In this document: positions 1-64,000 of the stretch, piece by piece
How the letters are laid out: each line of letters begins with the position of its first letter
Position numbering within the stretch: position 1 is the stretch's first letter
Source: Fontisphaera persica
GTDB lineage: Bacteria; Verrucomicrobiota; Verrucomicrobiia; Limisphaerales; Fontisphaeraceae
Direction of reading: 5' to 3'
Length of the DNA: 64,000 bases
NCBI RefSeq assembly: GCF_024832785.1
Contig: NZ_CP116615.1
Coordinates: 3,720,001-3,784,000 of the forward strand
Position numbers and translations under genes: made by a program
Notes under the pieces: generated by a model
The model's input: the letters and a program-made list of their open reading frames with translations, nothing else
Database searches by the model: none
Told to the model about the DNA's origin: nothing

Positions 1-197
1 ACCGTCCGTTTCCCATGCGCTGCGTCTCACAGGAAGAATAGCATAAACGCTCATTCAGAAACTAAAAAACAACGCTTATCACCCAAAAACTCAAACACGG
101 AGCCAAGCGAAGGAAGGTTTCGGATGCTGGCCATTGGAGGCCATTGAGCTATGAGGGGCAGGTCCGTACAGACGGAGAAACATGGGTTTTTCTGGTG

Positions 198-226
198 TTG
201 ACAGGCCAAACTCGTGGTTTTAAATA
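198..226 (+). promoter_or_regulatory. Sigma-70 type promoter upstream of the Ig/RCC1 protein gene
   Basis: TTGACA at 198-203, a 17-nt spacer, then TAAATA at 221-226. The -35 is a perfect consensus match and the spacing is ideal. The start codon at 312 leaves a leader of roughly 75 nt. Positions 1-197 hold no gene that I can support. Confidence 0.6.
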
Positions 227-311
227 GGGGATTGTTCGTCAATAATGGTTTAGCCGTAATCCACATAAACAAGGACGGCAATTTTAAGGCCGGCTTAAAA
301 AGACAATCCGT

Positions 312-3300
312 ATGAAAAATTCCAATGCGTGGGGGATGGGAGTCATCATGCTCGTTTTCTTTTTCAGCTCGAACGCAAGGCCACAAACTCCTATTGCTGT
401 GCCACTGCCCGGTAGTGTCATCATCAAAGCGGTGACGGATCACAGCCGCGACCGCGTTTACGCCTTAAACCGGGGTGCCGCAGGCAGCAATGGCAGTCTG
501 TTGGCGTTGAACGCCACCAACGGCGCAATAGAGGGTGAAATCGCACTAAACGTCAGTCCCTCTGACATGTGCCTGGACTATCGGCACGATGCGGTCTATG
601 TAGTGCACAACATGGGCCGAACTGTCGCCAAGGTTAATTTGAAAACGTTTTCCAAGGAATCGCAGCGTTCCTTCACCACCACCAACGCCCTCGATAACAG
701 CAACCCGCTTTATGTAGCTGCTGGCCGCAGTAATTTCCTGTATCTGACGGACGGCGCTGGGGTACCGAACATCATCACCTTTGATTACGCAAATGGCACG
801 ACCTTAGCCACTACTGAAGCCGGAGCGGGTAACCTAGCTGTGACCCGCGATGGACGGTACTTGTACTATTGGTATCAGTATTTATGGTTTTTGGGATGGT
901 ACAACTCCAAGGTAGTGGTAATGGATGCCTGGACCAACGCGCATTTAACTGCATTGAGGGAATCGCCGGCTTACCTAAACATGGACTCACTTGATACGCC
1001 GTTGCTGCTGGATGCCAGCGAACGCCTGATTTTTGTCAAAACCCACGTGCTGCGGGCTGATAACCCCCAAGTCATCGTACAAGTCTTTGATGAAAACATC
1101 TATGCCATCTCGATGGATGGCCGTTATGCTTTTGGCCGCAGCAAAGTTTACAACGTTATGACGGGAAACGTGGTTACCAATTATCCCTTTGCCAGCAACG
1201 TCCAGGCGGTGTCAGACCGCCACAAGAAATTATTTCGATATCAGGCTGCCACAGAAACCATGTTCATTTATCCCCTTGGTTACCTGGGGGACGTCGCAGG
1301 AATTCAGCCCAAAGGAATTCCGGCTGATGGGGCAACGGTCAGTGCCGTGATGACCAACCTGAGTTGGACGGCCTATCCCCCTGCCCTGGCCTTCGATGTT
1401 TACTGGGGCACCAATGCCCAGGACGTGGCCCAGGCCGGCTTGAATTCCGCATGTTATTTGGGCCGCACCCAGGGTACGACCATGGGGCTGCCGGGAGCCC
1501 TTGCGCCCGGCCGCGACTATTACTGGCGTTTGGACGTGTTCACGCATACCTTCACCAACCGAGGCCCTGTATGGAGCTTTCATACCTTCGACCTTATGGT
1601 CCAACCCACTGAGTTGAACGAGTTGGCCTACAACCTTTCGATGCCTTTTACTCAGTCCGTGAGTGTTGAAGGCCAGGGCCAGTGGCAGGCATGGGTGCAG
1701 GACCCTTCCTGGGTGGCGCTGCCCATGAGCAATGGTACTGCGCCCGCCACCATTGCCATCGAATTTCGCCCAGGCAACCTGACTCCCGGCTCTTATACCA
1801 ACGTGCTGTGGATTCAGCCGAATGGCTCACAACAGGCCATACCCCTCCAACTCACCATTGTGGCCATGAACATTTCGAAAATGACGGCGGATTACCAGCG
1901 GCCTTACATTTACGCTTTGTCGCCCCCTGAGGTTACCCAAGGGCAACCAGGGCGTTTGCTGTTTATTCGCACCGACAATGGCTTGGTGGAGCGGTCATTG
2001 CCCATCGGCTTGAACCCCGTGGACCTGACCATTAATTATGAAGAAGGGCGCCTGTATGTGGCTAATCATGGCTATGAGGCGGTGCAGGTGGTGGATTTGG
2101 AAACCCAGCAATTGCTGCAGCCGCTGGTGCTCAACACGGCCGATATTTACAGAATAAACGCAGGTCGGCGCGGCTATTTGGCGGTGGAAGGATATGATCA
2201 GTGGGTTCACCTTATTTTATACAACACCCAAACTGGAGAGGAGCGCTCCCGTCTATCGGTCGTCAGAGAAGGCGATGGCGAATTTGATGTGACAGGCAGG
2301 TATTATTATCATGAGGATAATAACATATCAATTCCGGCCATTACTATTTATGATACTCTTAATGACAGTTTTGAGAAAGTTGCGAGCTCCAGCACGTTCG
2401 CTTACGGTTCCCGCAATCTGGTCAGGAGTGCGGACGGCTCCCGCCTGGTCTGTGTAAGGATGCTGTTCACGAAAGACCTTCAAGTTTTGGCGCAATTACC
2501 CCAGGAAATCTACAGCCTTTCCACCAATGGCCGGGTGGCCTTTGGACAATCCAGTGCTTTTGATACAGAATTTCTAAGCGAAATCCACAACCTGCACGGC
2601 AATTCCACTGTTAGCATCGTAGATGGAGTAAATCAATATTATTGGTACTATGCCAGCGGGACTGTGGCTCGCATTCCCATGACGGAGATTTGCGCGCCCA
2701 AGATAACTCGCCAACCTACGAATTCCGCGATTCTTGAAGGCAGACCGGTTTATATTACCACCAGCGCCCAGGGTTTGCAGCCAATAACCTATCAATGGTA
2801 CTTCGCCAACCAGCCCATGGCCTTGCAAACCAATGCCTTCTTATCCCTGCCCGCCATGCAGCCGGAACATACGGGCGACTATTATCTGGTGGTTTCCAAT
2901 GCTTATGGAACCGTCACCAGTTCGGTGATTGAAGTCAAGCTGGTGCGAAGTCCCGCCATTTTGCAACAGCCTGCCAATACCAACCTTTACGCAGGAAGCA
3001 CCTTGGTGCTTGGCCTCACCGCGGAAGGGACCCCGCCGATGACCTGCCAATGGTATTTGGGTGGCAGTGCGCTTGCGGGTGCCACCAACACCACGCTCAT
3101 CATTTATAACATTCAAAATAACTCCCAAGGGTTCTATCAGGCCATATTGACCAATAGTTGGGGTTCAGTTACCAGCGCACCTGTATGGGTGCGCGTCCTG
3201 CCCAGCGCACCCATTATTGTACAACAGCCGTTATCTAGGAAGGAATATGTTGCCTTACCGATCAACTTGACAGTCGTTGCCCGGGGCAGCGAACCCATGG

Positions 3301-4967
3301 TTTATTATTGGTTTATAACCAACAGTTCCCCCTATGCTGTTTCGCAAAATTCCTTAACAATCATCCCCCAACTTCGCAATACCGGCCCCTATTTTGTAGT
3401 GGTTTCCAATGCTTTAGGAACAGTCACCAGCCAGGTGGCGAGTTTAACCGTGATTGGTTCGGCTCCTTTTATCCATCAGCAACCCACTGGCGGAGCAGTC
3501 ATGCTTGGAGGAACTTGGACATTCAATGTGCAAGTCTCCGGCAGCCAACCGATCATGTATTATTGGTTCCAAAACGGCAATTTCTTGAGGACGACCTCTC
3601 AACCCAACCTGATGCTGTCACCGGTCGCGGTGAACGATGCCGGCGCCTATTACCTCGTCGCCTCGAATGCTGTCGGCAGGGCCACCAGTGCTGTGGCTGT
3701 GTTGGAAGTCCTTCAGCCGCCGCAATTGACAAGTACCCTGACCAACCAGCGGTTTGCTGAAGGGGATGACGTGATGATTGCACCGTCCGTGACGGGCACT
3801 CCGCCTGTTAATGCGGCCTGGTACTTTAATGAGGGGCAGCTTATCAGCACCAACCTGGTGTTGGTCATCACCAATATCCAACGCCATCAGGCCGGGTCAT
3901 ACCGGCTGGTTGTGGCCAACCCTTACGGCACCCTCGCCAATACCATCCGCCTGCATATTTTCCCGCCGCCCGGCAACATGGTGGCATGGGGAGATGCTAG
4001 TGGCCGGCAAGCACCTGCGCCACCGGGCCTGCATGACGTGGTAGCCGTGGCGGGCGGGGATTTTCATTCGGTGGCTTTGCGCTTTAATGGCCAGTTGGCG
4101 GCCTGGGGATATAATCATCAAGGACAGATCACAATGCCCAGCAATTTGCCGCCCCTTGTCGCCATTGCCGCAGGGGCCAATCATACCTTGGGGTTGTCGG
4201 AGGACGGCAAAGTTTTCGCTTGGGGCGCCAACTCCCATAGACAAACGAATGTGCCCGTCCAGGCATCCAGCAATGTCCTGGCCATTAGTGCCGGCAGCCT
4301 GCACAGCCTGGCCTTGTTGAGAAATGGCCGCGTGGTGGCTTGGGGAGATAACAGCTACGGCCAAACCAATGTTCCTGCCGTTTTAACCAATGTCCAGGCC
4401 ATGGCTGCCGGAAGTTTTCACAACCTCGCCTTGCGATCCAATGGCACCGTCGTGGCTTGGGGGTATAATCATGGCGGTCAAACCAACGTCCCCGGCACGG
4501 CCACCAATGTCATCGCTCTGGCCGCCGGACTGGCCCATAGTGTTGCGCTGCTGGCCGATGGGCGCGTGCTTTGCTGGGGTGACAATGCCTATGGGCAATG
4601 CCAGCCGCCCGCCGATGCCACCAATCTCGTGGCCATCGCGGCTGGGATTTACCATACCTATGCTTTGCGCCGAGATGGACAGGTGTTCGCCTGGGGCGAT
4701 AATAGCTTCGGCCAGCTTGATTTGCCCGAAGCCACTTGCACGAGCCGAGTTTTGGGAACGGGTTTTTATCATGGACTGGCGGTGGTACAACGCCCGTCAC
4801 TGCGGCTGGCACCCGCTCCTGAGGGCCTCCGGATGGTGTGGGACGGCCCCGGCGTATTGCAATGGGCCACCTCGCCGGCGGGGCCTTTTTCGGATGTTGG
4901 CCGCGCCACCAATGAATGGGTGATTCCCATGAACCATCCGGCCGGATTTTTCCGCCTGCGCCGCTAA
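312..4967 (+). CDS. Giant secreted protein: beta-propeller, five Ig-like domains and an RCC1 propeller
   Basis: A 1551-aa protein with an N-terminal hydrophobic signal segment (about residues 8-24), so probably exported. Residues about 30-330 and 520-790 hold YVTN-like WD/propeller repeats (DNG, VVDL, LY-VAN motifs). Five Ig-like domains of about 80 aa run from about 795 to 1218, each starting near P-x-I-x-x-Q-P and ending Y-x-L-V-V-S-N-x-x-G. An RCC1-type seven-blade propeller follows (about 1222-1500) with repeated A-x-G-x-x-H-x-x-A-L and V-x-A-W-G-x-N. The first W-G-D strand and the last blade look like a closing seam. The C-terminus has a short domain ending FFRLR. No catalytic motif is visible, so a binding or surface-adhesion role is inferred. 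A strong promoter lies at 198-226. The start was chosen for the signal peptide. Confidence 0.85.
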   Translation: MKNSNAWGMGVIMLVFFFSSNARPQTPIAVPLPGSVIIKAVTDHSRDRVYALNRGAAGSNGSLLALNATNGAIEGEIALNVSPSDMCLDYRHDAVYVVHNMGRTVAKVNLKTFSKESQRSFTTTNALDNSNPLYVAAGRSNFLYLTDGAGVPNIITFDYANGTTLATTEAGAGNLAVTRDGRYLYYWYQYLWFLGWYNSKVVVMDAWTNAHLTALRESPAYLNMDSLDTPLLLDASERLIFVKTHVLRADNPQVIVQVFDENIYAISMDGRYAFGRSKVYNVMTGNVVTNYPFASNVQAVSDRHKKLFRYQAATETMFIYPLGYLGDVAGIQPKGIPADGATVSAVMTNLSWTAYPPALAFDVYWGTNAQDVAQAGLNSACYLGRTQGTTMGLPGALAPGRDYYWRLDVFTHTFTNRGPVWSFHTFDLMVQPTELNELAYNLSMPFTQSVSVEGQGQWQAWVQDPSWVALPMSNGTAPATIAIEFRPGNLTPGSYTNVLWIQPNGSQQAIPLQLTIVAMNISKMTADYQRPYIYALSPPEVTQGQPGRLLFIRTDNGLVERSLPIGLNPVDLTINYEEGRLYVANHGYEAVQVVDLETQQLLQPLVLNTADIYRINAGRRGYLAVEGYDQWVHLILYNTQTGEERSRLSVVREGDGEFDVTGRYYYHEDNNISIPAITIYDTLNDSFEKVASSSTFAYGSRNLVRSADGSRLVCVRMLFTKDLQVLAQLPQEIYSLSTNGRVAFGQSSAFDTEFLSEIHNLHGNSTVSIVDGVNQYYWYYASGTVARIPMTEICAPKITRQPTNSAILEGRPVYITTSAQGLQPITYQWYFANQPMALQTNAFLSLPAMQPEHTGDYYLVVSNAYGTVTSSVIEVKLVRSPAILQQPANTNLYAGSTLVLGLTAEGTPPMTCQWYLGGSALAGATNTTLIIYNIQNNSQGFYQAILTNSWGSVTSAPVWVRVLPSAPIIVQQPLSRKEYVALPINLTVVARGSEPMVYYWFITNSSPYAVSQNSLTIIPQLRNTGPYFVVVSNALGTVTSQVASLTVIGSAPFIHQQPTGGAVMLGGTWTFNVQVSGSQPIMYYWFQNGNFLRTTSQPNLMLSPVAVNDAGAYYLVASNAVGRATSAVAVLEVLQPPQLTSTLTNQRFAEGDDVMIAPSVTGTPPVNAAWYFNEGQLISTNLVLVITNIQRHQAGSYRLVVANPYGTLANTIRLHIFPPPGNMVAWGDASGRQAPAPPGLHDVVAVAGGDFHSVALRFNGQLAAWGYNHQGQITMPSNLPPLVAIAAGANHTLGLSEDGKVFAWGANSHRQTNVPVQASSNVLAISAGSLHSLALLRNGRVVAWGDNSYGQTNVPAVLTNVQAMAAGSFHNLALRSNGTVVAWGYNHGGQTNVPGTATNVIALAAGLAHSVALLADGRVLCWGDNAYGQCQPPADATNLVAIAAGIYHTYALRRDGQVFAWGDNSFGQLDLPEATCTSRVLGTGFYHGLAVVQRPSLRLAPAPEGLRMVWDGPGVLQWATSPAGPFSDVGRATNEWVIPMNHPAGFFRLRR

Positions 4968-5185
4968 TCGGACTTTTCTGCCCGGAGCGGCTGCCCTGCA
5001 ACGCAGCCCGAGCGGCCTCTGGCAAGACTGGGCATGAAGGTAAAGGTTTTCGCCAGCAGGCCGGCAACTTCATGGTGAACGCGCTCATTATCCCGCGTTG
5101 ATGGTTCAATTTTTGGCCATGGCAAGGCCGCGTTAAAAGGCTGGATTTGTGGGGGGGCGGAGCATTAGGATGGCTTTTCCAAAGC

Positions 5186-6226
5186 ATGGCTTACACATTG
5201 TACCTACCCAAAAATTATCGGCCGGTGCTCAACGTCCGGCAAACGGAGCACGCCATCAAGGCGTTGAAGGATTTTTTTGAGCTGAGCCTGTCCACGGAGT
5301 TGAATCTGACACGGGTCACGGCGCCGTTGTTTGTGAAGTCGGGCACCGGCATCAATGATGATTTGAATGGGATTGAGAAGCCGGTCTCCTTCGCGGTCAA
5401 GGAGATGAATGGGGACCGGGCGGAGATTGTGCAATCCCTGGCCAAGTGGAAACGGATGATGCTGGCGGATTTGGGATTTCAGCCGGGGTACGGGCTGTAC
5501 ACCGATATGAACGCAATCCGGCCGGATGAAAAACTGGACAACACCCATTCGTTGTATGTGGACCAGTGGGATTGGGAGCGGGTCATCACCGACCGGGAAA
5601 GGAATGTGGAGTTTTTGCGGAAAGTGGTGGAAAAGATTTACCGGACGCTGAAGCGGGCGGAGCATTTTATTTTCGAGCATTATCCGGAGATCAGGCCGGA
5701 ATTGCCGGAGGAAATCACCTTCATCCATGCGGAGGAGCTGCGGCAGCGTTATCCGCAACTGCCGCCGCGGGAGCGGGAAAATGCCCTGCTCAAAGAGGTG
5801 GGAGCGGCGTTCATCATCGGGATTGGGGGGCCGCTGGGGGATGGGAGCATCCATGACGGGCGCGCGCCGGATTATGATGACTGGATTACGCCGGGAGACC
5901 AGGGGAGACCAGGATTGAATGGGGATATTTTCGTTTGGCACCCGGTGTTGGAGTGTGCGTTTGAGCTATCGTCCATGGGCATAAGGGTCAGTCCTGCATC
6001 TTTAATGCAACAGCTCGAAATCCGCGGGTGTCTGGAGCGCCAAAACCTTTACTGGCATCGCCGTCTCCTCCGTGGCGAGCTGCCCTTGTCCATCGGGGGC
6101 GGCATCGGGCAGTCGCGGCTGTGCATGTATTTCCTGCGCAAGGCGCATGTGGGCGAGACTCAGGCGAGCTTGTGGCCGGAGGAAATGATGCAGGAATGCC
6201 GGAAGCATGGGATTGCGCTGTTATGA
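5186..6226 (+). CDS. asnA: Aspartate-ammonia ligase (asparagine synthetase A)
   Basis: A 346-aa cytoplasmic enzyme of the AsnA family, which makes asparagine from aspartate, ammonia and ATP using a class II aminoacyl-tRNA-synthetase-like fold. Family features seen are the N-terminal Y-x-P-x-N-Y-x-P-x-L, the V-x-A-P-L-F-V segment, D-D-L-N-G, the V-D-Q-W-D-W-E active-site stretch, and the G-G-G-I-G-Q-S-R ATP-binding motif near the C-terminus. The length matches the family (about 330-345 aa). An in-frame TTG at 5147 would add 13 unrelated residues, so I start at ATG 5186, which gives the conserved N-terminus. The gene stands alone between the secreted giant and a dehydrogenase. Confidence 0.95.
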   Translation: MAYTLYLPKNYRPVLNVRQTEHAIKALKDFFELSLSTELNLTRVTAPLFVKSGTGINDDLNGIEKPVSFAVKEMNGDRAEIVQSLAKWKRMMLADLGFQPGYGLYTDMNAIRPDEKLDNTHSLYVDQWDWERVITDRERNVEFLRKVVEKIYRTLKRAEHFIFEHYPEIRPELPEEITFIHAEELRQRYPQLPPRERENALLKEVGAAFIIGIGGPLGDGSIHDGRAPDYDDWITPGDQGRPGLNGDIFVWHPVLECAFELSSMGIRVSPASLMQQLEIRGCLERQNLYWHRRLLRGELPLSIGGGIGQSRLCMYFLRKAHVGETQASLWPEEMMQECRKHGIALL

Positions 6227-6346
6227 CGAGGGCCGGGGTGCCAAGGCGTCCATCGGGGTGGCCAGGATGGTGGCGGTGGGCAAGTCGCATCCTTGAATTT
6301 CTTGGATAGACATTGATTTTGCTTATGTTAGTAATTAATGTTGTAA

Positions 6347-6366
6347 ATTAGTTAAGAATAACTAAT
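6347..6366. promoter_or_regulatory. Inverted repeat in the AT-rich promoter region of the dehydrogenase gene
   Basis: ATTAGTTA (6347-6354), a 4-nt loop, then TAACTAAT (6359-6366) form perfect 8-bp arms, ending 12 nt before the ATG at 6379. The surrounding 6300-6378 stretch is much more AT-rich than its neighbours and includes a possible TTGCTT/TGTAAA promoter pair. The repeat could be an operator, but no regulator is linked to it. Confidence 0.35.
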
Positions 6367-6378
6367 AACGTGGGTTAT

Positions 6379-7188
6379 ATGACATTGCAAAATAAAGTGG
6401 TGGTCATCACGGGGGCTTCAGCCGGTTTTGGACAGGCGGCGGCTCTGGCTTTTGGGAAGTTGGGGGCCAGGATTTTTTTGGGTGCCCGGCGCATTCAGAA
6501 GTTGGAGGAAACGGTGCGGCAGGCGTTGGGGTTGGGATGTCCGGAGGCGCAGGCGCATTTTTTGGATGTCACACGGACGGAGTCGGTGGAGGAATATGTG
6601 GGATGGTTGAAGCAGCGGGTGGAGAAGGTGGATGTTCTGGTCAACAATGCTGGCGGAGCAAAAGGTTTGGAGCCGGTGGCTGAGGGGAAGGATGAGGATT
6701 GGGAGTTCATGTTGCAGGCGAATGTGCTGGGATTGCTGCGGATGACGCGGGCGGTGTTGCCGTTGATGGTGAACAATCCGGGCAGCACCATAATCAATGT
6801 GGGTTCGGTGGCGGGGCATACGGCGTATGAGGGTGGGGCGGCTTATTGCGCGGCGAAGGCCGGGGAGGCGATGATTACCAAGGCGTTGCGGCTGGAGCTG
6901 TGCGGTACGGGGGTGCGGGTGTGTTCGGTGGACCCAGGACTGGCGGAGACGGAGTTTTCCCTGGTGCGATTCAAGGGGAATGCGGAGCGGGCCAGGAAAG
7001 TTTATGAGGGGATGACGCCTTTGTGCGCTGAGGATGTGGCGGAGGCGATGGTGTGGGTGGCGGCACGTCCGGCGCATGTGTGTGTAAATGAGCTGGTGAT
7101 CACGCCGACGGATCAAGCGGCAATCCATAAGATTCATCGGCGCAAGGCAGATGGCCAGTCGGCAGGGAGTGGCGGAAGGGCGTTTTGA
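6379..7188 (+). CDS. Short-chain dehydrogenase/reductase, YdfG-like
   Basis: A 269-aa classical SDR. The Rossmann NAD(P) motif T-G-A-S-A-G-F-G is near residue 12. N-N-A-G-G is near 90. Ser in N-V-G-S-V-A-G and the Y-C-A-A-K dyad near 155-160 complete the catalytic triad. Closest in feel to the YdfG group, which oxidises 3-hydroxy acids or serine-type substrates; the real substrate is not visible. The tail after about residue 255 is low-complexity. A GTG at 6370 would add three residues; ATG 6379 is preferred. An AT-rich promoter region with an inverted repeat lies just upstream, suggesting its own regulated transcript. Confidence 0.85.
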   Translation: MTLQNKVVVITGASAGFGQAAALAFGKLGARIFLGARRIQKLEETVRQALGLGCPEAQAHFLDVTRTESVEEYVGWLKQRVEKVDVLVNNAGGAKGLEPVAEGKDEDWEFMLQANVLGLLRMTRAVLPLMVNNPGSTIINVGSVAGHTAYEGGAAYCAAKAGEAMITKALRLELCGTGVRVCSVDPGLAETEFSLVRFKGNAERARKVYEGMTPLCAEDVAEAMVWVAARPAHVCVNELVITPTDQAAIHKIHRRKADGQSAGSGGRAF

Positions 7189-7197
7189 GGGGTGGTT

Positions 7198-7213
7198 TGT
7201 TCCACGTGGAACA
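7198..7213. promoter_or_regulatory. parS-like centromere site 1
   Basis: TGTTCCACGTGGAACA is a perfect 16-bp palindrome and matches the known pseudomonad-type parS core bound by ParB. It begins 10 bp after the dehydrogenase gene, in the 7189-7439 spacer. The rest of that spacer holds only low-complexity repeat-like sequence (CCCTCACCCCGGCCCTC near 7280). Confidence 0.8.
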
Positions 7214-7439
7214 CAAAGGATGGGGCCGAGCTAAAATCCGCATGATTGGCCATTGGTTTTGTGCGGGCAGGTTTTTTTGCCCTCACCCCGGCCCTCACTG
7301 GGGGGAGGTGGAGCCGTGCTGCCAGTGTATGCAATGCAAACGCTTCCATCATCTTTACCCCACTGGAGCGGAATTGTCGGGGGTGTGGCGGCAATGAGGG
7401 GGTAGTGGTCCCCTTGCTCGCGTCGAGCAGAGGTACGGG

Positions 7440-9338
7440 TCAATGAGGAGTCGTGGTCCCCTGCCCTCGCTTCATCCAGACCAGGATGAGGCTGATGTCG
7501 GCAGGCGAGACACCGGAGATGCGGGCGGCCTGGCCTACGGTGACGGGGCGGATTTTGAGGAGTTTCTGGCGGGCTTCAGGTCGTAGGTTGGGGATGGTCT
7601 GGTAATCCAGCCAGGGGGGGATTTGTTTGTCTTCCAAGTTTTTGAACCGTTCGACTTCTGCTTCCTGGCGTTCGATGTAACCCTCGTACTTGATGGAAAT
7701 TTCCACTTGATAGGCGACGTCCGGCGGGAGGGACTCGTCCTTGTGGGGCAGTTTGGCGTAGGTCATTTCCGGCCGTTTGAGAATCTGGGCGAGGGTGACG
7801 GAGCCTTGGCGGACGGAATTGAGGCGAAGCAGCTCTTTTTGGATGAGGTCACGTTTGGCGGCAAATCGGCGGTAATTGCGTTCGGGCAGAAGGCCGATTT
7901 GATAGGCCAGCTCGGAGAGGCGCAGGTCGGCGTTGTCCTGACGGAGGAGGAGGCGGTATTCGGCGCGTGAAGTGAACATGCGGTAAGGTTCGGGGGCGCC
8001 TTTGGTGATGAGGTCGTCAATCAGCACGCCGATGTAGGCTTCATTACGTTTGAGGATGATGGGGTCCCTGCCCTGCAATCGGCGGGCAGCATTGATGCCG
8101 GCCATGAGTCCCTGGGCGGCGGCTTCCTCGTAGCCGGAGGTGCCGTTAATCTGGCCGGCGAGATAGAGATTACGGCAAACCTTGGTCTCGAGCGAGGGAT
8201 GAAGCTGCATGGGGTTGACGGCGTCGTATTCGACTGCGTAGGCAGGACGCATGATTTCGGCATTCTCACAGCCGACGATGGAGCGGACCATTTCAATTTG
8301 GACCTCGAAGGGCAGGCTGGTGGAGAAGCCGTTGACGTAGATTTCGTCGGTGGCAATGCCTTCAGGTTCGAGGAAAAGCTGCTGACGCTCCTTGTCTGGG
8401 AACTTGACGATTTTATCCTCGATGGAGGGGCAATAGCGAGGGCCGATGCCTTCGATGACGCCGGAGTAGAGGGGGGATTTGTGGAGGTTGGCGCGGATGA
8501 TTTCAGCGGTGCGCGGGGTGGTATAGGTGATATAACAGGCCATTTGGCCGCCGTTGCGTTCAAGGATGGAGCCTGGTGGATAGCGATGGGAGCGGCTGGG
8601 GTGGTTTTCCGGGGTGAATTGTTCCACGTGGAACAAATCCTCGAGCCAGTAGGTGAAGTAGGGGACGGGTTCATCGCCGGGTTGGACGGTGGTTTTGGAA
8701 AAATCAATGGTGCGGCGATTGAGTCTGGGGGGAGTACCGGTTTTGAGGCGGCTTATTTCCATGCCCAGTTCTTTGAGAGAAGCGGTGAGGCCGACGGCGG
8801 CCGCTTCGCCCAGGCGGCCCCCGGAGAGTTTATTCATGCCGATGTGCATGAGGCCGCGGAGGAAGGTGCCGGTGGTGACGATGACGGCTTTGGCATGGTA
8901 TTGGACGCCGAGCTCGGTTTCCACGCCGTGGACTGTGCCGTCGCGGATGAGGAGTTTCATTGCCTGGCCTTGCTTGCAATCGAGGCCTTCCTGGCGTTCG
9001 CAAAGCCATTTGAGGAAGAACTGGTAGGCTTTTTTATCGCATTGGGCGCGAGGGGCCCAGACGGAGGGGCCTTTTTTCGTATTCAACATGCGGAATTGGA
9101 GTCCGGTCATGTCGGTGGCGATGCCCATGGCACCGCCCATGGCATCAATTTCGCGGGCGAGGTGTCCTTTGGCCAGGCCGCCGATGGCTGGGTTGCAGGA
9201 CATTTGGGCGATGGTGTCGAGATTGATGGTGAGGAGGAGGGTTTGGCAGCCCATGCGGGCGGAGGCAAGGGCGGCTTCGACGCCAGCATGACCGCCGCCG
9301 ATGACGATGATATCGTAAGTTTTAGGATAAACGAACAT
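7440..9338 (-). CDS. mnmG: tRNA uridine-5-carboxymethylaminomethyl modification enzyme MnmG (GidA)
   Basis: A 632-aa flavoprotein that works with MnmE to install the (carboxymethyl)aminomethyl group on U34 of tRNA wobble positions. The FAD dinucleotide motif G-G-G-H-A-G-V-E-A-A is near residue 14. Signature stretches include S-C-N-P-A-I-G-G-L-A-K-G-H, G-T-F-L-R-G, L-K-T-G-T-P-P-R, and G-V-I-E-G-I-G-P-R-Y-C-P-S-I-E-D-K. The C-terminal R-I-S-G-V-S-P-A-D-I helix is present. Between P-Y-F-T-Y and C-Y-I-T-Y-T there are about 25 extra residues compared with E. coli MnmG, and this insertion encodes a parS site (8620-8635). MnmG is a classic neighbour of replication origins. Confidence 0.97.
   Translation of the reverse strand: MFVYPKTYDIIVIGGGHAGVEAALASARMGCQTLLLTINLDTIAQMSCNPAIGGLAKGHLAREIDAMGGAMGIATDMTGLQFRMLNTKKGPSVWAPRAQCDKKAYQFFLKWLCERQEGLDCKQGQAMKLLIRDGTVHGVETELGVQYHAKAVIVTTGTFLRGLMHIGMNKLSGGRLGEAAAVGLTASLKELGMEISRLKTGTPPRLNRRTIDFSKTTVQPGDEPVPYFTYWLEDLFHVEQFTPENHPSRSHRYPPGSILERNGGQMACYITYTTPRTAEIIRANLHKSPLYSGVIEGIGPRYCPSIEDKIVKFPDKERQQLFLEPEGIATDEIYVNGFSTSLPFEVQIEMVRSIVGCENAEIMRPAYAVEYDAVNPMQLHPSLETKVCRNLYLAGQINGTSGYEEAAAQGLMAGINAARRLQGRDPIILKRNEAYIGVLIDDLITKGAPEPYRMFTSRAEYRLLLRQDNADLRLSELAYQIGLLPERNYRRFAAKRDLIQKELLRLNSVRQGSVTLAQILKRPEMTYAKLPHKDESLPPDVAYQVEISIKYEGYIERQEAEVERFKNLEDKQIPPWLDYQTIPNLRPEARQKLLKIRPVTVGQAARISGVSPADISLILVWMKRGQGTTTPH
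8620..8635. promoter_or_regulatory. parS-like centromere site 2, inside mnmG
   Basis: TGTTCCACGTGGAACA again, extended by one symmetric base each side to the 18-bp palindrome TTGTTCCACGTGGAACAA. It lies within the mnmG coding sequence at about codons 234-240, in a segment absent from E. coli MnmG. It is 1.4 kb from site 1. Confidence 0.8.
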
Positions 9339-9424
9339 TTAACAAGATGGGATAATAGATAGCATGAGGGGATGAGGATGGGTAGGGAAAAGTGGGATAT
9401 GAAAATATAGTTAGGACTGACGTA

Positions 9425-9930
9425 TTTTTAACAGAAGGGAACGAAGAAAACGAAGGGTGAAAATGCTCCTCACCCTGACCCTCTTTGACCTGCGGAATGC
9501 AGGCCAAATCCCGCATTGCGGGACGGGGACGCCTGCGAGAGGTGGATAGATGGGTAAGCTTAAGAATTGCCCGTTTTGCTATACTGTGAAGACCGCCCGA
9601 CGTGGAGGGAGGGCTGCGCTGCGGGCCCCTCACCCTGACCCTCTCCCGAGGAGAGAGAAAAAAGGGGGGTGAGCGCGTGAAGGGGGGAGATCAATGACGG
9701 ATAAACATGGCGGGACATGGCTTTTGAATAGTGGAACAATGATTGAAAACGCTCCTCACCCTGACGCCTTTGGCCTGCGGGACGCAGGCTGGCGCATGAA
9801 TCGGTGGCGTCCGCCACCTATCTGACCCCTTTGGCCTGCGGGACGCAGGCCACACTCGCAGGCGGGACGCCTGCGCTACATGGAGCGACGCCTGCGCTAC
9901 ATGGGGCCTCTCTTTGAGGGAGAGGGGACG
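9425..9930. repeat. Intergenic cluster of dispersed GCCTGCGGGACGCAGGC and CCCTGACCCTCTCCC repeats
   Basis: The 9339-9946 spacer has no convincing gene. It contains copies of a short palindromic unit (GCCTGCGGGACGCAGGC at 9773-9789 and 9834-9850, a variant near 9489-9503), repeated GACGCCTGCGCTAC (near 9873 and 9889), and CCTCACCCTGACCCTCT (near 9472 and 9636). A stretch near 9488-9538 aligns closely with one at 34768-34816. The same elements recur at 34.6-34.9, 36.66 and 57.6-57.8 kb. They look like extragenic palindromic repeats. Confidence 0.7.
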
Positions 9931-9946
9931 TTGCCAGAGAAGAGTA

Positions 9947-10450
9947 TTAGGGGGGTGGCGGGGTGAGGGGAGGCTCTGGAGTTGGGGAGGGCAAAGGAGC
10001 GGGTGGCGGTTTGGGGGACCGAGGTTTGAGGCCGAGGATTTGGTCGAGCTGGTCCATCAAGATTTTGGCGGTTTCCTCCTCGTCGTAGGGTTCGGGGGGC
10101 GGGTCTTCGGGCGGTTTTTGGGCTTCCAGGCGTTGGCGGGCGAGTTCAATTTTCTGGCGCTCGAGTTCGAGGCGCTGGCGGGCGAGGTCAGCCTGGCGCC
10201 ATTGGTGGAAGGCGTGTTGGGCGGCGGCGCGGTCTTGAGGGGAGGCGTGGGGGTTGGCGAGGGTCTGGAGGGATTGGGCGAGGATGAGGCGTTCGAGGGC
10301 GTTGGCGAGGGTGTGGGGGTCGAGGTTGGGGTCGGCGAGGAGTTGCTGGGCGAGGTCGGCGGCGGAGGCGGAGAGGACAGCGAGGGACGCGAGGGCGTCG
10401 GTGGCCGCAGGGTGCGGGTGGTCTTTTTGGGGCTGGCGTGGTTTAGCCAT
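9947..10450 (-). CDS. Small coiled-coil protein with proline-rich tail, unknown (possibly phage-terminase-small-subunit-like)
   Basis: A 167-aa protein. Residues about 15-85 are alpha-helical and Ala/Leu-rich. Residues 85-120 are strongly charged helix (R-Q-R-L-E-L-E-R-Q-K-I-E-L-A-R), and the last 40 residues are almost all Pro and charged. ATG 10450 was chosen because the 72 upstream in-frame residues are Arg/Pro-rich translation with no family features. The helical pattern recalls small-terminase-like DUF3486 proteins of Mu-like phages, which would fit the phage-like cassette at 22.8-24.0 kb, but the resemblance is weak and may be only compositional. Confidence 0.5.
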   Translation of the reverse strand: MAKPRQPQKDHPHPAATDALASLAVLSASAADLAQQLLADPNLDPHTLANALERLILAQSLQTLANPHASPQDRAAAQHAFHQWRQADLARQRLELERQKIELARQRLEAQKPPEDPPPEPYDEEETAKILMDQLDQILGLKPRSPKPPPAPLPSPTPEPPLTPPPP

Positions 10451-10560
10451 ACGCGGGTGAGCATGGGGAGGCGGGCGGGCAAAGGGAGTGCTCCGGGAGC
10501 GGAAAAAGAGCAGGCCGCAAGGTATCCCGAAGGCGGGGATGAGCAAAGGGATGGGGTGGG

Positions 10561-11379
10561 TCAGCCCATGAGGCCGCGCTGGCGGGCGACTTCGTAGCAG
10601 AAGACGGCGGCGGCAGCGCCAACGTTGAGAGAGTCCACCTGAGGGGCCATGGGGATGGCCACCCATTCATCGCAGGCGTCCAGGACGGCGGGGGAAATGC
10701 CACTGCCTTCACTGCCGAAGACGAGGCAGCAATCGCTGGCGAGCTGGGCTTGGGGGAGGGTGCGTTTGTCGGTGTGAGGGTGAGCGGCGACGACGCGGAC
10801 GCCACGGGATTTGAGGTAGCGGAGGCTGTGGGCAAGGCAGTAACATTCGACGACGGGGAGCCAGAAGATGTTGCCCATGGAGCTGCGGACGGCGCGGCGC
10901 ATGTAAGGGCTGCTGGAGGTTTCGCCCTGGAGGAGAGCGTGGACGCCGAAGGCGGCGCAACTGCGGACCAGGGAGCCGAGATTTTCCGAGTTGTTAATGC
11001 CATCCACGGCGACAAGAAACCAGGGGCGGGGGGCGCGGTCGAGGGCTTCGGGCAGGGGGGTGGGAGCGGGGATTTGAGCGACGGCAAAGACGCCCTGGTA
11101 CATGGAAAAACCGGTGAGGCGCTCGAGTTCCTCTTTTTCGGCGGTAAAAACTTCAATCCATTCGGGGCGGGCCTCGAGGCGGGGGCGGAGGATTTCGAGC
11201 CACCTGGGCGGCATGACGGCGGAGATGAGGGTGAAGGGGGTGTCGAGGAGGCGCTGGACGATTTTTTCACCTTCGGCGACGAAGATGCGTTGCTGGTGGT
11301 GATCGCGCTGAGCCTTCATGGTGCGGTAGGGGAGGAGCAGCGGATGCTCGAGCGTGGTCAATGGTTGTGCATGCAACAT
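10561..11379 (-). CDS. TrmH/SpoU-family RNA 2'-O-methyltransferase
   Basis: A 272-aa enzyme of the SPOUT superfamily that methylates ribose 2'-OH of rRNA or tRNA using AdoMet. The N-terminal substrate-binding part (about 1-100) has the F-V-A-E-G motif. The catalytic domain shows motif 1 N-S-E-N-L-G-S-L-V-R-S-C-A-A-F-G, motif 2 F-G-S-E-G-S-G-I-S, and motif 3 S-L-N-V-G-A-A-A-A-V, the trefoil-knot cofactor site. The start at ATG 11379 drops 23 upstream residues without family similarity. It lies 110 bp from the coiled-coil gene on the same strand. The target nucleotide cannot be told from sequence. Confidence 0.9.
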   Translation of the reverse strand: MLHAQPLTTLEHPLLLPYRTMKAQRDHHQQRIFVAEGEKIVQRLLDTPFTLISAVMPPRWLEILRPRLEARPEWIEVFTAEKEELERLTGFSMYQGVFAVAQIPAPTPLPEALDRAPRPWFLVAVDGINNSENLGSLVRSCAAFGVHALLQGETSSSPYMRRAVRSSMGNIFWLPVVECYCLAHSLRYLKSRGVRVVAAHPHTDKRTLPQAQLASDCCLVFGSEGSGISPAVLDACDEWVAIPMAPQVDSLNVGAAAAVFCYEVARQRGLMG

Positions 11380-11584
11380 GAGAGCTATTGCAAGAGCAAG
11401 GGGGGCCGGGGCGCAATGAAAATTAGCAGGGGAGCGCGGCTTAAGCATTGCGCGATGGGATAAACTTGGAGCCGGGGCGCAATGAACATCTGCCGGGGAG
11501 CGGGGGCGGGCGGGGCGGGCGGGCCAGGAAGTTCCGGGGGATTTGGACTTGTGAGCGGGGCGGGGGCGGGACTAGTGTGAAGCC

Positions 11585-12109
11585 ATGCAACGCACATTGG
11601 TGATGACCCTGATGGGGGCGGATCGTCCGGGCCTGGTGGAGCAGGTGGCGGCGCTGGTGGCGCAGCACGGCGGCAACTGGCTGGAGAGCCGCATGGCCCA
11701 CCTGGGCGGGCAGTTTGCCGGCATCTTGCGGGTGGCCGCGCCGGTGGAGCAGGTGGCGGCGCTGGAGCAGGCGCTGCGCGGGTTGAGTCAGGCAGGGTTG
11801 CAGGTGGTGTTTCATGCGGAGCCGGACCTGGCTGCGGCGCCGGTGGCGGGGCGGCTGATGCGGCTGGAGCTGGTGGGGCATGACCGTCCGGGGATTGTGC
11901 GCGAGATTTCGCGGGTGCTGGCGGCCCACGGGGTGAATGTGGAGGAGCTGGAGACGGGTTGTGAAAGCGCGCCGATGTCCGGCGAGGTGCTGTTTCGGGC
12001 GCGGGCGCAGGTGAGTGTGCCGGCTTCGTGCGAGGTGGGGGCGCTGCGGGCGGCGCTGGAGAAGATTGCGGCGGATTTGATTGTGGATTTGGATTTGCGG
12101 GAGGTTTGA
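11585..12109 (+). CDS. Tandem ACT-domain protein, GcvR-like
   Basis: A 174-aa protein of two ACT domains (about 4-80 and 90-172), each opening with a D-R-P-G-(L/I)-V motif typical of ligand-sensing ACT units. This is the layout of GcvR, the glycine-cleavage repressor accessory protein, which binds glycine and modulates GcvA. No GcvA or gcv gene is in the window, so the partner is unknown. It is transcribed toward the convergent glycosyltransferase gene, whose end is 62 bp away. Confidence 0.8.
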   Translation: MQRTLVMTLMGADRPGLVEQVAALVAQHGGNWLESRMAHLGGQFAGILRVAAPVEQVAALEQALRGLSQAGLQVVFHAEPDLAAAPVAGRLMRLELVGHDRPGIVREISRVLAAHGVNVEELETGCESAPMSGEVLFRARAQVSVPASCEVGALRAALEKIAADLIVDLDLREV

Positions 12110-12171
12110 GGCGGGGCGGGAGCGGGCAGGAGGAAAACAGGGCGCCACAAAAGGGGTCAGGCCGCATCATT

Positions 12172-12924
12172 TCAAGCGGGGCGGCGCAGGCCGAGCGACT
12201 CGAGCAGGAGGTAGTAAACAAAGCGGGGGTTGTTTTTGAGGTAGCGCGGCCCCAGGCGGCGGGGTTCACGGCAGAGGCGGTACAGCCATTCGAGGCCGGC
12301 GCGTTGCATCCAGCGCGGGGCTTGTGGGACGCGGCCGGCGTGGAAGTCAAAGGCGGCGCCCACGCCAATCATCAGGGTGGTTTCCAACAAGTCAATGTGC
12401 GCGGCCATGAAACGTTCCTGTTTGGGGGTGCTGAGGCCAATCCACATGATGTCGGGCCGGGCGGCGGCGACTTGCCGGGCCAGGGCTGCCAACTCCTGCG
12501 CCGTCAAGGGGCGGAAAGGCGGCTCGTACGCGCCCACGATTTGGAGGCCGGGGAAACGCGCTTCCAGGCGCTGGCGCAGCAGGGTGGTCACTCCCGGGGC
12601 GCCGCCGTAGAAAAAATGGCGCAGGCCGGGCACGGCGAGCAGGTCCAGCATAAGGTCCGGGCCATAGACGCGGCGCACGTGGGGATGGCCGCGGCGGCGG
12701 CCGAGCCAGACCATGGGCATGCCGTCCGGGGTGCAGAGGAAGGCGCGATTGTGGATGTCGCGCAGGGCGGGGTCTTCCTGGGATTCCATGACACCATGAA
12801 CGCCGGTGACGCAGACGTAGCCTTTGCGGCGGGAGGCGACGGCCTCGAGGATGGCCTGGCGCGCCAGCGCGGGATTCAAGGCGCTGAGTTGGACGCCGAG
12901 CACGTTGTAGCGGGCAATATCCAT
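12172..12924 (-). CDS. WecG/TagA/CpsF-family glycosyltransferase
   Basis: A 250-aa GT26-type enzyme that transfers a sugar (such as ManNAc or ManNAcA) to a lipid-linked GlcNAc acceptor in surface polysaccharide synthesis. Family stretches seen are T-P-D-G-M-P-M-V-W, R-V-Y-G-P-D-L-M, F-Y-G-G-A-P-G-V, the G-L-S-T-P-K-Q-E near residue 165, and G-V-G-A-A-F-D-F-H-A-G. ATG 12924 removes 45 upstream Arg/Pro-rich residues. No other polysaccharide genes are adjacent. A short AT-rich region separates it from the divergent porin gene. Confidence 0.9.
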   Translation of the reverse strand: MDIARYNVLGVQLSALNPALARQAILEAVASRRKGYVCVTGVHGVMESQEDPALRDIHNRAFLCTPDGMPMVWLGRRRGHPHVRRVYGPDLMLDLLAVPGLRHFFYGGAPGVTTLLRQRLEARFPGLQIVGAYEPPFRPLTAQELAALARQVAAARPDIMWIGLSTPKQERFMAAHIDLLETTLMIGVGAAFDFHAGRVPQAPRWMQRAGLEWLYRLCREPRRLGPRYLKNNPRFVYYLLLESLGLRRPA

Positions 12925-13059
12925 GCGGCGCAATTTACTGGAAGCCAAAACTAACGAGCCACGGCGGGTGGGACAAGGGAAATGACCGCGGGGGTGGGCG
13001 GGTGGGGAAGGGCCATGGCGAAGGCGGGGCGGTGGCGCGGCGGGGCGGCCGCTGAACAC

Positions 13060-13439
13060 AAAAGATAATTCAATATATAATTATAGCTTATTATATATTT
13101 CTAATACACTAATTCAGTAAATATAATAGCCTTTATTCAAAACTAAAAATAATGATTGTCATGCCGATAGGTTTTGTTACAGGTTATGAATATGCCCGTT
13201 ATTGCTGCGTTCTGCCGGTCTGGGCTGGGCCAGGCTCAGGACGCGGTCCGTGCGGCAGGGCGGGCGACAAACCATACATAAGTCTCGATTATGCTGGTGT
13301 CACACGACGGGATGCGGCCGGGAGAAAGGCGTTTTGTGCGTGTTCCCTGCTCCGGGAGGGACAGGCAGGCGACGCCGGGCTTTGCGGGCGCGCCGGAGCG
13401 GGTGGCGGCCGGCGAGCAACCAACCCTAAAACCAACTCC
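13060..13439 (+). promoter_or_regulatory. AT-rich promoter and long leader of the porin gene
   Basis: Positions 13065-13150 are sharply AT-rich. TATAAT at 13123-13128 is a perfect -10, with a poor -35 (TTCTAA, 13100-13105) 17 nt upstream, which hints at activator dependence. Transcription from there would give a leader of about 300 nt before ATG 13440. The leader is GC-rich and could fold, but I recognise no known riboswitch in it. No gene was found in 12925-13439. Confidence 0.5.
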
Positions 13440-14828
13440 ATGAACGCCAAAATCACCCTCTTGAGCGCGACGCTGATGGTCTTGAGCGCGGCGGGGCTGC
13501 AGGCTGCGCCGGCGGCGGCGGCGGCGGAACCCAACTGGCTGGATAAAATCAAGAAACCTGCTCCGTGGATTACGTGGGGCGGTGACCTGCGCTTTCGCAA
13601 TGAGTATTTTGACAACGGGCTGACGCTTAATCCCTACGCCCGCCTGCATGAGCAGGATTATTTCCGTTTTCGCGGGCGGTTGTGGACGGCAATTACGCCG
13701 GTGAAGGATTTGTCGTTGAATGTGCGGCTGACGTCGGAGCCGCGCTACTGGGTGAAGGACGCGGGATATGGGGCCATTCGCGGGCGGCACGGGGTGGACT
13801 GGCAGGAGGGAATCATTGATAACCTGTACCTCAAGTGGGCCAACATGTTTGAGCAGCCGCTCACGCTGGCGGTGGGGCGGCAGGATTTGCGTTTCGGCAA
13901 CGGGTGGCTGGTGATGGACGGGACGCCCAATGACGGCTCGCGGACGTTCTTTTTGGACGCGGCGCGGCTGACATGGGACATCAAGGACCACCAGACGACG
14001 GTGGACATGGCGTACATTGAGATGTCGGCGTGGACGGATGAGTGGCTGCCGACGCTCAACAATCACCACAAGACGCTGACGGACCAGGACGAGCGCGGGG
14101 CGATTTTGTACATTGCCAACAAGAGCGTGAAGGAGCTGAACGTGGATGTCTATTTCATGTACAAGAAGGACCACGACATCGCGACGGCGTTTGGCAACAC
14201 AGGCGAGCTGTACACGCCGGGGCTGCGGTTGTCGGGCACGCTGGGCGAGCACTGGGCCTACAGCGCGGAGGGGGCGCTGCAATGGGGCAAGCGGACGGAG
14301 CCGCGGCTGGGGGGCAATGAGAACAATGTGATGGCGTACGGGTTCAACAGCCGTTTTTCCTATTTGTTCAAGGACAAGCTGAGCAATGTGCTGAGTTTGG
14401 ACTATGAGTATTTGTCGGGCGACAATCCGGGGACGGCGCGGATTGAGTCGTTTGATGTGTTGTGGGCGCGGTGGCCGCGGTGGAGCGAGCTGTACATTTA
14501 TGACTACGCGGCGGAGTGGCGCATTGCGCAGTTGGGGAATCTGCACCGGTTTGGGCCGGGGTGGACGCTGAAGCCGATCAAGGGGATGGATTTCCTGTTG
14601 AATTACAATTTGTTGTATGCGGACCGGCCGGCGCCGGCGTTGTCGGCCGCGCCGGTGTTCACACGCAACGGACATTTCCGGGGCCATTATTTGCAGGCGG
14701 TGGTGAAGTATCAGTTCAACAAGTATCTCTCGGGGCATCTGTGGGGCGAGGTGGTCTTCCCGGGTAATTTTTACACCTACCAGCAACCGCACACGTGGTT
14801 GCGCGGGGAGCTGATGCTCACTTTCTAG
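13440..14828 (+). CDS. Outer-membrane porin of the alginate-export type
   Basis: A 462-aa protein with a signal peptide (residues 1-23, Ala-rich cleavage region). The mature part is a run of amphipathic beta strands rich in Trp/Tyr (W-G-G-D-L-R-F-R-N-E-Y-F, F-R-G-R-L-W, V-G-R-Q-D-L-R-F-G-N-G) ending L-M-L-T-F, with a terminal Phe as expected for a beta-barrel. The R-Q-D-L-R-F-G signature fits the alginate-export (AlgE/DUF1302-like) family. It probably passes an anionic carbohydrate or similar solute; the substrate is unknown. The ATG at 13440 is chosen for the signal peptide. A strong terminator follows, so it is monocistronic. Confidence 0.8.
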   Translation: MNAKITLLSATLMVLSAAGLQAAPAAAAAEPNWLDKIKKPAPWITWGGDLRFRNEYFDNGLTLNPYARLHEQDYFRFRGRLWTAITPVKDLSLNVRLTSEPRYWVKDAGYGAIRGRHGVDWQEGIIDNLYLKWANMFEQPLTLAVGRQDLRFGNGWLVMDGTPNDGSRTFFLDAARLTWDIKDHQTTVDMAYIEMSAWTDEWLPTLNNHHKTLTDQDERGAILYIANKSVKELNVDVYFMYKKDHDIATAFGNTGELYTPGLRLSGTLGEHWAYSAEGALQWGKRTEPRLGGNENNVMAYGFNSRFSYLFKDKLSNVLSLDYEYLSGDNPGTARIESFDVLWARWPRWSELYIYDYAAEWRIAQLGNLHRFGPGWTLKPIKGMDFLLNYNLLYADRPAPALSAAPVFTRNGHFRGHYLQAVVKYQFNKYLSGHLWGEVVFPGNFYTYQQPHTWLRGELMLTF

Positions 14829-14884
14829 GCGCTGCGGCGCCCTGCGGGCCGGCCGGGTTGCGCGGCCGAGGCCCGTTTCCCCAG

Positions 14885-14920
14885 GAAACGGAAGGCGTCA
14901 TTGCCTTCCGTTTCTTTTTT
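14885..14920 (+). terminator. Rho-independent terminator of the porin gene
   Basis: A perfect 12-bp stem (GAAACGGAAGGC at 14885-14896 pairing with GCCTTCCGTTTC at 14903-14914) closes a 6-nt loop and is followed at once by six T residues. It lies 57 bp after the porin stop. Confidence 0.93.
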
Positions 14921-15044
14921 CCGGTGGCGGCGTGGCGCGGGTGGGCGAGGGCGCCGGATTGGCAGGGCGGTTGCGTGGGGGCGGCGGGGGCCGGTCACGG
15001 CGCCACTTGCGTCCGGGGCCGGTCTGGTGAATGATAGGGGACTG

Positions 15045-17606
15045 ATGGCGCTGGCTGCCTCCATCGCTCCGACACCGGCCTGCCCTCCATCCGAGGGCCG
15101 GGCTGTGGCGCGCCCGGAGCTGATTGCGCCGGCGGGCAACTGGGAGTGTGCGCGCGCGGCGGTGGAGAACGGGGCGGATGCGATTTATTTTGGGCTGGAG
15201 CGGCACAATGCGCGGTTGCGGGCGGATAATTTCACGCTGGAGGGACTGCCGGCGCTGATGGAGTGGCTGCATTACCGCGGGGTGCGGGGCTACGCCTGTT
15301 TCAACACGCTGTTGTTCACGCATGAGCTGGAGGAGGCGGAGGACTATTTGCGCGCGCTGATTGAGGCGGGGGTGGACGCGGCGATTTTGCAGGACGTGGG
15401 GATTGCGCGGCTGGCGCGGCGGTTGTCGCCGGATTTTCCGTTGCACGCCTCGACGCAAATGACCATCACCAGCGCGGCGGGGGTGGTGTTTGCGCGGGAG
15501 CTGGGGTGCCAGTTGGTGGTGTTGGCGCGGGAGTGTTCGCTCAAGGAAATTGAGCGGATTCAGGCGGAGTTGCGCGAGCGCCAGGCGGGGCTGCCGCTGG
15601 AGGTGTTTGTGCATGGGGCGTTGTGCGTGGCGTATTCGGGGCAATGCCTGACGAGCGAGTCGCTGGGGGGCCGGAGTGCCAATCGCGGGGTGTGCGCGCA
15701 GGCGTGCCGGCTGCCGTATCAGTTGGTGGCGGATGGGGCGGTGGTGCCGCTGGGGGACCGCCGTTATCTGCTCAGTCCGCGGGATTTGGCCGCGCTGGAG
15801 CTGGTGCCGGAGCTGGCGCGGGCGGGGGTGGCTTCGTTGAAGATTGAGGGCCGGCTGAAGACGCCGGAATACGTGGCCAACATCACGCGCCTGTATCGGG
15901 AGGCGCTGGACGCGGCCTGCGGGGCGGAGCGCCGGCGGTACGATGCCGCGGCGCATCGCTACGAAATGGAGATGGCGTTTTCGCGGGGGTTGTACACGGG
16001 CTGGTTTGGGGGGGTGAACAATCAAGCGCTGGTGCATGCGCGATTTGGGACCAAACGCGGGGCGTTTATTGGCGAGGTGGTGGAATCGCGGCCCGGGCGG
16101 GTGCGGGTGCGGCTGGCGGGCGGCGTCAAGCCGGGGGATGGGGTGGTGTTTGACGGCGGGCGTCCGGATTTGCGCGAGGAAGGCGGGCGGGTGTACGAGG
16201 TGCGGCCGGCGGGCCGCCGGGGCGGGGCTGGGGAGGTGTGGCTGACTTTTGGACGGGGGGATGTGCAGACGGCCCGCGTGCAGCCGGGTCACCGGGTGTG
16301 GAAAACGAGCGACCCGGAGCTGGAGCGGCGCTGGCGGCAAAGTTTTGCGGGGGAGACGCCGCGTTTTCAGCAACCGGTGCGGGTGCGGGTGTGGGGGCGG
16401 GCGGGCGAGCCGTTGCGGGTGGCGATGCGGGACCCGCAGGGGCACGTGGCGGAGGCGATTTCACCGATGCCCCTCGCGGTGGCGCAACAGCAGCCGTTGA
16501 CACCGCAAAAGTTGCGCGAACAACTGGGCCGGCTGGGGGGGACGCCGTTCTGTCTGGGCGAGCTGGACTGCGCGCTGGAGGGGGCGGTGATTTTGCCGGC
16601 GAGCGCGTTGAACCGGATGCGCCGCGAGCTGGTGGCGAGCCTCGAGGCGCAGCGCCGGGAGCGGCGGCGCTGGAGCTTGTGCGCGGAGCGGCAGATTGCG
16701 GCGGGGCGCTGGGCCGGGGGCCTGGCCGCGCCGATGAAGCCCATGGCGGCGCCGGCGGCGGTGGAATGGCTGGTGCTGGTGCGCACGCTGCCGCAACTGG
16801 AGGCGGTGCTGGGCGCCGAGGTGGCCACGGTGTATTGCGAGCTGGATGACCCCAAGCAATATGCCGAGGCGGTGGAGCGGGTGCGGGCCCGCGGGGCCAC
16901 GCCGGCGGGGCGGGCGCGGCAGATTTACGTGGCGCCGCCGCGCATCACCAAGCCGGGGGAGGCATGGATTTTGCGGCAGGTGCGCGCGAGCGGGGCGGAT
17001 GGCTATCTGGTGCGGAATTATGACCAGTTGGAGTTTTTTGCGGGCTGCCGGTGTGTGGGGGACTATGCGTTGAACATCGCCAATCCGTTGAGCGCGGAAT
17101 ACTTTTTGCAGCGGTACGGGCTGGAGCGGGTGACGGCCTCGTATGACTTGAATGTGGCGCAACTGCTGGATTTGCTGCGGGCGGCGCCGCCGGCGTGGTT
17201 CGAGATTACCCTGCATCACCACATGCCGATGTTTCACATGGAGCATTGTGTGTTTTGCGCGTTTTTGTCGGCGGGGACGGACTTCACCAACTGCGGCCGG
17301 CCCTGTGAGAAGCATGAGGTGAAATTGCGGGACCGGGTGGGGGCGGAGCATCCGGTGCGGGCGGACGCCGGCTGCCGCAACACGGTGTTCAACGCGCGCG
17401 CGCAGACGGGGGCGGGGGCGTTGCGGCAACTGATGGAGGCGGGGGCGCGGCGGTTCCGGATTGAGTTTGTGAATGAAACGCCCGAGGTGGCGCGCCACAC
17501 GGTGGCGCGTTACCAGCAGTTGGAGCGCGGGGAAATCACGGCGGCGCAGTTGTGGCAGGAGCTGCGTTTGTTGAACGAATTGGGCGTGACGCGCGGGCCG
17601 CTGTAA
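15045..17606 (+). CDS. U32 family peptidase, RlhA-like 23S rRNA hydroxylation factor
   Basis: An 853-aa protein. Residues about 25-330 form the U32 TIM-like domain with P-E-L-I-A-P-A-G-N-W-E near the start, D-A-I-Y-F-G, H-A-S-T-Q-M, F-V-H-G-A-L-C-V-A-Y-S-G-Q-C and C-A-Q-A-C-R, the last two giving the cysteines of the predicted Fe-S site. The middle (about 340-540) matches the DUF3656-like insert of RlhA. The C-terminal part carries H-C-V-F-C and further Cys. RlhA hydroxylates C2501 of 23S rRNA; this protein is longer than the E. coli one (about 650 aa). ATG 15045 is preceded by AGGGG, a fair ribosome site. Confidence 0.85.
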   Translation: MALAASIAPTPACPPSEGRAVARPELIAPAGNWECARAAVENGADAIYFGLERHNARLRADNFTLEGLPALMEWLHYRGVRGYACFNTLLFTHELEEAEDYLRALIEAGVDAAILQDVGIARLARRLSPDFPLHASTQMTITSAAGVVFARELGCQLVVLARECSLKEIERIQAELRERQAGLPLEVFVHGALCVAYSGQCLTSESLGGRSANRGVCAQACRLPYQLVADGAVVPLGDRRYLLSPRDLAALELVPELARAGVASLKIEGRLKTPEYVANITRLYREALDAACGAERRRYDAAAHRYEMEMAFSRGLYTGWFGGVNNQALVHARFGTKRGAFIGEVVESRPGRVRVRLAGGVKPGDGVVFDGGRPDLREEGGRVYEVRPAGRRGGAGEVWLTFGRGDVQTARVQPGHRVWKTSDPELERRWRQSFAGETPRFQQPVRVRVWGRAGEPLRVAMRDPQGHVAEAISPMPLAVAQQQPLTPQKLREQLGRLGGTPFCLGELDCALEGAVILPASALNRMRRELVASLEAQRRERRRWSLCAERQIAAGRWAGGLAAPMKPMAAPAAVEWLVLVRTLPQLEAVLGAEVATVYCELDDPKQYAEAVERVRARGATPAGRARQIYVAPPRITKPGEAWILRQVRASGADGYLVRNYDQLEFFAGCRCVGDYALNIANPLSAEYFLQRYGLERVTASYDLNVAQLLDLLRAAPPAWFEITLHHHMPMFHMEHCVFCAFLSAGTDFTNCGRPCEKHEVKLRDRVGAEHPVRADAGCRNTVFNARAQTGAGALRQLMEAGARRFRIEFVNETPEVARHTVARYQQLERGEITAAQLWQELRLLNELGVTRGPL

Positions 17607-17623
17607 GGCGATGATTGCCGCCC

Positions 17624-18088
17624 ATGCAACCTGATACCACCCACTCGCGCGCCCTGGCGGAGGCGCTGGCCCGGCTGCCCCACGGGCCGGAATTTCGTTT
17701 TGTGGACCGTTTGATTGAATTGGAGCCGGGAGCGCGCGGCGCGGGGGAGTACGTGGTGCGCGGGGATGAGCCTTTTTTGCGGGGGCATTTTCCGGGCGCG
17801 CCCATGTTTCCCGGGGTGTTGCTGGTGGAGGCCGCGGCGCAGGTGGCGGGGGTGGTGGCGCAAAGCTCGGCGGAGCACGCGCCGGTGGAGGATTTGAAGC
17901 TCACGGCGTTGCGCCACATCAAAATCCTGGGCACGGCGCGGCCGGGCGAGACGCTGCGGGTGGAGGCGCGGATTACGGGGCGGCTGGGGGGGTTGATTCA
18001 GGCGGAAACGGAGGTGCGGTGCGGGGAGCGCTTGTTGATGCAGGGGCAGGTGACGCTGGGGGGCCGCAAGGGGGGAGGAGGGGGTTGA
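17624..18088 (+). CDS. FabZ-like 3-hydroxyacyl-ACP dehydratase
   Basis: A 154-aa hotdog-fold protein. The central H-F-P-G-A-P-M-F-P-G-V-L-L-V-E-A-A-A-Q motif carries the catalytic His and Glu of FabZ, which dehydrates 3-hydroxyacyl-ACP in fatty-acid elongation. The N-terminal F-R-F-V-D-R matches the family. The C-terminus is short with a Gly-rich tail. It follows the U32 gene by 17 bp, so the two are likely co-transcribed. It may serve a specialised acyl chain rather than bulk synthesis, as no other fab gene is near. Confidence 0.82.
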   Translation: MQPDTTHSRALAEALARLPHGPEFRFVDRLIELEPGARGAGEYVVRGDEPFLRGHFPGAPMFPGVLLVEAAAQVAGVVAQSSAEHAPVEDLKLTALRHIKILGTARPGETLRVEARITGRLGGLIQAETEVRCGERLLMQGQVTLGGRKGGGGG

Positions 18089-18100
18089 ACTGGCCGGGCG

Positions 18101-18724
18101 TCAGGGTGTGTTTTCGGAGGTTTCGGAGGGAGTCATGGCGTCCTTCAAAAATTTCTCGAAGCACTCCGGGCAGACGCCGTGGCTGAAGGTGGCGGCGGAG
18201 TGTTTGGCGATGTAGCTTTCGACCTGGGTCCAGTAATTCTGGTCATCGCGGATTTTTTTGCAGTAGCTGCAGATGGGGATGATGCCGCGCAATTGTTTGA
18301 CCTCTTCCTGGGCGGCGTGGCATTCGCGGCGGGTGGCGGCCAGCTCGTTTTGGAGGAGGACCATGCGGACGCCGACGTTGATGCGGGCCTGGAGCTCGGC
18401 GTGGTTGAAGGGCTTGATGACGTAGTCATTGGCGCCGCTTTCGAGGCCGGCCACGATGTCCTCGGTGCGACCGAGGGTGGTGAGGAGGATGATGTACACG
18501 CTGCGGAGCGCGGGGTTTTGGCGGGCCATGCGGCAGAGGGTGGGGCCGTCCACCAGGGGCATCATCCAATCGAGGATGGCGAGCTGGGGCGCGCCGGGCT
18601 GGGCGAGGGCCTTCCAGGCCTGGGCGCCGTCGGTGGTCGAGATGACTTCATGCCCCCACTTCTGCAACAGGATGCCCAGCATCCGGTTGCTGGTCCGGTC
18701 ATCTTCGGCCACGAGGATTTTCAT
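18101..18724 (-). CDS. Response regulator with C-terminal Cys-rich module
   Basis: A 207-aa protein. Residues 1-120 are a REC domain (A-E-D-D near residue 7, phospho-acceptor Asp in L-A-I-L-D-W-M-M-P near 52, Thr in L-L-T-T near 82, Lys in I-K-P-F near 104). A short helical linker follows. The region about 148-195 has I-C-S-Y-C-K-K-I-R-D-D, Y-W-T-Q-V-E-x-Y-I and F-S-H-G-V-C-P-E-C, a paired Cys-x2-Cys element found attached to many PAS and REC proteins, with unknown ligand. There is no DNA-binding domain. Its ATG overlaps the stop of the upstream hybrid kinase by 4 bp, so the two are coupled and probably act in one phosphorelay. Confidence 0.9.
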   Translation of the reverse strand: MKILVAEDDRTSNRMLGILLQKWGHEVISTTDGAQAWKALAQPGAPQLAILDWMMPLVDGPTLCRMARQNPALRSVYIILLTTLGRTEDIVAGLESGANDYVIKPFNHAELQARINVGVRMVLLQNELAATRRECHAAQEEVKQLRGIIPICSYCKKIRDDQNYWTQVESYIAKHSAATFSHGVCPECFEKFLKDAMTPSETSENTP

Positions 18725-21700
18725 GCGCGGGCTTCTTTGCCATTGAGGGCGTGGCGGGCTTCTTCCATTTCATGGAGGAGCAGGCCATGGAGGGCGGCGG
18801 CCACTGGCAGGTTGCCCTCTTTGCCGGCCTTCTCCAGGTCGGCGGCGCAGGCGGCCAGGCGGCGGAGGCCGAGGTTGGCGGCGGCGCCCTTGAGGGCGTG
18901 GGCGGCGGCGGCGAGGTCCGCGGGATTTTTATGGTCGAGGCCCTGTTGCAAACGGCCGAGGTATTTGGGCAGGTCGGTGAGGAAGAGGTCAAAGAGTTCA
19001 GCTACGGGGTCGGGCATTTCCGGCGACTGCAACGCGCTGAGATTTTGGATGGTGTCGGCGTCCAGCAAAGGCAGGTGTTCGTAGGGGGAGGAAAGGGGCG
19101 GCGGCAGGGGCGCCGGGGCGTGGGCGGGCGGGGGCGGCTCCGGTTTGTGGGCGAGGTTGTTGATGGCGTTGGCGGCGCGTTGGAGGGCGGCCTGCATGGC
19201 AGGCACCTGGACGGGTTTGCTGATGTAATCGTCCATGCCGGCGGCGAGGCATTTTTCGCGGTCGCCCTGGAGGGCGTTGGCGGTGAGGGCGATGATGTAG
19301 GCGCGGCGGCGCTCTGGATGGGCGGCTTCTTCCTGGCGGATTATGCGGGTGGCTTCGTAGCCGTCCATTTCGGGCATCTGGCAATCCATGAGCACGACAT
19401 CGTAGGGCACGGCCCGGAGGGCTTTGACGGCCTCGACGCCATTGGCGACGGCGTCGGCGACCTGGCCCATTTTCTGCAACTGGCGGACGGTGACTCGTTG
19501 GTTGACGATGTTGTCTTCGGCCACGAGGACGCGCAGGCGGGGGAGGGTGGCGGGGGCTTCGGTTTTCTGGAGGGCCACGGTGTGTTGGGGGCGGGCTCCG
19601 CCGGCGCCGGCGAGGACGCGCACGAGGCAGTCGAAGAGGCGTGATTGTTTGACGGGCTTGACGAGGTAGGCGCTGATGCCGGCCTGGCTGAGGGTTTCGG
19701 GGGTCAGGCGATGGCCGAGGGAGGTGAGCATGACCAGGCGGGTGCCGGAGAGCATGGGATCGGACTTGACGAGGCGGGCGAGGGTGAGGCCGTCCATGCC
19801 GGGCATTTGCATGTCGAGGAGGGCGATGTCGAAGGGCTGACCTTTGTTGGCGGCGGCGCGGAGGGTGGTGATGGCCTCGACGCCGTCGGTGGCGCACTGG
19901 TCTTCCATCTGCCAGGCTTCGCACTGGTGATGGAGGACGCGGCGGTTGGTGTCGCTGTCATCCACGATGAGGACGCGCAAGCCGGCGAGGTTGGCGGCGT
20001 GGTCGAGGGGTTCGGGGAGGCCCTGGCCGATGCCGAAGCGGGCGGTGAACCAGAATTCGCTGCCTTTGCCGACCTGGCTGGTCATGCCGATTTGGCCGCC
20101 CATCAATTCGACGAGTTTTTTGCTGATGGCCAGGCCGAGGCCGGTGCCGCCGTATTTGCGGGTGACGCTGCCGTCGGCCTGGGTGAACGCCTGGAAGAGA
20201 CGTTTCTGGGCGTCGGCGGGAATGCCGATGCCGGTGTCGCGGATGAGGAATTTGAGGGTGACTTCCTTGGGGTTGCGCTCCTGGACGCTGACTTCGGCGT
20301 ACACCTCGCCGCGCTCGGTGAATTTGACGGCGTTGCCGAGGAGGTTGGCGAGGACCTGGCGGAGGCGGCCGGGGTCGCCGCGGAGGCAGGGGGGCACATC
20401 GGGGTGAATCCAGCAGCCCATTTCGAGGCCCTTGGCGCGGGCGCGCTCGGCGAGCAGTTCGACGGAGCCTTCGACGGCCTCAGAGAGGTCGAAGCTGACA
20501 TTTTCAAAGGTGAGTTTGCCGGCCTCGATTTTGGAGAAATCGAGGATGTCGTTGATGATGGTGAGGAGGGCGTCGGCGCTGGAGCGGATGGTTTCGGCGA
20601 ATTCGCGCTGTTCCTGGGTGAGTGGGGTGTCGAGGAGAAGGCCGGTCATGCCGATGATGCCGTTCATGGGGGTGCGAATTTCATGGCTCATGTTGGCCAG
20701 GAATTCGGACTTGAGGCGGGTGGATTCGAGGGCGGCGTCGCGGGCGCGTTCGAGTTCGGCCTGGGTGCGTTTGAGGTCGGTGATGTCCTTGGTGACGCCG
20801 AGGGTGCCGATGATTTCGCCGCGGGAGTTGCGGAGGGGCACTTTGGTGGTGAGGGCCCAGGTTTCGCGGCCGTCCACCCAGGTTTCGCGCTCGATTTTGC
20901 CGATGATGGGCTGGCCGGTGCGGATGATTTGCTGTTCGTCCTCGTAGGCCGGGCGGGCGTGCTCCTCGGTAAAGAAGTCAAAGTCGGATTTGCCGATGGC
21001 CTCTTCGGCGGATTGGATGCCGAGGCCGGAGACGACGGTTTTGCTGCAGAGGAGGAAGCGGGATTGCAGGTCTTTGAAGTAAATGCGGTCGGGGATGTTT
21101 TCGAGGAGGGCGCGCAGGAGGTCATGCTCGAAGGCGAGCTGGGCCTCGACGCGGCGGCGGGCGGTGATGTCGCGGAAGGTGAGGACGCTGCCGGTGAGGG
21201 TGTCGGCCTCGAGGAGGGGGAGGACGGTGAATTCGACGGGGATCAGGCGGCCGTCGGCGCAGACGAATTCGGTTTCTGTCAATTGGCCCTGGTGGTCCAC
21301 CCCCAGGACGGTGGAGGCGTTGGCGAGGAAACTTTCGAGGGGCTGGCCCACCATGCTTTCGGAGGTGCGGCGGAAGATTTTGGCGGCCGCCAGATTGGCG
21401 AAGATGCAGCGGCCGTCATGGTCCACGCCGATGATGCCTTCGTTGACGGCGTTGAGGATGAGCTGATGGCGCTGTCCCAGTTTGGCCAGGAGCTCCTCGG
21501 AGACCTTGAAGTCGGTGATGTCCTTGGAGATGCCGAAGGTGCCAATGATGCGGCCGTTTTCGTCGCGCCAGGGCATTTTGGTGGTGAGGGCCCAGGTGAC
21601 GCGGCCGTCGGTGTAGGTTTCTTTTTCGGTCAGGCCAATCAGCGGCTGGCCGGTGCGGATGATGCGTTGTTCGTCTTCGTAGGCCTGGAGGGCGTGCTCC

Positions 21701-22422
21701 GGGCCAAAGAAATCCTGGTCGGTTTTACCCACGAGAGCGGAAGGGTCGGCGAAGCCGAAGCGTTCGGCGAGGGCCTGGCTGCATTTGACGAAACGGGATT
21801 GGAGGTCTTTGAAGTAGATGCAATCGGGGATGTTTTGCAGCAGGGTTTCAAAGAGATTGCGCTCGTAAGCCAGGCGGGCCTCGGTTTCCTCCTGTTCCCG
21901 CAGGGCGCGGTCGAGTTTCTGCAGACTGTCGCGCAAGCCCACCTGGGACATGACCTGGCGGGCGAGGCGTTCGAGGGCGTTTAATTGGGAGGGGCTCAGG
22001 TGGCGTGGATGTGAATCCGCCACAATGAGGGCGCCCACGGCCAGGCCGTCGGAGGCTCGCAAGGGGACGCCAGCCATGAAAAGGATGGTTTGCCCCAGCC
22101 ATCCATGATGGCGTCCTTCCAAACGTTTGTCGTTCCGGGCGTCTTCGATTACCATCGGGGCGTTGGTGGCCACCACCAGTTCGGTAAAGGATTGCTCGCG
22201 GGGTATTTCCACCAATTCAATGCCTACGGCGGCCTTGCACCAGGCGCGGTGGTCGTCCAGGAAGGTAATGAGGGCAATGGAAGTTTGCGTGCAAGCCGCG
22301 GCGAGGGAGGCCAAATCATCAAAGGCTATTTCCCGCTGGGTGTCCAGAATGGCCCATTCCTGCAGCGCGGCGAGCCGTTTTTGTTCCGTCACCAGGCTCA
22401 TATTCATGCCATTAATTGTCAT
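18721..22422 (-). CDS. Hybrid sensor histidine kinase: GAF, three PAS, HisKA, HATPase, two REC, HPt
   Basis: A 1233-aa multi-domain kinase without membrane segments. Order: GAF (about 10-160), PAS1, PAS2, PAS3 (about 190-560), HisKA with F-L-A-N-M-S-H-E-I-R-T-P-M-N (His near 579), HATPase (N-L-L-G-N-A-V-K-F-T, D-T-G-I-G-I-P, G-G-T-G-L-G-L-A-I-S), REC1 (Asp near 870 in L-L-D-M-Q-M-P), REC2 (Asp near 1012 in L-M-D-C-Q-M-P), and HPt (His near 1175 in A-H-A-L-K-G-A-A). PAS1 and PAS3 are near copies. The cytosolic location and GAF/PAS inputs suggest an internal redox or ligand signal. ATG 22422 is preferred; upstream in-frame codons run into the tRNA gene. It overlaps the response regulator by 4 bp. 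Confidence 0.95.
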   Translation of the reverse strand: MTINGMNMSLVTEQKRLAALQEWAILDTQREIAFDDLASLAAACTQTSIALITFLDDHRAWCKAAVGIELVEIPREQSFTELVVATNAPMVIEDARNDKRLEGRHHGWLGQTILFMAGVPLRASDGLAVGALIVADSHPRHLSPSQLNALERLARQVMSQVGLRDSLQKLDRALREQEETEARLAYERNLFETLLQNIPDCIYFKDLQSRFVKCSQALAERFGFADPSALVGKTDQDFFGPEHALQAYEDEQRIIRTGQPLIGLTEKETYTDGRVTWALTTKMPWRDENGRIIGTFGISKDITDFKVSEELLAKLGQRHQLILNAVNEGIIGVDHDGRCIFANLAAAKIFRRTSESMVGQPLESFLANASTVLGVDHQGQLTETEFVCADGRLIPVEFTVLPLLEADTLTGSVLTFRDITARRRVEAQLAFEHDLLRALLENIPDRIYFKDLQSRFLLCSKTVVSGLGIQSAEEAIGKSDFDFFTEEHARPAYEDEQQIIRTGQPIIGKIERETWVDGRETWALTTKVPLRNSRGEIIGTLGVTKDITDLKRTQAELERARDAALESTRLKSEFLANMSHEIRTPMNGIIGMTGLLLDTPLTQEQREFAETIRSSADALLTIINDILDFSKIEAGKLTFENVSFDLSEAVEGSVELLAERARAKGLEMGCWIHPDVPPCLRGDPGRLRQVLANLLGNAVKFTERGEVYAEVSVQERNPKEVTLKFLIRDTGIGIPADAQKRLFQAFTQADGSVTRKYGGTGLGLAISKKLVELMGGQIGMTSQVGKGSEFWFTARFGIGQGLPEPLDHAANLAGLRVLIVDDSDTNRRVLHHQCEAWQMEDQCATDGVEAITTLRAAANKGQPFDIALLDMQMPGMDGLTLARLVKSDPMLSGTRLVMLTSLGHRLTPETLSQAGISAYLVKPVKQSRLFDCLVRVLAGAGGARPQHTVALQKTEAPATLPRLRVLVAEDNIVNQRVTVRQLQKMGQVADAVANGVEAVKALRAVPYDVVLMDCQMPEMDGYEATRIIRQEEAAHPERRRAYIIALTANALQGDREKCLAAGMDDYISKPVQVPAMQAALQRAANAINNLAHKPEPPPPAHAPAPLPPPLSSPYEHLPLLDADTIQNLSALQSPEMPDPVAELFDLFLTDLPKYLGRLQQGLDHKNPADLAAAAHALKGAAANLGLRRLAACAADLEKAGKEGNLPVAAALHGLLLHEMEEARHALNGKEARA

Positions 22423-22582
22423 GATGAGTGCCCTAAACCAAGCCAAATGCCCTGCCAGGCGAGGCAAATGGCCGCAGTGGATATTTCGGCAGGCGGCAGA
22501 ATAACTTGAGCGGCAATTAGACAAAAAGTTGGGGTGAGCTGGGTCATGGGTCGGGCGGGGGGGGAGGGAGAGGAAGGAAAGC

Positions 22583-22673
22583 TGGCGGAGAGAGGGAGAT
22601 TCGAACTCCCGGTGGGGTATTAGCCCACTCACGCTCTCCAGGCGTGCGCTTTAAACCACTCAGCCATCTCTCC
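22583..22673 (-). tRNA. tRNA-Ser (anticodon GGA), CCA encoded
   Basis: Read on the minus strand, a 7-bp acceptor stem (GGAGAGA with TCTCTCC), a D arm, an anticodon stem CACGC/GCGTG with loop CTGGAGA (anticodon GGA), a long class II variable arm as expected for serine, and a T arm GGGAG-TTCGAAT-CTCCC. The discriminator is G at 22586 and the terminal CCA is encoded at 22585-22583. It reads Ser codons UCC/UCU. Confidence 0.96.
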
Positions 22674-22816
22674 GCCGGGCAGGCATAATGTGCCGCAAAA
22701 AGGGGGCGCAGGCAATGTTTTTCCAGGGGCGGGCGAGGCCGGGGTCCAGCAGGCTGAGCGAGGGGGCGGGACGGCGTGGGAGACGTTCCGCCGAGGGAGG
22801 GGCGGTTGGGATGGGG

Positions 22817-23068
22817 TCAGGCGCCGAGTTCCATTTCCGCGAGGGCGGCGCGTCCGGCGGCGGTAATTTTCCAGAGTTGATGGCCGGCGGGGGCGCGGGC
22901 GGTGACGGCCCAGCCTTCGCGCTCGAACTGGCGGAGGGCGCGGCGGACTTCGGTGAGGGAGGCGGGGCGGGGCAGCCAGGCGTTGACTTCGAGGGCGAGG
23001 ACTTCTTCGCGGGCCAGGTGGGGGTGGACGCGGTCGAGGGCGGCGAGGAGGAGGAGGGTGAGGTTCAT
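22817..23068 (-). CDS. Small winged-helix-like protein of the phage-type cassette
   Basis: An 83-aa protein, the last gene of a five-gene overlapping minus-strand cassette. It has an N-terminal Leu-rich helix, then a pattern of helix, helix (S-L-T-E-V-R-R-A-L-R-Q-F-E-R-E-G-W) and beta hairpin (W-K-I-T-A-A-G-R-A-A-L) that looks like a winged helix. Similar small proteins occur in Mu-like phage operons, but I cannot name a family with certainty. Its ATG overlaps the previous stop by 4 bp. The 22674-22816 spacer holds nothing recognisable. Confidence 0.65.
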   Translation of the reverse strand: MNLTLLLLAALDRVHPHLAREEVLALEVNAWLPRPASLTEVRRALRQFEREGWAVTARAPAGHQLWKITAAGRAALAEMELGA

Positions 23069-23466
23069 GGGATGCGTTTGAGTTCACCGCGGAGGACGCC
23101 CAATTCTTCGGAGAGTTTGAGACCCAGGGCGTCCATGCGCTGGTGGAGACGGCGGGCGCGTTCCTCGCCCGCCTCGAGGAGGGTCTGGCGGTCGGCGGCG
23201 AGCTGGGCGCGCAATTCGGCGAGGCCGGCCTCGGCGGCTTCGAGACGGGAGGCCAGGGTGAGGCGCAAGTGGTGGCATTCGGAGCGGGAGACCCATTCCT
23301 GGGCCGGCTGGACGATGAGGGGTTGGGGGGCGATTTCGTATTTGCGTCCGCGCCAGCGGTCGGCGAGGTGGAGCAACTGGTTGACGCCGGCGACGAGGAA
23401 AAAGAGGACGGCGAGAAACCAGGCAAGGTGCTGGGGGTCGAGGGGTAATTGGGCGAGGAGGTTCAT
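23065..23466 (-). CDS. Membrane-anchored coiled-coil protein, DUF2730-like phage protein
   Basis: A 133-aa protein with one transmembrane helix (about residues 14-34, F-L-A-V-L-F-F-L-V-A-G) and a long coiled-coil from about 66 to 130 (S-R-L-E-A-A-E-A-G-L-A-E-L-R-A-Q-L). This layout resembles DUF2730 proteins encoded beside the lysis genes of Mu-like phages. Start and stop both overlap neighbours by 4 bp (ATGA), which shows translational coupling. Confidence 0.7.
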   Translation of the reverse strand: MNLLAQLPLDPQHLAWFLAVLFFLVAGVNQLLHLADRWRGRKYEIAPQPLIVQPAQEWVSRSECHHLRLTLASRLEAAEAGLAELRAQLAADRQTLLEAGEERARRLHQRMDALGLKLSEELGVLRGELKRIP

Positions 23467-23738
23467 GGGTTGGGGGCGGGGGCGGTGGATTCCAATTCCA
23501 GAATCCGGTCGGCGACGGCGCGGCGGGTGCGGTGGTAGAGGGCGTCGCTGAGAAACCAGCCGTCGCAGGGCGCGGTGAAGGGGCGGCCGGCTTCAACGCG
23601 GAGGAGGGTGTGGGTGGGTGGGATGATTTTGGGCGCGTGACAGCCGCTCCAGCTCATCCAAATCAGCAGCAAGGCTGCGGCGCGGGTCAGGAGGCTGGCC
23701 GGGGCGGGTGCGGGAGCATTCGCGGTCAATGTTTGCAT
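23463..23738 (-). CDS. Small predicted lipoprotein of the phage-type cassette
   Basis: A 91-aa protein with a hydrophobic segment (about residues 14-29) ending M-S-W-S-G-C, a plausible lipobox with Cys near 32, then a short charged helix (H-R-T-R-R-A-V-A-D-R-I-L-E-L-E). The first 146 bp of the gene overlap the preceding membrane gene in another frame. Overlapping membrane-protein/lipoprotein pairs are the hallmark of phage Rz/Rz1 spanins, though the sequence itself does not prove that role. ATG 23738 was chosen to place the signal at the N-terminus. Confidence 0.6.
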   Translation of the reverse strand: MQTLTANAPAPAPASLLTRAAALLLIWMSWSGCHAPKIIPPTHTLLRVEAGRPFTAPCDGWFLSDALYHRTRRAVADRILELESTAPAPNP

Positions 23739-23850
23739 AACGGAGGCGATGGCGGTGGAGGGGGTCCGCCTGCCGGGCGGCGCGGCGGCGCCACCACCAC
23801 AGGAGGAGGGCGAGCGCGCTGCCCAGCAGGCCGAGGAGGGATTCAATCAT
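23593..23850 (-). CDS. Small single-span membrane protein overlapping the lipoprotein gene
   Basis: An 85-aa protein with an N-terminal transmembrane helix (residues about 4-20, L-L-G-L-L-G-S-A-L-A-L-L-L-W-W-W) followed by a basic stretch and a short helix, then a His/Pro tail. Its start overlaps the holin-like gene by 8 bp and its end overlaps the lipoprotein gene by 146 bp. In Rz/Rz1 systems the inner-membrane protein is usually a longer coiled coil, so a spanin role is uncertain. Confidence 0.5.
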   Translation of the reverse strand: MIESLLGLLGSALALLLWWWRRRAARQADPLHRHRLRYANIDRECSRTRPGQPPDPRRSLAADLDELERLSRAQNHPTHPHPPPR

Positions 23851-24040
23851 GGGCGGGAAGGGAGGGGCGCGCGGGGGCACGCCGTTTGTGCCAGACGGAC
23901 CAGGCAAAGCCGGCGAGGGTGATGAGAGCGCCGACGGCGGCTTCGAGGCGGGCGGTGTCGGTCCAGCCGCGGGCGACGAGCATGCCGCCCAGGGCGGTGA
24001 GGAGATGGCGGGCAAGGCCCGCGAGGATGTCTTGATTCAT
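23843..24040 (-). CDS. Holin of the Pam3-gp28 type
   Basis: A 65-aa protein with two hydrophobic segments: H-L-L-T-A-L-G-G-M-L-V-A-R-G-W (about 11-25) and A-V-G-A-L-I-T-L-A-G-F-A-W-S-V-W-H-K-R (about 34-52). The R-H-x-L-T-A-L-G-G and A-W-S-x-W-H-K-R motifs are typical of Pam3-gp28-like phage holins, which permeabilise the inner membrane at lysis. An ATG two codons upstream (24046) is also possible. First gene of the cassette 24040-22817. No endolysin, capsid or terminase gene is adjacent, so this is an orphan module. Confidence 0.75.
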   Translation of the reverse strand: MNQDILAGLARHLLTALGGMLVARGWTDTARLEAAVGALITLAGFAWSVWHKRRAPARPSLPAHD

Positions 24041-24323
24041 AAGCATGCTGAGGGTGGCGCGTTTATTTGGCGGCGGGCGGTTGCGGGCGCCCGGTTCCGA
24101 GCCGGGCGCACAGCGTTGGGCGCAAACGCGGGCCGCGAGGCACGCGAGGGGAGCTTGCGGCAGGAGAGCCGGGCGGGGACTGCTCCGGGAGCGGGAAAGT
24201 GAATGGCGGCGTGGCCTGGCACGCAAGTTGGGGGCGGAGGTGGTGGTGGGGTCTTGCTGCGGCGAGCGGAGGGAGGCTGCCAGAAAACTTGCAGCGGGGC
24301 GATTTATCGGGCAAGCTGCGGGC

Positions 24324-25715
24324 ATGATTACCATCATAGCAGGCACCAATCGTCCCGGGAGCAATACGGCGCAGGTGGCGCGGGCGGTGGAGGCGTGTTA
24401 CCGCCGGCGCGGGGTGGCGGCGCAGGTGGTGGATTTGGGGTTGTTGCCGGCGGCGGCCTTTGCGCCGGAGTCGTACGCGGAGAAACCGGAGGCGCTGAGG
24501 CCGTTCACCGAGGCGGTGTTGCAATCGGCCGGGGTGGTGGTGGTCACGCCCGAGTACAACGGGAGTTTTCCCGGCGCGCTGAAGTACTTCATTGACCTGC
24601 TGAAGTTCCCGGAGAGTTTTCAGGGGCGGCCGGTGGCGTTTGTGGGTTTGTCGAGCGGGCAATGGGGCGCGTTGCGGGCGGTGGAGCAGTTGCAGCAGAT
24701 ATTTGCGTATCGGAACGCGCATTTGCTGCCGGAGCGGGTTTTTTTGCCGGGCATCCGGGAGGTGTTGGATGGGGCGGGCCAATTCAAGGATGGGGAGCTG
24801 GCGCAGCGGTTGGAGGCGCAGGCGGAGGCGTTTGTGCGGTTCATTCAGCAAGTGACGGGGAGGGATTTGACGGCGCCGGGTGGGTATGCGCGGCGGTATG
24901 TGCCCAAGCTGGGCGTGTGCTCATGGAGTTTGCAGCCGGAAACGCCCGAAGCGCTGGTGGAGAAGCTGGAGGCGACGGGCGTCCAGCGGATACAGCTCTG
25001 GCTGGACCCGCTGCGGGAGAAGCCGGCGGTGTGGGGCAAGGCGCCGGAGTTGCTGGCGCGGGCGGGGGTGACGGTGGTGAGCGGGATGTTTGGGTGTGTG
25101 GGGGAGGATTATACGACGTTGGAAAGCATTCGGCGCACGGGGGGCGTGGTGCCGGACCACACGTGGGAGCAGAACTGGGCGAACATTCAGGAGAACGCGC
25201 GGCTGGCGCGGGCGCTGGGGATTCCGTATGTGGCGTTTCATGCGGGATTTTTGCCGCATAATCCGCGGGCGGCGGAGTTTGGCAAACTGGTGGAGCGTTT
25301 GCGGCGCATTGCCGAGTTGTTTGGGGAGGCGGGCATCACGCTGGGGCTGGAGACAGGGCAGGAAAGCGCGGCGACGTTGCGGGAGTTTCTGGGGCATCTG
25401 GGGTGTGGGAATGTGGGGGTGAACTTTGATCCGGCCAACATGATTTTGTATGATCAGGGCAATCCGGTGTTTGCGTTGCGGGTGCTGGGTCCGTGGGTGA
25501 AGCAATGCCATTTGAAGGATGCGACGCGGACGTTGCAGCCGGGGACGTGGGGCGAGGAAGTGCCGCTGGGGACGGGGCAGGTGAACTGGCGGGGTTTTTT
25601 CCAGACACTGGCGGAGATTGGGTTTGAGGGCAATCTGTGCATTGAGCGCGAGGCGGGCCAGCAGCGGGTGGCTGACATCATTACGGCGCGGCGGCTGGTG
25701 GAGAGCCTGCCCTGA
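24324..25715 (+). CDS. Fusion of NADPH-dependent FMN reductase and sugar-isomerase-type TIM barrel
   Basis: A 463-aa protein. Residues 1-185 are a flavodoxin-like NADPH:FMN reductase (I-A-G-T-N-R-P-G-S-N-T phosphate loop; P-E-Y-N-G-S-F-P-G-A-L-K near 75). Residues about 195-463 are an AP-endonuclease-2/xylose-isomerase-like TIM barrel (L-G-V-C-S-W-S-L, A-F-H-A-G, L-E-T-G-Q-E, N-F-D-P-A-N-M, H-L-K-D-A, I-E-R-E at the metal and substrate sites). Both halves look intact. ATG 24324 starts the flavodoxin strand. Sixty bp downstream lies a Gfo/Idh oxidoreductase, the usual partner of such barrels in sugar or cyclitol use. The 24041-24323 spacer is GC-rich and empty. Confidence 0.85.
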   Translation: MITIIAGTNRPGSNTAQVARAVEACYRRRGVAAQVVDLGLLPAAAFAPESYAEKPEALRPFTEAVLQSAGVVVVTPEYNGSFPGALKYFIDLLKFPESFQGRPVAFVGLSSGQWGALRAVEQLQQIFAYRNAHLLPERVFLPGIREVLDGAGQFKDGELAQRLEAQAEAFVRFIQQVTGRDLTAPGGYARRYVPKLGVCSWSLQPETPEALVEKLEATGVQRIQLWLDPLREKPAVWGKAPELLARAGVTVVSGMFGCVGEDYTTLESIRRTGGVVPDHTWEQNWANIQENARLARALGIPYVAFHAGFLPHNPRAAEFGKLVERLRRIAELFGEAGITLGLETGQESAATLREFLGHLGCGNVGVNFDPANMILYDQGNPVFALRVLGPWVKQCHLKDATRTLQPGTWGEEVPLGTGQVNWRGFFQTLAEIGFEGNLCIEREAGQQRVADIITARRLVESLP

Positions 25716-25775
25716 GGGGGGCGGGCCGGCGGGGGTGGGGGAGCAAGAACTGTGGCCAAAGGGAAGGTGTGAGGT

Positions 25776-26813
25776 ATGAGCAAAACAGTGAATGTGGGAG
25801 TGATTGGACTGGGTTTCATGGGCGTGACGCATTTGAAGGCGTTGCAACAACTGCCGCAGGGGCGGGTGGTGGCGGTGTGTGACGCGGTACGGCGTCCGGA
25901 GAACGGGCAGCTCAGCGCCGGGGGCAATGTGGGGGATGGCAAGCCGGTGGCGCTGGACATGAGCGTGGTGCGGGTGTACCAGGATTATCGGGAGTTGCTG
26001 GCGGATCCGCAGGTGGAGGCGGTGGATATTTGCCTGCCGACGCCGTTGCATCCGGAGGTGGCCGTGGCGGCGCTGGCGGCCGGCAAATATGTGCTGTGCG
26101 AGAAGCCGATGGCGCGGACCAGCGCGCTGGGGCGGACGATGGTGGAAGCGGCGCAGAAAGCCCGGGGATTTCTGATGCCGGCGATGTGCATGCGTTTCTG
26201 GCCGGGGTGGACCTGGCTCAAGAACGTGGTGGAGAGCGGGCAATACGGGCGGGTGCTGGCGGCGCGGTTCCGGCGGGTGGCCGAGCCGCCGGGGTGGAGC
26301 AAGTCGCAGTTCATGGACGGGCAGAAATCGGGTGGGGCGCTGCTGGATTTGCACATTCACGACGTGGATTTTGTGCAGTACTGCTTTGGGCGTCCGCAGG
26401 CGGTGTATGCGACGGGTTACACGTGTTTGAGCGGGGCGATTGACCATGTGGTGGCGCAATACCGGGTGGCCAGCGGGGCGATGGTGTACGCCGAAGGGGG
26501 CTGGGCGATGGCGCCGGGATTTGGTTTCAGCATGAGTTACACGGTGAACTTCGAGCGGGCGACGGCGGATTATGACGTGGCGCGCGGGGCGGAGGCGCTG
26601 AAGGTGTATGTGGAAGGCCAGCCGCCGGTGGTCATCCGGAATGAGGGGCCGGACGGGTACGTGGGGGAGCTGGCGCATTTTCTGGACAGCATTCTGGCCG
26701 GCCGGGCGCCCACGGTGGTGACGGCGGCGGATGGTTTAAGCGCCATTGAAATATGCGAGGCGGAGGAGGCCTCGATAGCGAGCGGGCAGCCGCAGAAGCT
26801 GGCGGGGGGTTGA
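25776..26813 (+). CDS. Gfo/Idh/MocA family oxidoreductase
   Basis: A 345-aa NAD(P)-dependent sugar or inositol dehydrogenase-type protein. The Rossmann motif G-V-I-G-L-G-F-M-G is at about residue 7. V-C-D-A near 34 and the E-K-P motif (C-E-K-P-M-A-R) near 110 are characteristic. The H-I-H-D-V-D segment near 192 holds the catalytic His region. No signal peptide is visible, so it is cytoplasmic. It is likely co-transcribed with the fused FMN reductase/TIM barrel 60 bp upstream; a GAAGG/GAGG ribosome site precedes the ATG. Confidence 0.92.
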   Translation: MSKTVNVGVIGLGFMGVTHLKALQQLPQGRVVAVCDAVRRPENGQLSAGGNVGDGKPVALDMSVVRVYQDYRELLADPQVEAVDICLPTPLHPEVAVAALAAGKYVLCEKPMARTSALGRTMVEAAQKARGFLMPAMCMRFWPGWTWLKNVVESGQYGRVLAARFRRVAEPPGWSKSQFMDGQKSGGALLDLHIHDVDFVQYCFGRPQAVYATGYTCLSGAIDHVVAQYRVASGAMVYAEGGWAMAPGFGFSMSYTVNFERATADYDVARGAEALKVYVEGQPPVVIRNEGPDGYVGELAHFLDSILAGRAPTVVTAADGLSAIEICEAEEASIASGQPQKLAGG

Positions 26814-26840
26814 AGCGGGCGGGGGCGCGGTCAGGAGGGA

Positions 26841-27749
26841 TTAGAAGACTTCGACCGGCAGCTCGGTGGCGCAGCGGACGATTTGGGCGATGCGGCTGAG
26901 GGATTTGAGGGGGAGATGGCTGCAGGCGGGCTGGTGGGTGGGGCGGGTGGCGGAATAGATTTGGACGAGGGCGATTTGGGCGCCGGCGAGTTTGAGTTCT
27001 TTGAGGCGCTGGGCGTATTGTTCGATTTGGCGGGCGGGGGGTTCTTCGCCGTCCACGGCCACAAACAAACTTTGAATGACGACCGGGCGCTGGCGGCCGA
27101 CGAGGAGGATGTTGTGGAGGATTTTTTCGTAGGGCACGGGCGTGCGGTTGATTTTCAGGTAGTATTCCGGGGTGCCGGCGTCGAGTTTAATCCAGATTTC
27201 GTCGGAGGGGGTGAAGTATTTGAGGCCGGATTGGACATTGGGCTGGTCCAACTGGCTGCCGTTGGTGACGAGGACCAGATGGAAAAAGGGGCGGCGGCCG
27301 AGGACGCGCAAATGAGCGAGGGTTTGGACGACATCCACAAAGTTGGGGCAGAGGGTGGGTTCGCCGAGGCCGCTGAGGGCGAGGTGGCGGAACTGGACAA
27401 ATTCGCGCGGCAGCGTGCCCAGGACGGGGTGCTGGCGGAGGCGGTCGGACTGGACGTATTCCAGGGTGCGCTCGACTTCGCGGGCCATGATTTCGACGTC
27501 CACGGGGGAGTTGCCGCCGGGGAGGGGGCGGGGCACTTCGCAATAGAGGCAGTCGAAATTGCAGCGGCGTTCGGGGTTGAGATTGACGCCGACGGAGAGG
27601 CCGCGGGCGCGGGCGGAGACGATTACATAGACGTACTGGTTTTGCAGGAAGTCATAGGCGCTGGAGAGCGAGGGCAAGGCCCGCTCCAAAGGGGTGGGGC
27701 GCGGTCCCTGGGGGTCCGGGACGATGGCGGCAGGCGTGGGCCCGCTCAT
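26841..27749 (-). CDS. Radical SAM protein
   Basis: A 302-aa protein with the radical SAM cluster motif C-N-F-D-C-L-Y-C (C-x3-C-x2-C) near residue 64, followed by G-L-G-E-P-T-L (the GGE-like SAM motif) and V-T-N-G-S. It uses AdoMet and a [4Fe-4S] cluster; the reaction is not known. The group resembles the uncharacterised radical SAM proteins related to KamA/MoaA cores found widely in bacteria. ATG 27749 is chosen since GGGAG sits 7 nt upstream; upstream ATGs at 27767 and 27833 are possible. It is convergent with the Gfo/Idh gene. Confidence 0.88.
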   Translation of the reverse strand: MSGPTPAAIVPDPQGPRPTPLERALPSLSSAYDFLQNQYVYVIVSARARGLSVGVNLNPERRCNFDCLYCEVPRPLPGGNSPVDVEIMAREVERTLEYVQSDRLRQHPVLGTLPREFVQFRHLALSGLGEPTLCPNFVDVVQTLAHLRVLGRRPFFHLVLVTNGSQLDQPNVQSGLKYFTPSDEIWIKLDAGTPEYYLKINRTPVPYEKILHNILLVGRQRPVVIQSLFVAVDGEEPPARQIEQYAQRLKELKLAGAQIALVQIYSATRPTHQPACSHLPLKSLSRIAQIVRCATELPVEVF

Positions 27750-27996
27750 GGAATGACTCCCGCTCATGCGTGTTGTTTGCGCTGCCCCTGGCCGCCCGCG
27801 GCGCCCACGGCGCACGGGCTGGTCATGCAGCATTGCATAAAGAAATTAAAAAGAGAGGCATTTGCTTGCTACACCGGCTTTGGCAAGGAATGGTCATATT
27901 TTGCGGCGGGGGGCGCTGGGCGGGGGGCTGGGGTGGGGAGGGGGGCGGGAAAACAAGTTGCAGAGGGGGCAAGGGGCGGCTTAAGCTGCGCGGCGC

Positions 27997-28857
27997 ATGA
28001 GTGAAGCGGCAATACCTCGACCGTCGGTGGTGCCCTTTTTGTTGGGCGACCTGCTGTTGCTGGCGGTGGCTGGCGGGATTGTGTACCAGAGCGAATGGCC
28101 CCTGAGCACGGCCAACATGGCGTTGTGCACGGCGGCGGTGGCGGCGGGGGCATGGTTGCTGGTGACGCCTTTCATTTTGCAGCATCGGGCCGCCATGAAG
28201 CTGGCGGAGGCGGATGCGCTGCGCTCGACGGTGGCGCAAATTCAGAATTTGGAGCAAATCAAACAACAGATTGCCGAGGCAACCGGCAACTGGATGAACA
28301 TTCAGGGGGAGTGCGCCCGCACGGTGCAGACGGCGCGGGAGGTGGCCGATAGCATGGCAGCCGAGGCGCGGGCGTTCACAGATTTTTTGCGGCAGGCCAA
28401 TGACACGGAGAAGGCCACGCTGCGGCTGGAGGCGGACAAGTTGCGGCGGCAGGAGCAGGACTGGTTGCAGGTGACGGTGCGGTTGCTGGACCAGGTGTTT
28501 GCGTTGTATCTGGCGGCGTGCCAGTCGGGGCAACCGCATTTGGTGGAGCAGATAGGGATTTTTCAGGGGGTGTGTCGGGATTTGGCGCGGCGGGTGGGGT
28601 TGAACGCATTTGCGCCGGAGCCGGGGGCGGCGTTTGATTCGCAAATGCATCAGGCCCATCAGGCGAGCGGGCCGGTGGCGGCGGGGGCGGTGGTGCAGCA
28701 GGTGCTGGCGCCGGGGTACACCTACCAGGGACGGGTATTGCGTCCGGCGTTGGTGCAGGTGGCCGGGGGCGCGCCCGCCGGGAAGGCAGAAGCTGCGGGG
28801 GGCGAAGGTGGCACGGGCGCCGGGGAGAAGCCGGCACAACCGGACTTGCCGATTTAA
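27997..28857 (+). CDS. Membrane-anchored GrpE-like protein
   Basis: A 286-aa protein with two N-terminal transmembrane helices (about residues 12-31 and 40-60), then a long coiled coil (about 65-160), then a domain (about 165-260) ending Q-Q-V-L-A-P-G-Y-T-Y-Q-G-R-V-L-R-P-A-L-V-Q-V. That ending closely follows the GrpE beta-wing (G-Y-x-x-x-x-R-V-L-R-P-A-x-V-x-V), preceded by F-D-S-Q-M-H-Q-A as in GrpE F-D-P-x-x-H-E-A. GrpE is the nucleotide exchange factor of DnaK and is normally soluble. This one is probably tethered to the inner membrane. Pro/Gly-rich tail at the C-terminus. Confidence 0.75.
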   Translation: MSEAAIPRPSVVPFLLGDLLLLAVAGGIVYQSEWPLSTANMALCTAAVAAGAWLLVTPFILQHRAAMKLAEADALRSTVAQIQNLEQIKQQIAEATGNWMNIQGECARTVQTAREVADSMAAEARAFTDFLRQANDTEKATLRLEADKLRRQEQDWLQVTVRLLDQVFALYLAACQSGQPHLVEQIGIFQGVCRDLARRVGLNAFAPEPGAAFDSQMHQAHQASGPVAAGAVVQQVLAPGYTYQGRVLRPALVQVAGGAPAGKAEAAGGEGGTGAGEKPAQPDLPI

Positions 28858-28938
28858 GGGGGCGCATGACGGCAGGGGGGTGCAGGGGGGTGATGGAGTT
28901 TGCAGGAAGGGGCGGGGGATGGCAAAATAAGGGCGGCC

Positions 28939-29451
28939 ATGAATTCCCGACGTTCGTTGGTAATTGTCTCCGGGGGCCAGACCGGAGCGGACCGTGCGGC
29001 ACTGGATTTTGCCCTGCGCCATGGATTTGCGCACCGGGGGTGGTGTCCGGCCGGCCGGTTGGCGGAGGATGGGCGGCTGGATGATTGTTATCGGTTGAAG
29101 GAGACGCCCTCGCCAGCTTACGCCCAGCGGACGGAGTGGAATGTGCGGGACACGGATGGGACGGTGATTTTCACGCTGCAGCCGGAGTTGAGCGGGGGGA
29201 CGTTGCTGACGTGGAAATATGCGCAGGAGCTTGGCAAACCGGTGCTGGTGGTGGTGGCGGGGCAGACGGAGGCGCCGGCGAAGGCTTTGCGCGAGTTCAT
29301 CCGGCAACACCGCATCCGGGCGCTGAATGTGGCGGGGCCGCGGGCGTCGTTTGCGCCGGGGATAGGCGCGTTTGTGGAGCGGGTGTTGGAGGAGGCGTTG
29401 TTAAAGAAGCGGGGTCAGGCACCGGCGCGGCGGGGCGGGCTGCCGGCGTGA
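28939..29451 (+). CDS. Putative molybdenum carrier-like (YpsA/SLOG-type) protein
   Basis: A 170-aa protein with I-V-S-G-G-Q-T-G-A-D-R-A-A-L-D near residue 8, the signature of the MoCo_carrier family (PF12694), a Rossmannoid fold related to LOG/SLOG nucleotide-binding proteins. Family members are annotated as molybdenum-cofactor carriers by homology to the algal protein, but many bacterial members have no proven role. ATG 28939 begins the conserved part. It follows the GrpE-like gene by about 80 bp on the same strand. Confidence 0.82.
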   Translation: MNSRRSLVIVSGGQTGADRAALDFALRHGFAHRGWCPAGRLAEDGRLDDCYRLKETPSPAYAQRTEWNVRDTDGTVIFTLQPELSGGTLLTWKYAQELGKPVLVVVAGQTEAPAKALREFIRQHRIRALNVAGPRASFAPGIGAFVERVLEEALLKKRGQAPARRGGLPA

Positions 29452-29491
29452 GGCTCAGGGCGGCGTGGGGGAGAGGGCTGGGCGGCCGGGG

Positions 29492-29854
29492 TTATTTATA
29501 GACGCGCTTCCATTCCTTAAGTTTGCCGTCGGGGCCAAAGGTGAGGCGGAGGAAGACATCGGGGGCGCCGGGTTCAAACCAGACGGTGTGGCCGGGGTAA
29601 TAGCCGTAGCCGCTGACGACGGAGCGACCGGCGTGGCCGCGGACGGTGAGCCATTCGGCGACGCGGGCGCCGTTTTCGAGGGTGGCGCTTTTATCTGGGG
29701 GGCCGAGTTCGAGGACGGCCTGGTCATAGGAGTACTGGCCGACGCGGGCATCCCAGGAGGTTTTGGTGGAGGCGCAGGCGGCGAGGAGGAGGAGCAACGC
29801 CAGGAGGGGAATGGCGCGCAGGGGCCATGGTAATAAAGCATCAAGTTTCCGCAT
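29492..29854 (-). CDS. Small lipoprotein, unknown function
   Basis: A 120-aa protein with a signal peptide and lipobox L-L-A-A-C (Cys near 27). The mature part has a Y-D-Q-A-V-L-E-L-G-P-P-D motif and a beta-rich end (V-F-L-R-L-T-F-G-P-D-G-K-L-K-E-W), a SmpA/BamE-like pattern, which is common in small outer-membrane lipoproteins. A BamE role is not claimed. It lies 14 bp downstream of the cyclase gene on the same strand, so they may share a transcript. Confidence 0.75.
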   Translation of the reverse strand: MRKLDALLPWPLRAIPLLALLLLLAACASTKTSWDARVGQYSYDQAVLELGPPDKSATLENGARVAEWLTVRGHAGRSVVSGYGYYPGHTVWFEPGAPDVFLRLTFGPDGKLKEWKRVYK

Positions 29855-29868
29855 GGGGACAATATACT

Positions 29869-32130
29869 TCAGGAGGTGGGGCGCACCAAGAAGACGGGGA
29901 TGGCGCCGTATTTTTTGGCGAGCTGTTTGGTGCCCACGTAGTCGCAGGTGAACTCGGCGACGCCTTCGGCGGTGGCGAGGGCGGCGAAGGCCTGGCTGGC
30001 GTAAATCTGGCCTTCCTCGGCGACGGGTTCGATGCGGGCGGTGCGGTTGACGTGGGCGCCGTTGTAGGTGAGTTTGCCGAGGACGGGGTCGTAGCAGGCA
30101 AAGACAGGGCCGGCATGGAGGGCGATGCGGATGTTCAGCTCGTGGGGGAGGTCGTAGCGGCTCCAGTCGGTGCCGCGGACGAGGTCGCGCAGGCGCAGCG
30201 CGAAGACGCCGGCGTCGCGGACGGAATCGAAGACGCAGCAGACGGCGTCGCCCCAGGTGTTTTTATGGATGGGGGGATGGGGCATGGCCTGCATGAGCTC
30301 GGCCACCTGGCCCAGGAAGTGTTGGACAAAGGGGACGACCTGGATTTCGGTGAGGCGGGTGAAGCCGACGATGTCGGCAAAGAGCATGGCCTTGATTTCC
30401 TGGGTGACCAGGGGCGCCTGGATTTCTGCCGACGGCGCGGGGTTGGCGGCGGGGGTGTCCCAGTCTGGCGGTGGGGAGTTTTCGTGGAGGAGGGTGTCCA
30501 GGCGGATGATTTCGACGGGGACACCGCGGTTTTGCCAGAACTCGACAAAGCTGTGGGTGCCGCCGAGGCCGTCGCCGGACTGGCCATTCCAGAGGGCAAG
30601 GGGGACGACGTCGAGGCCGAAGAAGCGGCCTTTGAGGAGGGCCATGCCGTTGAGGGCGCGGTTGCAGTAGTCGAAGGCGGCGCCGTCGTTGGCGTTGCCG
30701 TATTCGCTGAGGACGGTGACGGTGGCGGCGGCGGCGAGGACGCGCTCGAAACGGGGGCCGAAGTCATGGCCGGGGATGATGTCCACGCTGCATTTGCGGA
30801 AGTCACGCTGGTTGAAGGGGAGGGCGATGTTGATTTCGCCGCCGCGTTCGAGCATGGCCTCGGCGAAGAGGAGGTCGCCGCCGCAGGCGAGGGAGGAGAA
30901 GCCAATTTGGGCCTGGATGGCGTCGAGGCGGCGGGCGAGGGCGGCCTTGGCGGGGCCTTCGAGCCACAAGGGGAAACGGAGCTGGCGGCGGTCGGGGCGG
31001 TCAAACATGTGGCCGGAGAAGACCACCATGCGGGGCATTTGGAAGCAGTGGTCGAGGAGGTTGGGGTTGCCGGTGATGTGCTCGAGCAGGAGGCGGGCCT
31101 GGGCGCGGGTGCGGCTGAGGACGGCGAGTTTATCGCCGCCGATGGCGGTGGCGTGGCGGTAGTGTTGTTCGGCCTTGGCGAAGTCGCCGAGGATGATGGC
31201 GGCTTCGGCGAGGGTGGCTTCGAGCCAGTAGCGCTCGTCGGATTCGGGGGGCAGGTGTTCGAGGGTGCGCTCGCAGAGGTCGGAGACTTCCTGGGCGATT
31301 TGGCGGGCGATGTCCTTTTGGCCGGCCATGTAGCCGGTGGTGGCGGCGTTGATGCCGGAGTAGTAACCGCGGTTGCGCTGGTAGGAGGTGTGGTAGAGGT
31401 CAAAGCTGATGCGGAGGTGTTTTTGGCACTCCTGCGGGTCGCCGGCCATGGTGTAGAAGTCTTTGTGGGTGCGGGCGAGGATGCCGAGGGTTTCCTCATC
31501 CTGATGGCCGGCCTGGCGGAGGTGGTCGAGGATGGCGTTGGCGCGGCGGGTGGCGCCGGTGCGGGCGAGGGCGAGGGCCTGAAGCTGGGTGAGGCGCAAA
31601 TCGTCTTTGAAGAATTGCAGGCCCTCGGCGGAGATGTCGAAGGCCAGGAAAGCTTCGCCCAGACGCAGGGCGGCGTCCACGGCGCGGCGGTAGAGGTCCA
31701 CGCTCTGGCTCCAGACGGTGGGGGAGTGTTGCTCCCAGATGCGCCGCAAATCGGCCACGGTGAGCTTGGGGTTTTTGCGGATTTGGTGGAGGGTCTCCTG
31801 GAGAATCTGACGGGAATCGCTGTCGGCGGTGAGGGGTTGGCCTTCGGGGCCGGTGACGGCGTAGCCCAGGCCCATGATGGCGCGGATGGTTTCGAGGGCG
31901 GTGGCGCGGTTGAGCTGTTTTTCCTCCTCGCTCAGTTCGGCATAGGGGACGAGGCAGGGGTTGGTTTTCAGTTCATCGTCGCGGTGGGGGCCGGGTTTCC
32001 AGCCCTGGGCGAGGCGTTCTTTGAGCCAGGCCTCGTGATTGTAGGCGGCCAGTTGCTCGACCAGTCGCCGGATTTCCTCCGTGAGCTTCAACGGCGGCGT
32101 GTCAGACGGTGTTTGTGAATTGGCGGCCAT
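29869..32130 (-). CDS. RyR-domain, TPR-like, SLOG-like, class III nucleotide cyclase fusion
   Basis: A 753-aa soluble protein. Residues about 15-90 match the RyR domain (N-H-E-A-W-L-K-E-R, W-x-x-G, P-C-L-V-P-Y-A-E-L). About 100-365 is helical repeat, resembling the TRAFs-binding/DUF4071 domain. About 370-545 looks like a Rossmannoid SLOG-type nucleotide sensor (V-V-F-S-G-H, L-A-C-G-G-D, I-A-L-P-F). About 575-753 is a class III adenylate/guanylate cyclase: metal Asp in F-A-D-I-V-G-F-T and W-G-D-A, and the transition-state Asn/Arg in V-N-R-T-A-R. The cyclase therefore looks active. RyR and SLOG domains are linked by comparative genomics to nucleotide signalling and immunity. ATG 32130 starts the conserved region. 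Confidence 0.85.
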   Translation of the reverse strand: MAANSQTPSDTPPLKLTEEIRRLVEQLAAYNHEAWLKERLAQGWKPGPHRDDELKTNPCLVPYAELSEEEKQLNRATALETIRAIMGLGYAVTGPEGQPLTADSDSRQILQETLHQIRKNPKLTVADLRRIWEQHSPTVWSQSVDLYRRAVDAALRLGEAFLAFDISAEGLQFFKDDLRLTQLQALALARTGATRRANAILDHLRQAGHQDEETLGILARTHKDFYTMAGDPQECQKHLRISFDLYHTSYQRNRGYYSGINAATTGYMAGQKDIARQIAQEVSDLCERTLEHLPPESDERYWLEATLAEAAIILGDFAKAEQHYRHATAIGGDKLAVLSRTRAQARLLLEHITGNPNLLDHCFQMPRMVVFSGHMFDRPDRRQLRFPLWLEGPAKAALARRLDAIQAQIGFSSLACGGDLLFAEAMLERGGEINIALPFNQRDFRKCSVDIIPGHDFGPRFERVLAAAATVTVLSEYGNANDGAAFDYCNRALNGMALLKGRFFGLDVVPLALWNGQSGDGLGGTHSFVEFWQNRGVPVEIIRLDTLLHENSPPPDWDTPAANPAPSAEIQAPLVTQEIKAMLFADIVGFTRLTEIQVVPFVQHFLGQVAELMQAMPHPPIHKNTWGDAVCCVFDSVRDAGVFALRLRDLVRGTDWSRYDLPHELNIRIALHAGPVFACYDPVLGKLTYNGAHVNRTARIEPVAEEGQIYASQAFAALATAEGVAEFTCDYVGTKQLAKKYGAIPVFLVRPTS

Positions 32131-32448
32131 GGCGGACCCGGCGGATGACCGCGGCGGCCAAAGGACCGTCGCGACAACGTGGCATCCTGCGCTGGCCTTC
32201 ATATAACGGATTCTCCCCCTGGAGAGCAAGCAAGTTGCACGCCATTTTCAAGGGGGCGAAAAATCGGGGTGGGCCTGAGCTGTTTTTGAGGAGGGTGGCG
32301 GCGGGTTAGTGGGGCAGGGGCGTGGCGGGGTTTTGCATGGTCCGCATTTGGGCGTGCTGCTGGTGCTGCGTTGTGGGGCGGGGCGCGCCCGCTGGAGGCC
32401 GCCCTTTTTGGTTTTCTTTGGGCGGCTGGAATTATATAAAGGCAGGTC
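32131..32448. other. Divergent intergenic region between the cyclase and the esterase
   Basis: 318 bp without a gene. A TATATAA near 32431-32437 followed by AAGGCAGG just before ATG 32449 may serve as -10 region and ribosome site of the esterase gene. No conserved repeat seen. Confidence 0.4.
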
Positions 32449-34530
32449 ATGAAGACCACCTTGTGCCAGGCGTTGGTGTATTGGGGATGTGTTTGTTTTT
32501 GGGCGGCGCTGCCGGCGGCGGCCGCCGCGCCGGCCCTGCCGGAGCGCGATGCGCGTTTGCGGGAGCCGTGGACCTACAATACGCCGCGGACTTTTCCCGC
32601 TGTTACCACGAAGGAGCAATGGTTGAGCCGCCGGGAGGAGATTCGCCGGCAAATTTTATTCAGCGCCGGATTGTGGCCCATGCCCGAAAAGGCGACACTG
32701 GATGCCCAAATATTTGACCGGACGGAGCACGGGGATTTCAGCGTGGAGAAGGTTTATATCCGGACGCTGCCCGGCTTTTATCTGGCGGGCAATTTGTACC
32801 GGCCGCTGGGCAAGGGGCGGGGGCCGTTTCCGGGGGTGTTGAATCCGCATGGGCATTGGAGCCGTGGCCGGCTGGAGGACACAGCGCAGGGGAGCATCCC
32901 GGCGCGGTGCATTCATCAGGCGCGGATGGGGATGGTGGCGTTTGCGTATGACATGGTGGGGTACAATGACACGCAGTTTGCGGATGCGGCGCAGGAGCCG
33001 GGGTACAATTATCACCGGCGATTTGGGACGCAGCCGGAGGACTTGTTGTGGAATGTGAATCTGATGGGGCTGCAGACGTGGAATTCGATTCGGGCGCTGG
33101 ATTTTCTGGCGTCGCTGCCGGACGTGGACGCGCGGCGCATTGGCTGCACGGGGGCGAGTGGCGGCGGCACGCAAACGTTCATTTTGGGCGCGATTGATGA
33201 GCGCCCGGCGGTGCTGGCGCCCACGGTGATGGTTTCGCACAGCATGCAGGGGGGCTGTTCGTGCGAGAACATGCCGGGATTGCGCATTGAGTATTCCAAC
33301 ATGGAAATTGCGGCGGTGCCGGTGCCCAAGCCGCAAATCTTTGTGGCGGCCACGGGGGATTGGACGCGGATGTTTTTGACCGTGGAAGGACCGGCCATTG
33401 CCTCGATTTACCGGTTGTTTGGGGCGGAGCAGGCGGTGCGGTATCCGGTGCTGCCGTTTGGGCACAACTACAATCAGGCCACGCGTGAGCAGGTGTATGC
33501 GTTTCTGGCGGAGCACCTGCTCCAGAAAAACGATGCCGCACTGGCGCAGGAGCGGCCTTATCCGGCCGCCACCAACCTGGATTTGCGGGTGTTTGGGCGG
33601 CGGGCGCGGCCGGCGGATACGCTGAGCATCAAGGGGTTGAGTGACCAATGGAAGGCCCAGGCGCGCGCCCAGTGGCAGGCCTTGTGTCCGGTGGGGCCTA
33701 CGTCGCACAAACGTTATCAGGAGATTTATCAGCCGGCGTGGCGCCATGCCCTGCAGGTGGAGGTGGCGCCGGAAGTTGTCTCGCAAACGCTGGGCCAGCA
33801 GACGGTCGAAAACCTGACCCTGACCCGCCTGGCCCTTGGCCGCGCGCATCGCGGGGACCGGCTGGCGGCGGTGTGGCTGGCCCCCGCCGGCCGCAAGGCG
33901 CAGGGCGCGGTGGTGTTGGCGCATCCGGCGGGGAAGCAGGCGTTTCTGGATGAGCAGGGCAAACCGCGCGGACTGGCGCGGGAGCTGCTGGCGCGGCGGA
34001 TGCAGGTGCTGCTGGTGGACGTGTTTCAAACGGGGGAATTGGCGGATGCTGAAATCGCCAAAAAACGGGCGCAGCAAGTGGAGCTGTTTTTTGCCACTTA
34101 TAATCGCACCGATGCGCAGGAGCGGGCGCAGGATTTGATTACGGCCTGCACGTTTTTCCGGCAGCAAACCCGGCAGGCGGTGGTCCTCTGCGGGGTGGAG
34201 GTTGCGGGTTGGTGGGCTTTGCTGGCGGCTCCGGCCGTGTCGGCGGTGGCGGCGGATTTGGCTGGATTGAACGCCGGCGAGGAGGGGACTTTGTTGCGGC
34301 CGGAGTTGTTTGTGCCCGGCCTGCGGCGGGTGGGAGGGGTGGAAGGATTGGTATTGCTGGCAGCGCCGCGGCCGGTGTTGTTGCATCACACGGCGGGGCA
34401 CGTGAATACGGTACCGTTGCAGACGGCGTATGAGGGTCTGCGCAAGCGCAGCGCGTTGACGCATCGGACGGAGGGGCTGGGCGAGACGGAGCTGGCTGAT
34501 TGGCTGGCGAAAACGGCGCGGGAGTTGTAA
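32449..34530 (+). CDS. Exported acetyl-xylan-esterase-like alpha/beta hydrolase
   Basis: A 693-aa protein with a signal peptide (residues 1-26). The first half is an alpha/beta hydrolase of the AXE1/dienelactone type with the nucleophile elbow G-A-S-G-G-G (Ser about 237) and a catalytic His in F-G-H-N-Y-N (about 339); a P-H-G-H-W oxyanion-type motif is near residue 133. The second half (about 420-693) looks like another hydrolase fold but its elbow reads G-V-E-V-A-G, with Glu where Ser is expected, so it is probably inactive. It likely removes acetyl or other ester groups from plant or algal polysaccharide in the periplasm. A repeat region follows. Confidence 0.85.
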   Translation: MKTTLCQALVYWGCVCFWAALPAAAAAPALPERDARLREPWTYNTPRTFPAVTTKEQWLSRREEIRRQILFSAGLWPMPEKATLDAQIFDRTEHGDFSVEKVYIRTLPGFYLAGNLYRPLGKGRGPFPGVLNPHGHWSRGRLEDTAQGSIPARCIHQARMGMVAFAYDMVGYNDTQFADAAQEPGYNYHRRFGTQPEDLLWNVNLMGLQTWNSIRALDFLASLPDVDARRIGCTGASGGGTQTFILGAIDERPAVLAPTVMVSHSMQGGCSCENMPGLRIEYSNMEIAAVPVPKPQIFVAATGDWTRMFLTVEGPAIASIYRLFGAEQAVRYPVLPFGHNYNQATREQVYAFLAEHLLQKNDAALAQERPYPAATNLDLRVFGRRARPADTLSIKGLSDQWKAQARAQWQALCPVGPTSHKRYQEIYQPAWRHALQVEVAPEVVSQTLGQQTVENLTLTRLALGRAHRGDRLAAVWLAPAGRKAQGAVVLAHPAGKQAFLDEQGKPRGLARELLARRMQVLLVDVFQTGELADAEIAKKRAQQVELFFATYNRTDAQERAQDLITACTFFRQQTRQAVVLCGVEVAGWWALLAAPAVSAVAADLAGLNAGEEGTLLRPELFVPGLRRVGGVEGLVLLAAPRPVLLHHTAGHVNTVPLQTAYEGLRKRSALTHRTEGLGETELADWLAKTAREL

Positions 34531-34554
34531 GGGGGAAAAGGCTCGAGGGGGGTT

Positions 34555-34905
34555 GCCGCGGTTTGGTGGAGAGTTTGAAGAAACAGAAGGAAACGAAGAG
34601 AACGAAGGGAGAGAAGTGTCCCCTCACTCTGACCCTCTGATGATGGGAGAGGGAAATACACCAAGTTTGGGAACAGGCTTTGCCCTCCTTCACACCGGCC
34701 CGCTCCCCATGGGAGAGGGAGAGGGGGATGGATGCGGCGCGAATGAGCCCTAATTCTTGTGACGAGGGCCTGCGGGACGCAGGCCAGATCCCGCTCCGCG
34801 GGACGAGACGCCTGCGCTACGACATTTTCCACTTGGTGCCCGGCCTGCGGGACGAGACGCCTGCGCTACAAGGGGAGATGCCTGCGCTACGGGGAAAGGG
34901 GTGGA
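34555..34905. repeat. Composite dispersed repeat between esterase and GH5-like genes
   Basis: The 34531-34953 spacer has no gene. It has two parts. About 34558-34725 (AACAGAAGGAAACGAAGAGA, ACACCAAGTTTGGGAACAG, CCTCACTCTGACCCTCT) is a near copy of 57622-57800. About 34768-34905 holds GCCTGCGGGACGCAGGC (34768-34784) and several GACGCCTGCGCTAC copies also found near 9.8 kb. Confidence 0.75.
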
Positions 34906-34953
34906 GGCGAGAGCGGCTTTGACTTTGAGAGGGGCGGCCCGGATAATGGCGCC

Positions 34954-36624
34954 ATGCGAATCATCCTCTGCTGTTGGGCGTTGAGCTTGGGCGCCGTTTT
35001 GGCGGCCATCCCAGGGATGCCGCCCCAGCCGCCGGTGCGGCAGGCGCTGGAGGCGTGGGTGGAGTTGCGGGCGAGTGGCGGCACGGGGGTGCTGAGCCGC
35101 CTGGAGGTGACCAGTCCCCGCGGCCAGGTGGAGTGGTTCCCGGAACGGCAGGCTGGCGGCACGGGGGCGGTGGCACGGCTGCGGTTGCCGGTGGTGCCGT
35201 TTGGCTGGACGGTGTTTCAGGCCGAATGGCTGCCCGCGCAGAGTGGGGAGGTCACGGTGACGCTGACTTCGCCGCGGGAGGTTTCCACCAACGGTTTACC
35301 GTGGCGGCAGGAGGTGGCATGGGATGATTTTCGGGTGACAGGGATGCTGCTGACCAATGCCAATTTTGAGCATTATGTGGGGAATCGGCCGGTGGCGTGG
35401 GAGGGTGGCGGGGTGGTCAATGCGGGGCCGTTGCCGCCGGTGGAGGGGGCCAATTACGCGCGGGTTTGGTGCGAGCGCCCGTTGCGCCAGACGGTGCAGG
35501 TGCGCAGCAACGTGCCGGTGACCCTGCAATGGGCGGCGCGGGCCTTGCCGATATTGGGGCCGGAGGCGATGCGCCCGCTCAGTGACCGGAATACGTTGGC
35601 GCATCAGGCGGCGGCCTATTACCGGCGGGGCATCAACCTCACGCGGCTGCTGGAGCTGCCGCCGCAGAGTCCCGACAAGGAGGAGTGCACGGAGGCGGAT
35701 TTTGCGCAGATGAAACGCGAGGGATTTGACCATGTGCGGCTGCCGGTGGCGTGGCATTACCATGCGGGGCCGGCGCCGGATTACCGATTGGACCCGCGCT
35801 TTGTGCAGCAGGTGATGCAGGTGGCGTCCAACGCGTTGAATCAGGGGTTGTTTGTGATTCTGGCGATGCGGGCGCCGGAGGCTTTTCACACGCAACCGCA
35901 GGCGCACAGCAATCAATGGGTGGCGTTGTGGCGGCAGGTGGCCGCGCAATGTGCGGAGGTGCATCCCGGGGTGGCGTTCGAGCTGCTGGACGAGCCGCGA
36001 CAGGCGGTGACGACGGCCTGGCTTAATGGGTTGTACGCGCGGGCGCTGGAGCTGCTTCGCGCCCATAATCCCATGCGCACGGTGTTCCTGGGGCCGGCCG
36101 ACGGCAACCGCCCCGAGGAGCTGGTGCATCTGCGATTGCCGGCGGAAGAGGAAAACGTCATTGTGACGGTGCACTGCCGGGAACCGCGTTATTTCACGCG
36201 GCTGGGGCTGTGGCCGGACGAAAAAGCGCTGGGCCAGCTCCAGCCGCTGGCCTATCCCGGCCCGCCGCCGGCGCCGCTGGCAGTGCCCGCCGAGGCCAGC
36301 GCAGAGCTGCGCCAATGGCTGGAGGCCTATCAGCGGCGTCCCATGGCGCAAAATCCCTGCAGCCGTGCCGTGGTGGAGGGCCAGTTGCAACTGGCGCGGG
36401 ACTGGCGGGATTTTTACGGGCATCCGGTGCATGTGGGGGCTTTTGGGGCGCCGGCGTCGGCCGGGACGCTTTCGCGCACCCGGTATTACCGCGATGTACG
36501 GCAACTGGCGGAGGGCTTTGGGTTGGGCTGGGCGGCGTGGGCGTGGCAGGGGGGGTACCATTACTGGGACCGCCAGGGGGGACGTCCGCTGCCGGGCATG
36601 CGGGAGGCCTTGTTCAGCCGGTAG
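34954..36624 (+). CDS. Exported GH5-like protein lacking the catalytic nucleophile
   Basis: A 556-aa protein with a signal peptide (residues 1-18). An N-terminal beta-rich domain runs to about 200, then a GH5 (cellulase-type) TIM barrel (about 225-550) with R-G-I-N-L-T-R, F-D-H-V-R-L-P-V-A-W, and the C-terminal G-W-A-A-W-A-W. The acid/base motif, N-E-P in GH5, reads L-L-D-E-P (Asp346-Glu347), so the Asn is lost. The nucleophile motif, normally G-E-F-G, reads V-H-V-G-A-F-G-A with Ala496 in place of Glu. The H-x-Y motif is H-C-R. It is therefore probably a non-catalytic carbohydrate-binding relative. ATG 34954 gives the signal peptide. Confidence 0.85.
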   Translation: MRIILCCWALSLGAVLAAIPGMPPQPPVRQALEAWVELRASGGTGVLSRLEVTSPRGQVEWFPERQAGGTGAVARLRLPVVPFGWTVFQAEWLPAQSGEVTVTLTSPREVSTNGLPWRQEVAWDDFRVTGMLLTNANFEHYVGNRPVAWEGGGVVNAGPLPPVEGANYARVWCERPLRQTVQVRSNVPVTLQWAARALPILGPEAMRPLSDRNTLAHQAAAYYRRGINLTRLLELPPQSPDKEECTEADFAQMKREGFDHVRLPVAWHYHAGPAPDYRLDPRFVQQVMQVASNALNQGLFVILAMRAPEAFHTQPQAHSNQWVALWRQVAAQCAEVHPGVAFELLDEPRQAVTTAWLNGLYARALELLRAHNPMRTVFLGPADGNRPEELVHLRLPAEEENVIVTVHCREPRYFTRLGLWPDEKALGQLQPLAYPGPPPAPLAVPAEASAELRQWLEAYQRRPMAQNPCSRAVVEGQLQLARDWRDFYGHPVHVGAFGAPASAGTLSRTRYYRDVRQLAEGFGLGWAAWAWQGGYHYWDRQGGRPLPGMREALFSR

Positions 36625-36663
36625 GGGGGGATTCTGGTTTTTTCCATCTACCGCAGGTTTCTG

Positions 36664-36682
36664 GCCTGCGGGACGCCTGCGC
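36664..36682. repeat. Single copy of the GCCTGCGGGACGCCTGC repeat
   Basis: A solitary variant of the dispersed palindromic unit seen at 9.8 and 34.8 kb, 40 bp after the GH5-like gene. The rest of the 36625-36795 spacer is purine-rich with no gene. Confidence 0.6.
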
Positions 36683-36795
36683 CATGGGGGGGGAATTTAT
36701 AAGCCGGAATGATGAAGGGGAGGGCGAGGGGATTAAGGGAGGGGCGGGCGAGGCGCGGGGATTAAAAAAAACTTCTTAAATCAGCCGTGCATTAG

Positions 36796-36824
36796 TTGAC
36801 ATAATTGGCCATTTTGCTTTAACT
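36796..36824 (+). promoter_or_regulatory. Sigma-70 promoter of the LysR gene
   Basis: TTGACA at 36796-36801, a 17-nt spacer, then TTAACT at 36819-36824. The ATG lies at 36831, only 6 nt after the -10, so initiation from this promoter would yield an essentially leaderless mRNA. Confidence 0.5.
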
Positions 36825-36830
36825 ATTTTT

Positions 36831-37733
36831 ATGCAAATTGAAAGCCTCAAAGTTTTCTGCGACCTGGCGGAAACGGAAAGTTTTACCAAGGCCGCGCAAA
36901 TCAACAATGTGACGCAGTCGGCGGTCAGCCAGCAAATCAGCTCGCTGGAGCGGCAGTTCAACTCGCTGTTGATTGAGCGGAGCAAGAAGAAATTCCGGCT
37001 CACGCGGGAGGGTGAGGTGCTGTATGAGTACAGCAAGCAAATCATCCAGACGTACGATTCGCTGTACAGCAAGTTGCAGGAAATCAAGGACATCATTTCG
37101 GGTACAATCCGGGTGGCCACGATTTACAGCATAGGGCTGCATGATTTGCCGCCGTATTTGAAGAAGTTTTTGAAGGCGTATCCGACGGTGAATGTGCATG
37201 TGGAGTACCGGCGGGCCAATCAGGTGTATGAGGATGTCATCAGCAACGTGGTGGATTTGGGGCTGGTGGCGTATGCCAGCAAGGACAACAAGCTGGAGGT
37301 GGTGAATCTGCGGAAGGACATTCTGGTGTTGATCTGCCATCCGCAGCATCCGCTGGCCAAGAACAAGACGGTGCGCCTGAAGGATTTGGCGGGCCAGAAA
37401 TTCATCGCGTTTGAGCCGGACATCCCGACGCGGCGGGCGGTGGACAAGATTTTGAAGGAGCACGATGTGGAGGTGCAGGTGGTGATGGAGTTTGACAACA
37501 TCGAGACGGTGAAGCGGGCGGTGGAAATTGACGCGGGGGTGGCGATTGTGCCGCAGACGACCGTGATGCAGGAGGTGGCCAAGCAGACGCTGGTGCAGGT
37601 GCATTTTGAGGATGGGGAGTTTTACCGTCCGCTGGCGGCGATTTACAAGAAGCACAAGGTGTTGTCGCCCGCGATGCGCCAGTTCATCGCCATGCTCAAA
37701 GGCCCGGAGGGGGGCAAGGAAAACATCAAGTAA
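36831..37733 (+). CDS. LysR-type transcriptional regulator
   Basis: A 300-aa regulator with an N-terminal winged helix-turn-helix (F-T-K-A-A-Q-I-N-N-V-T-Q-S-A-V-S-Q-Q-I near 18-37) and a periplasmic-binding-type effector domain (about 90-290; I-S-G-T-I-R-V-A-T-I-Y-S-I-G-L). The effector domain resembles the CysB-like subgroup but the ligand is unknown. It stands immediately before the kinase/NtrC/hopanoid operon in the same direction, 105 bp upstream, so it may control that operon or be independent. An apparent promoter runs right up to its ATG. Confidence 0.9.
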   Translation: MQIESLKVFCDLAETESFTKAAQINNVTQSAVSQQISSLERQFNSLLIERSKKKFRLTREGEVLYEYSKQIIQTYDSLYSKLQEIKDIISGTIRVATIYSIGLHDLPPYLKKFLKAYPTVNVHVEYRRANQVYEDVISNVVDLGLVAYASKDNKLEVVNLRKDILVLICHPQHPLAKNKTVRLKDLAGQKFIAFEPDIPTRRAVDKILKEHDVEVQVVMEFDNIETVKRAVEIDAGVAIVPQTTVMQEVAKQTLVQVHFEDGEFYRPLAAIYKKHKVLSPAMRQFIAMLKGPEGGKENIK

Positions 37734-37838
37734 GGCCCTCGACTTCCCTGCCCGCCGGGGGATGAGGTTCAGGCATGCCCGCCGCCAGGGGTGGGGGGGC
37801 GGTTTTGTGCTGCGGGCGCGGCGGGGCAGGAGGCGTTC

Positions 37839-39389
37839 ATGGAACAACGTTCGCAAAAGCTCTGGCGGGCCTGGCAGCAGGTGGCGCAATTGCTGCGCCC
37901 GCCGCCGGTGGAACCGGCGCGGCAGTTGCAGCGGTTGTGCACGGTGGAGCGGGATGTGTTGCTGCCGGTGCGCGGGGCGATTGTGCTGGTGGTGGCCTAC
38001 GCGGTGCTGTTTCCCCGGTGGTCGCTGGGGGTGGTGCAGATGCAGGAGCTGACGCTCTCGCTGGTGCAAAAATTCTTCGCCGCGTATGTGGGCGCCAACG
38101 TCATCATCGCCTGGGTGCTGCTCAATTACCGGCGGTTTTCGCTCAGGGCGCTGCAGTGGGTGTTATGGATGGGGGGGTTGCTGGACGGGGCGCTGGTCAG
38201 CTCGCTGGTGCTCATCACCACCGGATTTGAGAGCCTGTTGTTCTGGCTGTTTCCGGTGATGATTGTGCGCAACGCGCTGACGTTCTCGCTGGTGCGCCAG
38301 CAATTGACGCTCAATTTTGCGATATGTTTCATGTATCTGGCCGCCGGCCTGCTCTACATGGCGCAGGCCCGGGCGGATGCCATCACGGCGGAAATGGAGG
38401 CGGCGTACCTGGCCGGCCGGCTGCGGGGAATGGTCACCAACGTGGCTCCGCCCAAGCCGGCCCTGCCGGGTTCGGGGGGAGAGGTGGCGCCGCCGCCGCT
38501 GGCCACCAATTTGACGGTGCCGCCGCGGCTGGACCCCCAGGTGCGCCAGGCGCTGGGGCTGCCGCCGGTGGAATATCAGGCGGAGCCTTTTGTGTTGCGG
38601 GTGCTGGTGTTGTTTTTGCTGACGTTCATTTGCTACGGCCTGCAGATACTGCTGGAGAAGCAGCGGCTGGCGGAGGAGGAGGCGCGGGAGCTGGCGGCGC
38701 GGCAGGGGCAGATAGACGCGGCGGGGCGGCTGTCCGCCGAGATTGCGCATCAACTGAAAAATCCGCTGGGGATCATCAACAATGCCGCCTTCAACCTGCA
38801 GCGCCTCTTGAGCCAGGAGAAGGAAGTCGTGCGGGGGCAGATTGGCATCATCCGCGAAGAGGTGGAGCGGATAGACCGGATTGTGACGGAGCTGATGGGC
38901 TACGCGAAGCTGGCCGATGCGCGGGTGGAGCGGCTGGACGTGGTGGAGGAACTGGAGCGGGCGGTGGAGCAGGTGTTTCCGGCGCAGGCCGGATTTGCGG
39001 TGGAGATGGTGCGGCGGTATCCGGCGGAGTCGCCGCAGGTGGTGATGCAGCGGGGGCAGTTGGCGGAGATTTTTGTGAATTTGCTGCAGAACGCGCGGGA
39101 GGCGATGGAGGGCAAGGGGCGGATTGAACTCACGGTGCAGCGGAAGGAGGATGGGACGGTGGTGATTGAGGTGGCCGACAGCGGGCCGGGCATTCCGCGG
39201 GACCGGCTGGAGCGGATTTTTGAGGCCTATTACAGCACCAAGCCGCGGGGCACGGGGCTGGGGCTGGCGATTGTGAAGCACACGCTGGAGGTGTATGGGG
39301 GGCGCATCCGGGCTGAATCTGAGCTTGGAAAAGGGGCGCGGTTCATCATAACGTTGCCTCCGAATACGTTTGGGAAACGGGCATCATGA
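37839..39389 (+). CDS. Membrane sensor histidine kinase
   Basis: A 516-aa kinase with several transmembrane helices in the first 180 residues or so (hydrophobic runs near 45-65, 75-95, 110-135, 140-175, and a final one near 250-270). After a cytosolic linker comes HisKA with S-A-E-I-A-H-Q-L-K-N-P-L-G (His about 302) and HATPase motifs N-L-L-Q-N-A-R-E, D-S-G-P-G-I-P, G-T-G-L-G-L-A-I. An AGGAGG ribosome site precedes ATG 37839. Its stop overlaps the NtrC-type gene by 4 bp, marking them as a two-component pair. No periplasmic sensor domain of known type is visible. Confidence 0.92.
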   Translation: MEQRSQKLWRAWQQVAQLLRPPPVEPARQLQRLCTVERDVLLPVRGAIVLVVAYAVLFPRWSLGVVQMQELTLSLVQKFFAAYVGANVIIAWVLLNYRRFSLRALQWVLWMGGLLDGALVSSLVLITTGFESLLFWLFPVMIVRNALTFSLVRQQLTLNFAICFMYLAAGLLYMAQARADAITAEMEAAYLAGRLRGMVTNVAPPKPALPGSGGEVAPPPLATNLTVPPRLDPQVRQALGLPPVEYQAEPFVLRVLVLFLLTFICYGLQILLEKQRLAEEEARELAARQGQIDAAGRLSAEIAHQLKNPLGIINNAAFNLQRLLSQEKEVVRGQIGIIREEVERIDRIVTELMGYAKLADARVERLDVVEELERAVEQVFPAQAGFAVEMVRRYPAESPQVVMQRGQLAEIFVNLLQNAREAMEGKGRIELTVQRKEDGTVVIEVADSGPGIPRDRLERIFEAYYSTKPRGTGLGLAIVKHTLEVYGGRIRAESELGKGARFIITLPPNTFGKRAS

Positions 39390-40810
39390 ACATTGAGCTG
39401 CCTGCGGTGCTGGTGGTGGATGACGAGCGCAACATGCGCCTGTCGCTGGAGGCGGCGTTGACCGCCGAAGGGTATCAGGTGCGGGCGGTGGAGTCCGCCG
39501 AGGGGGCGTTGAAGGTGCTGGAGCAGGAGAAGTGTTTCATGGTCATCACCGATGCCCGGCTGGGGGGGTTGAGCGGGTATGATTTTGTGCGGGAGGCGCA
39601 TCAGCGCTGGCCGGATTTGCCGCTGCTGATGATTACCGCCTATGCCACGCCGAAGCTGGCCGTGGAGGCCATCAAGGCGGGGGCGATGGATTATCTGGCC
39701 AAGCCGTTTGCGCCGGAGGAGCTGCTGCTGGCGGTGGCGCGCTGCGCCGAGCGGTACCGGCTGGTGGAGGAAAACAAGGCGTTGCGGCATCGGGCGCATG
39801 AGCCGGCGCGGCTGGAGCAAATCATCGGCGAGTGCCCGGCCATGGTGGAGCTGCGGCGGCTGATACAGACGGTGGCGCAGTCCAACGCCACGGTGTTAAT
39901 CCTGGGCGAGAGTGGCACCGGCAAGGAGCTGATTGCGGGGGCGCTGCACAGCCTGAGTCCGCGGCGGGAAAAGAATTATGTGCGCATCAATTGCGCGGCC
40001 ATCCCCGAGACGCTGCTGGAGAGCGAGCTGTTCGGGCACGAAAAAGGGGCGTTCACCGGGGCGGTGCGCACCAAGCCGGGGCGGGTGGAGGAGGCCGATG
40101 GGGGCACGATTTTCCTGGATGAGATTGGCGACATGAGCCGGCCGTTGCAGGCCAAGCTGCTGCGGTTTTTGGAGGACGGCACCTTCACGCGGGTGGGGGG
40201 CAACGAGGAGCTGCGGGTCCATGTGCGGCTGATTGCCGCGACCAACCGGGACATTGTGGAGGCCATCAAGGAGCATCAATTCCGCGAGGATTTGTTTCAC
40301 CGGCTCAACGTGGTGCAATTCCGCCCGCCGCCGCTGCGGGAGCGGGGGCAGGATGTGCTGCTGCTGGCGGAGTATTTTCTGAAACAATTTGCGCTGGCGA
40401 TGAACAAGCGCATCACCGGGCTTTCGGCGGCGGCGGCCCAGAAGCTGATGGGCCACACGTGGCCGGGCAACGTGCGCGAGCTGCGGAATGTGATTGAGCG
40501 CGCGGTGATTCTGGAAACCGGGCCGGTGATTCAGGCGGCGAGCCTGCCGGATTTTCAGTTGGAAACCCAGTTGCGCAAACAGGAGGGGCCGGTGACAACG
40601 CCGGGTTTGTCGCTGGAGGAGGCCCTGGCGCAGTACGAACGCGAGCTGATTCAGCGCGCGCTGGAGCAGAATCGCTACAATTTGACCCGCACGTCGGCTC
40701 AGCTCAAAATCACGCGCCATGCCCTGCGTTATCGCATGCAGCGGTTGAACATGGCCACGGAAACGGAAGAGGAGGAGACCGCAGCGCCGGGTCCGGAATC
40801 AGGCACATGA
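39386..40810 (+). CDS. NtrC-family sigma-54-dependent response regulator
   Basis: A 474-aa protein: REC (residues 5-120, phospho-acceptor Asp near 55 in I-T-D-A-R), AAA+ domain with Walker A G-E-S-G-T-G-K-E near 174, the sigma-54 contact motif G-A-F-T-G-A near 222, Walker B-like I-F-L-D-E-I-G-D, and a C-terminal Fis-type HTH (about 415-455). It activates transcription by sigma-54 RNA polymerase. It overlaps both the upstream kinase and the downstream small gene by 4 bp. I looked for a -24/-12 site upstream of the operon and found none that fits. Confidence 0.95.
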   Translation: MNIELPAVLVVDDERNMRLSLEAALTAEGYQVRAVESAEGALKVLEQEKCFMVITDARLGGLSGYDFVREAHQRWPDLPLLMITAYATPKLAVEAIKAGAMDYLAKPFAPEELLLAVARCAERYRLVEENKALRHRAHEPARLEQIIGECPAMVELRRLIQTVAQSNATVLILGESGTGKELIAGALHSLSPRREKNYVRINCAAIPETLLESELFGHEKGAFTGAVRTKPGRVEEADGGTIFLDEIGDMSRPLQAKLLRFLEDGTFTRVGGNEELRVHVRLIAATNRDIVEAIKEHQFREDLFHRLNVVQFRPPPLRERGQDVLLLAEYFLKQFALAMNKRITGLSAAAAQKLMGHTWPGNVRELRNVIERAVILETGPVIQAASLPDFQLETQLRKQEGPVTTPGLSLEEALAQYERELIQRALEQNRYNLTRTSAQLKITRHALRYRMQRLNMATETEEEETAAPGPESGT

Positions 40811-41154
40811 CGGAGGGGATTCTATCAAGCTTGCTGGCGCAGGGGGGCAGTGGCCCTTCGGCGCGGGAATTGTTGAACGCACCGCAAACGGCCAAATCGT
40901 TGTGGGGGGAGCTCAGCACGGTGACCGTGGTGCTGGGCGCGGCCCTGCTGGTGGGGTTGATTCTTTTTCTGGCGGTGTGGTGGTGGAAACGCGCGCCGGA
41001 GGGCGACAGCATCAGCGTCTCCGGGCCGCATCACGCGCACCGCGGCAAACGCCGCAAACGGCTGCGGAGCCATCGCCCCCGCAATCCCACCCTGGCGGAA
41101 ACGGGCGGGCTGCCGCCCTTGCGGGATGAGGGGCCGCCGCCCCCGCCACCATGA
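40807..41154 (+). CDS. Small membrane protein of the operon, unknown
   Basis: A 115-aa protein with one transmembrane helix (about 36-60, V-T-V-V-L-G-A-A-L-L-V-G-L-I-L-F-L-A-V-W-W-W). The cytoplasmic tail is strongly basic (R-G-K-R-R-K-R-L-R) and ends in a run of prolines. No family recognised. ATGA overlaps with both neighbours, the NtrC gene and the HpnD-like gene, show it belongs to the operon. Confidence 0.7.
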   Translation: MTEGILSSLLAQGGSGPSARELLNAPQTAKSLWGELSTVTVVLGAALLVGLILFLAVWWWKRAPEGDSISVSGPHHAHRGKRRKRLRSHRPRNPTLAETGGLPPLRDEGPPPPPP

Positions 41155-42020
41155 GCCAGAGCCGCGCCATCACCCGCAAGAGCGCCTCCAATCTGGCGCT
41201 GGCTTTTGTGCTGCTGCCGCCCGCCAAGCGCGAGGCGATGTCGGCGCTGTACGCCTTTTGCCGCGAGGTGGACGATGTGGCGGACGAGGAGCAACTGCCG
41301 CCCGCGCAACGCCGGGCCTTGCTGGCCGAGTGGCGGGAGGATTTGCAACGGGCCGGCGCGGACGCTGCGCCGCGCCTGCCGGTGCTGCAGGAATTGCAGC
41401 CGGTGATTCATCAATACCGCCTGCCGCTGGCATTGTTTGAGGAAATCCTGCGGGGGGTGGAAATGGATTTGGACATCGCACGCTACGAGACCTACGCGGA
41501 GCTGGAGGTTTATTGCTACCGCGTGGCTTCGGCGGTGGGGCTGTTGAGCATTGAGATTTTTGGGTATCGCAACCCGGCCTGCCGGGAGTATGCCGTGGCT
41601 CTGGGCAAGGCGCTGCAATTCACCAACATCCTGCGCGACGTCTGGGTGGACGCCGGCCGCGGGCGCATTTATCTGCCGCAGGAGGAATTGCGGCGGCACG
41701 GCGCGCGGGAGACGGACATCATGGCGGGCCGTTACACGCCGGCCTACGCGGCCGCCGCCGCGGCGATGGCGGCGCGTGCGCGGCAGTTTTATCAACAGGC
41801 GCGCCAGCTTCTGCCGGCGGAGGACCGCCGGGCCATGGTGGCGGCGGAGCTGATGGGGTCGGTGTATTGGTGTTTGTTGCAGCGGCTGGAGCGGAGCCGT
41901 TTTGATGTGTTCACCCCGCGGCTCACGCGCGTGCCGCGCTGCTACAAGCTGGGGTTGATTTTGCGCACGTGGGCGCGGGTGGCCTGGGGGTCCACCGCCC
42001 CCAACTACGGCCGGCCGTGA
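41151..42020 (+). CDS. hpnD: Squalene/phytoene-synthase family enzyme, HpnD-like
   Basis: A 289-aa trans-isoprenyl diphosphate synthase. Two Asp-rich Mg-binding motifs are present: F-C-R-E-V-D-D-V-A-D-E near residue 37, and N-I-L-R-D-V-W-V-D-A near 160, with the conserved G-R-I-Y-L-P. The Y-C-Y-R-V-A-S-A-V-G-L motif is intact. It best fits HpnD, which condenses two farnesyl diphosphates to presqualene diphosphate on the route to squalene and hopanoids. Overlaps the preceding gene by 4 bp. HpnC, HpnE and squalene-hopene cyclase are not in the window. Confidence 0.85.
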   Translation: MSQSRAITRKSASNLALAFVLLPPAKREAMSALYAFCREVDDVADEEQLPPAQRRALLAEWREDLQRAGADAAPRLPVLQELQPVIHQYRLPLALFEEILRGVEMDLDIARYETYAELEVYCYRVASAVGLLSIEIFGYRNPACREYAVALGKALQFTNILRDVWVDAGRGRIYLPQEELRRHGARETDIMAGRYTPAYAAAAAAMAARARQFYQQARQLLPAEDRRAMVAAELMGSVYWCLLQRLERSRFDVFTPRLTRVPRCYKLGLILRTWARVAWGSTAPNYGRP

Positions 42021-42053
42021 CCTTGGCCGGAGGAACACCCGCCGCTGCCGTTT

Positions 42054-42878
42054 ATGACCGCCCCCCGCCGCCTGATTGTGAATGCCGATGATTTCGGGCG
42101 CGCGCCCGGCATCAACGCCGCGGTGGTGCAGGCGCATGAGCAGGGCATTCTCACCAGCGCCAGTCTCATGGTGAACGAAGCGGCGGCGGCGGAGGCGGTG
42201 GCGCTGGCGCGGGCGCATCCGCGGCTGGCGGTGGGGCTGCATTTGACGTTGATTCAGGGACGGGCGGCATTGCCCGCGGGCGAGCTGGGGGGGGTGGTGG
42301 ACCCGGAGGGGCGCTTCGGGCAGGACCCGGTGGCGGTGGGGTGGCGCTATTTTTTCCACCGTGGCTGGCGGGAGCCGCTGCGGCGGGAGATTATCGCGCA
42401 GCTCGAGCGTTTTCGCGCCACCGGTTTGCCGCTGGACCACCTCAATGGCCATCTGCATCTGCATCAGCAGCCGGTGGTGTTCAAGCTGCTCATGGAGCTG
42501 GCGCCGGCCTGGGGCATCCGGCATTTCCGGCTGGTGCGCGAGCCGCTGCGCCCGAACCTGAAGGCGGCGCGCGGGCGTTATGGGGTGCGGGCGCTGCACG
42601 CCGGCATTTTTGCGGCGCTGGCGCGCGGGCAGCGGCGCGCCCTGGAGCAGCGCGGCATTCGTTTTCCGCGCGCGGTTTTTGGGCAGTTGCAGGACGGGCG
42701 GGTGGACGAGGCCTATGTGCTGGGATTGCTGCCGCATCTGCCGGCGGGTGATTCCGAGCTTTACAGTCATCCTTCGCTGACCGATTTTAGGCATGAGCTG
42801 GATGCTTTGTGCAGCCCGCGCGTGAAGGCGCTCGTGCAACGGCTGGGGCTGCGGCTCATTCAATACCGCGATTTATGA
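42054..42878 (+). CDS. hpnK: ChbG/HpnK-family carbohydrate deacetylase
   Basis: A 274-aa YdjC-fold protein. N-A-D-D-F-G-R near residue 9 holds the metal and catalytic Asp, V-G-L-H-L-T-L near 62 a metal His, and H-L-N-G-H-L-H-L-H near 125 another metal and catalytic His set. HpnK-type proteins are associated with hopanoid side-chain gene clusters. The neighbour HpnD supports the call. A GGAGGA lies 20 nt before the ATG, further than ideal. Its stop overlaps the next start by 4 bp. Confidence 0.87.
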   Translation: MTAPRRLIVNADDFGRAPGINAAVVQAHEQGILTSASLMVNEAAAAEAVALARAHPRLAVGLHLTLIQGRAALPAGELGGVVDPEGRFGQDPVAVGWRYFFHRGWREPLRREIIAQLERFRATGLPLDHLNGHLHLHQQPVVFKLLMELAPAWGIRHFRLVREPLRPNLKAARGRYGVRALHAGIFAALARGQRRALEQRGIRFPRAVFGQLQDGRVDEAYVLGLLPHLPAGDSELYSHPSLTDFRHELDALCSPRVKALVQRLGLRLIQYRDL

Positions 42879-43327
42879 CGAAGATACTGATTATTTTGCT
42901 GGTGGGCCTGGTGTGCGAGGCGGTGGGCGTGGTGCTGCTCAAGGAGGGCATCAACGCCGTCTGCGGCGGCGGGGACATCACGCTGCGCAACGTGTGGCCG
43001 ATGTTCTGGAAGGTGGTGGTGCATCCGCGGGTGGTGCTGGGGGTGTTTTTCGAGGCGCTGTTTTTCCTGTGCCTGCTGTATCTGATGAGCCAGAAGGACA
43101 TCAGCTTTGTGTGGCCGCTGACTTCGCTGAGCTTTGTGATGACCACCCTGGCCGCGCTGGTGTATCTGAAGGAGCCGGTGTCGCTGATGCGGTGGTGCGG
43201 CGTGGCGTTGATTATGGCGGGCGCGGCGCTCATCACCTGGAATGAAAAACAGCGCGAGGCGCAGACCCGGCCGCCGGCGGTGCAGGCGACCTCCGGCCCC
43301 AACCCGCTGGTGATGCCGCATGAATGA
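42875..43327 (+). CDS. Small EamA/DMT-type membrane transporter
   Basis: A 150-aa protein with four predicted membrane segments (about 4-24, 44-64, 66-90, 108-128). It has the half-size layout of the small multidrug/EamA-like family, with K-E-P-V-S-L at the third loop. Such a protein could export or flip a small lipid-linked or amine substrate. In hopanoid loci EamA-like genes often accompany hpnK. Overlaps both neighbours. Confidence 0.75.
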   Translation: MTKILIILLVGLVCEAVGVVLLKEGINAVCGGGDITLRNVWPMFWKVVVHPRVVLGVFFEALFFLCLLYLMSQKDISFVWPLTSLSFVMTTLAALVYLKEPVSLMRWCGVALIMAGAALITWNEKQREAQTRPPAVQATSGPNPLVMPHE

Positions 43328-44036
43328 GCTGGCGGCCAATCTGGAGCGCATCCGGCAGAACATGGCGGCCGCCTGCGTGCGGGCGGGACGCGAGCCGTCC
43401 ACCGTGCAGTTGATGGCGGTGAGCAAGGGCCAGCCCCCGGAAGCCGTGTGCGCCGCGGCGGCGCTGGGCGTGGAGCTATTCGGCGAAAACAAGGTGCAGG
43501 AGGGCAAGGCCAAGCGGCCCTTGTGCCCGGGGCGGCTGCGCTGGCATTTGATTGGGCATCTGCAATCCAACAAATGCCGCGACGCGCTGCAGTTTTTTGA
43601 TTGCCTGCAGGGGGTTGACCGCCTGGCCCTGGCGCAGGAATTGCAGCGCTGGGCCGAGAAACTCGCGCTGCGCAAACCGATTCTGCTGGAGGTGAACGTG
43701 GCGGGCGAGGCGAGCAAATATGGTTTTTCCCCCGAGCGTCTGCTGGCCGAGGTGAAAGCCATCAACGCCCTGCCGCGCCTGGAATTGCGCGGGTTGATGA
43801 CCTTGGCACCCTGGACGCCGGAGCCGGAAAAAGTGCGGCCGGTTTTCCGGCGGCTACGCGAACTGAAGGAAGAATGCGAGCAGCTTTTGGGCGCGCCGCT
43901 GCCGGAGCTGAGCATGGGGATGAGCGGCGATTACGAGGTGGCGATTGAAGAAGGGGCCACGCTGGTGCGCATTGGCACGGCGTTGTTTGGCCCGCGCCAG
44001 AATTGGAAACGGCCCGGCGCGGCGGCGGGGGATTAA
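43320..44036 (+). CDS. YggS-family pyridoxal-phosphate homeostasis protein
   Basis: A 238-aa single-domain alanine-racemase-N fold. The PLP lysine sits in A-V-S-K-G-Q near residue 36. Family stretches are G-E-N-K-V-Q-E, W-H-L-I-G-H-L-Q-S-N-K, and L-S-M-G-M-S-G-D-Y-E-V-A-I near the C-terminus. The protein binds PLP and balances vitamin B6 and amino/keto acids. It overlaps the EamA-like gene by 8 bp and ends the operon. Confidence 0.94.
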   Translation: MNELAANLERIRQNMAAACVRAGREPSTVQLMAVSKGQPPEAVCAAAALGVELFGENKVQEGKAKRPLCPGRLRWHLIGHLQSNKCRDALQFFDCLQGVDRLALAQELQRWAEKLALRKPILLEVNVAGEASKYGFSPERLLAEVKAINALPRLELRGLMTLAPWTPEPEKVRPVFRRLRELKEECEQLLGAPLPELSMGMSGDYEVAIEEGATLVRIGTALFGPRQNWKRPGAAAGD

Positions 44037-44163
44037 TCCTCGACGACGGGCAGGCGTGCTTCACCCCGCCCGTTGCGGGTGGGGGAAGGCGGGGGGCAGG
44101 CATGATGGGAGGTGCAGCGCAGTTGTTTTGCTTCTTGCGGCGGGCTGGCCTATGATGGCGGCC

Positions 44164-46683
44164 ATGAACCAGACTACTCCCAAGCGCAGCGGGACGGCCG
44201 TGTCCACCGCAACGACGCGGCGGCGGCGACCCTGGCTGCGGTGGGTTGTCATGGCGCTGCCCCTGTTGTGGTTGGCGGGGCTGGAGGCGGGTTTGCGGCT
44301 GGCAGGTTATGGTTATCCCACCGCGTTTTTTCTGTCCGGGGAATCCGAAGGCCGGCGGGTGCTGGAGTCGAATCCGCGTTTTGGGTGGCGATTTTTCCCG
44401 CCCGCGGTGGCGCGCACGCCGCAACCGTTGCGGGTGGCGGCGGAGAAACCTGCGACAACGTGGCGCGTGGTGGTGCTGGGGGAGTCGGCGGCAATGGGCG
44501 ACCCCGAGCCGGCGTACGGGTTGCCGCGGGTGTTGGAGGTGATGTTGCAGGAATGCCGGCCCACGCAAAAAGTGGAAGTCATCAACGCCGCGGCCACCGC
44601 GATCAATTCGCACGTCATCCGGGAGATTGCCCGGGATTGCCGCGGGTTGCAGGCCGAGGCGTGGGTGATTTATGCGGGCAACAATGAGGTGGTGGGGCCT
44701 TTTGGCGCGGGGACGGTGTTTGGCCCGCGCGGCGCGAGCCTGGCGTTGATTCGCGCGAGTCTGGCGGCCAGGCGGCTGAAGTGCGTCCAGGCCGGGGAGG
44801 CGCTGCGGCGGCGGCTCTGGGACCATGAGCCACAGAGCTGGGAGGGCATGGAGCTGTTTTTGGAGCAGCGGGTCCCCGCGGATGCGCCCGGGCTGGAGCG
44901 GGTGTATGCGCACTTCGAGCGGAATATGCGGGACATTCTGGCGGAGGCGCGGCGCGCGGGGGCGCAGGTGTTTTTATGCACGGTGGGCGTCAATGTGCGC
45001 GATTGCGCCCCGCTGGCGTCGGTGCATCGGCCCCCCCTGGCGCCGGAGGCGGAACGGCGGTTTGACGCCTGTTTGCGGGCCGCCGAGAAGGCCATGGTCC
45101 AGACGAATTACGCGGGCGCACTGGAGCAACTGGAGGCGGCCCTGGGCCTAAGCCCGCATCATGCGGCGGCCTTGTTTTTGCGGGGGCATTGTCACGCGGC
45201 CCTGGGCCGGGAGGAGCAGGCGCGGAAAGACTGGGCGGCCGCGCTGCAGGAGGATGCCCTGCGTTTCCGCGCCGATGCGCGCGTGAATCAAATCCTGCGC
45301 AAGCTGGCGGCCGAATTGGCCCCGCAGGGGGTCACGCTGGTGGATGTGGAGGCATTGCTGGCGCAGGCCAGTCCGCAGCAGGCGCCGGGGCGCGAGTTTT
45401 TCTGGGAGCACGTGCATTTCAATTTCGAGGGCAACTACACCGTGGCCGCGGCGCTGGCGAAGGCCCTGTTGCGCCGCAACGGCCTGCCGTCGCGGGAGAC
45501 GGTGGCGGCGCGGCTGGCGCTTACGGACTTTGACCGGCATCAGGTGACCGAGCAGGTGTTGCGGCGGCTGGAGCAACCGCCCTTCACCGGCCAATGGGAC
45601 AACGCCGCGCAGCGCAAGCGATTGGAGGCGCAACTGGAGGCGTGGCGTCCGCGCCTGACGCCGCAGGCATTGCGGGAGCAGGCCGCGGTGCATGCCGAGG
45701 CGCTGGCGCGCCGGCCCGAGGATTGGGTGCTGTACGCGCGGCGGGCGGAAAGCCGGGAGGCCGCCGGCGAGCTGGAGGGCGCGCGGCAGGACTGGGAGCG
45801 GGTGCGGCAACTCCTGCCCCATTATGGCGAGGCGCTCTTTCGGCTGGGCAACCTGGCCGACAAACAGGGGCAGCCGGAAGTGGCGGAGCCGTTTTTTCGC
45901 CAGGCGCTCCGCCTGCGGCCGGAGTCAGCCGAGGCCTGGAATGGGCTGGGCTTGAGTCTGCTGGCGCAGCAGCGCTGGGCCGAGGCGGAGGCCGCGTTTC
46001 AAACGGCCTTGCGCTGGCGTCCACGCTTTGTGGCGGCGAAGGTGAACTGGGCGTTGGCCCTCCAGCGCCAGGAGCGCCTGTCTGAGGCGCTGGAGCATTT
46101 TTATGAGGCGCTGCAAATGGACCCGCAACATCTGGCCGTGCGGGTCAACCTGGGCAAGTGCCTTAAACAAATGGGCCGCATGGAGGCCGCGCTGGCGCAT
46201 TACCGCCGCGCGGTGGAGCTGCATCCCCAGGATGCGGTGGCGCGGTTCAACCTGGCGAACACCCTGGCGGAGCTGCGGCAGACCGAGGCAGCGTTGCGGG
46301 AATATGCGGCGGTGGTGGAGGCCGCGCCGGAAATGATTGAGGCCCGGCTGAATTACGGGCTGGAACTCGCGCGCGCCGGGCGGGAAAACGAGGCCTTTGA
46401 GCAGTTGCAGGAAGTGGCGCGGCGGGTGCCGCAGAGTTATGAGGCCCGCCTGAATTACGGCGTGGCGCTGGCCCGCCGCCGCCAGTGGGTGGAAGCCCGT
46501 GAGGAATTCGCCGCCGCCGCCGCCCTGCGTCCCAAAGAGCCGGCCCCGTGGTTGAATCTGGGCATGGTGCTCGCCCGGATGAATTTGCGGCAGGCGGCGC
46601 GCGAGGCCTTTGAAGCCGCCTTGCGGGTGGACCCGCAAAATCCGGTGGCACGGCAACAATTGGAACAACTCCAACAAAGATAG
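44164..46683 (+). CDS. Membrane SGNH-hydrolase-like protein with TPR array
   Basis: An 839-aa protein with an N-terminal transmembrane helix (about 24-45). The next section (about 80-450) has SGNH-hydrolase blocks: V-L-G-E-S-A (block I Ser), Y-A-G-N-N-E (block III Asn), and E-H-V-H-F-N (block V, with Glu in place of the usual Asp before His). A TPR insert sits inside it near 310-350. From about 500 to 835 there is a long TPR array (A-E-A-W-N-G-L-G, A-R-F-N-L-A-N-T-L). It may modify cell-surface glycans by O-acyl transfer or hydrolysis while the TPRs dock partners. ATG 44164 was chosen; ATG codons at 44152 and 44155 are equally possible. Confidence 0.75.
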   Translation: MNQTTPKRSGTAVSTATTRRRRPWLRWVVMALPLLWLAGLEAGLRLAGYGYPTAFFLSGESEGRRVLESNPRFGWRFFPPAVARTPQPLRVAAEKPATTWRVVVLGESAAMGDPEPAYGLPRVLEVMLQECRPTQKVEVINAAATAINSHVIREIARDCRGLQAEAWVIYAGNNEVVGPFGAGTVFGPRGASLALIRASLAARRLKCVQAGEALRRRLWDHEPQSWEGMELFLEQRVPADAPGLERVYAHFERNMRDILAEARRAGAQVFLCTVGVNVRDCAPLASVHRPPLAPEAERRFDACLRAAEKAMVQTNYAGALEQLEAALGLSPHHAAALFLRGHCHAALGREEQARKDWAAALQEDALRFRADARVNQILRKLAAELAPQGVTLVDVEALLAQASPQQAPGREFFWEHVHFNFEGNYTVAAALAKALLRRNGLPSRETVAARLALTDFDRHQVTEQVLRRLEQPPFTGQWDNAAQRKRLEAQLEAWRPRLTPQALREQAAVHAEALARRPEDWVLYARRAESREAAGELEGARQDWERVRQLLPHYGEALFRLGNLADKQGQPEVAEPFFRQALRLRPESAEAWNGLGLSLLAQQRWAEAEAAFQTALRWRPRFVAAKVNWALALQRQERLSEALEHFYEALQMDPQHLAVRVNLGKCLKQMGRMEAALAHYRRAVELHPQDAVARFNLANTLAELRQTEAALREYAAVVEAAPEMIEARLNYGLELARAGRENEAFEQLQEVARRVPQSYEARLNYGVALARRRQWVEAREEFAAAAALRPKEPAPWLNLGMVLARMNLRQAAREAFEAALRVDPQNPVARQQLEQLQQR

Positions 46684-46900
46684 GGATGGAAGGTCAATGG
46701 CTGGCCCACAGTCGGGGAAACTTCCCTGCCCGGCCGTATGTCGGCCATCGGATGTAGCCAGGAGAATGGAGGTTAATCCTGATGGGCAGGGGTTGAGGAG
46801 CAGGAGGATGGGCTGCGCTGGACGTTGGAAAAAATCGTGGCTGCCTTGAGTGCATAAGGTGGGTGACATTGGAGAGTTCATTTGGGGTCAGTTATGAGCC

Positions 46901-46937
46901 ATTATGACACTTATAGCAAAAGGTGTCATAATGACAC
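46901..46937 (+). promoter_or_regulatory. Palindromic promoter-operator of clpB
   Basis: ATTATGACAC (46901-46910) and GTGTCATAAT (46923-46932) form perfect 10-bp inverted arms around 12 nt. The arms contain a -35 ATGACA (46904-46909) and a -10 CATAAT (46927-46932) separated by exactly 17 nt, each 5 of 6 to consensus. A further direct half-site ATGACAC is at 46931-46937. A bound repressor would cover the whole promoter. The leader to ATG 47030 would be about 90 nt. It is not CIRCE (TTAGCACTC arms). The 46684-46900 stretch has no gene. Confidence 0.6.
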
Positions 46938-47029
46938 AACTTTAATTTAATATAAGTTGCTTATTTATAGGTACTTAATAATGATGAGTCGGCTCATTGG
47001 ATGGAATTATTCTTGCTTTTTATTAAGTC

Positions 47030-49633
47030 ATGCGTGCGGAAAAATTGACGATTAAAGCGGCGGAGGCCCTGCAGAAAGCGCAGGAGCTGGCGCATGAGCG
47101 CCGTCATCAGGAGATAGAAGGAGAACACCTGGCCTATGTATTGGCCCAACAGGGGGAGACCATAGTGCCGGCGTTATTGCAGAAGGTGGGGGTGCAATTG
47201 CCGCGATTTATTGCGGATTTGGACCGTGTTTTGAGGGAGCGGGTAACGGTTGAGGGGGTCAGTTCTCAAGATGCTTTCCTTGGAAATCATCTTAAAAAGG
47301 CCCTCGATGCTGCTGATGCCGCCGCCCGCCAGCTCAAAGATGAGTTCATCAGTGCCGAGCATCTTCTGCTGGGTTTGGTGGAGCAGCCCAGCCCGGCCCT
47401 GAAGAAGGTGTTACCAGCTCATGGGGTCCAGCGTGAGGCCCTGCTGAAAGCCATGGCGGATTTGCGGGGCAACCAGCGGGTGACGGACCAGAATCCGGAG
47501 GAGAAGTTTCAGGCGCTGGAGAAATACGGGCGGGACCTGACGGCGCTGGCCCGGGCGGGCAAAATTGATCCGGTGATTGGGAGGGACGATGAGATTCGGC
47601 GGGTCATGCAGGTGCTGACGCGCCGGACCAAAAACAATCCGGTGCTCATTGGGGAGCCGGGGGTGGGGAAGACGGCGATTGTGGAAGGGTTGGCGCGGCG
47701 GATTGTGAGCGGGGATGTGCCGGAGTCCCTGAAGCACAAGCGGCTGATTGCGATGGATTTGGGGGCGATGATAGCCGGGGCCAAGTACCGGGGGGAATTT
47801 GAGGAGCGGCTGAAGGCTTTTGTGAAGGAAGTGGTGGCCAGCGAGGGGCAAATCATTTTGTTCATTGACGAGCTGCACACGCTGGTGGGGGCCGGCAAGG
47901 CGGAGGGGGCGGCGGATGCGGCCAACATGCTCAAGCCGTCGCTGGCGCGGGGGGAATTGCGGTGCATTGGGGCGACGACGCTGGACGAGTACCGCAAGCA
48001 TGTGGAGAAAGACCCGGCGCTGGAGCGGCGTTTCCAGCCGGTGCTGGTGGCGGAACCGAGTGTGGAGGCGACCATTGCGATTCTGCGCGGCCTCAAGGAG
48101 CGGTACGAGGTGCATCATGGCATCCGCATCCAGGACGCCGCGCTGGTGGCGGCGGCGACGTTGTCGCACCGGTATATTGCGGACCGGTTTCTGCCGGACA
48201 AGGCGGTGGACTTGATGGACGAGGCGGCGTCGCGGCTGCGGATGGAGCTGGACTCGATGCCGACGGAGATTGACCAGTTGGAGCGGCAGATTATGCAGCT
48301 TGAGATTGAGCGCACGGCGCTGGCGCGGGAGACGGACCCGGCCTCGCAGGAACGCCGGCAAAAGCTGGAGCGGGATTTGGCGGACTTGCGGGAGAAGTCG
48401 CGCGCCTTGAAGGCGCAGTGGGAGAATGAGAAGGCGGCCATCAACGCCATTAGTTTGCTCAACAGCCAGCTTGAGGAAACCAAGGAGGGCATTGAGCGCG
48501 CCCGGCAGCGGGGGGATTTGCGGACGGCGGCCGAGCTGCAATACGGGCGGCTGCCCGAGTTGCAGAAGAAGCTGGAGGCGGCGCAGAAGCAACTGGCGGA
48601 AGTCACTCGTGAGCAGCGGCTGTTGAACACGGAGGTCACCGAGGAGGACATTGCCGCGGTGGTGTCGTCGTGGACGGGCATACCGGTGAGCCGGATGCTG
48701 GAAACGGAGCGGCAGAAACTGGTGAAGATGGAGGAGCGCCTGCAGCAGCGGGTGGTGGGGCAGGCGGAGGCCATCAAGGCGGTGGCCAATGCGGTGCGGC
48801 GCGCCCGCAGCGGGATACAGGACCCCAACCGGCCCATTGGCTCGTTCATCTTCATGGGGCCCACAGGGGTGGGCAAGACCGAGCTGGCGCGCGCGCTGGC
48901 CGAGTTTCTCTTTGACGATGAAAACGCCCTGGTGCGGATTGACATGAGCGAGTACATGGAGAAGCACTCGGTCTCGCGGCTGATTGGCGCGCCACCCGGC
49001 TATGTGGGTTATGAGGAGGGCGGCCAGCTCAGCGAGGCCGTCCGCCGGCGGCCGTACTCGGTGGTGTTGTTTGACGAAATTGAGAAGGCGCACCATGACG
49101 TGTTCAACGTGCTGCTGCAAGTGCTGGACGATGGGCGGTTGACGGACGGGCAGGGGCGGACGGTGGACTTCAAGAACACCCTCGTCATCATGACCAGCAA
49201 CATCGGGTCGCCCATCATTCAGGAGTATTTCCTGGACGGCAAACTCAGCCCGGCGGACCGCCGGGCCATGGAGGCCCGGGTGGAGGCGGAGCTGAAACGC
49301 CACTTCCGGCCGGAGTTCCTGAACCGGGTGGATGATGTCATCATCTTCCACAGCCTGGACGAGGAGCATCTCTCCCAGATTGTGGACATCCAGCTTCGCA
49401 AAATCTCGGCGCGGCTGGCGCAGCATCAACTGGCGCTGCAGGTGGAGCCGTCGGCGCGGCTGCTGCTGGCTCGCGAAGGGTATGACCCGCAATATGGGGC
49501 GCGCCCGCTCAAGCGCACGCTCCAGGAGCGGTTGCTGGACCCGCTGGCGCTGAAGTTGCTGGAGGGCGAGTTCAAGCCCGGGGATACCGTGCGCGTGAAG
49601 GCCCGCGGCGACGAGCTGGTGCTGGACAAGTAA
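47030..49633 (+). CDS. clpB: ATP-dependent chaperone ClpB
   Basis: An 867-aa disaggregase, the usual length for ClpB. The N-terminal Clp repeat domain (about 1-145) is followed by AAA1 (Walker A G-E-P-G-V-G-K-T near 207), the coiled-coil M domain (about 400-525), and AAA2 (Walker A G-P-T-G-V-G-K-T near 610, Y-E-E-G-G-Q-L-S-E). It works with DnaK to resolve protein aggregates in the cytoplasm. The gene starts at an ATG with no strong ribosome site. It is preceded by a palindromic promoter, which suggests repressor control rather than simple heat-shock sigma dependence. Confidence 0.97.
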
Positions 49634-50011
49634 TCAACCCACCCGGTTCTAGGGGGCGGAAAACCATTCTTCGTGCCCCTAATTGTTTGAGGGAGGAAGC
49701 CCCGAGATTCCCGGCGAATACCACAGAAAACAAACCGCCCCGTGCATTGCCCCATTTGTGATTTCTTGCGATTGGTTACCTTGATTGGGGTCCTAACGGA
49801 GATTTTTAGCGACGGTTACTGGCTCCCGGAATTGAGGCCATGAGCACGGTCGCAGCTAGACAATTTCTGCCCCAACCTAGGCTGGTCGGCATGCACTCAA
49901 CACACTGATCTTGACCACGGGGGGGGTCATGATCTACCCAGTCTTTCCCAATTAATGCTCATCGTGCAGTTGACTCAACCCCTTTGAGGGTGTAATGGTA
50001 TCCACTGAATT
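49634..50011. other. Intergenic region before the low-GC three-gene island
   Basis: 378 bp without a gene. GC drops visibly after about 49750 compared with clpB, so the left border of the island may lie here. No direct repeats or inverted ends were recognised. Confidence 0.5.
49970..49998 (+). promoter_or_regulatory. Possible promoter of the three-gene island
   Basis: TTGACT (49970-49975) and TAATGG (49993-49998) with a 17-nt spacer, the -10 being weak but preceded by TG. ATG-less start (GTG 50012) follows closely. Confidence 0.3.
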
Positions 50012-50503
50012 GTGAGCAAATCCGAACAGAAAGAAATCCGACTGGAAATCCAACTGCCCAAAGATGGTTTTCCCAAGACCATGTACTTTAATAGGTTCCG
50101 TGTGGAACGGGACGAGGGATACTGCCTGATTCAATTCGGGTTAATGTCTGCCGCAGGTATTTTGCTTGACCAATACTCGTGCGTCTTGCCCCAAAGGAGC
50201 TTGGATCAGAACCAAAAATCACTTCTGGATTACCTTGCCCGTATAGGCCAGCCAAAACAAAAAAATCCATTGCCTTGGCAGGGAGCACCGCCTGGTCCTG
50301 GACAAAAGACCGACGTGGCCGATATTATCATTATGGCCATTCAGAGCGACATGGCAGAAACCTGTTTTTGCGTTTTCCCCACCACAACAGTTACCCGCCA
50401 GAAGCCATTCTCTACCCAGCAATCATTCACGGCACAGCCTCTGGTTCTTCTGCGTTCTTCGGTCGAAGTGCAAAAACAACTAATTGTTGCCTTGTATGAA
50501 TGA
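50012..50503 (+). CDS. Island protein A, unknown
   Basis: A 163-aa protein starting at GTG. It has no signal peptide or membrane helix. The first 75 residues look beta-rich (I-R-L-E-I-Q-L-P, M-Y-F-N-R-F-R-V-E, Y-C-L-I-Q-F-G-L), the middle is Pro/Gly-rich, and the end is beta-rich (Q-P-L-V-L-L-R-S-S-V). I do not recognise the family. It overlaps the next gene by 8 bp. Base composition is clearly lower in GC than the flanking clpB and xylulokinase genes, a sign of recent transfer. Confidence 0.65.
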   Translation: MSKSEQKEIRLEIQLPKDGFPKTMYFNRFRVERDEGYCLIQFGLMSAAGILLDQYSCVLPQRSLDQNQKSLLDYLARIGQPKQKNPLPWQGAPPGPGQKTDVADIIIMAIQSDMAETCFCVFPTTTVTRQKPFSTQQSFTAQPLVLLRSSVEVQKQLIVALYE

Positions 50504-50972
50504 TGAAGTTTTCGTCGCCCGGCTTGTCAAAGGCGCGGTGGCTTCCTCTATCGCCAGCGCTATCCTGATGCCACAGGGCCATACCATTTGGGCAGAGGCT
50601 TCGCTTCCCACTGAAGCGCCCACTGAAGCGGTGCCTGAAGTGCAGGCCCCATTTGTAGAAGCGTATAGCCATAAGGACAATCCCAACACGGTTCATTATT
50701 CCTTTCGACAGATGCCCAAGGAGTGGACAAAGCAGATGGAACGTGAATTTCGCCGCCTTGCTTTGCTTGAAGCCAAGGGCACCCTTGCCGGCGATCAGGT
50801 TTCCAGGCTCGAGGAACTCAGTTTATTGCGCGACCGCCTTTTTTGTCCGCAGCCCGAAGAGGAAATTCTCCTGCAATTAAAGCGCGACCGGCTGTTGGAA
50901 AAAATCTCGAACACGCTCAGGGAATATGTCGAGTTCCAAGAAGGCGCGGGTAAAAAGAGGGCCACCGCCTAA
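50496..50972 (+). CDS. Island protein B, unknown
   Basis: A 158-aa protein. The N-terminus (about 8-30) is mildly hydrophobic (V-A-S-S-I-A-S-A-I-L-M). A Pro/Glu-rich linker (T-E-A-P-T-E-A-V-P-E) follows, then a mostly helical C-terminal half rich in charged residues (E-R-E-F-R-R-L-A-L-L-E-A-K-G, L-L-Q-L-K-R-D-R-L-L-E-K-I). Family not recognised. It overlaps gene A by 8 bp and gene C by 47 bp, so the three are one translational unit. Confidence 0.65.
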   Translation: MNDEVFVARLVKGAVASSIASAILMPQGHTIWAEASLPTEAPTEAVPEVQAPFVEAYSHKDNPNTVHYSFRQMPKEWTKQMEREFRRLALLEAKGTLAGDQVSRLEELSLLRDRLFCPQPEEEILLQLKRDRLLEKISNTLREYVEFQEGAGKKRATA

Positions 50973-51507
50973 GAAGCCGATCAAGCGGAAGAATTACCGC
51001 AGAGTCCTTCCCGAATTAATGCGGGACTTCAAGGGACGTTGTGCCTATTCCATGCAGCACCACGAACGTGCGGGTGCGTTGGAGGTGGATCATTTTGACC
51101 CACGCAAGAAAAAGGATCTGATTCAACAGTATGATAACCTTTTTCCTGCTTCCCGCCATTGCAATGGAAAAAAATCAGACCATTGGCCATCAAGAACCGA
51201 ACAGGCGGCAGGATGTCGATTTTTGAATCCCTGCCGTGAAATAGACTACGGCGAGCAAATTTTTGAAGACCCCCATTCCCACCTTCTCATCGGTTTGACT
51301 CCTGCTGCCAAGTGGCATATCCGTATTTGTGCTTTGAACGCTGACCACTTGGTTCGAGAACGCCAGAGACGCGCAGAATATTGGCAACTCCTCAAAAGCG
51401 CACCCATTCGCATCAAGGATAATATTCAGAAGGTTAGAAAAATGGTTGAAGAATTTCGCAGGGAAGTCGAAATCATGATCCCCGAAATACCTCCCCCACC
51501 AGTCTAA
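50926..51507 (+). CDS. Island protein C: HNH nuclease, PtuB/retron-HNH-like
   Basis: A 193-aa protein with a strongly basic N-terminus (about 1-25) and an HNH core: C-A-Y-S near 40, E-V-D-H-F-D-P near 53 (metal Asp-His), N-L-F-P-A-S-R-H-C-N-G-K-K near 72, and W-P. This arrangement resembles the HNH component (PtuB) of Septu and of some retron systems, which cut DNA or RNA during phage defence. The second Cys expected in the first zinc pair reads Ser (C-A-Y-S). No ATPase partner is adjacent. Overlaps gene B by 47 bp. The 51508-51681 spacer holds nothing recognisable. Confidence 0.8.
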   Translation: MSSSKKARVKRGPPPKKPIKRKNYRRVLPELMRDFKGRCAYSMQHHERAGALEVDHFDPRKKKDLIQQYDNLFPASRHCNGKKSDHWPSRTEQAAGCRFLNPCREIDYGEQIFEDPHSHLLIGLTPAAKWHIRICALNADHLVRERQRRAEYWQLLKSAPIRIKDNIQKVRKMVEEFRREVEIMIPEIPPPPV

Positions 51508-51681
51508 TCACAAACGACCTCTGCTTGGCCTTTAGTTTGCGTTACCGTCGCTTGTGATTGCGCTTTCTTGCCGATTTTCCTTACCCCAGGATTTCCTTTC
51601 CCAAGGGCGGCAACTTTGCCATTGCGCGGGGCCGAGGGTTTGGGTCATTCTGTGCCGCCAAATACAACCACAATCGAGCTT

Positions 51682-53208
51682 ATGCGCACACTGGTCATCG
51701 GCATTGATAGCGGCACGCAATCCACCAAGGTGCTGGTGGTGGACGCGAAAACGGGGAAAGTTCTGGGCAGCGCCTCCGAGGCGTATGACCTCATCCCCAA
51801 CCTGCCCCCCGGGGCCAAGGAGCAGCATCCGCACACCTGGCGGGAGGCGACGGCCAAGGCCATGAAGGCGGCGTTGAAAGCCGCCAAGGCGGTCGCCGGG
51901 GAAGTGAAGGCGATTGGGGTCAGCGGGCAGCAGCACGGCTTTGTGCCGCTTGACAAGCGCGGCGAGGTGATTCGTCCGGCCAAGTTGTGGTGCGACACTT
52001 CGACTGCGGCGGAGTGCGAGGAAATCATGGCGCAGGTTGGCGGGCTGAAAGCCACCATCAAGGCGATGGGCAACGCGGTGCTGCCGGGCTTCACCGCCTC
52101 CAAGATTTTGTGGCTCAAGAAGCACGAGCCGAAGCATTACGCGCGCCTGGCCACGGTATTATTGCCGCATGATTATCTGAATTTCTGGCTGACGGGCCGG
52201 GCGGTGATGGAATACGGCGACGCCTCGGGCACGGCGTTGCTGGACGTGCGCAAACGGCAATGGTGCGCGCCGGTGCTGAAGGCCATTGATGCCGCGCTGG
52301 CCGAGAAACTGCCGCCGCTCATTGCCAGTGACCAGCCCGCGGGCGCCTTGTGCGGGGAAACGGCGCGCGCGCTGGGCCTGCAGGAGGGCACGCTGGTCAG
52401 CGCCGGCGGCGGCGACAACATGATGGGCGCCATTGGCACCGGCAACACGCGGCCGGGGGTCATCACGGCCAGTTTTGGCACGAGCGGGACCATATACGCC
52501 TGCGCGGAAAAGCCGGTGGTGGACCCGCGGGGGGAGATTGCGGCCTTCTGTGATTCCACCAACCGCTGGCTGCCGCTGCTCTGCACGATGAACGTGACGG
52601 TGGCCACGGAAATGGTGCGGCGCGATTTTCAGATGGACCACGCCACCTTTGAAAAGACCGCCGCCAAAGCGCCGCCGGGGTGCGAGGGTTTGGTGCTGGT
52701 GCCCTATTTGGAAGGGGAGCGGACGCCCAACGTTCCGGATGGGACGGGGGTGTGGCTGGGGGTCACGCCGCGGACCTTCACGGCGGCGCATTTTGCGCGG
52801 TCGGCGATGGAAGGGGTCACGCTGGGCATGAACTACGGCCTGCGCCGGCTGGCCGAGCTGGGCGTGCAACCGCGCCAGATACGCGCGACGGGCGGCGGCG
52901 CCAAATCGAAGTTATGGCGGCAGATTATGGCGGACATTTTCAACGCCGAGGTGGTCACCTTGAAAGTGGGCGAAGGGGCCGCCTACGGGGCGGCGCTGCA
53001 GGCGCTGTGGTGCTGGCGATTGCAGGCGGGGGAAAAGGTGGCCATCCATGAGATTACGGATCAGTTCGTGAAGCTCAACCCGGCGGAAACCGCCGAGCCG
53101 GATGCGGGGCGCGCCAGGATTTATGCCGAGCTGCAGGCGCTGCAAGATGCCACCAGCCTGGCCTTGCGCAAGGTCTTCACTCAGCACCGCCAGTGGGTGA
53201 CCCGGTAG
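51682..53208 (+). CDS. xylB: Xylulokinase (FGGY family)
   Basis: A 508-aa kinase that phosphorylates D-xylulose to xylulose 5-phosphate. The ASKHA-fold phosphate-1 motif G-I-D-S-G-T-Q-S-T-K is near residue 7. G-V-S-G-Q-Q-H-G-F-V near 77, the catalytic Asp region W-C-D-T, and the C-terminal A-T-G-G-G-A-K-S-K-L-W adenosine motif are present. ATG 51682 gives the conserved start. Its 3' end overlaps the convergent sulfatase gene by 32 bp. With the neighbouring esterase, GH5-like and sulfatase genes it points to use of xylan- or algal-type polysaccharide. Confidence 0.92.
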   Translation: MRTLVIGIDSGTQSTKVLVVDAKTGKVLGSASEAYDLIPNLPPGAKEQHPHTWREATAKAMKAALKAAKAVAGEVKAIGVSGQQHGFVPLDKRGEVIRPAKLWCDTSTAAECEEIMAQVGGLKATIKAMGNAVLPGFTASKILWLKKHEPKHYARLATVLLPHDYLNFWLTGRAVMEYGDASGTALLDVRKRQWCAPVLKAIDAALAEKLPPLIASDQPAGALCGETARALGLQEGTLVSAGGGDNMMGAIGTGNTRPGVITASFGTSGTIYACAEKPVVDPRGEIAAFCDSTNRWLPLLCTMNVTVATEMVRRDFQMDHATFEKTAAKAPPGCEGLVLVPYLEGERTPNVPDGTGVWLGVTPRTFTAAHFARSAMEGVTLGMNYGLRRLAELGVQPRQIRATGGGAKSKLWRQIMADIFNAEVVTLKVGEGAAYGAALQALWCWRLQAGEKVAIHEITDQFVKLNPAETAEPDAGRARIYAELQALQDATSLALRKVFTQHRQWVTR

Positions 53209-54811
53209 CGGGCGGGGCGGCTTTTTTGGGGTTGGCCTTGGGCGTTTCGGCCGGTTTGGCGGGGCGCTTCCAGAGGTCCACGGGCACGGCGTTGGACTGG
53301 CGCGGGCCGGGGGTGGAGCGGCCGTCCTGCACCAGCTGCTCGAGCCGCCGCAATAAACGCTCCACGATGTCGGGGTGTTCCAAGTGGAGGTTGCGCGTTT
53401 CGCCCGGGTCTTGTTCCAGGTTATAAAGCTGCACTTCTGGCAGGCCTTTCTTGCGAGCCGCCTCGTCGCGCGGGTCGCTCCAGCCGCCGCTGCCCGGGGC
53501 GAGGCACAGTTTCCAGGCGCCCTCGCGAAGGGCAAATTTGCCGTTGATGCTGTGGCAGACGAGGGATTCGCGCCGGCCTTTTTCTCCGCGCAACACGGGG
53601 AGGAAGCTGATGCTGTCCTCGCCGGCGTTGGGGGGCAGCGGGACGCCCAGGATATCGGCGCAGGTGGCCATGAAATCCACCAGGCTCACCAGGTCGGCGG
53701 CGACGGCGCCGGGTTTTACCCGCCCCGGCCAGCGGACCACGAACGGCACGCGATGGCCGCCCTCCCAGAGGTCGGCTTTGAATCCGCGCCAGGGGCCGCT
53801 GGGCTCATGGCCGGCCTGGCGCAAGGCCTGGACGTCGGCCAGGGGGGCGCAGCCGTTGTCGCTGGTGAAGACCACCAGGGTGTTGGTGGCCAGGCCGTGT
53901 CGGTCCAGGGCCGCGAGCACCTGGCCCACGGCGTCATCGGTCTGCATGACAAAATCGGCGTAAGGATTCAACCCGCTGCGGCCCTGCCACGGTTTGGTGG
54001 GCACGATGGGGGTGTGCGGCGAGGCAAAGGCGAGGTACAGGAAGAAGGGGCGTCCTGCTTTGGCCGCGGCCGCCTGCTGCCCAATCCATGCCACCGCATG
54101 GCGGGTCAGCTCCGGCAAGACCTGGTCGGCGGAAAACTCGCGCGCTGCCGGCCCCAGGCGCGTGAAGGCATTGGTGCGGCCCAGCATCATGGGAAACCGT
54201 TTGTTCACGGTGGGGGCGGCAATGACGCGGTCGTTCAGAATGAAGGTGTACGGGACCATGTCCAGGGAGCCTGAGATGCCGAAAAACTCATGAAATCCCG
54301 CCTGCAACGGGCCGCGCGTGATGGGCAGCAAATAATCCACGCTGCCATGATGTTCGGCGGTTTCGATGGTATTGGCCGGGGGCGCGGGACGTCCGGGCAC
54401 CGGGACCCAGTCCAGGCCCAGATGCCACTTGCCGACGATGGCGGTTTCGTATCCATGCTGCTGCAACAACCGGCCTACCGTCAGACGGTCCGGCTCAATC
54501 AAGGTGGGGGAGAGGCCGCCCAGCACGCCTGATTGCAGCCGCGTGCGCCATGCGTAGCGTCCGGTGAGGAGGCTGTAGCGGGTGGGAGTGCAGACGGCCG
54601 AGGTGGTGTGGGCATCGGTGAAGCGCATGCCTTCGGAGGCGAGGCGGTCCACGTGGGGCGTGCGGATTTTGCCCGCCGGATTGTAGCAACTGACATCGCC
54701 GTAGCCCAAATCATCGCACAAAATGAATACGAGGTTGGGCTTGTCTGCGCCGCCTGCGATGCTGGCCCACAAGCTGGCGGCCAGCGCCAGCCATTTGCAC
54801 AGGATTTTCAT
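53177..54811 (-). CDS. Exported arylsulfatase (type I, formylglycine)
   Basis: A 544-aa sulfatase with a signal peptide (residues 1-22). The metal pair Asp33-Asp34 is in I-L-C-D-D-L-G-Y-G-D, the nucleophile Cys74 in C-T-P-T-R-Y-S-L-L-T-G-R is oxidised to formylglycine, and G-K-W-H-L-G is near 125. The C-terminal part has G-x-W-K-L and L-Y-N-L-E-x-D-P. It would remove sulfate esters from carbohydrates in the periplasm. Verrucomicrobia and Planctomycetes carry many such genes. Convergent with xylB, tail-to-tail overlap 32 bp. Confidence 0.95.
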   Translation of the reverse strand: MKILCKWLALAASLWASIAGGADKPNLVFILCDDLGYGDVSCYNPAGKIRTPHVDRLASEGMRFTDAHTTSAVCTPTRYSLLTGRYAWRTRLQSGVLGGLSPTLIEPDRLTVGRLLQQHGYETAIVGKWHLGLDWVPVPGRPAPPANTIETAEHHGSVDYLLPITRGPLQAGFHEFFGISGSLDMVPYTFILNDRVIAAPTVNKRFPMMLGRTNAFTRLGPAAREFSADQVLPELTRHAVAWIGQQAAAAKAGRPFFLYLAFASPHTPIVPTKPWQGRSGLNPYADFVMQTDDAVGQVLAALDRHGLATNTLVVFTSDNGCAPLADVQALRQAGHEPSGPWRGFKADLWEGGHRVPFVVRWPGRVKPGAVAADLVSLVDFMATCADILGVPLPPNAGEDSISFLPVLRGEKGRRESLVCHSINGKFALREGAWKLCLAPGSGGWSDPRDEAARKKGLPEVQLYNLEQDPGETRNLHLEHPDIVERLLRRLEQLVQDGRSTPGPRQSNAVPVDLWKRPAKPAETPKANPKKAAPPATGSPTGGAE

Positions 54812-55014
54812 ACGGGGGATGTAAACGCTTTGGCGCGCCTTGAACAAGGGCAAAAATGCGGGCCAGTCGGGGGCGGGTCTTGGGCGGCCGTCCGGGGGGC
54901 ATGAGCCGCGGGGAAACGGCGCAAAAATCTGCCGTTGCACGCCGGTGGGGTTATTCGCCGTGGGAGTGTGGGGTGGAAAAAGGGGGGGATTGCCGTTATG
55001 TTGGGGCGGCAATC

Positions 55015-57609
55015 ATGAATGGTTTATGGCGATGGGGATGGGTGGGAGTGCTGGCGCTGGCGCTCGGGCTGGGGGCGGCGGAGGGGCGGCGTTTTGGATG
55101 GCGTGAGCCGGAGCCGCGGGTGGTGGAGGTGGCCATGGCGCCGGGGGTGGTGGAGGCGCGGACGGTGGCGGGGGTGCGGGAGGATGGAGTGCGGCGTGTG
55201 TATGGGAGTTTGGTGGTGGTGGGGGTGGAAGCGCCGGGGCGGGTGGCGGATTTTTTGCGGCGGGAGGGCTGGCGGGCGGAGTTTTTCATTGGGGAGCGGA
55301 TGGCGGTGGTGGCGGCGCCGTCGGCATGGGCGGCGATGGAGCTGGCGGAGCGGTGGAGTCAAAGGGCGGAGGTGCGGGTAGCGTGCCCGGAGGAGTATCG
55401 GCCCTTGCGGCGGGAGGGTCCGTATGCGGCGGCGCCGAATGACCCGTTGTTTGGCCAGCAGTGGCATTTGGAGAATCGGGCCACCAACGGATTGGCGCTG
55501 GGAGCGGATTTGAATGTGCGGGCGGCGTGGCCTTGGGGCCGTGGGCGGGGACAGATTATAGGGATTGCGGATGGGGGGATTGATTTGGAGCATCGGGATT
55601 TGACGAATCAGCAGGCGGCGGGGTTGCATTACAATTTTGACACGTTGCAAACGAATGGGTGGCCGAGCATGGCCAATGACGCGCATGGGACGTGGGTGGC
55701 GGGGCTGGCGGTGGCACAGGCGGGCAATCGGCGGGGGGTGGCGGGGGTGGCGCCGGAGGCGCAGTTTGCGAGCTGGGTGATTCTGACTCCGAATGGGAAT
55801 TTTGTGAGCAGTGCGCGGCTGGCGGAGATGTTTCAGCATCGGATTCAGCGGGTGGGGATACAGAATCACAGTTGGAATGAGTCGAATGAAATACGGCAGA
55901 CGCGGCCGACGGAGGCGGAGCGGCAGGCGCTGGAGGTGGCGTTGAGCGAGGGACGCGGGGGGCGCGGGGTGATTATGTGCCGGCCGAGCGGGAATGCGCG
56001 GACCTACCTGCGGCTGGCGACCGATGACGGGTATTTGAATGATCCGCGGGTGTTGACGGTGGGCGCGGTGCGGGCGGATGGGCGGGTGGCGGGGTACAGT
56101 TGCCTGGGGACGTGTGTGCTGCTGGCGATGCCCAACGGGACGGGGCTGTACTGGCATGGGGTGTGGAGCACGGATTTGAGCGGGGCGGCGGGATGGAGCA
56201 CGAATGCGGCGGGCTGGCCGGAGAATGACGCCAGTGATTACACGGGGGATTTGGCGGGCACGTCGTTCAGCGTGCCGCAAATGGCGGGGCTGGCGGCGCT
56301 GCTGTTGTCGGTGAACACGAATTTGACGATAAGGGATGTGCAGCAGATTCTGGCGCTGGCGGCGGGGCATTATGATGGGGCGGACCCGGCGCTGAAGACC
56401 AATGGGGCGGGATTGCGGGTGAGTGTGAATGTGGGATTTGGGGTGCCGGATGCGGGGCAGGCGGTGCGGCTGGCGCAGGGGTGGAGCAACCGGCCGCCGG
56501 CCATGCAGGTGTCGGTGGTGCGGACGCAGGCGGTGGCGATACCGGAGAATGCGCTGCGGCTGGAGGTGTATCCGAATGGCGCGAAGACGCCGTGGTTTGC
56601 GTTCAGCGTGGAGCCGAATCGGTTTGGGCCGCGGGCAGACCGGCCCACGGCGGTGCTGCCGCTGCGGGCGTTGAACAGCGCGGAGGAGATGTCGGCGACG
56701 AATGCGGGGGGGAGCTATGTGCTGTTGCCGGTGGCGGGGACGAATTACGAGGCGGTGATTCAGGCGGCGGCCGGGGCGGGGGCGAGGGGGGTGATTTTTT
56801 ATCTGACCAACAGCGGGCCCCCGACAGCGCTGGCGGTGTCAGATTTTTGCCCGCTGCCGGCGGCGTTGCTGGCGCAGACGAATGGGCTGCTGCTGCGGGG
56901 TTGGCTGGCGACGAATGCGGGGGCGCAGGCGCGGTTGAAGCTGGAGGCGGCGGCGATGGACTTGACCGTGACCAACGGGCTGGTGTGCGAGTGGGTGGGG
57001 TTGCGGGTGAAGACGACGCATCCGCGGCGGGGGGATTTGCGGATTACGCTGCAATCGCCCGCGGGGACGGTGAGCGAGCTGCAGATGCGCAACACCGACA
57101 CCAGCGCCGGGCCGAGCGACTGGACGTATTACACCTGCCATCATTATTTGGAGGCGGGAGCGGGGCTGTGGCGGGCGCAAGTCAGCGATGAAGTGAGCGG
57201 AGCCACGGGGATGTGGACGTATGCGGAGCTGGTGCTGCAGGGGGTGGGCATCCGGGACGCCAATCAAAATGGGCTGGATGACGACTGGGAGCAGGCGTGG
57301 CTGCACACCACGCAGGGCCATGCGCGCGGGGACCCGGATGGAGATGGTTACAACAACGCGGTGGAGCAGGTGTTGGGGACGGACCCGCTGGCGCCGAATC
57401 ATCCGCTGGTGATGGATATTTCGCCCTTCAATGCGCAGTACCTGCGGTTGAGCTGGCCGGCGGGCGGGGGCGAGGGTTTTGAGGTTTGGACGGCAGGGAC
57501 GGTGAGCGGGGTGTTTAGCAATGCGGCGGTTGTGCCGGGAAGATTTCCCGAGACGGAGGCCTTTGTGCCGCGGGTGGAGGGGAGCCGGTTTTTCCGGCTG
57601 CGGCAGTGA
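55015..57609 (+). CDS. Secreted subtilisin-like protease with P domain
   Basis: An 864-aa S8-family protease with a signal peptide (residues 1-23). The propeptide-like region runs to about 140. Catalytic residues are Asp186 in A-D-G-G-I-D, His224 in D-A-H-G-T, and Ser417 in G-T-S-F-S-V-P. After it come a PA-like insert and a proprotein-convertase P domain (about 650-745; W-V-G-L-R-V, H-P-R-R-G-D-L-R-I-T-L). Then follows a calcium-repeat linker (D-P-D-G-D-G-Y-N-N). The C-terminus ends F-F-R-L-R, as in the giant protein at the left. It is likely a secreted endopeptidase. A composite repeat follows. Confidence 0.92.
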   Translation: MNGLWRWGWVGVLALALGLGAAEGRRFGWREPEPRVVEVAMAPGVVEARTVAGVREDGVRRVYGSLVVVGVEAPGRVADFLRREGWRAEFFIGERMAVVAAPSAWAAMELAERWSQRAEVRVACPEEYRPLRREGPYAAAPNDPLFGQQWHLENRATNGLALGADLNVRAAWPWGRGRGQIIGIADGGIDLEHRDLTNQQAAGLHYNFDTLQTNGWPSMANDAHGTWVAGLAVAQAGNRRGVAGVAPEAQFASWVILTPNGNFVSSARLAEMFQHRIQRVGIQNHSWNESNEIRQTRPTEAERQALEVALSEGRGGRGVIMCRPSGNARTYLRLATDDGYLNDPRVLTVGAVRADGRVAGYSCLGTCVLLAMPNGTGLYWHGVWSTDLSGAAGWSTNAAGWPENDASDYTGDLAGTSFSVPQMAGLAALLLSVNTNLTIRDVQQILALAAGHYDGADPALKTNGAGLRVSVNVGFGVPDAGQAVRLAQGWSNRPPAMQVSVVRTQAVAIPENALRLEVYPNGAKTPWFAFSVEPNRFGPRADRPTAVLPLRALNSAEEMSATNAGGSYVLLPVAGTNYEAVIQAAAGAGARGVIFYLTNSGPPTALAVSDFCPLPAALLAQTNGLLLRGWLATNAGAQARLKLEAAAMDLTVTNGLVCEWVGLRVKTTHPRRGDLRITLQSPAGTVSELQMRNTDTSAGPSDWTYYTCHHYLEAGAGLWRAQVSDEVSGATGMWTYAELVLQGVGIRDANQNGLDDDWEQAWLHTTQGHARGDPDGDGYNNAVEQVLGTDPLAPNHPLVMDISPFNAQYLRLSWPAGGGEGFEVWTAGTVSGVFSNAAVVPGRFPETEAFVPRVEGSRFFRLRQ

Positions 57610-57621
57610 GCGGGGGGGTGC

Positions 57622-57800
57622 CTCGGTTTAGTGGACGGTTTGGAGAAACAGAAGGAAACAAAGGGAACGAAGCGAGAGGCGTTCCCTCACCCTGACCCTC
57701 TCCCAGGGAGAGAGGACAAGACACCAAGTTTGGGAACAGACCTTGCCGTCCCTCACCCCGGCCCTCTCCCCCTGGGCGGGGGAGAGGGGGGCGCTGGTGT
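57622..57800. repeat. Composite dispersed repeat, near copy of 34.56-34.72 kb
   Basis: Homologous in order and sequence to 34558-34725: GGTTTAGTGGA, GAAACAGAAGGAAACAAAGG, CCCTCACCCTGACCCTCTCC, ACACCAAGTTTGGGAACAGA, CCCTCACCCCGGCCCTCTCC. It fills the spacer between the convergent subtilase and octaheme genes. The final CCCCCTGGGCGGGGGAG part can form a hairpin. Confidence 0.78.
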
Positions 57801-57817
57801 TTCCGCAGGGTGGTGGA

Positions 57818-59500
57818 TTATTGGGCGAGGCGGATGACGCGATAAAAGGCGCGCGTGGCGGCGGGGCTGGCGTTGGTCCAGCCGACTTCGGTGATGTTGG
57901 CGCCGCCGGTGAAGCGGCCGTTGGGGGCATCCGTCCAGCGCGTCAGGTCCGTGGAGGATTGCACTTGGTAGATATAACCGGGGCCGGTTTGGAAGCGGAG
58001 GACAAGCTGGTCCCGGCGGCCGCCGTGGGAGGAGGCGGTGAATTTGAAGCCGCTCATGTTTTGGAGGCGGAAGGCGACGTCCGCCGGATAGCCGAGGGAG
58101 GCAAAGTCAAAGCGGCCGCGCGGGGCATGGCAGTCGCCGCATTGGAGGGCGTCTTCCTTGGGGGCGACCATGTGGTTTTGGACCCAGAACATTTCGGTGC
58201 GGAGGAAGCCGAGGATGCCGCTGTAGGTGCGGCCCACGGCGGCCTGGCCGGCGGCGAGGGCCTTGTTCCAGTCGAAGGCGCGCCAGTAGGCGTTGGTGTC
58301 GGTGGAACCGCTGGGGAAGAGGTGGGGGACGGCCAGGCGGTTGAGGCCGGCGTCGTAGGGTTGGATGCCGGTGAAGCGTTTGACGGGATAGATGCGGGCT
58401 TTGGCATCGAGGCGGTCCCCCTGGAGGGTGTTGATGCGGACCACCTGGTTGCTGCTCACGGGGTCATCGGCGGTGATGTAGTCCACCACGCCGTTGAACC
58501 AGACGTAGTTGGGGAGGACATTTTTGCTCCAAAGGAAGGAGCCTTTCTGGGTGTCGTAGATGACGGTGCCGTCAGGGCCTTTGACGGTCATGAGGGCGCC
58601 GTTGGTGTTTTTGACGCCGGCGGTGGACCAGTCCCAGTGCATTTTGGTGGGCTGGCCGCGGGCAAAGGCGGGGATGTGGCAGGTCTGGCAGGCGACGCGG
58701 GCGGTGTGGGCGTTGAGGCGCTGGGCCAGCAGCGGGTTGGCGGCATCGGCATGGGGGGCGCTGCCGTGGCATTTCTCGCAGGTGAGGGCGATGGCGTTGG
58801 TGCTCTGGGTGTAGGGCGAGCCGAGGACTTCATGGCGCGGGGCGTCGTCGGGGAGATGGCAGGTGGCGCAGGTGAAGTTCAGGCCGTTGGTGCCCATGTG
58901 CACATCCAGGGCGCGCGAGGGGTGGGTGAGGGTGGAGTCGAGGTCGCCGTGTTTGACGGCGTCGCCGCCGCCGCCGAAGAAGTGGCAGGCGCCGCAGGTG
59001 GCGCGGCTGGTTTTGCCGACGTTGCGGGCGATGTAAGTGAGGTCGGGGGGCTGCCAGAAGTTGCCGCTGCCGGCGGGAAACTCCTTGGGCGCGCCGATGA
59101 CGGGATAGCCGGCGCCGGTGGGGAATTTTTTGTAGGTGCCGGTGGTGTCGTGGCAGACGAGGCAGTCAATGGCGTTGGCGTTGTTGAAGTCGAAGCTGGC
59201 ATTGCTGTAACCCCAGCCGATGTGGCAACTGGTGCAGCGGGGTTCGTTGGAGCGGACGGCGATGCAGTAATTGTTGATGACGTTGTTTTTGCCGAGGCGC
59301 TTGCCGGTGGCGGGGTCGGTGTATTCCCAGCGCCAGTGGACGGTGTGCATGATTTCCCCGGCCACATTTTCATGGCACTGGAGGCAGGTGCGGGCGTCGG
59401 TGTACTGGGGGATGAATTGATGGACGGCGGCGGTGGCGGCGCGGGCGGCGGGCGCGGCCAGCGCGAGGGCGAGGGTGGCGAGGGCGAATACAGTTTTCAT
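57818..59500 (-). CDS. Octaheme c-type cytochrome, tetrathionate-reductase-like (OTR family)
   Basis: A 560-aa exported protein with a signal peptide (residues 1-22). It has eight C-x-x-C-H sites (C-L-Q-C-H, C-T-S-C-H, C-L-V-C-H, C-G-A-C-H, C-A-T-C-H, C-E-K-C-H, C-Q-T-C-H, C-G-D-C-H). Their spacing and the first block fit the octaheme OTR family, which reduces tetrathionate or nitrite/hydroxylamine-type substrates in the periplasm. The last 75 residues or so form a beta-rich domain (Y-Q-V-Q-S-S-T-D-L-T-R-W) ending in a hydrophobic basic tail. The substrate cannot be deduced. ATG 59500 is chosen for the signal peptide. It diverges from the nine-heme operon. Confidence 0.8.
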   Translation of the reverse strand: MKTVFALATLALALAAPAARAATAAVHQFIPQYTDARTCLQCHENVAGEIMHTVHWRWEYTDPATGKRLGKNNVINNYCIAVRSNEPRCTSCHIGWGYSNASFDFNNANAIDCLVCHDTTGTYKKFPTGAGYPVIGAPKEFPAGSGNFWQPPDLTYIARNVGKTSRATCGACHFFGGGGDAVKHGDLDSTLTHPSRALDVHMGTNGLNFTCATCHLPDDAPRHEVLGSPYTQSTNAIALTCEKCHGSAPHADAANPLLAQRLNAHTARVACQTCHIPAFARGQPTKMHWDWSTAGVKNTNGALMTVKGPDGTVIYDTQKGSFLWSKNVLPNYVWFNGVVDYITADDPVSSNQVVRINTLQGDRLDAKARIYPVKRFTGIQPYDAGLNRLAVPHLFPSGSTDTNAYWRAFDWNKALAAGQAAVGRTYSGILGFLRTEMFWVQNHMVAPKEDALQCGDCHAPRGRFDFASLGYPADVAFRLQNMSGFKFTASSHGGRRDQLVLRFQTGPGYIYQVQSSTDLTRWTDAPNGRFTGGANITEVGWTNASPAATRAFYRVIRLAQ

Positions 59501-59586
59501 GGCAGCGGGGGTTGGGTGGTTGAGCGCGTTCATCATGGCAGTTGCGATAGAGGGCGTCCCTGGCCGGGCGGTCCCGGGGCGGGGCG

Positions 59587-59612
59587 CTTATATGACAATA
59601 TGTGCATATAAG
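59587..59612. promoter_or_regulatory. Inverted repeat in the divergent cytochrome control region
   Basis: CTTATATG (59587-59594) and CATATAAG (59605-59612) form perfect 8-bp arms around 10 nt. It lies 87 bp before the octaheme start in a strongly AT-rich stretch (59587-59770), unlike the GC-rich flanks. The 59501-59990 spacer has no gene; both divergent promoters must lie here. I could not fix exact -35/-10 pairs. Confidence 0.4.
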
Positions 59613-59990
59613 AATATTTCAAGGCAAAAATATCTTTTTAGTTATACTAATATACAGCATTAGCGCCACCAGCACCGGCGCGCGGCGGCGGGGCGGGCGG
59701 GCTGTTTTCGCATTGTTTGCATATATATTAAAATTAATAACCATGATATAGAGCATAAATTATCTTCTCTTATTGGCCGGGGTGAGGGCGGGCGGCAGTT
59801 TGCGGCCAAAAAAGGTAATGAGCTTACCAAAATTGGTGTGGCTGGCGGACCGGGGGAGGCGTAGAAATTGTAACGTGCATGCTGGTCAACAACGGCAAGC
59901 GGCGTCAGTTACCGCGGCGGTGCCGCGCGGGCGCCCGCCAGCCCCCGGCTCGCAAGGCCGGGTTGAACCCTCCACAACGTACCGGTGGCT

Positions 59991-61802
59991 ATGAATACCT
60001 TGGCATCTGGTTTTCGGCAACAAGCGCGCCCGGCGGTTCGCCGCGGTCTGGCCTATGGCCTGGCCTTCCTGGCGGCAGGCTGGGCGGCGGCAGTTTACGG
60101 GGCGGCGCACGGCGACCCGTGGGAAATTCATTTGCGGGAGCCGCATGAGGGCGGCATGCCGGGGCGGCCCATCATCACCAGCATCCGCACGACGACCAAC
60201 CAACAGGTGGTGGTGACGTGGCGGGGGTTTGTGGACCCGGTGACGCCGTTTTTGCTGCAGGGCAACACGGGGTTGCGCAGCAACGGATGGCAGACGCTGG
60301 CCACGACGTATGGCTTGAGCGCCACGGTGCCGCTGGGGGACAACGCCACGTTCCGAATTGTGGCGCCCTCGCCCCAGTATGCGGGGAGCACGGAGTGCTC
60401 GGCGTGCCATCGGGGCACGCACTCGCGGTGGGCGGAGACGATGCATGCGCATGCGCTGGATTCCCTGAAACGAATCAACATGCACAACAACAGCCGGTGT
60501 CTGCCGTGCCACACGGTGGGGTACGGGCTGCCGACGGGCTACAAGAGCGAGACGGAGACGCCGGACCTGGCGAATGTGGGCTGCGAGAGCTGCCATGGGC
60601 CGTCGGCGGCGCATGCGGCCAATCCGTTTGACCCGACGACGCGGCCGGTGAAGGAGCTGGCGTCGCAGTTGTGCGGCGGGTGCCATACGGACGCGCATCA
60701 TCCGACGTTTAATGAATGGGAGACGCATTTGCATGCGGAGGTGAACGAGGAAATAGCCGCCGGTTTTCTGGGGGCGGAGGCGACGTCGCTGGGGCGGATG
60801 AATTCGTGCGGGGCGTGTCATTCAGGGAGCGTGCGGTATGCGATGTTGAAGGAGCCGGCGACGACGAATTCGCTGCCGGCGCTGATGACCAATGTGTTTC
60901 ATCTGCCGCCGGGGGTGTCGGCGGGGCGCGAGGCGGCGGAGATTGGGATAACGTGCGTGGTCTGCCACAGCTCGCACACCAAGACGGCGCATGGGTATCA
61001 GTTGCGGTATCCGATGTTCTCGACCAACGCGTACAACATGGTGACGTCGGGGACCAACATGGTGCAGAAGGGGTACGATGCGAATGTGCAGGTGTGCGGC
61101 CAGTGCCACAACGGGCGCGGGGCGGATCCTTCCGGGACGTCGCGTCCGCCGCATCATTCGCCGCAGTATAATATACTGGTGGGGAATCTGGGGGTGGTGC
61201 CGACGAACGCGCCGGCGCCGATGTCACCGCACTGGCAGTTGGAGAAGCAGTGTGTGGACTGCCACATGCAGAAGGTGACGGTGACCAACCCGACGGCCAA
61301 CAATCCCAATCACACGGGGCACAATTTCAATCCGACGCAGACGTTTGACAAGTGCCGCGACTGCCACACGGGGCAGGATGACGAGTGGATGGAGCTGTTG
61401 ATTGAGTTCACCCAGGAGGTGACGCGCAACAAGATTGCGGAGGTGAAGAGCAATCTGGTGTTGTGGGCGACGACGAAGGCGCCGGCGGCCTTGCGGAATG
61501 CGGGCCGGGTGGTGCGGGTGGTGAACGGGGTGCGGGTGACCAACAGCGTGCCGGAGCTGGCGTGGGAGTTCAGCACGCCGGGGCAATTGTCGCCGGCGCC
61601 GGCGGGGGCGCTGTCGTGGACGGGGCCGAGCGCCACCGTGCAGAACAATCCCACGAATGGCTTGCCGCAGGCCATCAAAGAAGCGCGCTTCAACCTCTAT
61701 CTGGTGGAACACGACGGCAGTTATGGCGTGCATAACAACGCTTATGCGCGGTATTTGTTGCGGGTGGCCAACGACAAGGTGAAGGCCGAGCTGGCCAAAT
61801 AG
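59991..61802 (+). CDS. Nine-heme c-type cytochrome
   Basis: A 603-aa exported protein with a signal segment (about 15-38). Residues about 40-125 form a small beta domain (V-V-V-T-W, F-L-L-Q-G-N-T-G-L, G-W-Q-T-L-A) like the tail domain of the octaheme protein. The heme part has nine C-x-x-C-H sites: C-S-A-C-H, C-L-P-C-H, C-E-S-C-H, C-G-G-C-H, C-G-A-C-H, C-V-V-C-H, C-G-Q-C-H, C-V-D-C-H, C-R-D-C-H. It has no lipobox. It probably carries electrons in the periplasm or at the cell surface. ATG 59991 is used; GTG 59985 is possible. The next cytochrome begins 45 bp on. Confidence 0.88.
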   Translation: MNTLASGFRQQARPAVRRGLAYGLAFLAAGWAAAVYGAAHGDPWEIHLREPHEGGMPGRPIITSIRTTTNQQVVVTWRGFVDPVTPFLLQGNTGLRSNGWQTLATTYGLSATVPLGDNATFRIVAPSPQYAGSTECSACHRGTHSRWAETMHAHALDSLKRINMHNNSRCLPCHTVGYGLPTGYKSETETPDLANVGCESCHGPSAAHAANPFDPTTRPVKELASQLCGGCHTDAHHPTFNEWETHLHAEVNEEIAAGFLGAEATSLGRMNSCGACHSGSVRYAMLKEPATTNSLPALMTNVFHLPPGVSAGREAAEIGITCVVCHSSHTKTAHGYQLRYPMFSTNAYNMVTSGTNMVQKGYDANVQVCGQCHNGRGADPSGTSRPPHHSPQYNILVGNLGVVPTNAPAPMSPHWQLEKQCVDCHMQKVTVTNPTANNPNHTGHNFNPTQTFDKCRDCHTGQDDEWMELLIEFTQEVTRNKIAEVKSNLVLWATTKAPAALRNAGRVVRVVNGVRVTNSVPELAWEFSTPGQLSPAPAGALSWTGPSATVQNNPTNGLPQAIKEARFNLYLVEHDGSYGVHNNAYARYLLRVANDKVKAELAK

Positions 61803-61847
61803 GCCGGGACGGTGAGTTTGGGCAACACTCAACGGGTGAGGCCGCTT

Positions 61848-62681
61848 ATGTTAAAACGAATATTGGACGGAATACCGGGCGGGGGCTGGGGCCTGGCGGC
61901 GGTGGGGGGGCTGGCGTTGCTGGCGGCCTCCTGCGCCACGGTGACGCGCACGGTGGTGGTGCCGCCGGACATTCCGGGAGCCAAGTATGTCGGCTCCAAG
62001 GAATGCGAGCAGTGCCACGAGGAAATCTACAAGGATTTCCAGACGGCGGCGCACGCGCGGCTGATGGCCAAGGGGCCGAATGCCCTGAACATGGGGTGCG
62101 AGAGCTGCCACGGGCCGGGCAGTTTGCATGTGGAATCGGGCGGGGAGCGGCGGATGGCGAGCCACAATTTGACGCTGGAGGCGACGGTGGTGAGCGACCG
62201 GCCGACGATTTTGAATCCGCGGAAATCGAGCGAGACGTGTTTCACCTGCCACCTGGACAAGCGGGGGGCGTTTCAGACGCCGCATCATCATCCGGTGCCG
62301 GAGGGGCGGATGAGCTGCACGGACTGCCATGATCCGCACAAGGGGCCGGCGACGCGAGGCGGGGGCACGGCGCTGCTGGCGCAGAACGAGGCGTGCCTGA
62401 AGTGCCATGAGACGCAGCGGGGGCCGTACGTGTTTGAGCATGCGGCGATGCGGGAGGGGTGCACGACGTGCCATGACCCGCACGGGACGGTGAATGCGAA
62501 GATGCTGACGGCGCGGAATGCGAATTTGTGTTTGAAGTGTCATTTCCAGCAGGTGACCCCGGGCAAGATTCTGATTGGGGGAGTGGATCACAAGATCAGT
62601 TTGCAGCAGGGCACGTGTTGGACCGCGGGATGTCATGAGGCGGTGCATGGCTCGCGGGTGAATCCGTCGTTGCGGTTTTAA
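61848..62681 (+). CDS. MtrA/DmsE-like multiheme lipoprotein cytochrome
   Basis: A 277-aa lipoprotein. The signal ends in the lipobox L-A-A-S-C (Cys near 29). It has seven C-x-x-C-H sites (C-E-Q-C-H, C-E-S-C-H, C-F-T-C-H, C-T-D-C-H, C-L-K-C-H, C-T-T-C-H, C-L-K-C-H) and one C-x4-C-H (C-W-T-A-G-C-H) near the C-terminus. It ends V-H-G-S-R-V-N-P-S-L-R-F, like the tail of MtrA/DmsE and Geobacter conduit cytochromes, which sit inside an outer-membrane barrel. The next gene is that barrel, starting 19 bp later. ATG 61848 gives the lipoprotein signal. Confidence 0.88.
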   Translation: MLKRILDGIPGGGWGLAAVGGLALLAASCATVTRTVVVPPDIPGAKYVGSKECEQCHEEIYKDFQTAAHARLMAKGPNALNMGCESCHGPGSLHVESGGERRMASHNLTLEATVVSDRPTILNPRKSSETCFTCHLDKRGAFQTPHHHPVPEGRMSCTDCHDPHKGPATRGGGTALLAQNEACLKCHETQRGPYVFEHAAMREGCTTCHDPHGTVNAKMLTARNANLCLKCHFQQVTPGKILIGGVDHKISLQQGTCWTAGCHEAVHGSRVNPSLRF

Positions 62682-62699
62682 CCTCCCGGAATACATCCC

Positions 62700-64000
62700 A
62701 TGAAAACCACAAAGCTTTCCCGGGGCCGGTCAGTGAACACGCTGGGCTGGTTGTTGGTGTGCGGGGGTTTAACGGCGGCCTTGGGCGCCCAGGCCGCCGA
62801 AGCCACCGCCGCCGCGGACGCCAAGTCGCTGGAGGAGAAGCTGGAGGCGTACAGCAACTGGATAGAGTTCTCCGCGGGGGGATTGACGCTGGATGGCAAT
62901 CGCGGGGCCTTCCAGCAGCGGCAGCAGATACGCCGCCGGGTGTTTGGGGGGATGGAGGACTTCCATTATCAGCGGGATTTGGGGAAGAAGGTGACGCTGT
63001 TGATGGATGGGCGGGTGTTGTTTGACAATCAGGACTACAAGGCTCGGCTGGAGATTACCAAGGAGGACGTGGGCTTTTTGCGCGGCGGGCTGACGTATTA
63101 CCGGACGTGGGACGATGGGAGCGGCGGGTTTTTCCGGCCCACGGAGGGGTGGTACGATTTGTATGATGACGCGCTGGCGCTGGACCGGGGCGAGATTTGG
63201 GTGGAAGGCGGGCTGCGGTTGAAGAAGCTGCCGCATTTGACGTTGAAGTACACGCATCAGATGCGGGAGGGTTTGAAAAGCTCGACGTCGTGGGGGTATG
63301 TGCATCCTTACGGGTTGGGGCCGGTGCGGGGCATCGTGCCGTCGTTTTATGATATTGATGAGGAGCGGGACATCTGGCAGGCCGACTTGCGGCACACGGT
63401 GGGCAAGTTCACGCTGGGCGCCGGGGTGCGGTATGACCGGAGTGACCTGGACAATGCGCGCAAGATGCGGCAATGGCCGGGTGAGGCGGCGGACCGGCGG
63501 GTGACGCAGCGGGAGACGGTGCGGTCGGAGGCCTGGAGCGCGCATGCGTTTGTGGAGAGCCAGTTGCACAAGAAGCTGTTTTTCTCGACGGGTTACGGGT
63601 ACACGACGCTGGACAGCGACGTGGGAGGGAGCCGGATTTACGGCAACGATTATGATGTGCAGTTTGTGCCGGCGCTGGCGAGCGGGCTGGGCTTTTACGG
63701 GTTGAGCGGGGGTTCGCAGTTGAAGGACCACGTGGCCAATTTGAACCTGATGTACAACCCGTGGCCGAATTGGACGCTGGTGCCGTCCTTCCGGCTGCAG
63801 CGGACGGGGATGGACAGCGAGGCGTGGTATTTCCAGACCGGCGTGGGGCCGGTGACGCCGGTGAGCGCGCGGAGCGAGCGGGAGGTGCTGGATTTGGCGG
63901 AGCAGTTGGAGCTGCGTTACACGGGGTTGACGAACTGGGTGTTTTACGCCCGCGGGGAGTGGATGCAGGGCGAGGGCGACCTGACAGAGATTGGCGCGGC
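62700..64000 (+). CDS. Outer-membrane beta-barrel of a porin-cytochrome conduit (partial)
   Basis: The gene runs off the window (at least 433 codons). It starts with a signal peptide (residues about 1-33, A-L-G-A-Q-A-A) and continues as alternating amphipathic strands rich in aromatic residues (Y-S-N-W-I-E-F-S-A-G-G, F-H-Y-Q-R-D-L, L-T-L-K-Y-T-H, T-L-G-A-G-V-R-Y-D, L-F-F-S-T-G-Y-G-Y-T-T-L-D-S-D). These are typical of MtrB/PioB-type barrels that surround a multiheme cytochrome. Its place just after the MtrA-like cytochrome supports that role. The N-terminal Cys-x-x-Cys of Shewanella MtrB is not seen. Start ATG 62700 lies 19 bp after the lipoprotein stop. Confidence 0.78.
   Translation, partial: MKTTKLSRGRSVNTLGWLLVCGGLTAALGAQAAEATAAADAKSLEEKLEAYSNWIEFSAGGLTLDGNRGAFQQRQQIRRRVFGGMEDFHYQRDLGKKVTLLMDGRVLFDNQDYKARLEITKEDVGFLRGGLTYYRTWDDGSGGFFRPTEGWYDLYDDALALDRGEIWVEGGLRLKKLPHLTLKYTHQMREGLKSSTSWGYVHPYGLGPVRGIVPSFYDIDEERDIWQADLRHTVGKFTLGAGVRYDRSDLDNARKMRQWPGEAADRRVTQRETVRSEAWSAHAFVESQLHKKLFFSTGYGYTTLDSDVGGSRIYGNDYDVQFVPALASGLGFYGLSGGSQLKDHVANLNLMYNPWPNWTLVPSFRLQRTGMDSEAWYFQTGVGPVTPVSARSEREVLDLAEQLELRYTGLTNWVFYARGEWMQGEGDLTEIGA

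What the first reader, a model, noticed from the sequence alone, without database searches (positions are those of the whole stretch)
59991..64000. Probable porin-cytochrome conduit for extracellular electron transfer in a Verrucomicrobiota-like genome
Seen: a nine-heme exported cytochrome, a multiheme lipoprotein with an MtrA/DmsE-like C-terminus, and a large aromatic-rich beta-barrel start lie in one operon with gaps of 45 and 18 bp. Known: MtrAB/Pcc conduits pair exactly such a barrel with a periplasm-spanning multiheme cytochrome. Inference: the operon moves electrons across the outer membrane. Such conduits are described mainly in Proteobacteria and relatives, so the combination here, with a non-lipid nine-heme partner carrying an N-terminal beta domain, may be a new variant.
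Basis: partly seen in the sequence, partly recalled or inferred. Interest (0 to 1): 0.78.

Follow-up and report, generated by a model that had tools for sequence, protein, structure and literature searches.

The report
Verrucomicrobial outer-membrane electron-export operon
This operon very probably builds a protein "wire in a sheath" that carries respiratory electrons through the outer membrane of a Verrucomicrobiota bacterium; a related cluster was predicted in 2017, but here the pipeline looks complete and its tip resembles a surface reductase so far known from Gram-positive bacteria.

Summary
Confirmed and extended. Window 59991-64000 holds a nonaheme exported cytochrome (cytA), an octaheme lipoprotein cytochrome (cytB) and the start of a 697-aa outer-membrane barrel (ends at 64793), with gaps of 45 and 18 bp. 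Past the window follow a small monoheme cytochrome c, a terminator hairpin, then ImcH-like and CbcL-like quinol oxidases: a chain from quinone pool to cell surface. The barrel has no detectable sequence similarity to MtrB, but its model (from a 59%-identical homolog) has 26 strands, a helix in the first extracellular loop, and MtrB (6R2Q_B) as best structural match, far ahead of TonB receptors. CytB is a shortened MtrA: two hemes fewer, eight invariant distal histidines for eight hemes. CytA is related to OcwA, the Thermincola surface reductase. CytB sits directly upstream of the barrel in at least 74 of 80 public loci. The idea is not new: He et al. 2017 proposed a porin-multiheme conduit in Verrucomicrobia including Opitutus terrae, whose genome carries this gene pair. 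New are the MtrB-like fold, the OcwA-type partner, the ImcH/CbcL modules, and a sister system whose porin is fused to a PSCyt1 heme domain. Function is inferred; nothing was assayed.

The parts
59991..61802 (+). cytA: exported nonaheme cytochrome c, OcwA-like, with N-terminal beta domain (about residues 60-124); probable extracellular terminal reductase
   Evidence: 9 CXXCH; profile match to OcwA 6I5B E 4.5e-33, 6QVM E 8e-24, cyt c554 1e-15, NrfA family; 9 motif His plus 7 invariant other His in 44 sequences
61848..62681 (+). cytB: octaheme lipoprotein cytochrome (7 CXXCH + 1 CX4CH), shortened MtrA homolog; proposed trans-membrane heme wire
   Evidence: MtrA chain 6R2Q_A E 2e-40 by profile; hhalign to a decaheme MtrA 99.95% with hemes 3-4 missing; 8 motif His and 8 other His invariant in 104 sequences, lipobox-like site in 113 of 116
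62700..64000 (+). barrel: outer-membrane beta-barrel, 697 aa, continues outside the window to 64793; proposed sheath of the wire. Further genes beyond the window, in continued window coordinates: cytC monoheme 64876-65199, terminator hairpin 65262-65292, ImcH-like 65360-66841, CbcL-like 66869-69022, all + strand
   Evidence: L001:5701-7794; AlphaFold model of the 59%-identical homolog L074 pLDDT 87, pTM 0.83, 26 strands; Foldseek top hit MtrB 6R2Q_B; downstream genes

Best explanation
The operon encodes a trans-outer-membrane electron conduit of the porin-cytochrome kind. Quinol in the inner membrane is oxidised by the ImcH-like and/or CbcL-like proteins encoded just downstream; electrons pass through the periplasm, possibly via the small monoheme cytochrome c, to CytB, a lipid-anchored octaheme wire threaded through the 26-stranded barrel; CytB hands them to CytA, an OcwA-like nonaheme reductase on the cell surface, which reduces an external acceptor (humic quinones, Fe(III) oxides or flavins). 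SHOWN by computation: gene order, heme counts, conserved ligands, homology of CytB to MtrA and of CytA to OcwA, MtrB-like predicted fold, conservation of the cytB-barrel pair. INFERRED: insertion of CytB in the barrel, surface location of CytA, outward direction, and the acceptor.
For: Gene order and gaps, continuation. CytB-MtrA homology with eight motif and eight other histidines invariant in 104 sequences, i.e. ligands for eight bis-histidine hemes. Barrel: 26 strands, short first strands and a helix between strands 1 and 2, the same features described for MtrB in PMC7198977; best PDB fold match MtrB at E 4e-16. CytA: OcwA profile match plus c554 and NrfA modules, the modular make-up reported for OcwA. 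cytB directly upstream of the barrel in at least 74 of 80 public loci, cytA relative in 41, ImcH in 27. Barrel family in 134 of 196 genomes of the order. Own genome has cytochrome c assembly proteins and four secretins, a possible export route for CytA.
Against: No Pfam, NCBIfam or PDB sequence match for the barrel; profile comparison with a verrucomicrobial MtrB finds nothing (1.2% probability). The barrel was folded as a homolog, without its partner, so the fit in the lumen is untested. CytA has a plain signal peptide and no lipobox; nothing shows that it leaves the periplasm. The CytA model is poor (pLDDT 62) and was not used. Many loci lack cytA, imcH or cbcL nearby. The genome also has heme-copper oxidase matches, so extracellular respiration would not be its only option.
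Confidence: 0.83

Rival explanations
1. The conduit works inward: it takes electrons from an external donor (for example Fe(II)) like PioAB/MtoAB, with the CbcL/MtoC-like protein acting as quinone reductase.
For: CbcL/MtoC homologs occur in both Fe(III) reducers and Fe(II) oxidisers (PMC6295460); the genome has heme-copper oxidase matches.
Against: ImcH homologs have been found only in Fe(III) reducers (PMC6295460); CytA resembles a terminal reductase. Autotrophy genes were not examined.
Confidence: 0.1
2. CytA is a periplasmic nitrite/hydroxylamine/sulfur-compound reductase and the barrel is a porin that lets its soluble substrate in; CytB only feeds electrons to CytA.
For: CytA shares the c554/NrfA modules; OcwA itself reduces nitrite (PMC6703420); a divergent octaheme tetrathionate-reductase-family gene lies next door (57818-59536, 547 bits over cut-off 375).
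Against: The constant partner of the barrel is CytB, not CytA; CytB has no open heme by ligand count; the barrel resembles MtrB, whose lumen is filled by a cytochrome.
Confidence: 0.06
3. The barrel is a TonB-dependent or other nutrient transporter that only happens to lie beside cytochrome genes.
For: TonB-dependent receptors are the next Foldseek hits.
Against: 26 strands instead of 22, no plug domain in the model (N-terminal 53 residues disordered), TM 0.35-0.48 against 0.62 for MtrB; cytB-barrel adjacency is near universal.
Confidence: 0.01

Closest known systems
Verrucomicrobial porin-MHC clusters of He et al. 2017 (PMC5615132)
   Same: Porin with at least 20 predicted strands beside an octaheme cytochrome, sometimes an extracellular multiheme cytochrome; the genome whose contig length equals that of Opitutus terrae PB90-1 (5,957,605 bp, PMC3048395) carries homologs of cytB (59%), barrel (35%) and imcH (47%) in one cluster
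   Different: He et al. reported no homology to the Geobacter and Shewanella systems; here CytB is shown to be an MtrA homolog, the barrel MtrB-like in predicted fold, CytA OcwA-like, and ImcH/CbcL/monoheme genes are linked
MtrCAB of Shewanella (PDB 6R2Q)
   Same: MtrA-homologous wire, 26-stranded sheath with a helix in loop 1-2, separate multiheme surface partner
   Different: CytB has 8 hemes not 10, is a lipoprotein, last motif CX4CH; barrel has no detectable sequence similarity to MtrB and no PF11854 match; surface partner is not of MtrC/OmcA type
Pcc of Geobacter (OmbB-OmaB-OmcB)
   Same: Porin, octaheme periplasmic cytochrome and outer multiheme cytochrome in one cluster (PMC4245776); ImcH and CbcL are the proposed inner-membrane oxidases
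   Different: OmcB is dodecaheme; no OmbB or OmaB sequence was available here for direct comparison
OcwA of Thermincola potens (PDB 6I5B)
   Same: Nine hemes, c554-like front and NrfA-like back, homologous by profile (E 4.5e-33)
   Different: OcwA sits on a Gram-positive cell surface; CytA is paired with an outer-membrane conduit and has an extra N-terminal beta domain

Membership tests
Porin-cytochrome (Pcc) conduit, general kind | Porin-like outer-membrane protein and multiheme cytochrome encoded together | tested here: met
   pair conserved in at least 74 of 80 loci
Porin-cytochrome (Pcc) conduit, general kind | Cytochrome forms a complex inside the porin and carries electrons across the outer membrane | not testable with these tools
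   Needs a complex structure or biochemistry
MtrAB/MtoAB/PioAB | Barrel matches MtrB_PioB (PF11854) | tested here: not met
   0 hits in the own genome, while the model finds a real MtrB in another Verrucomicrobiota genome with 351 bits
MtrAB/MtoAB/PioAB | 26-stranded barrel of MtrB fold | tested here: met
   Model of homolog L074; strand count of MtrB from PMC7198977
MtrAB/MtoAB/PioAB | Decaheme MtrA/DmsE family cytochrome over the TIGR03508 cut-off | tested here: not met
   Homologous but 161.9 bits against 192.2, and 8 hemes instead of 10
He 2017 verrucomicrobial porin-MHC | Porin of at least 20 strands next to a cytochrome with eight heme sites, homologs in Opitutus terrae | tested here: met
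   identity of the Opitutus genome rests on its contig length
OcwA family | Nonaheme, c554 + NrfA modules, homologous sequence | tested here: met
OcwA family | Cell-surface terminal reductase activity | not testable with these tools
   No localisation or activity data
ImcH | Three N-terminal TM helices, NapC/NirT-like part, atypical CX3CH plus 5-9 CX2CH | tested here: met
   against the description in PMC6295460
CbcL/MtoC/MtrH | N-terminal multiheme part plus b-type cytochrome membrane domain with about six TM helices | tested here: inconclusive
   11 hemes and b-type domain found; hydropathy gave only four clear segments

The most novel reading that the evidence does not exclude
Verrucomicrobiota of this order carry their own branch of outer-membrane electron conduits, built on a shortened lipid-anchored MtrA and a highly diverged MtrB-fold barrel. 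It exists in two forms: one feeding an OcwA-type surface reductase (this window) and one in which the porin itself carries a PSCyt1 heme domain at its N-terminus, a cross between Cyc2 and MtrAB. Extracellular respiration would then be a common trait of the order rather than an exception.
Probability: 0.5. Interest if true: 0.7.

Novelty: new variant of a known kind. Interest (0 to 1): 0.56.

Why it matters
Limisphaerales and relatives are common in soils, peat and freshwater, mostly uncultured, and usually described as polysaccharide degraders. A complete conduit with quinol oxidases and a surface reductase makes it testable whether they breathe humic substances or iron minerals. It also joins two lines thought separate (a surface reductase type known from Gram-positive bacteria and the MtrAB wire), and gives a case where the MtrB fold persists after its sequence has become unrecognisable, so that sequence-based surveys miss it.

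Tried and rejected
TonB-dependent or other nutrient transporter for the barrel: rejected by strand count, missing plug and fold ranking. MtrB_PioB membership by sequence: tested and not met. Fold of CytA: model too poor (pLDDT 62, pTM 0.47), not searched. Promoter scan of the operon gave no more sites than shuffles. Literature searches for an OcwA-type reductase in Verrucomicrobiota or for a PSCyt1-porin fusion found no report, within an open-access library only.

Full report
Observation. The three genes are real and placed as stated: cytA 59991-61802, cytB 61848-62681, barrel from 62700, gaps 45 and 18 bp. Heme motifs: nine in cytA; seven CXXCH plus one CX4CH in cytB. The window is bases 3720001-3784000 of a single-contig 4.73 Mb genome; reading on completes the barrel at 697 aa (to 64793) and shows a 107-aa monoheme cytochrome c (PF00034), a strong terminator-like hairpin, then an ImcH-like and a CbcL-like gene.

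Relatives. In 196 genomes of the same order the barrel is found in 134, in two classes: about 76 genomes by my count of the listed rows have type A (38-93% identity, this window) and at least 80 have type B. Of 80 named public loci, at least 74 have cytB directly upstream of the barrel, 41 a cytA relative, 27 an imcH and 9 a cbcL hit. The family extends to Opitutaceae and Spartobacteria. A wider draw of 289 Verrucomicrobiota genomes found it in 17, most of them in one family of the same class, so it is common in this order and rare elsewhere. In that draw the genome G294 has a contig of exactly 5,957,605 bp, the length published for Opitutus terrae PB90-1 (PMC3048395); it carries cytB, barrel and imcH together.

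CytB. It matches MtrA of MtrCAB (6R2Q_A, E 2e-40 by profile; the molecule name in that table is a mislabel, the entry is the Mtr complex according to PMC7198977). Against a decaheme MtrA from another Verrucomicrobiota genome it aligns with 99.95% probability, the third and fourth hemes being absent. In 104 sequences of both types all eight motif histidines and exactly eight further histidines are invariant, which fits eight bis-histidine hemes and no catalytic site: a wire. 113 of 116 have a lipobox-like site; the three exceptions read ...PACR...SACS and ...TACS and may also be lipoproteins.

Barrel. No Pfam, NCBIfam or PDB sequence hit, no PF11854 hit though the same model finds a true MtrB elsewhere in the phylum, and no profile similarity to that MtrB. 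The predicted structure of the 59%-identical homolog L074 from a 75-sequence alignment is confident (pLDDT 87, pTM 0.83). I count 26 strands, the first ones short, and a helix between strands 1 and 2; PMC7198977 describes MtrB as 26 strands with four short first strands and a cap helix in the loop between strands 1 and 2. Foldseek puts MtrB first (E 4e-16, TM 0.62/0.67) and TonB-dependent receptors behind (E 4e-11 or worse, TM 0.35-0.48). The rmsd of 7.2 over the whole barrel means agreement in shape, not in detail. Common descent with MtrB is likely, since the wire partner is homologous too, but is not proven.

CytA. Best relatives among solved structures are OcwA (6I5B, E 4.5e-33) and the multiheme cytochrome 6QVM. 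PMC6703420 identifies 6I5B as OcwA and describes it as c554-like hemes 1-4 plus NrfA-like hemes 5-9, the same two modules that Pfam finds here. Nine motif histidines and seven further fully invariant histidines (an eighth in 98%) in 44 sequences leave one or two hemes without a conserved histidine on the far side, which is what a reductase with open hemes, such as OcwA, would show. Surface location is inferred.

Type B. The own genome has a second locus, G000:C1 4702106-4705340 (L032:7106-10340): an octaheme lipoprotein followed by an 807-aa protein with an N-terminal PSCyt1 heme domain (PF07635, 59 bits) fused to the same kind of barrel. The arrangement was found in all 20 further type-B loci looked at, with the heme motif and a methionine (M103) invariant. 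By the usual orientation of barrels the heme domain would face the periplasm, as argued for Cyc2 (PMC8406198). I found no report of such a fusion.

Verdict. A porin-cytochrome conduit of the kind He et al. proposed for Verrucomicrobia (PMC5615132), here better anchored: MtrA homology, MtrB-like fold, OcwA-like tip, linked quinol oxidases. PMC6295460 found no mtrAB/mtoAB next to imcH; here an MtrAB-like pair is next to one. Not tested: complex formation, surface exposure, direction, acceptor.

Noticed in passing
G000:C1 4702106-4705340 (L032:7106-10340), outside the window: Second conduit of the same genome: octaheme lipoprotein plus an 807-aa porin with an N-terminal PSCyt1 monoheme domain; conserved in 20 of 20 further loci and in at least 80 of 196 genomes of the order. 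Looks like a cross between Cyc2 and MtrAB.
   Followed up: partly
window 57818-59536 (-): Divergently transcribed octaheme cytochrome of the tetrathionate reductase family (TIGR04315, 547 bits over cut-off 375), with a C-terminal beta domain that looks like the tails of other secreted proteins here.
   Followed up: no
L154 and L174 (genome G356, another family of the class): A bona fide MtrAB pair (PF11854 351 bits, decaheme MtrA) in a Verrucomicrobiota genome that also carries a diverged barrel of the present family with its octaheme partner.
   Followed up: partly
many type-A loci, e.g. L037, L038, L076, L088, L148: A larger cytochrome with 8-9 hemes (about 730-820 aa, about 25% identical to cytA) often lies next to the operon, on either strand; not seen next to the window operon. 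Possibly a second surface cytochrome.
   Followed up: no
L172 (genome G321): A type-B-like barrel without the PSCyt1 domain, followed by a tetraheme cytochrome, in a more distant Verrucomicrobiota genome; may show the state before the fusion.
   Followed up: no
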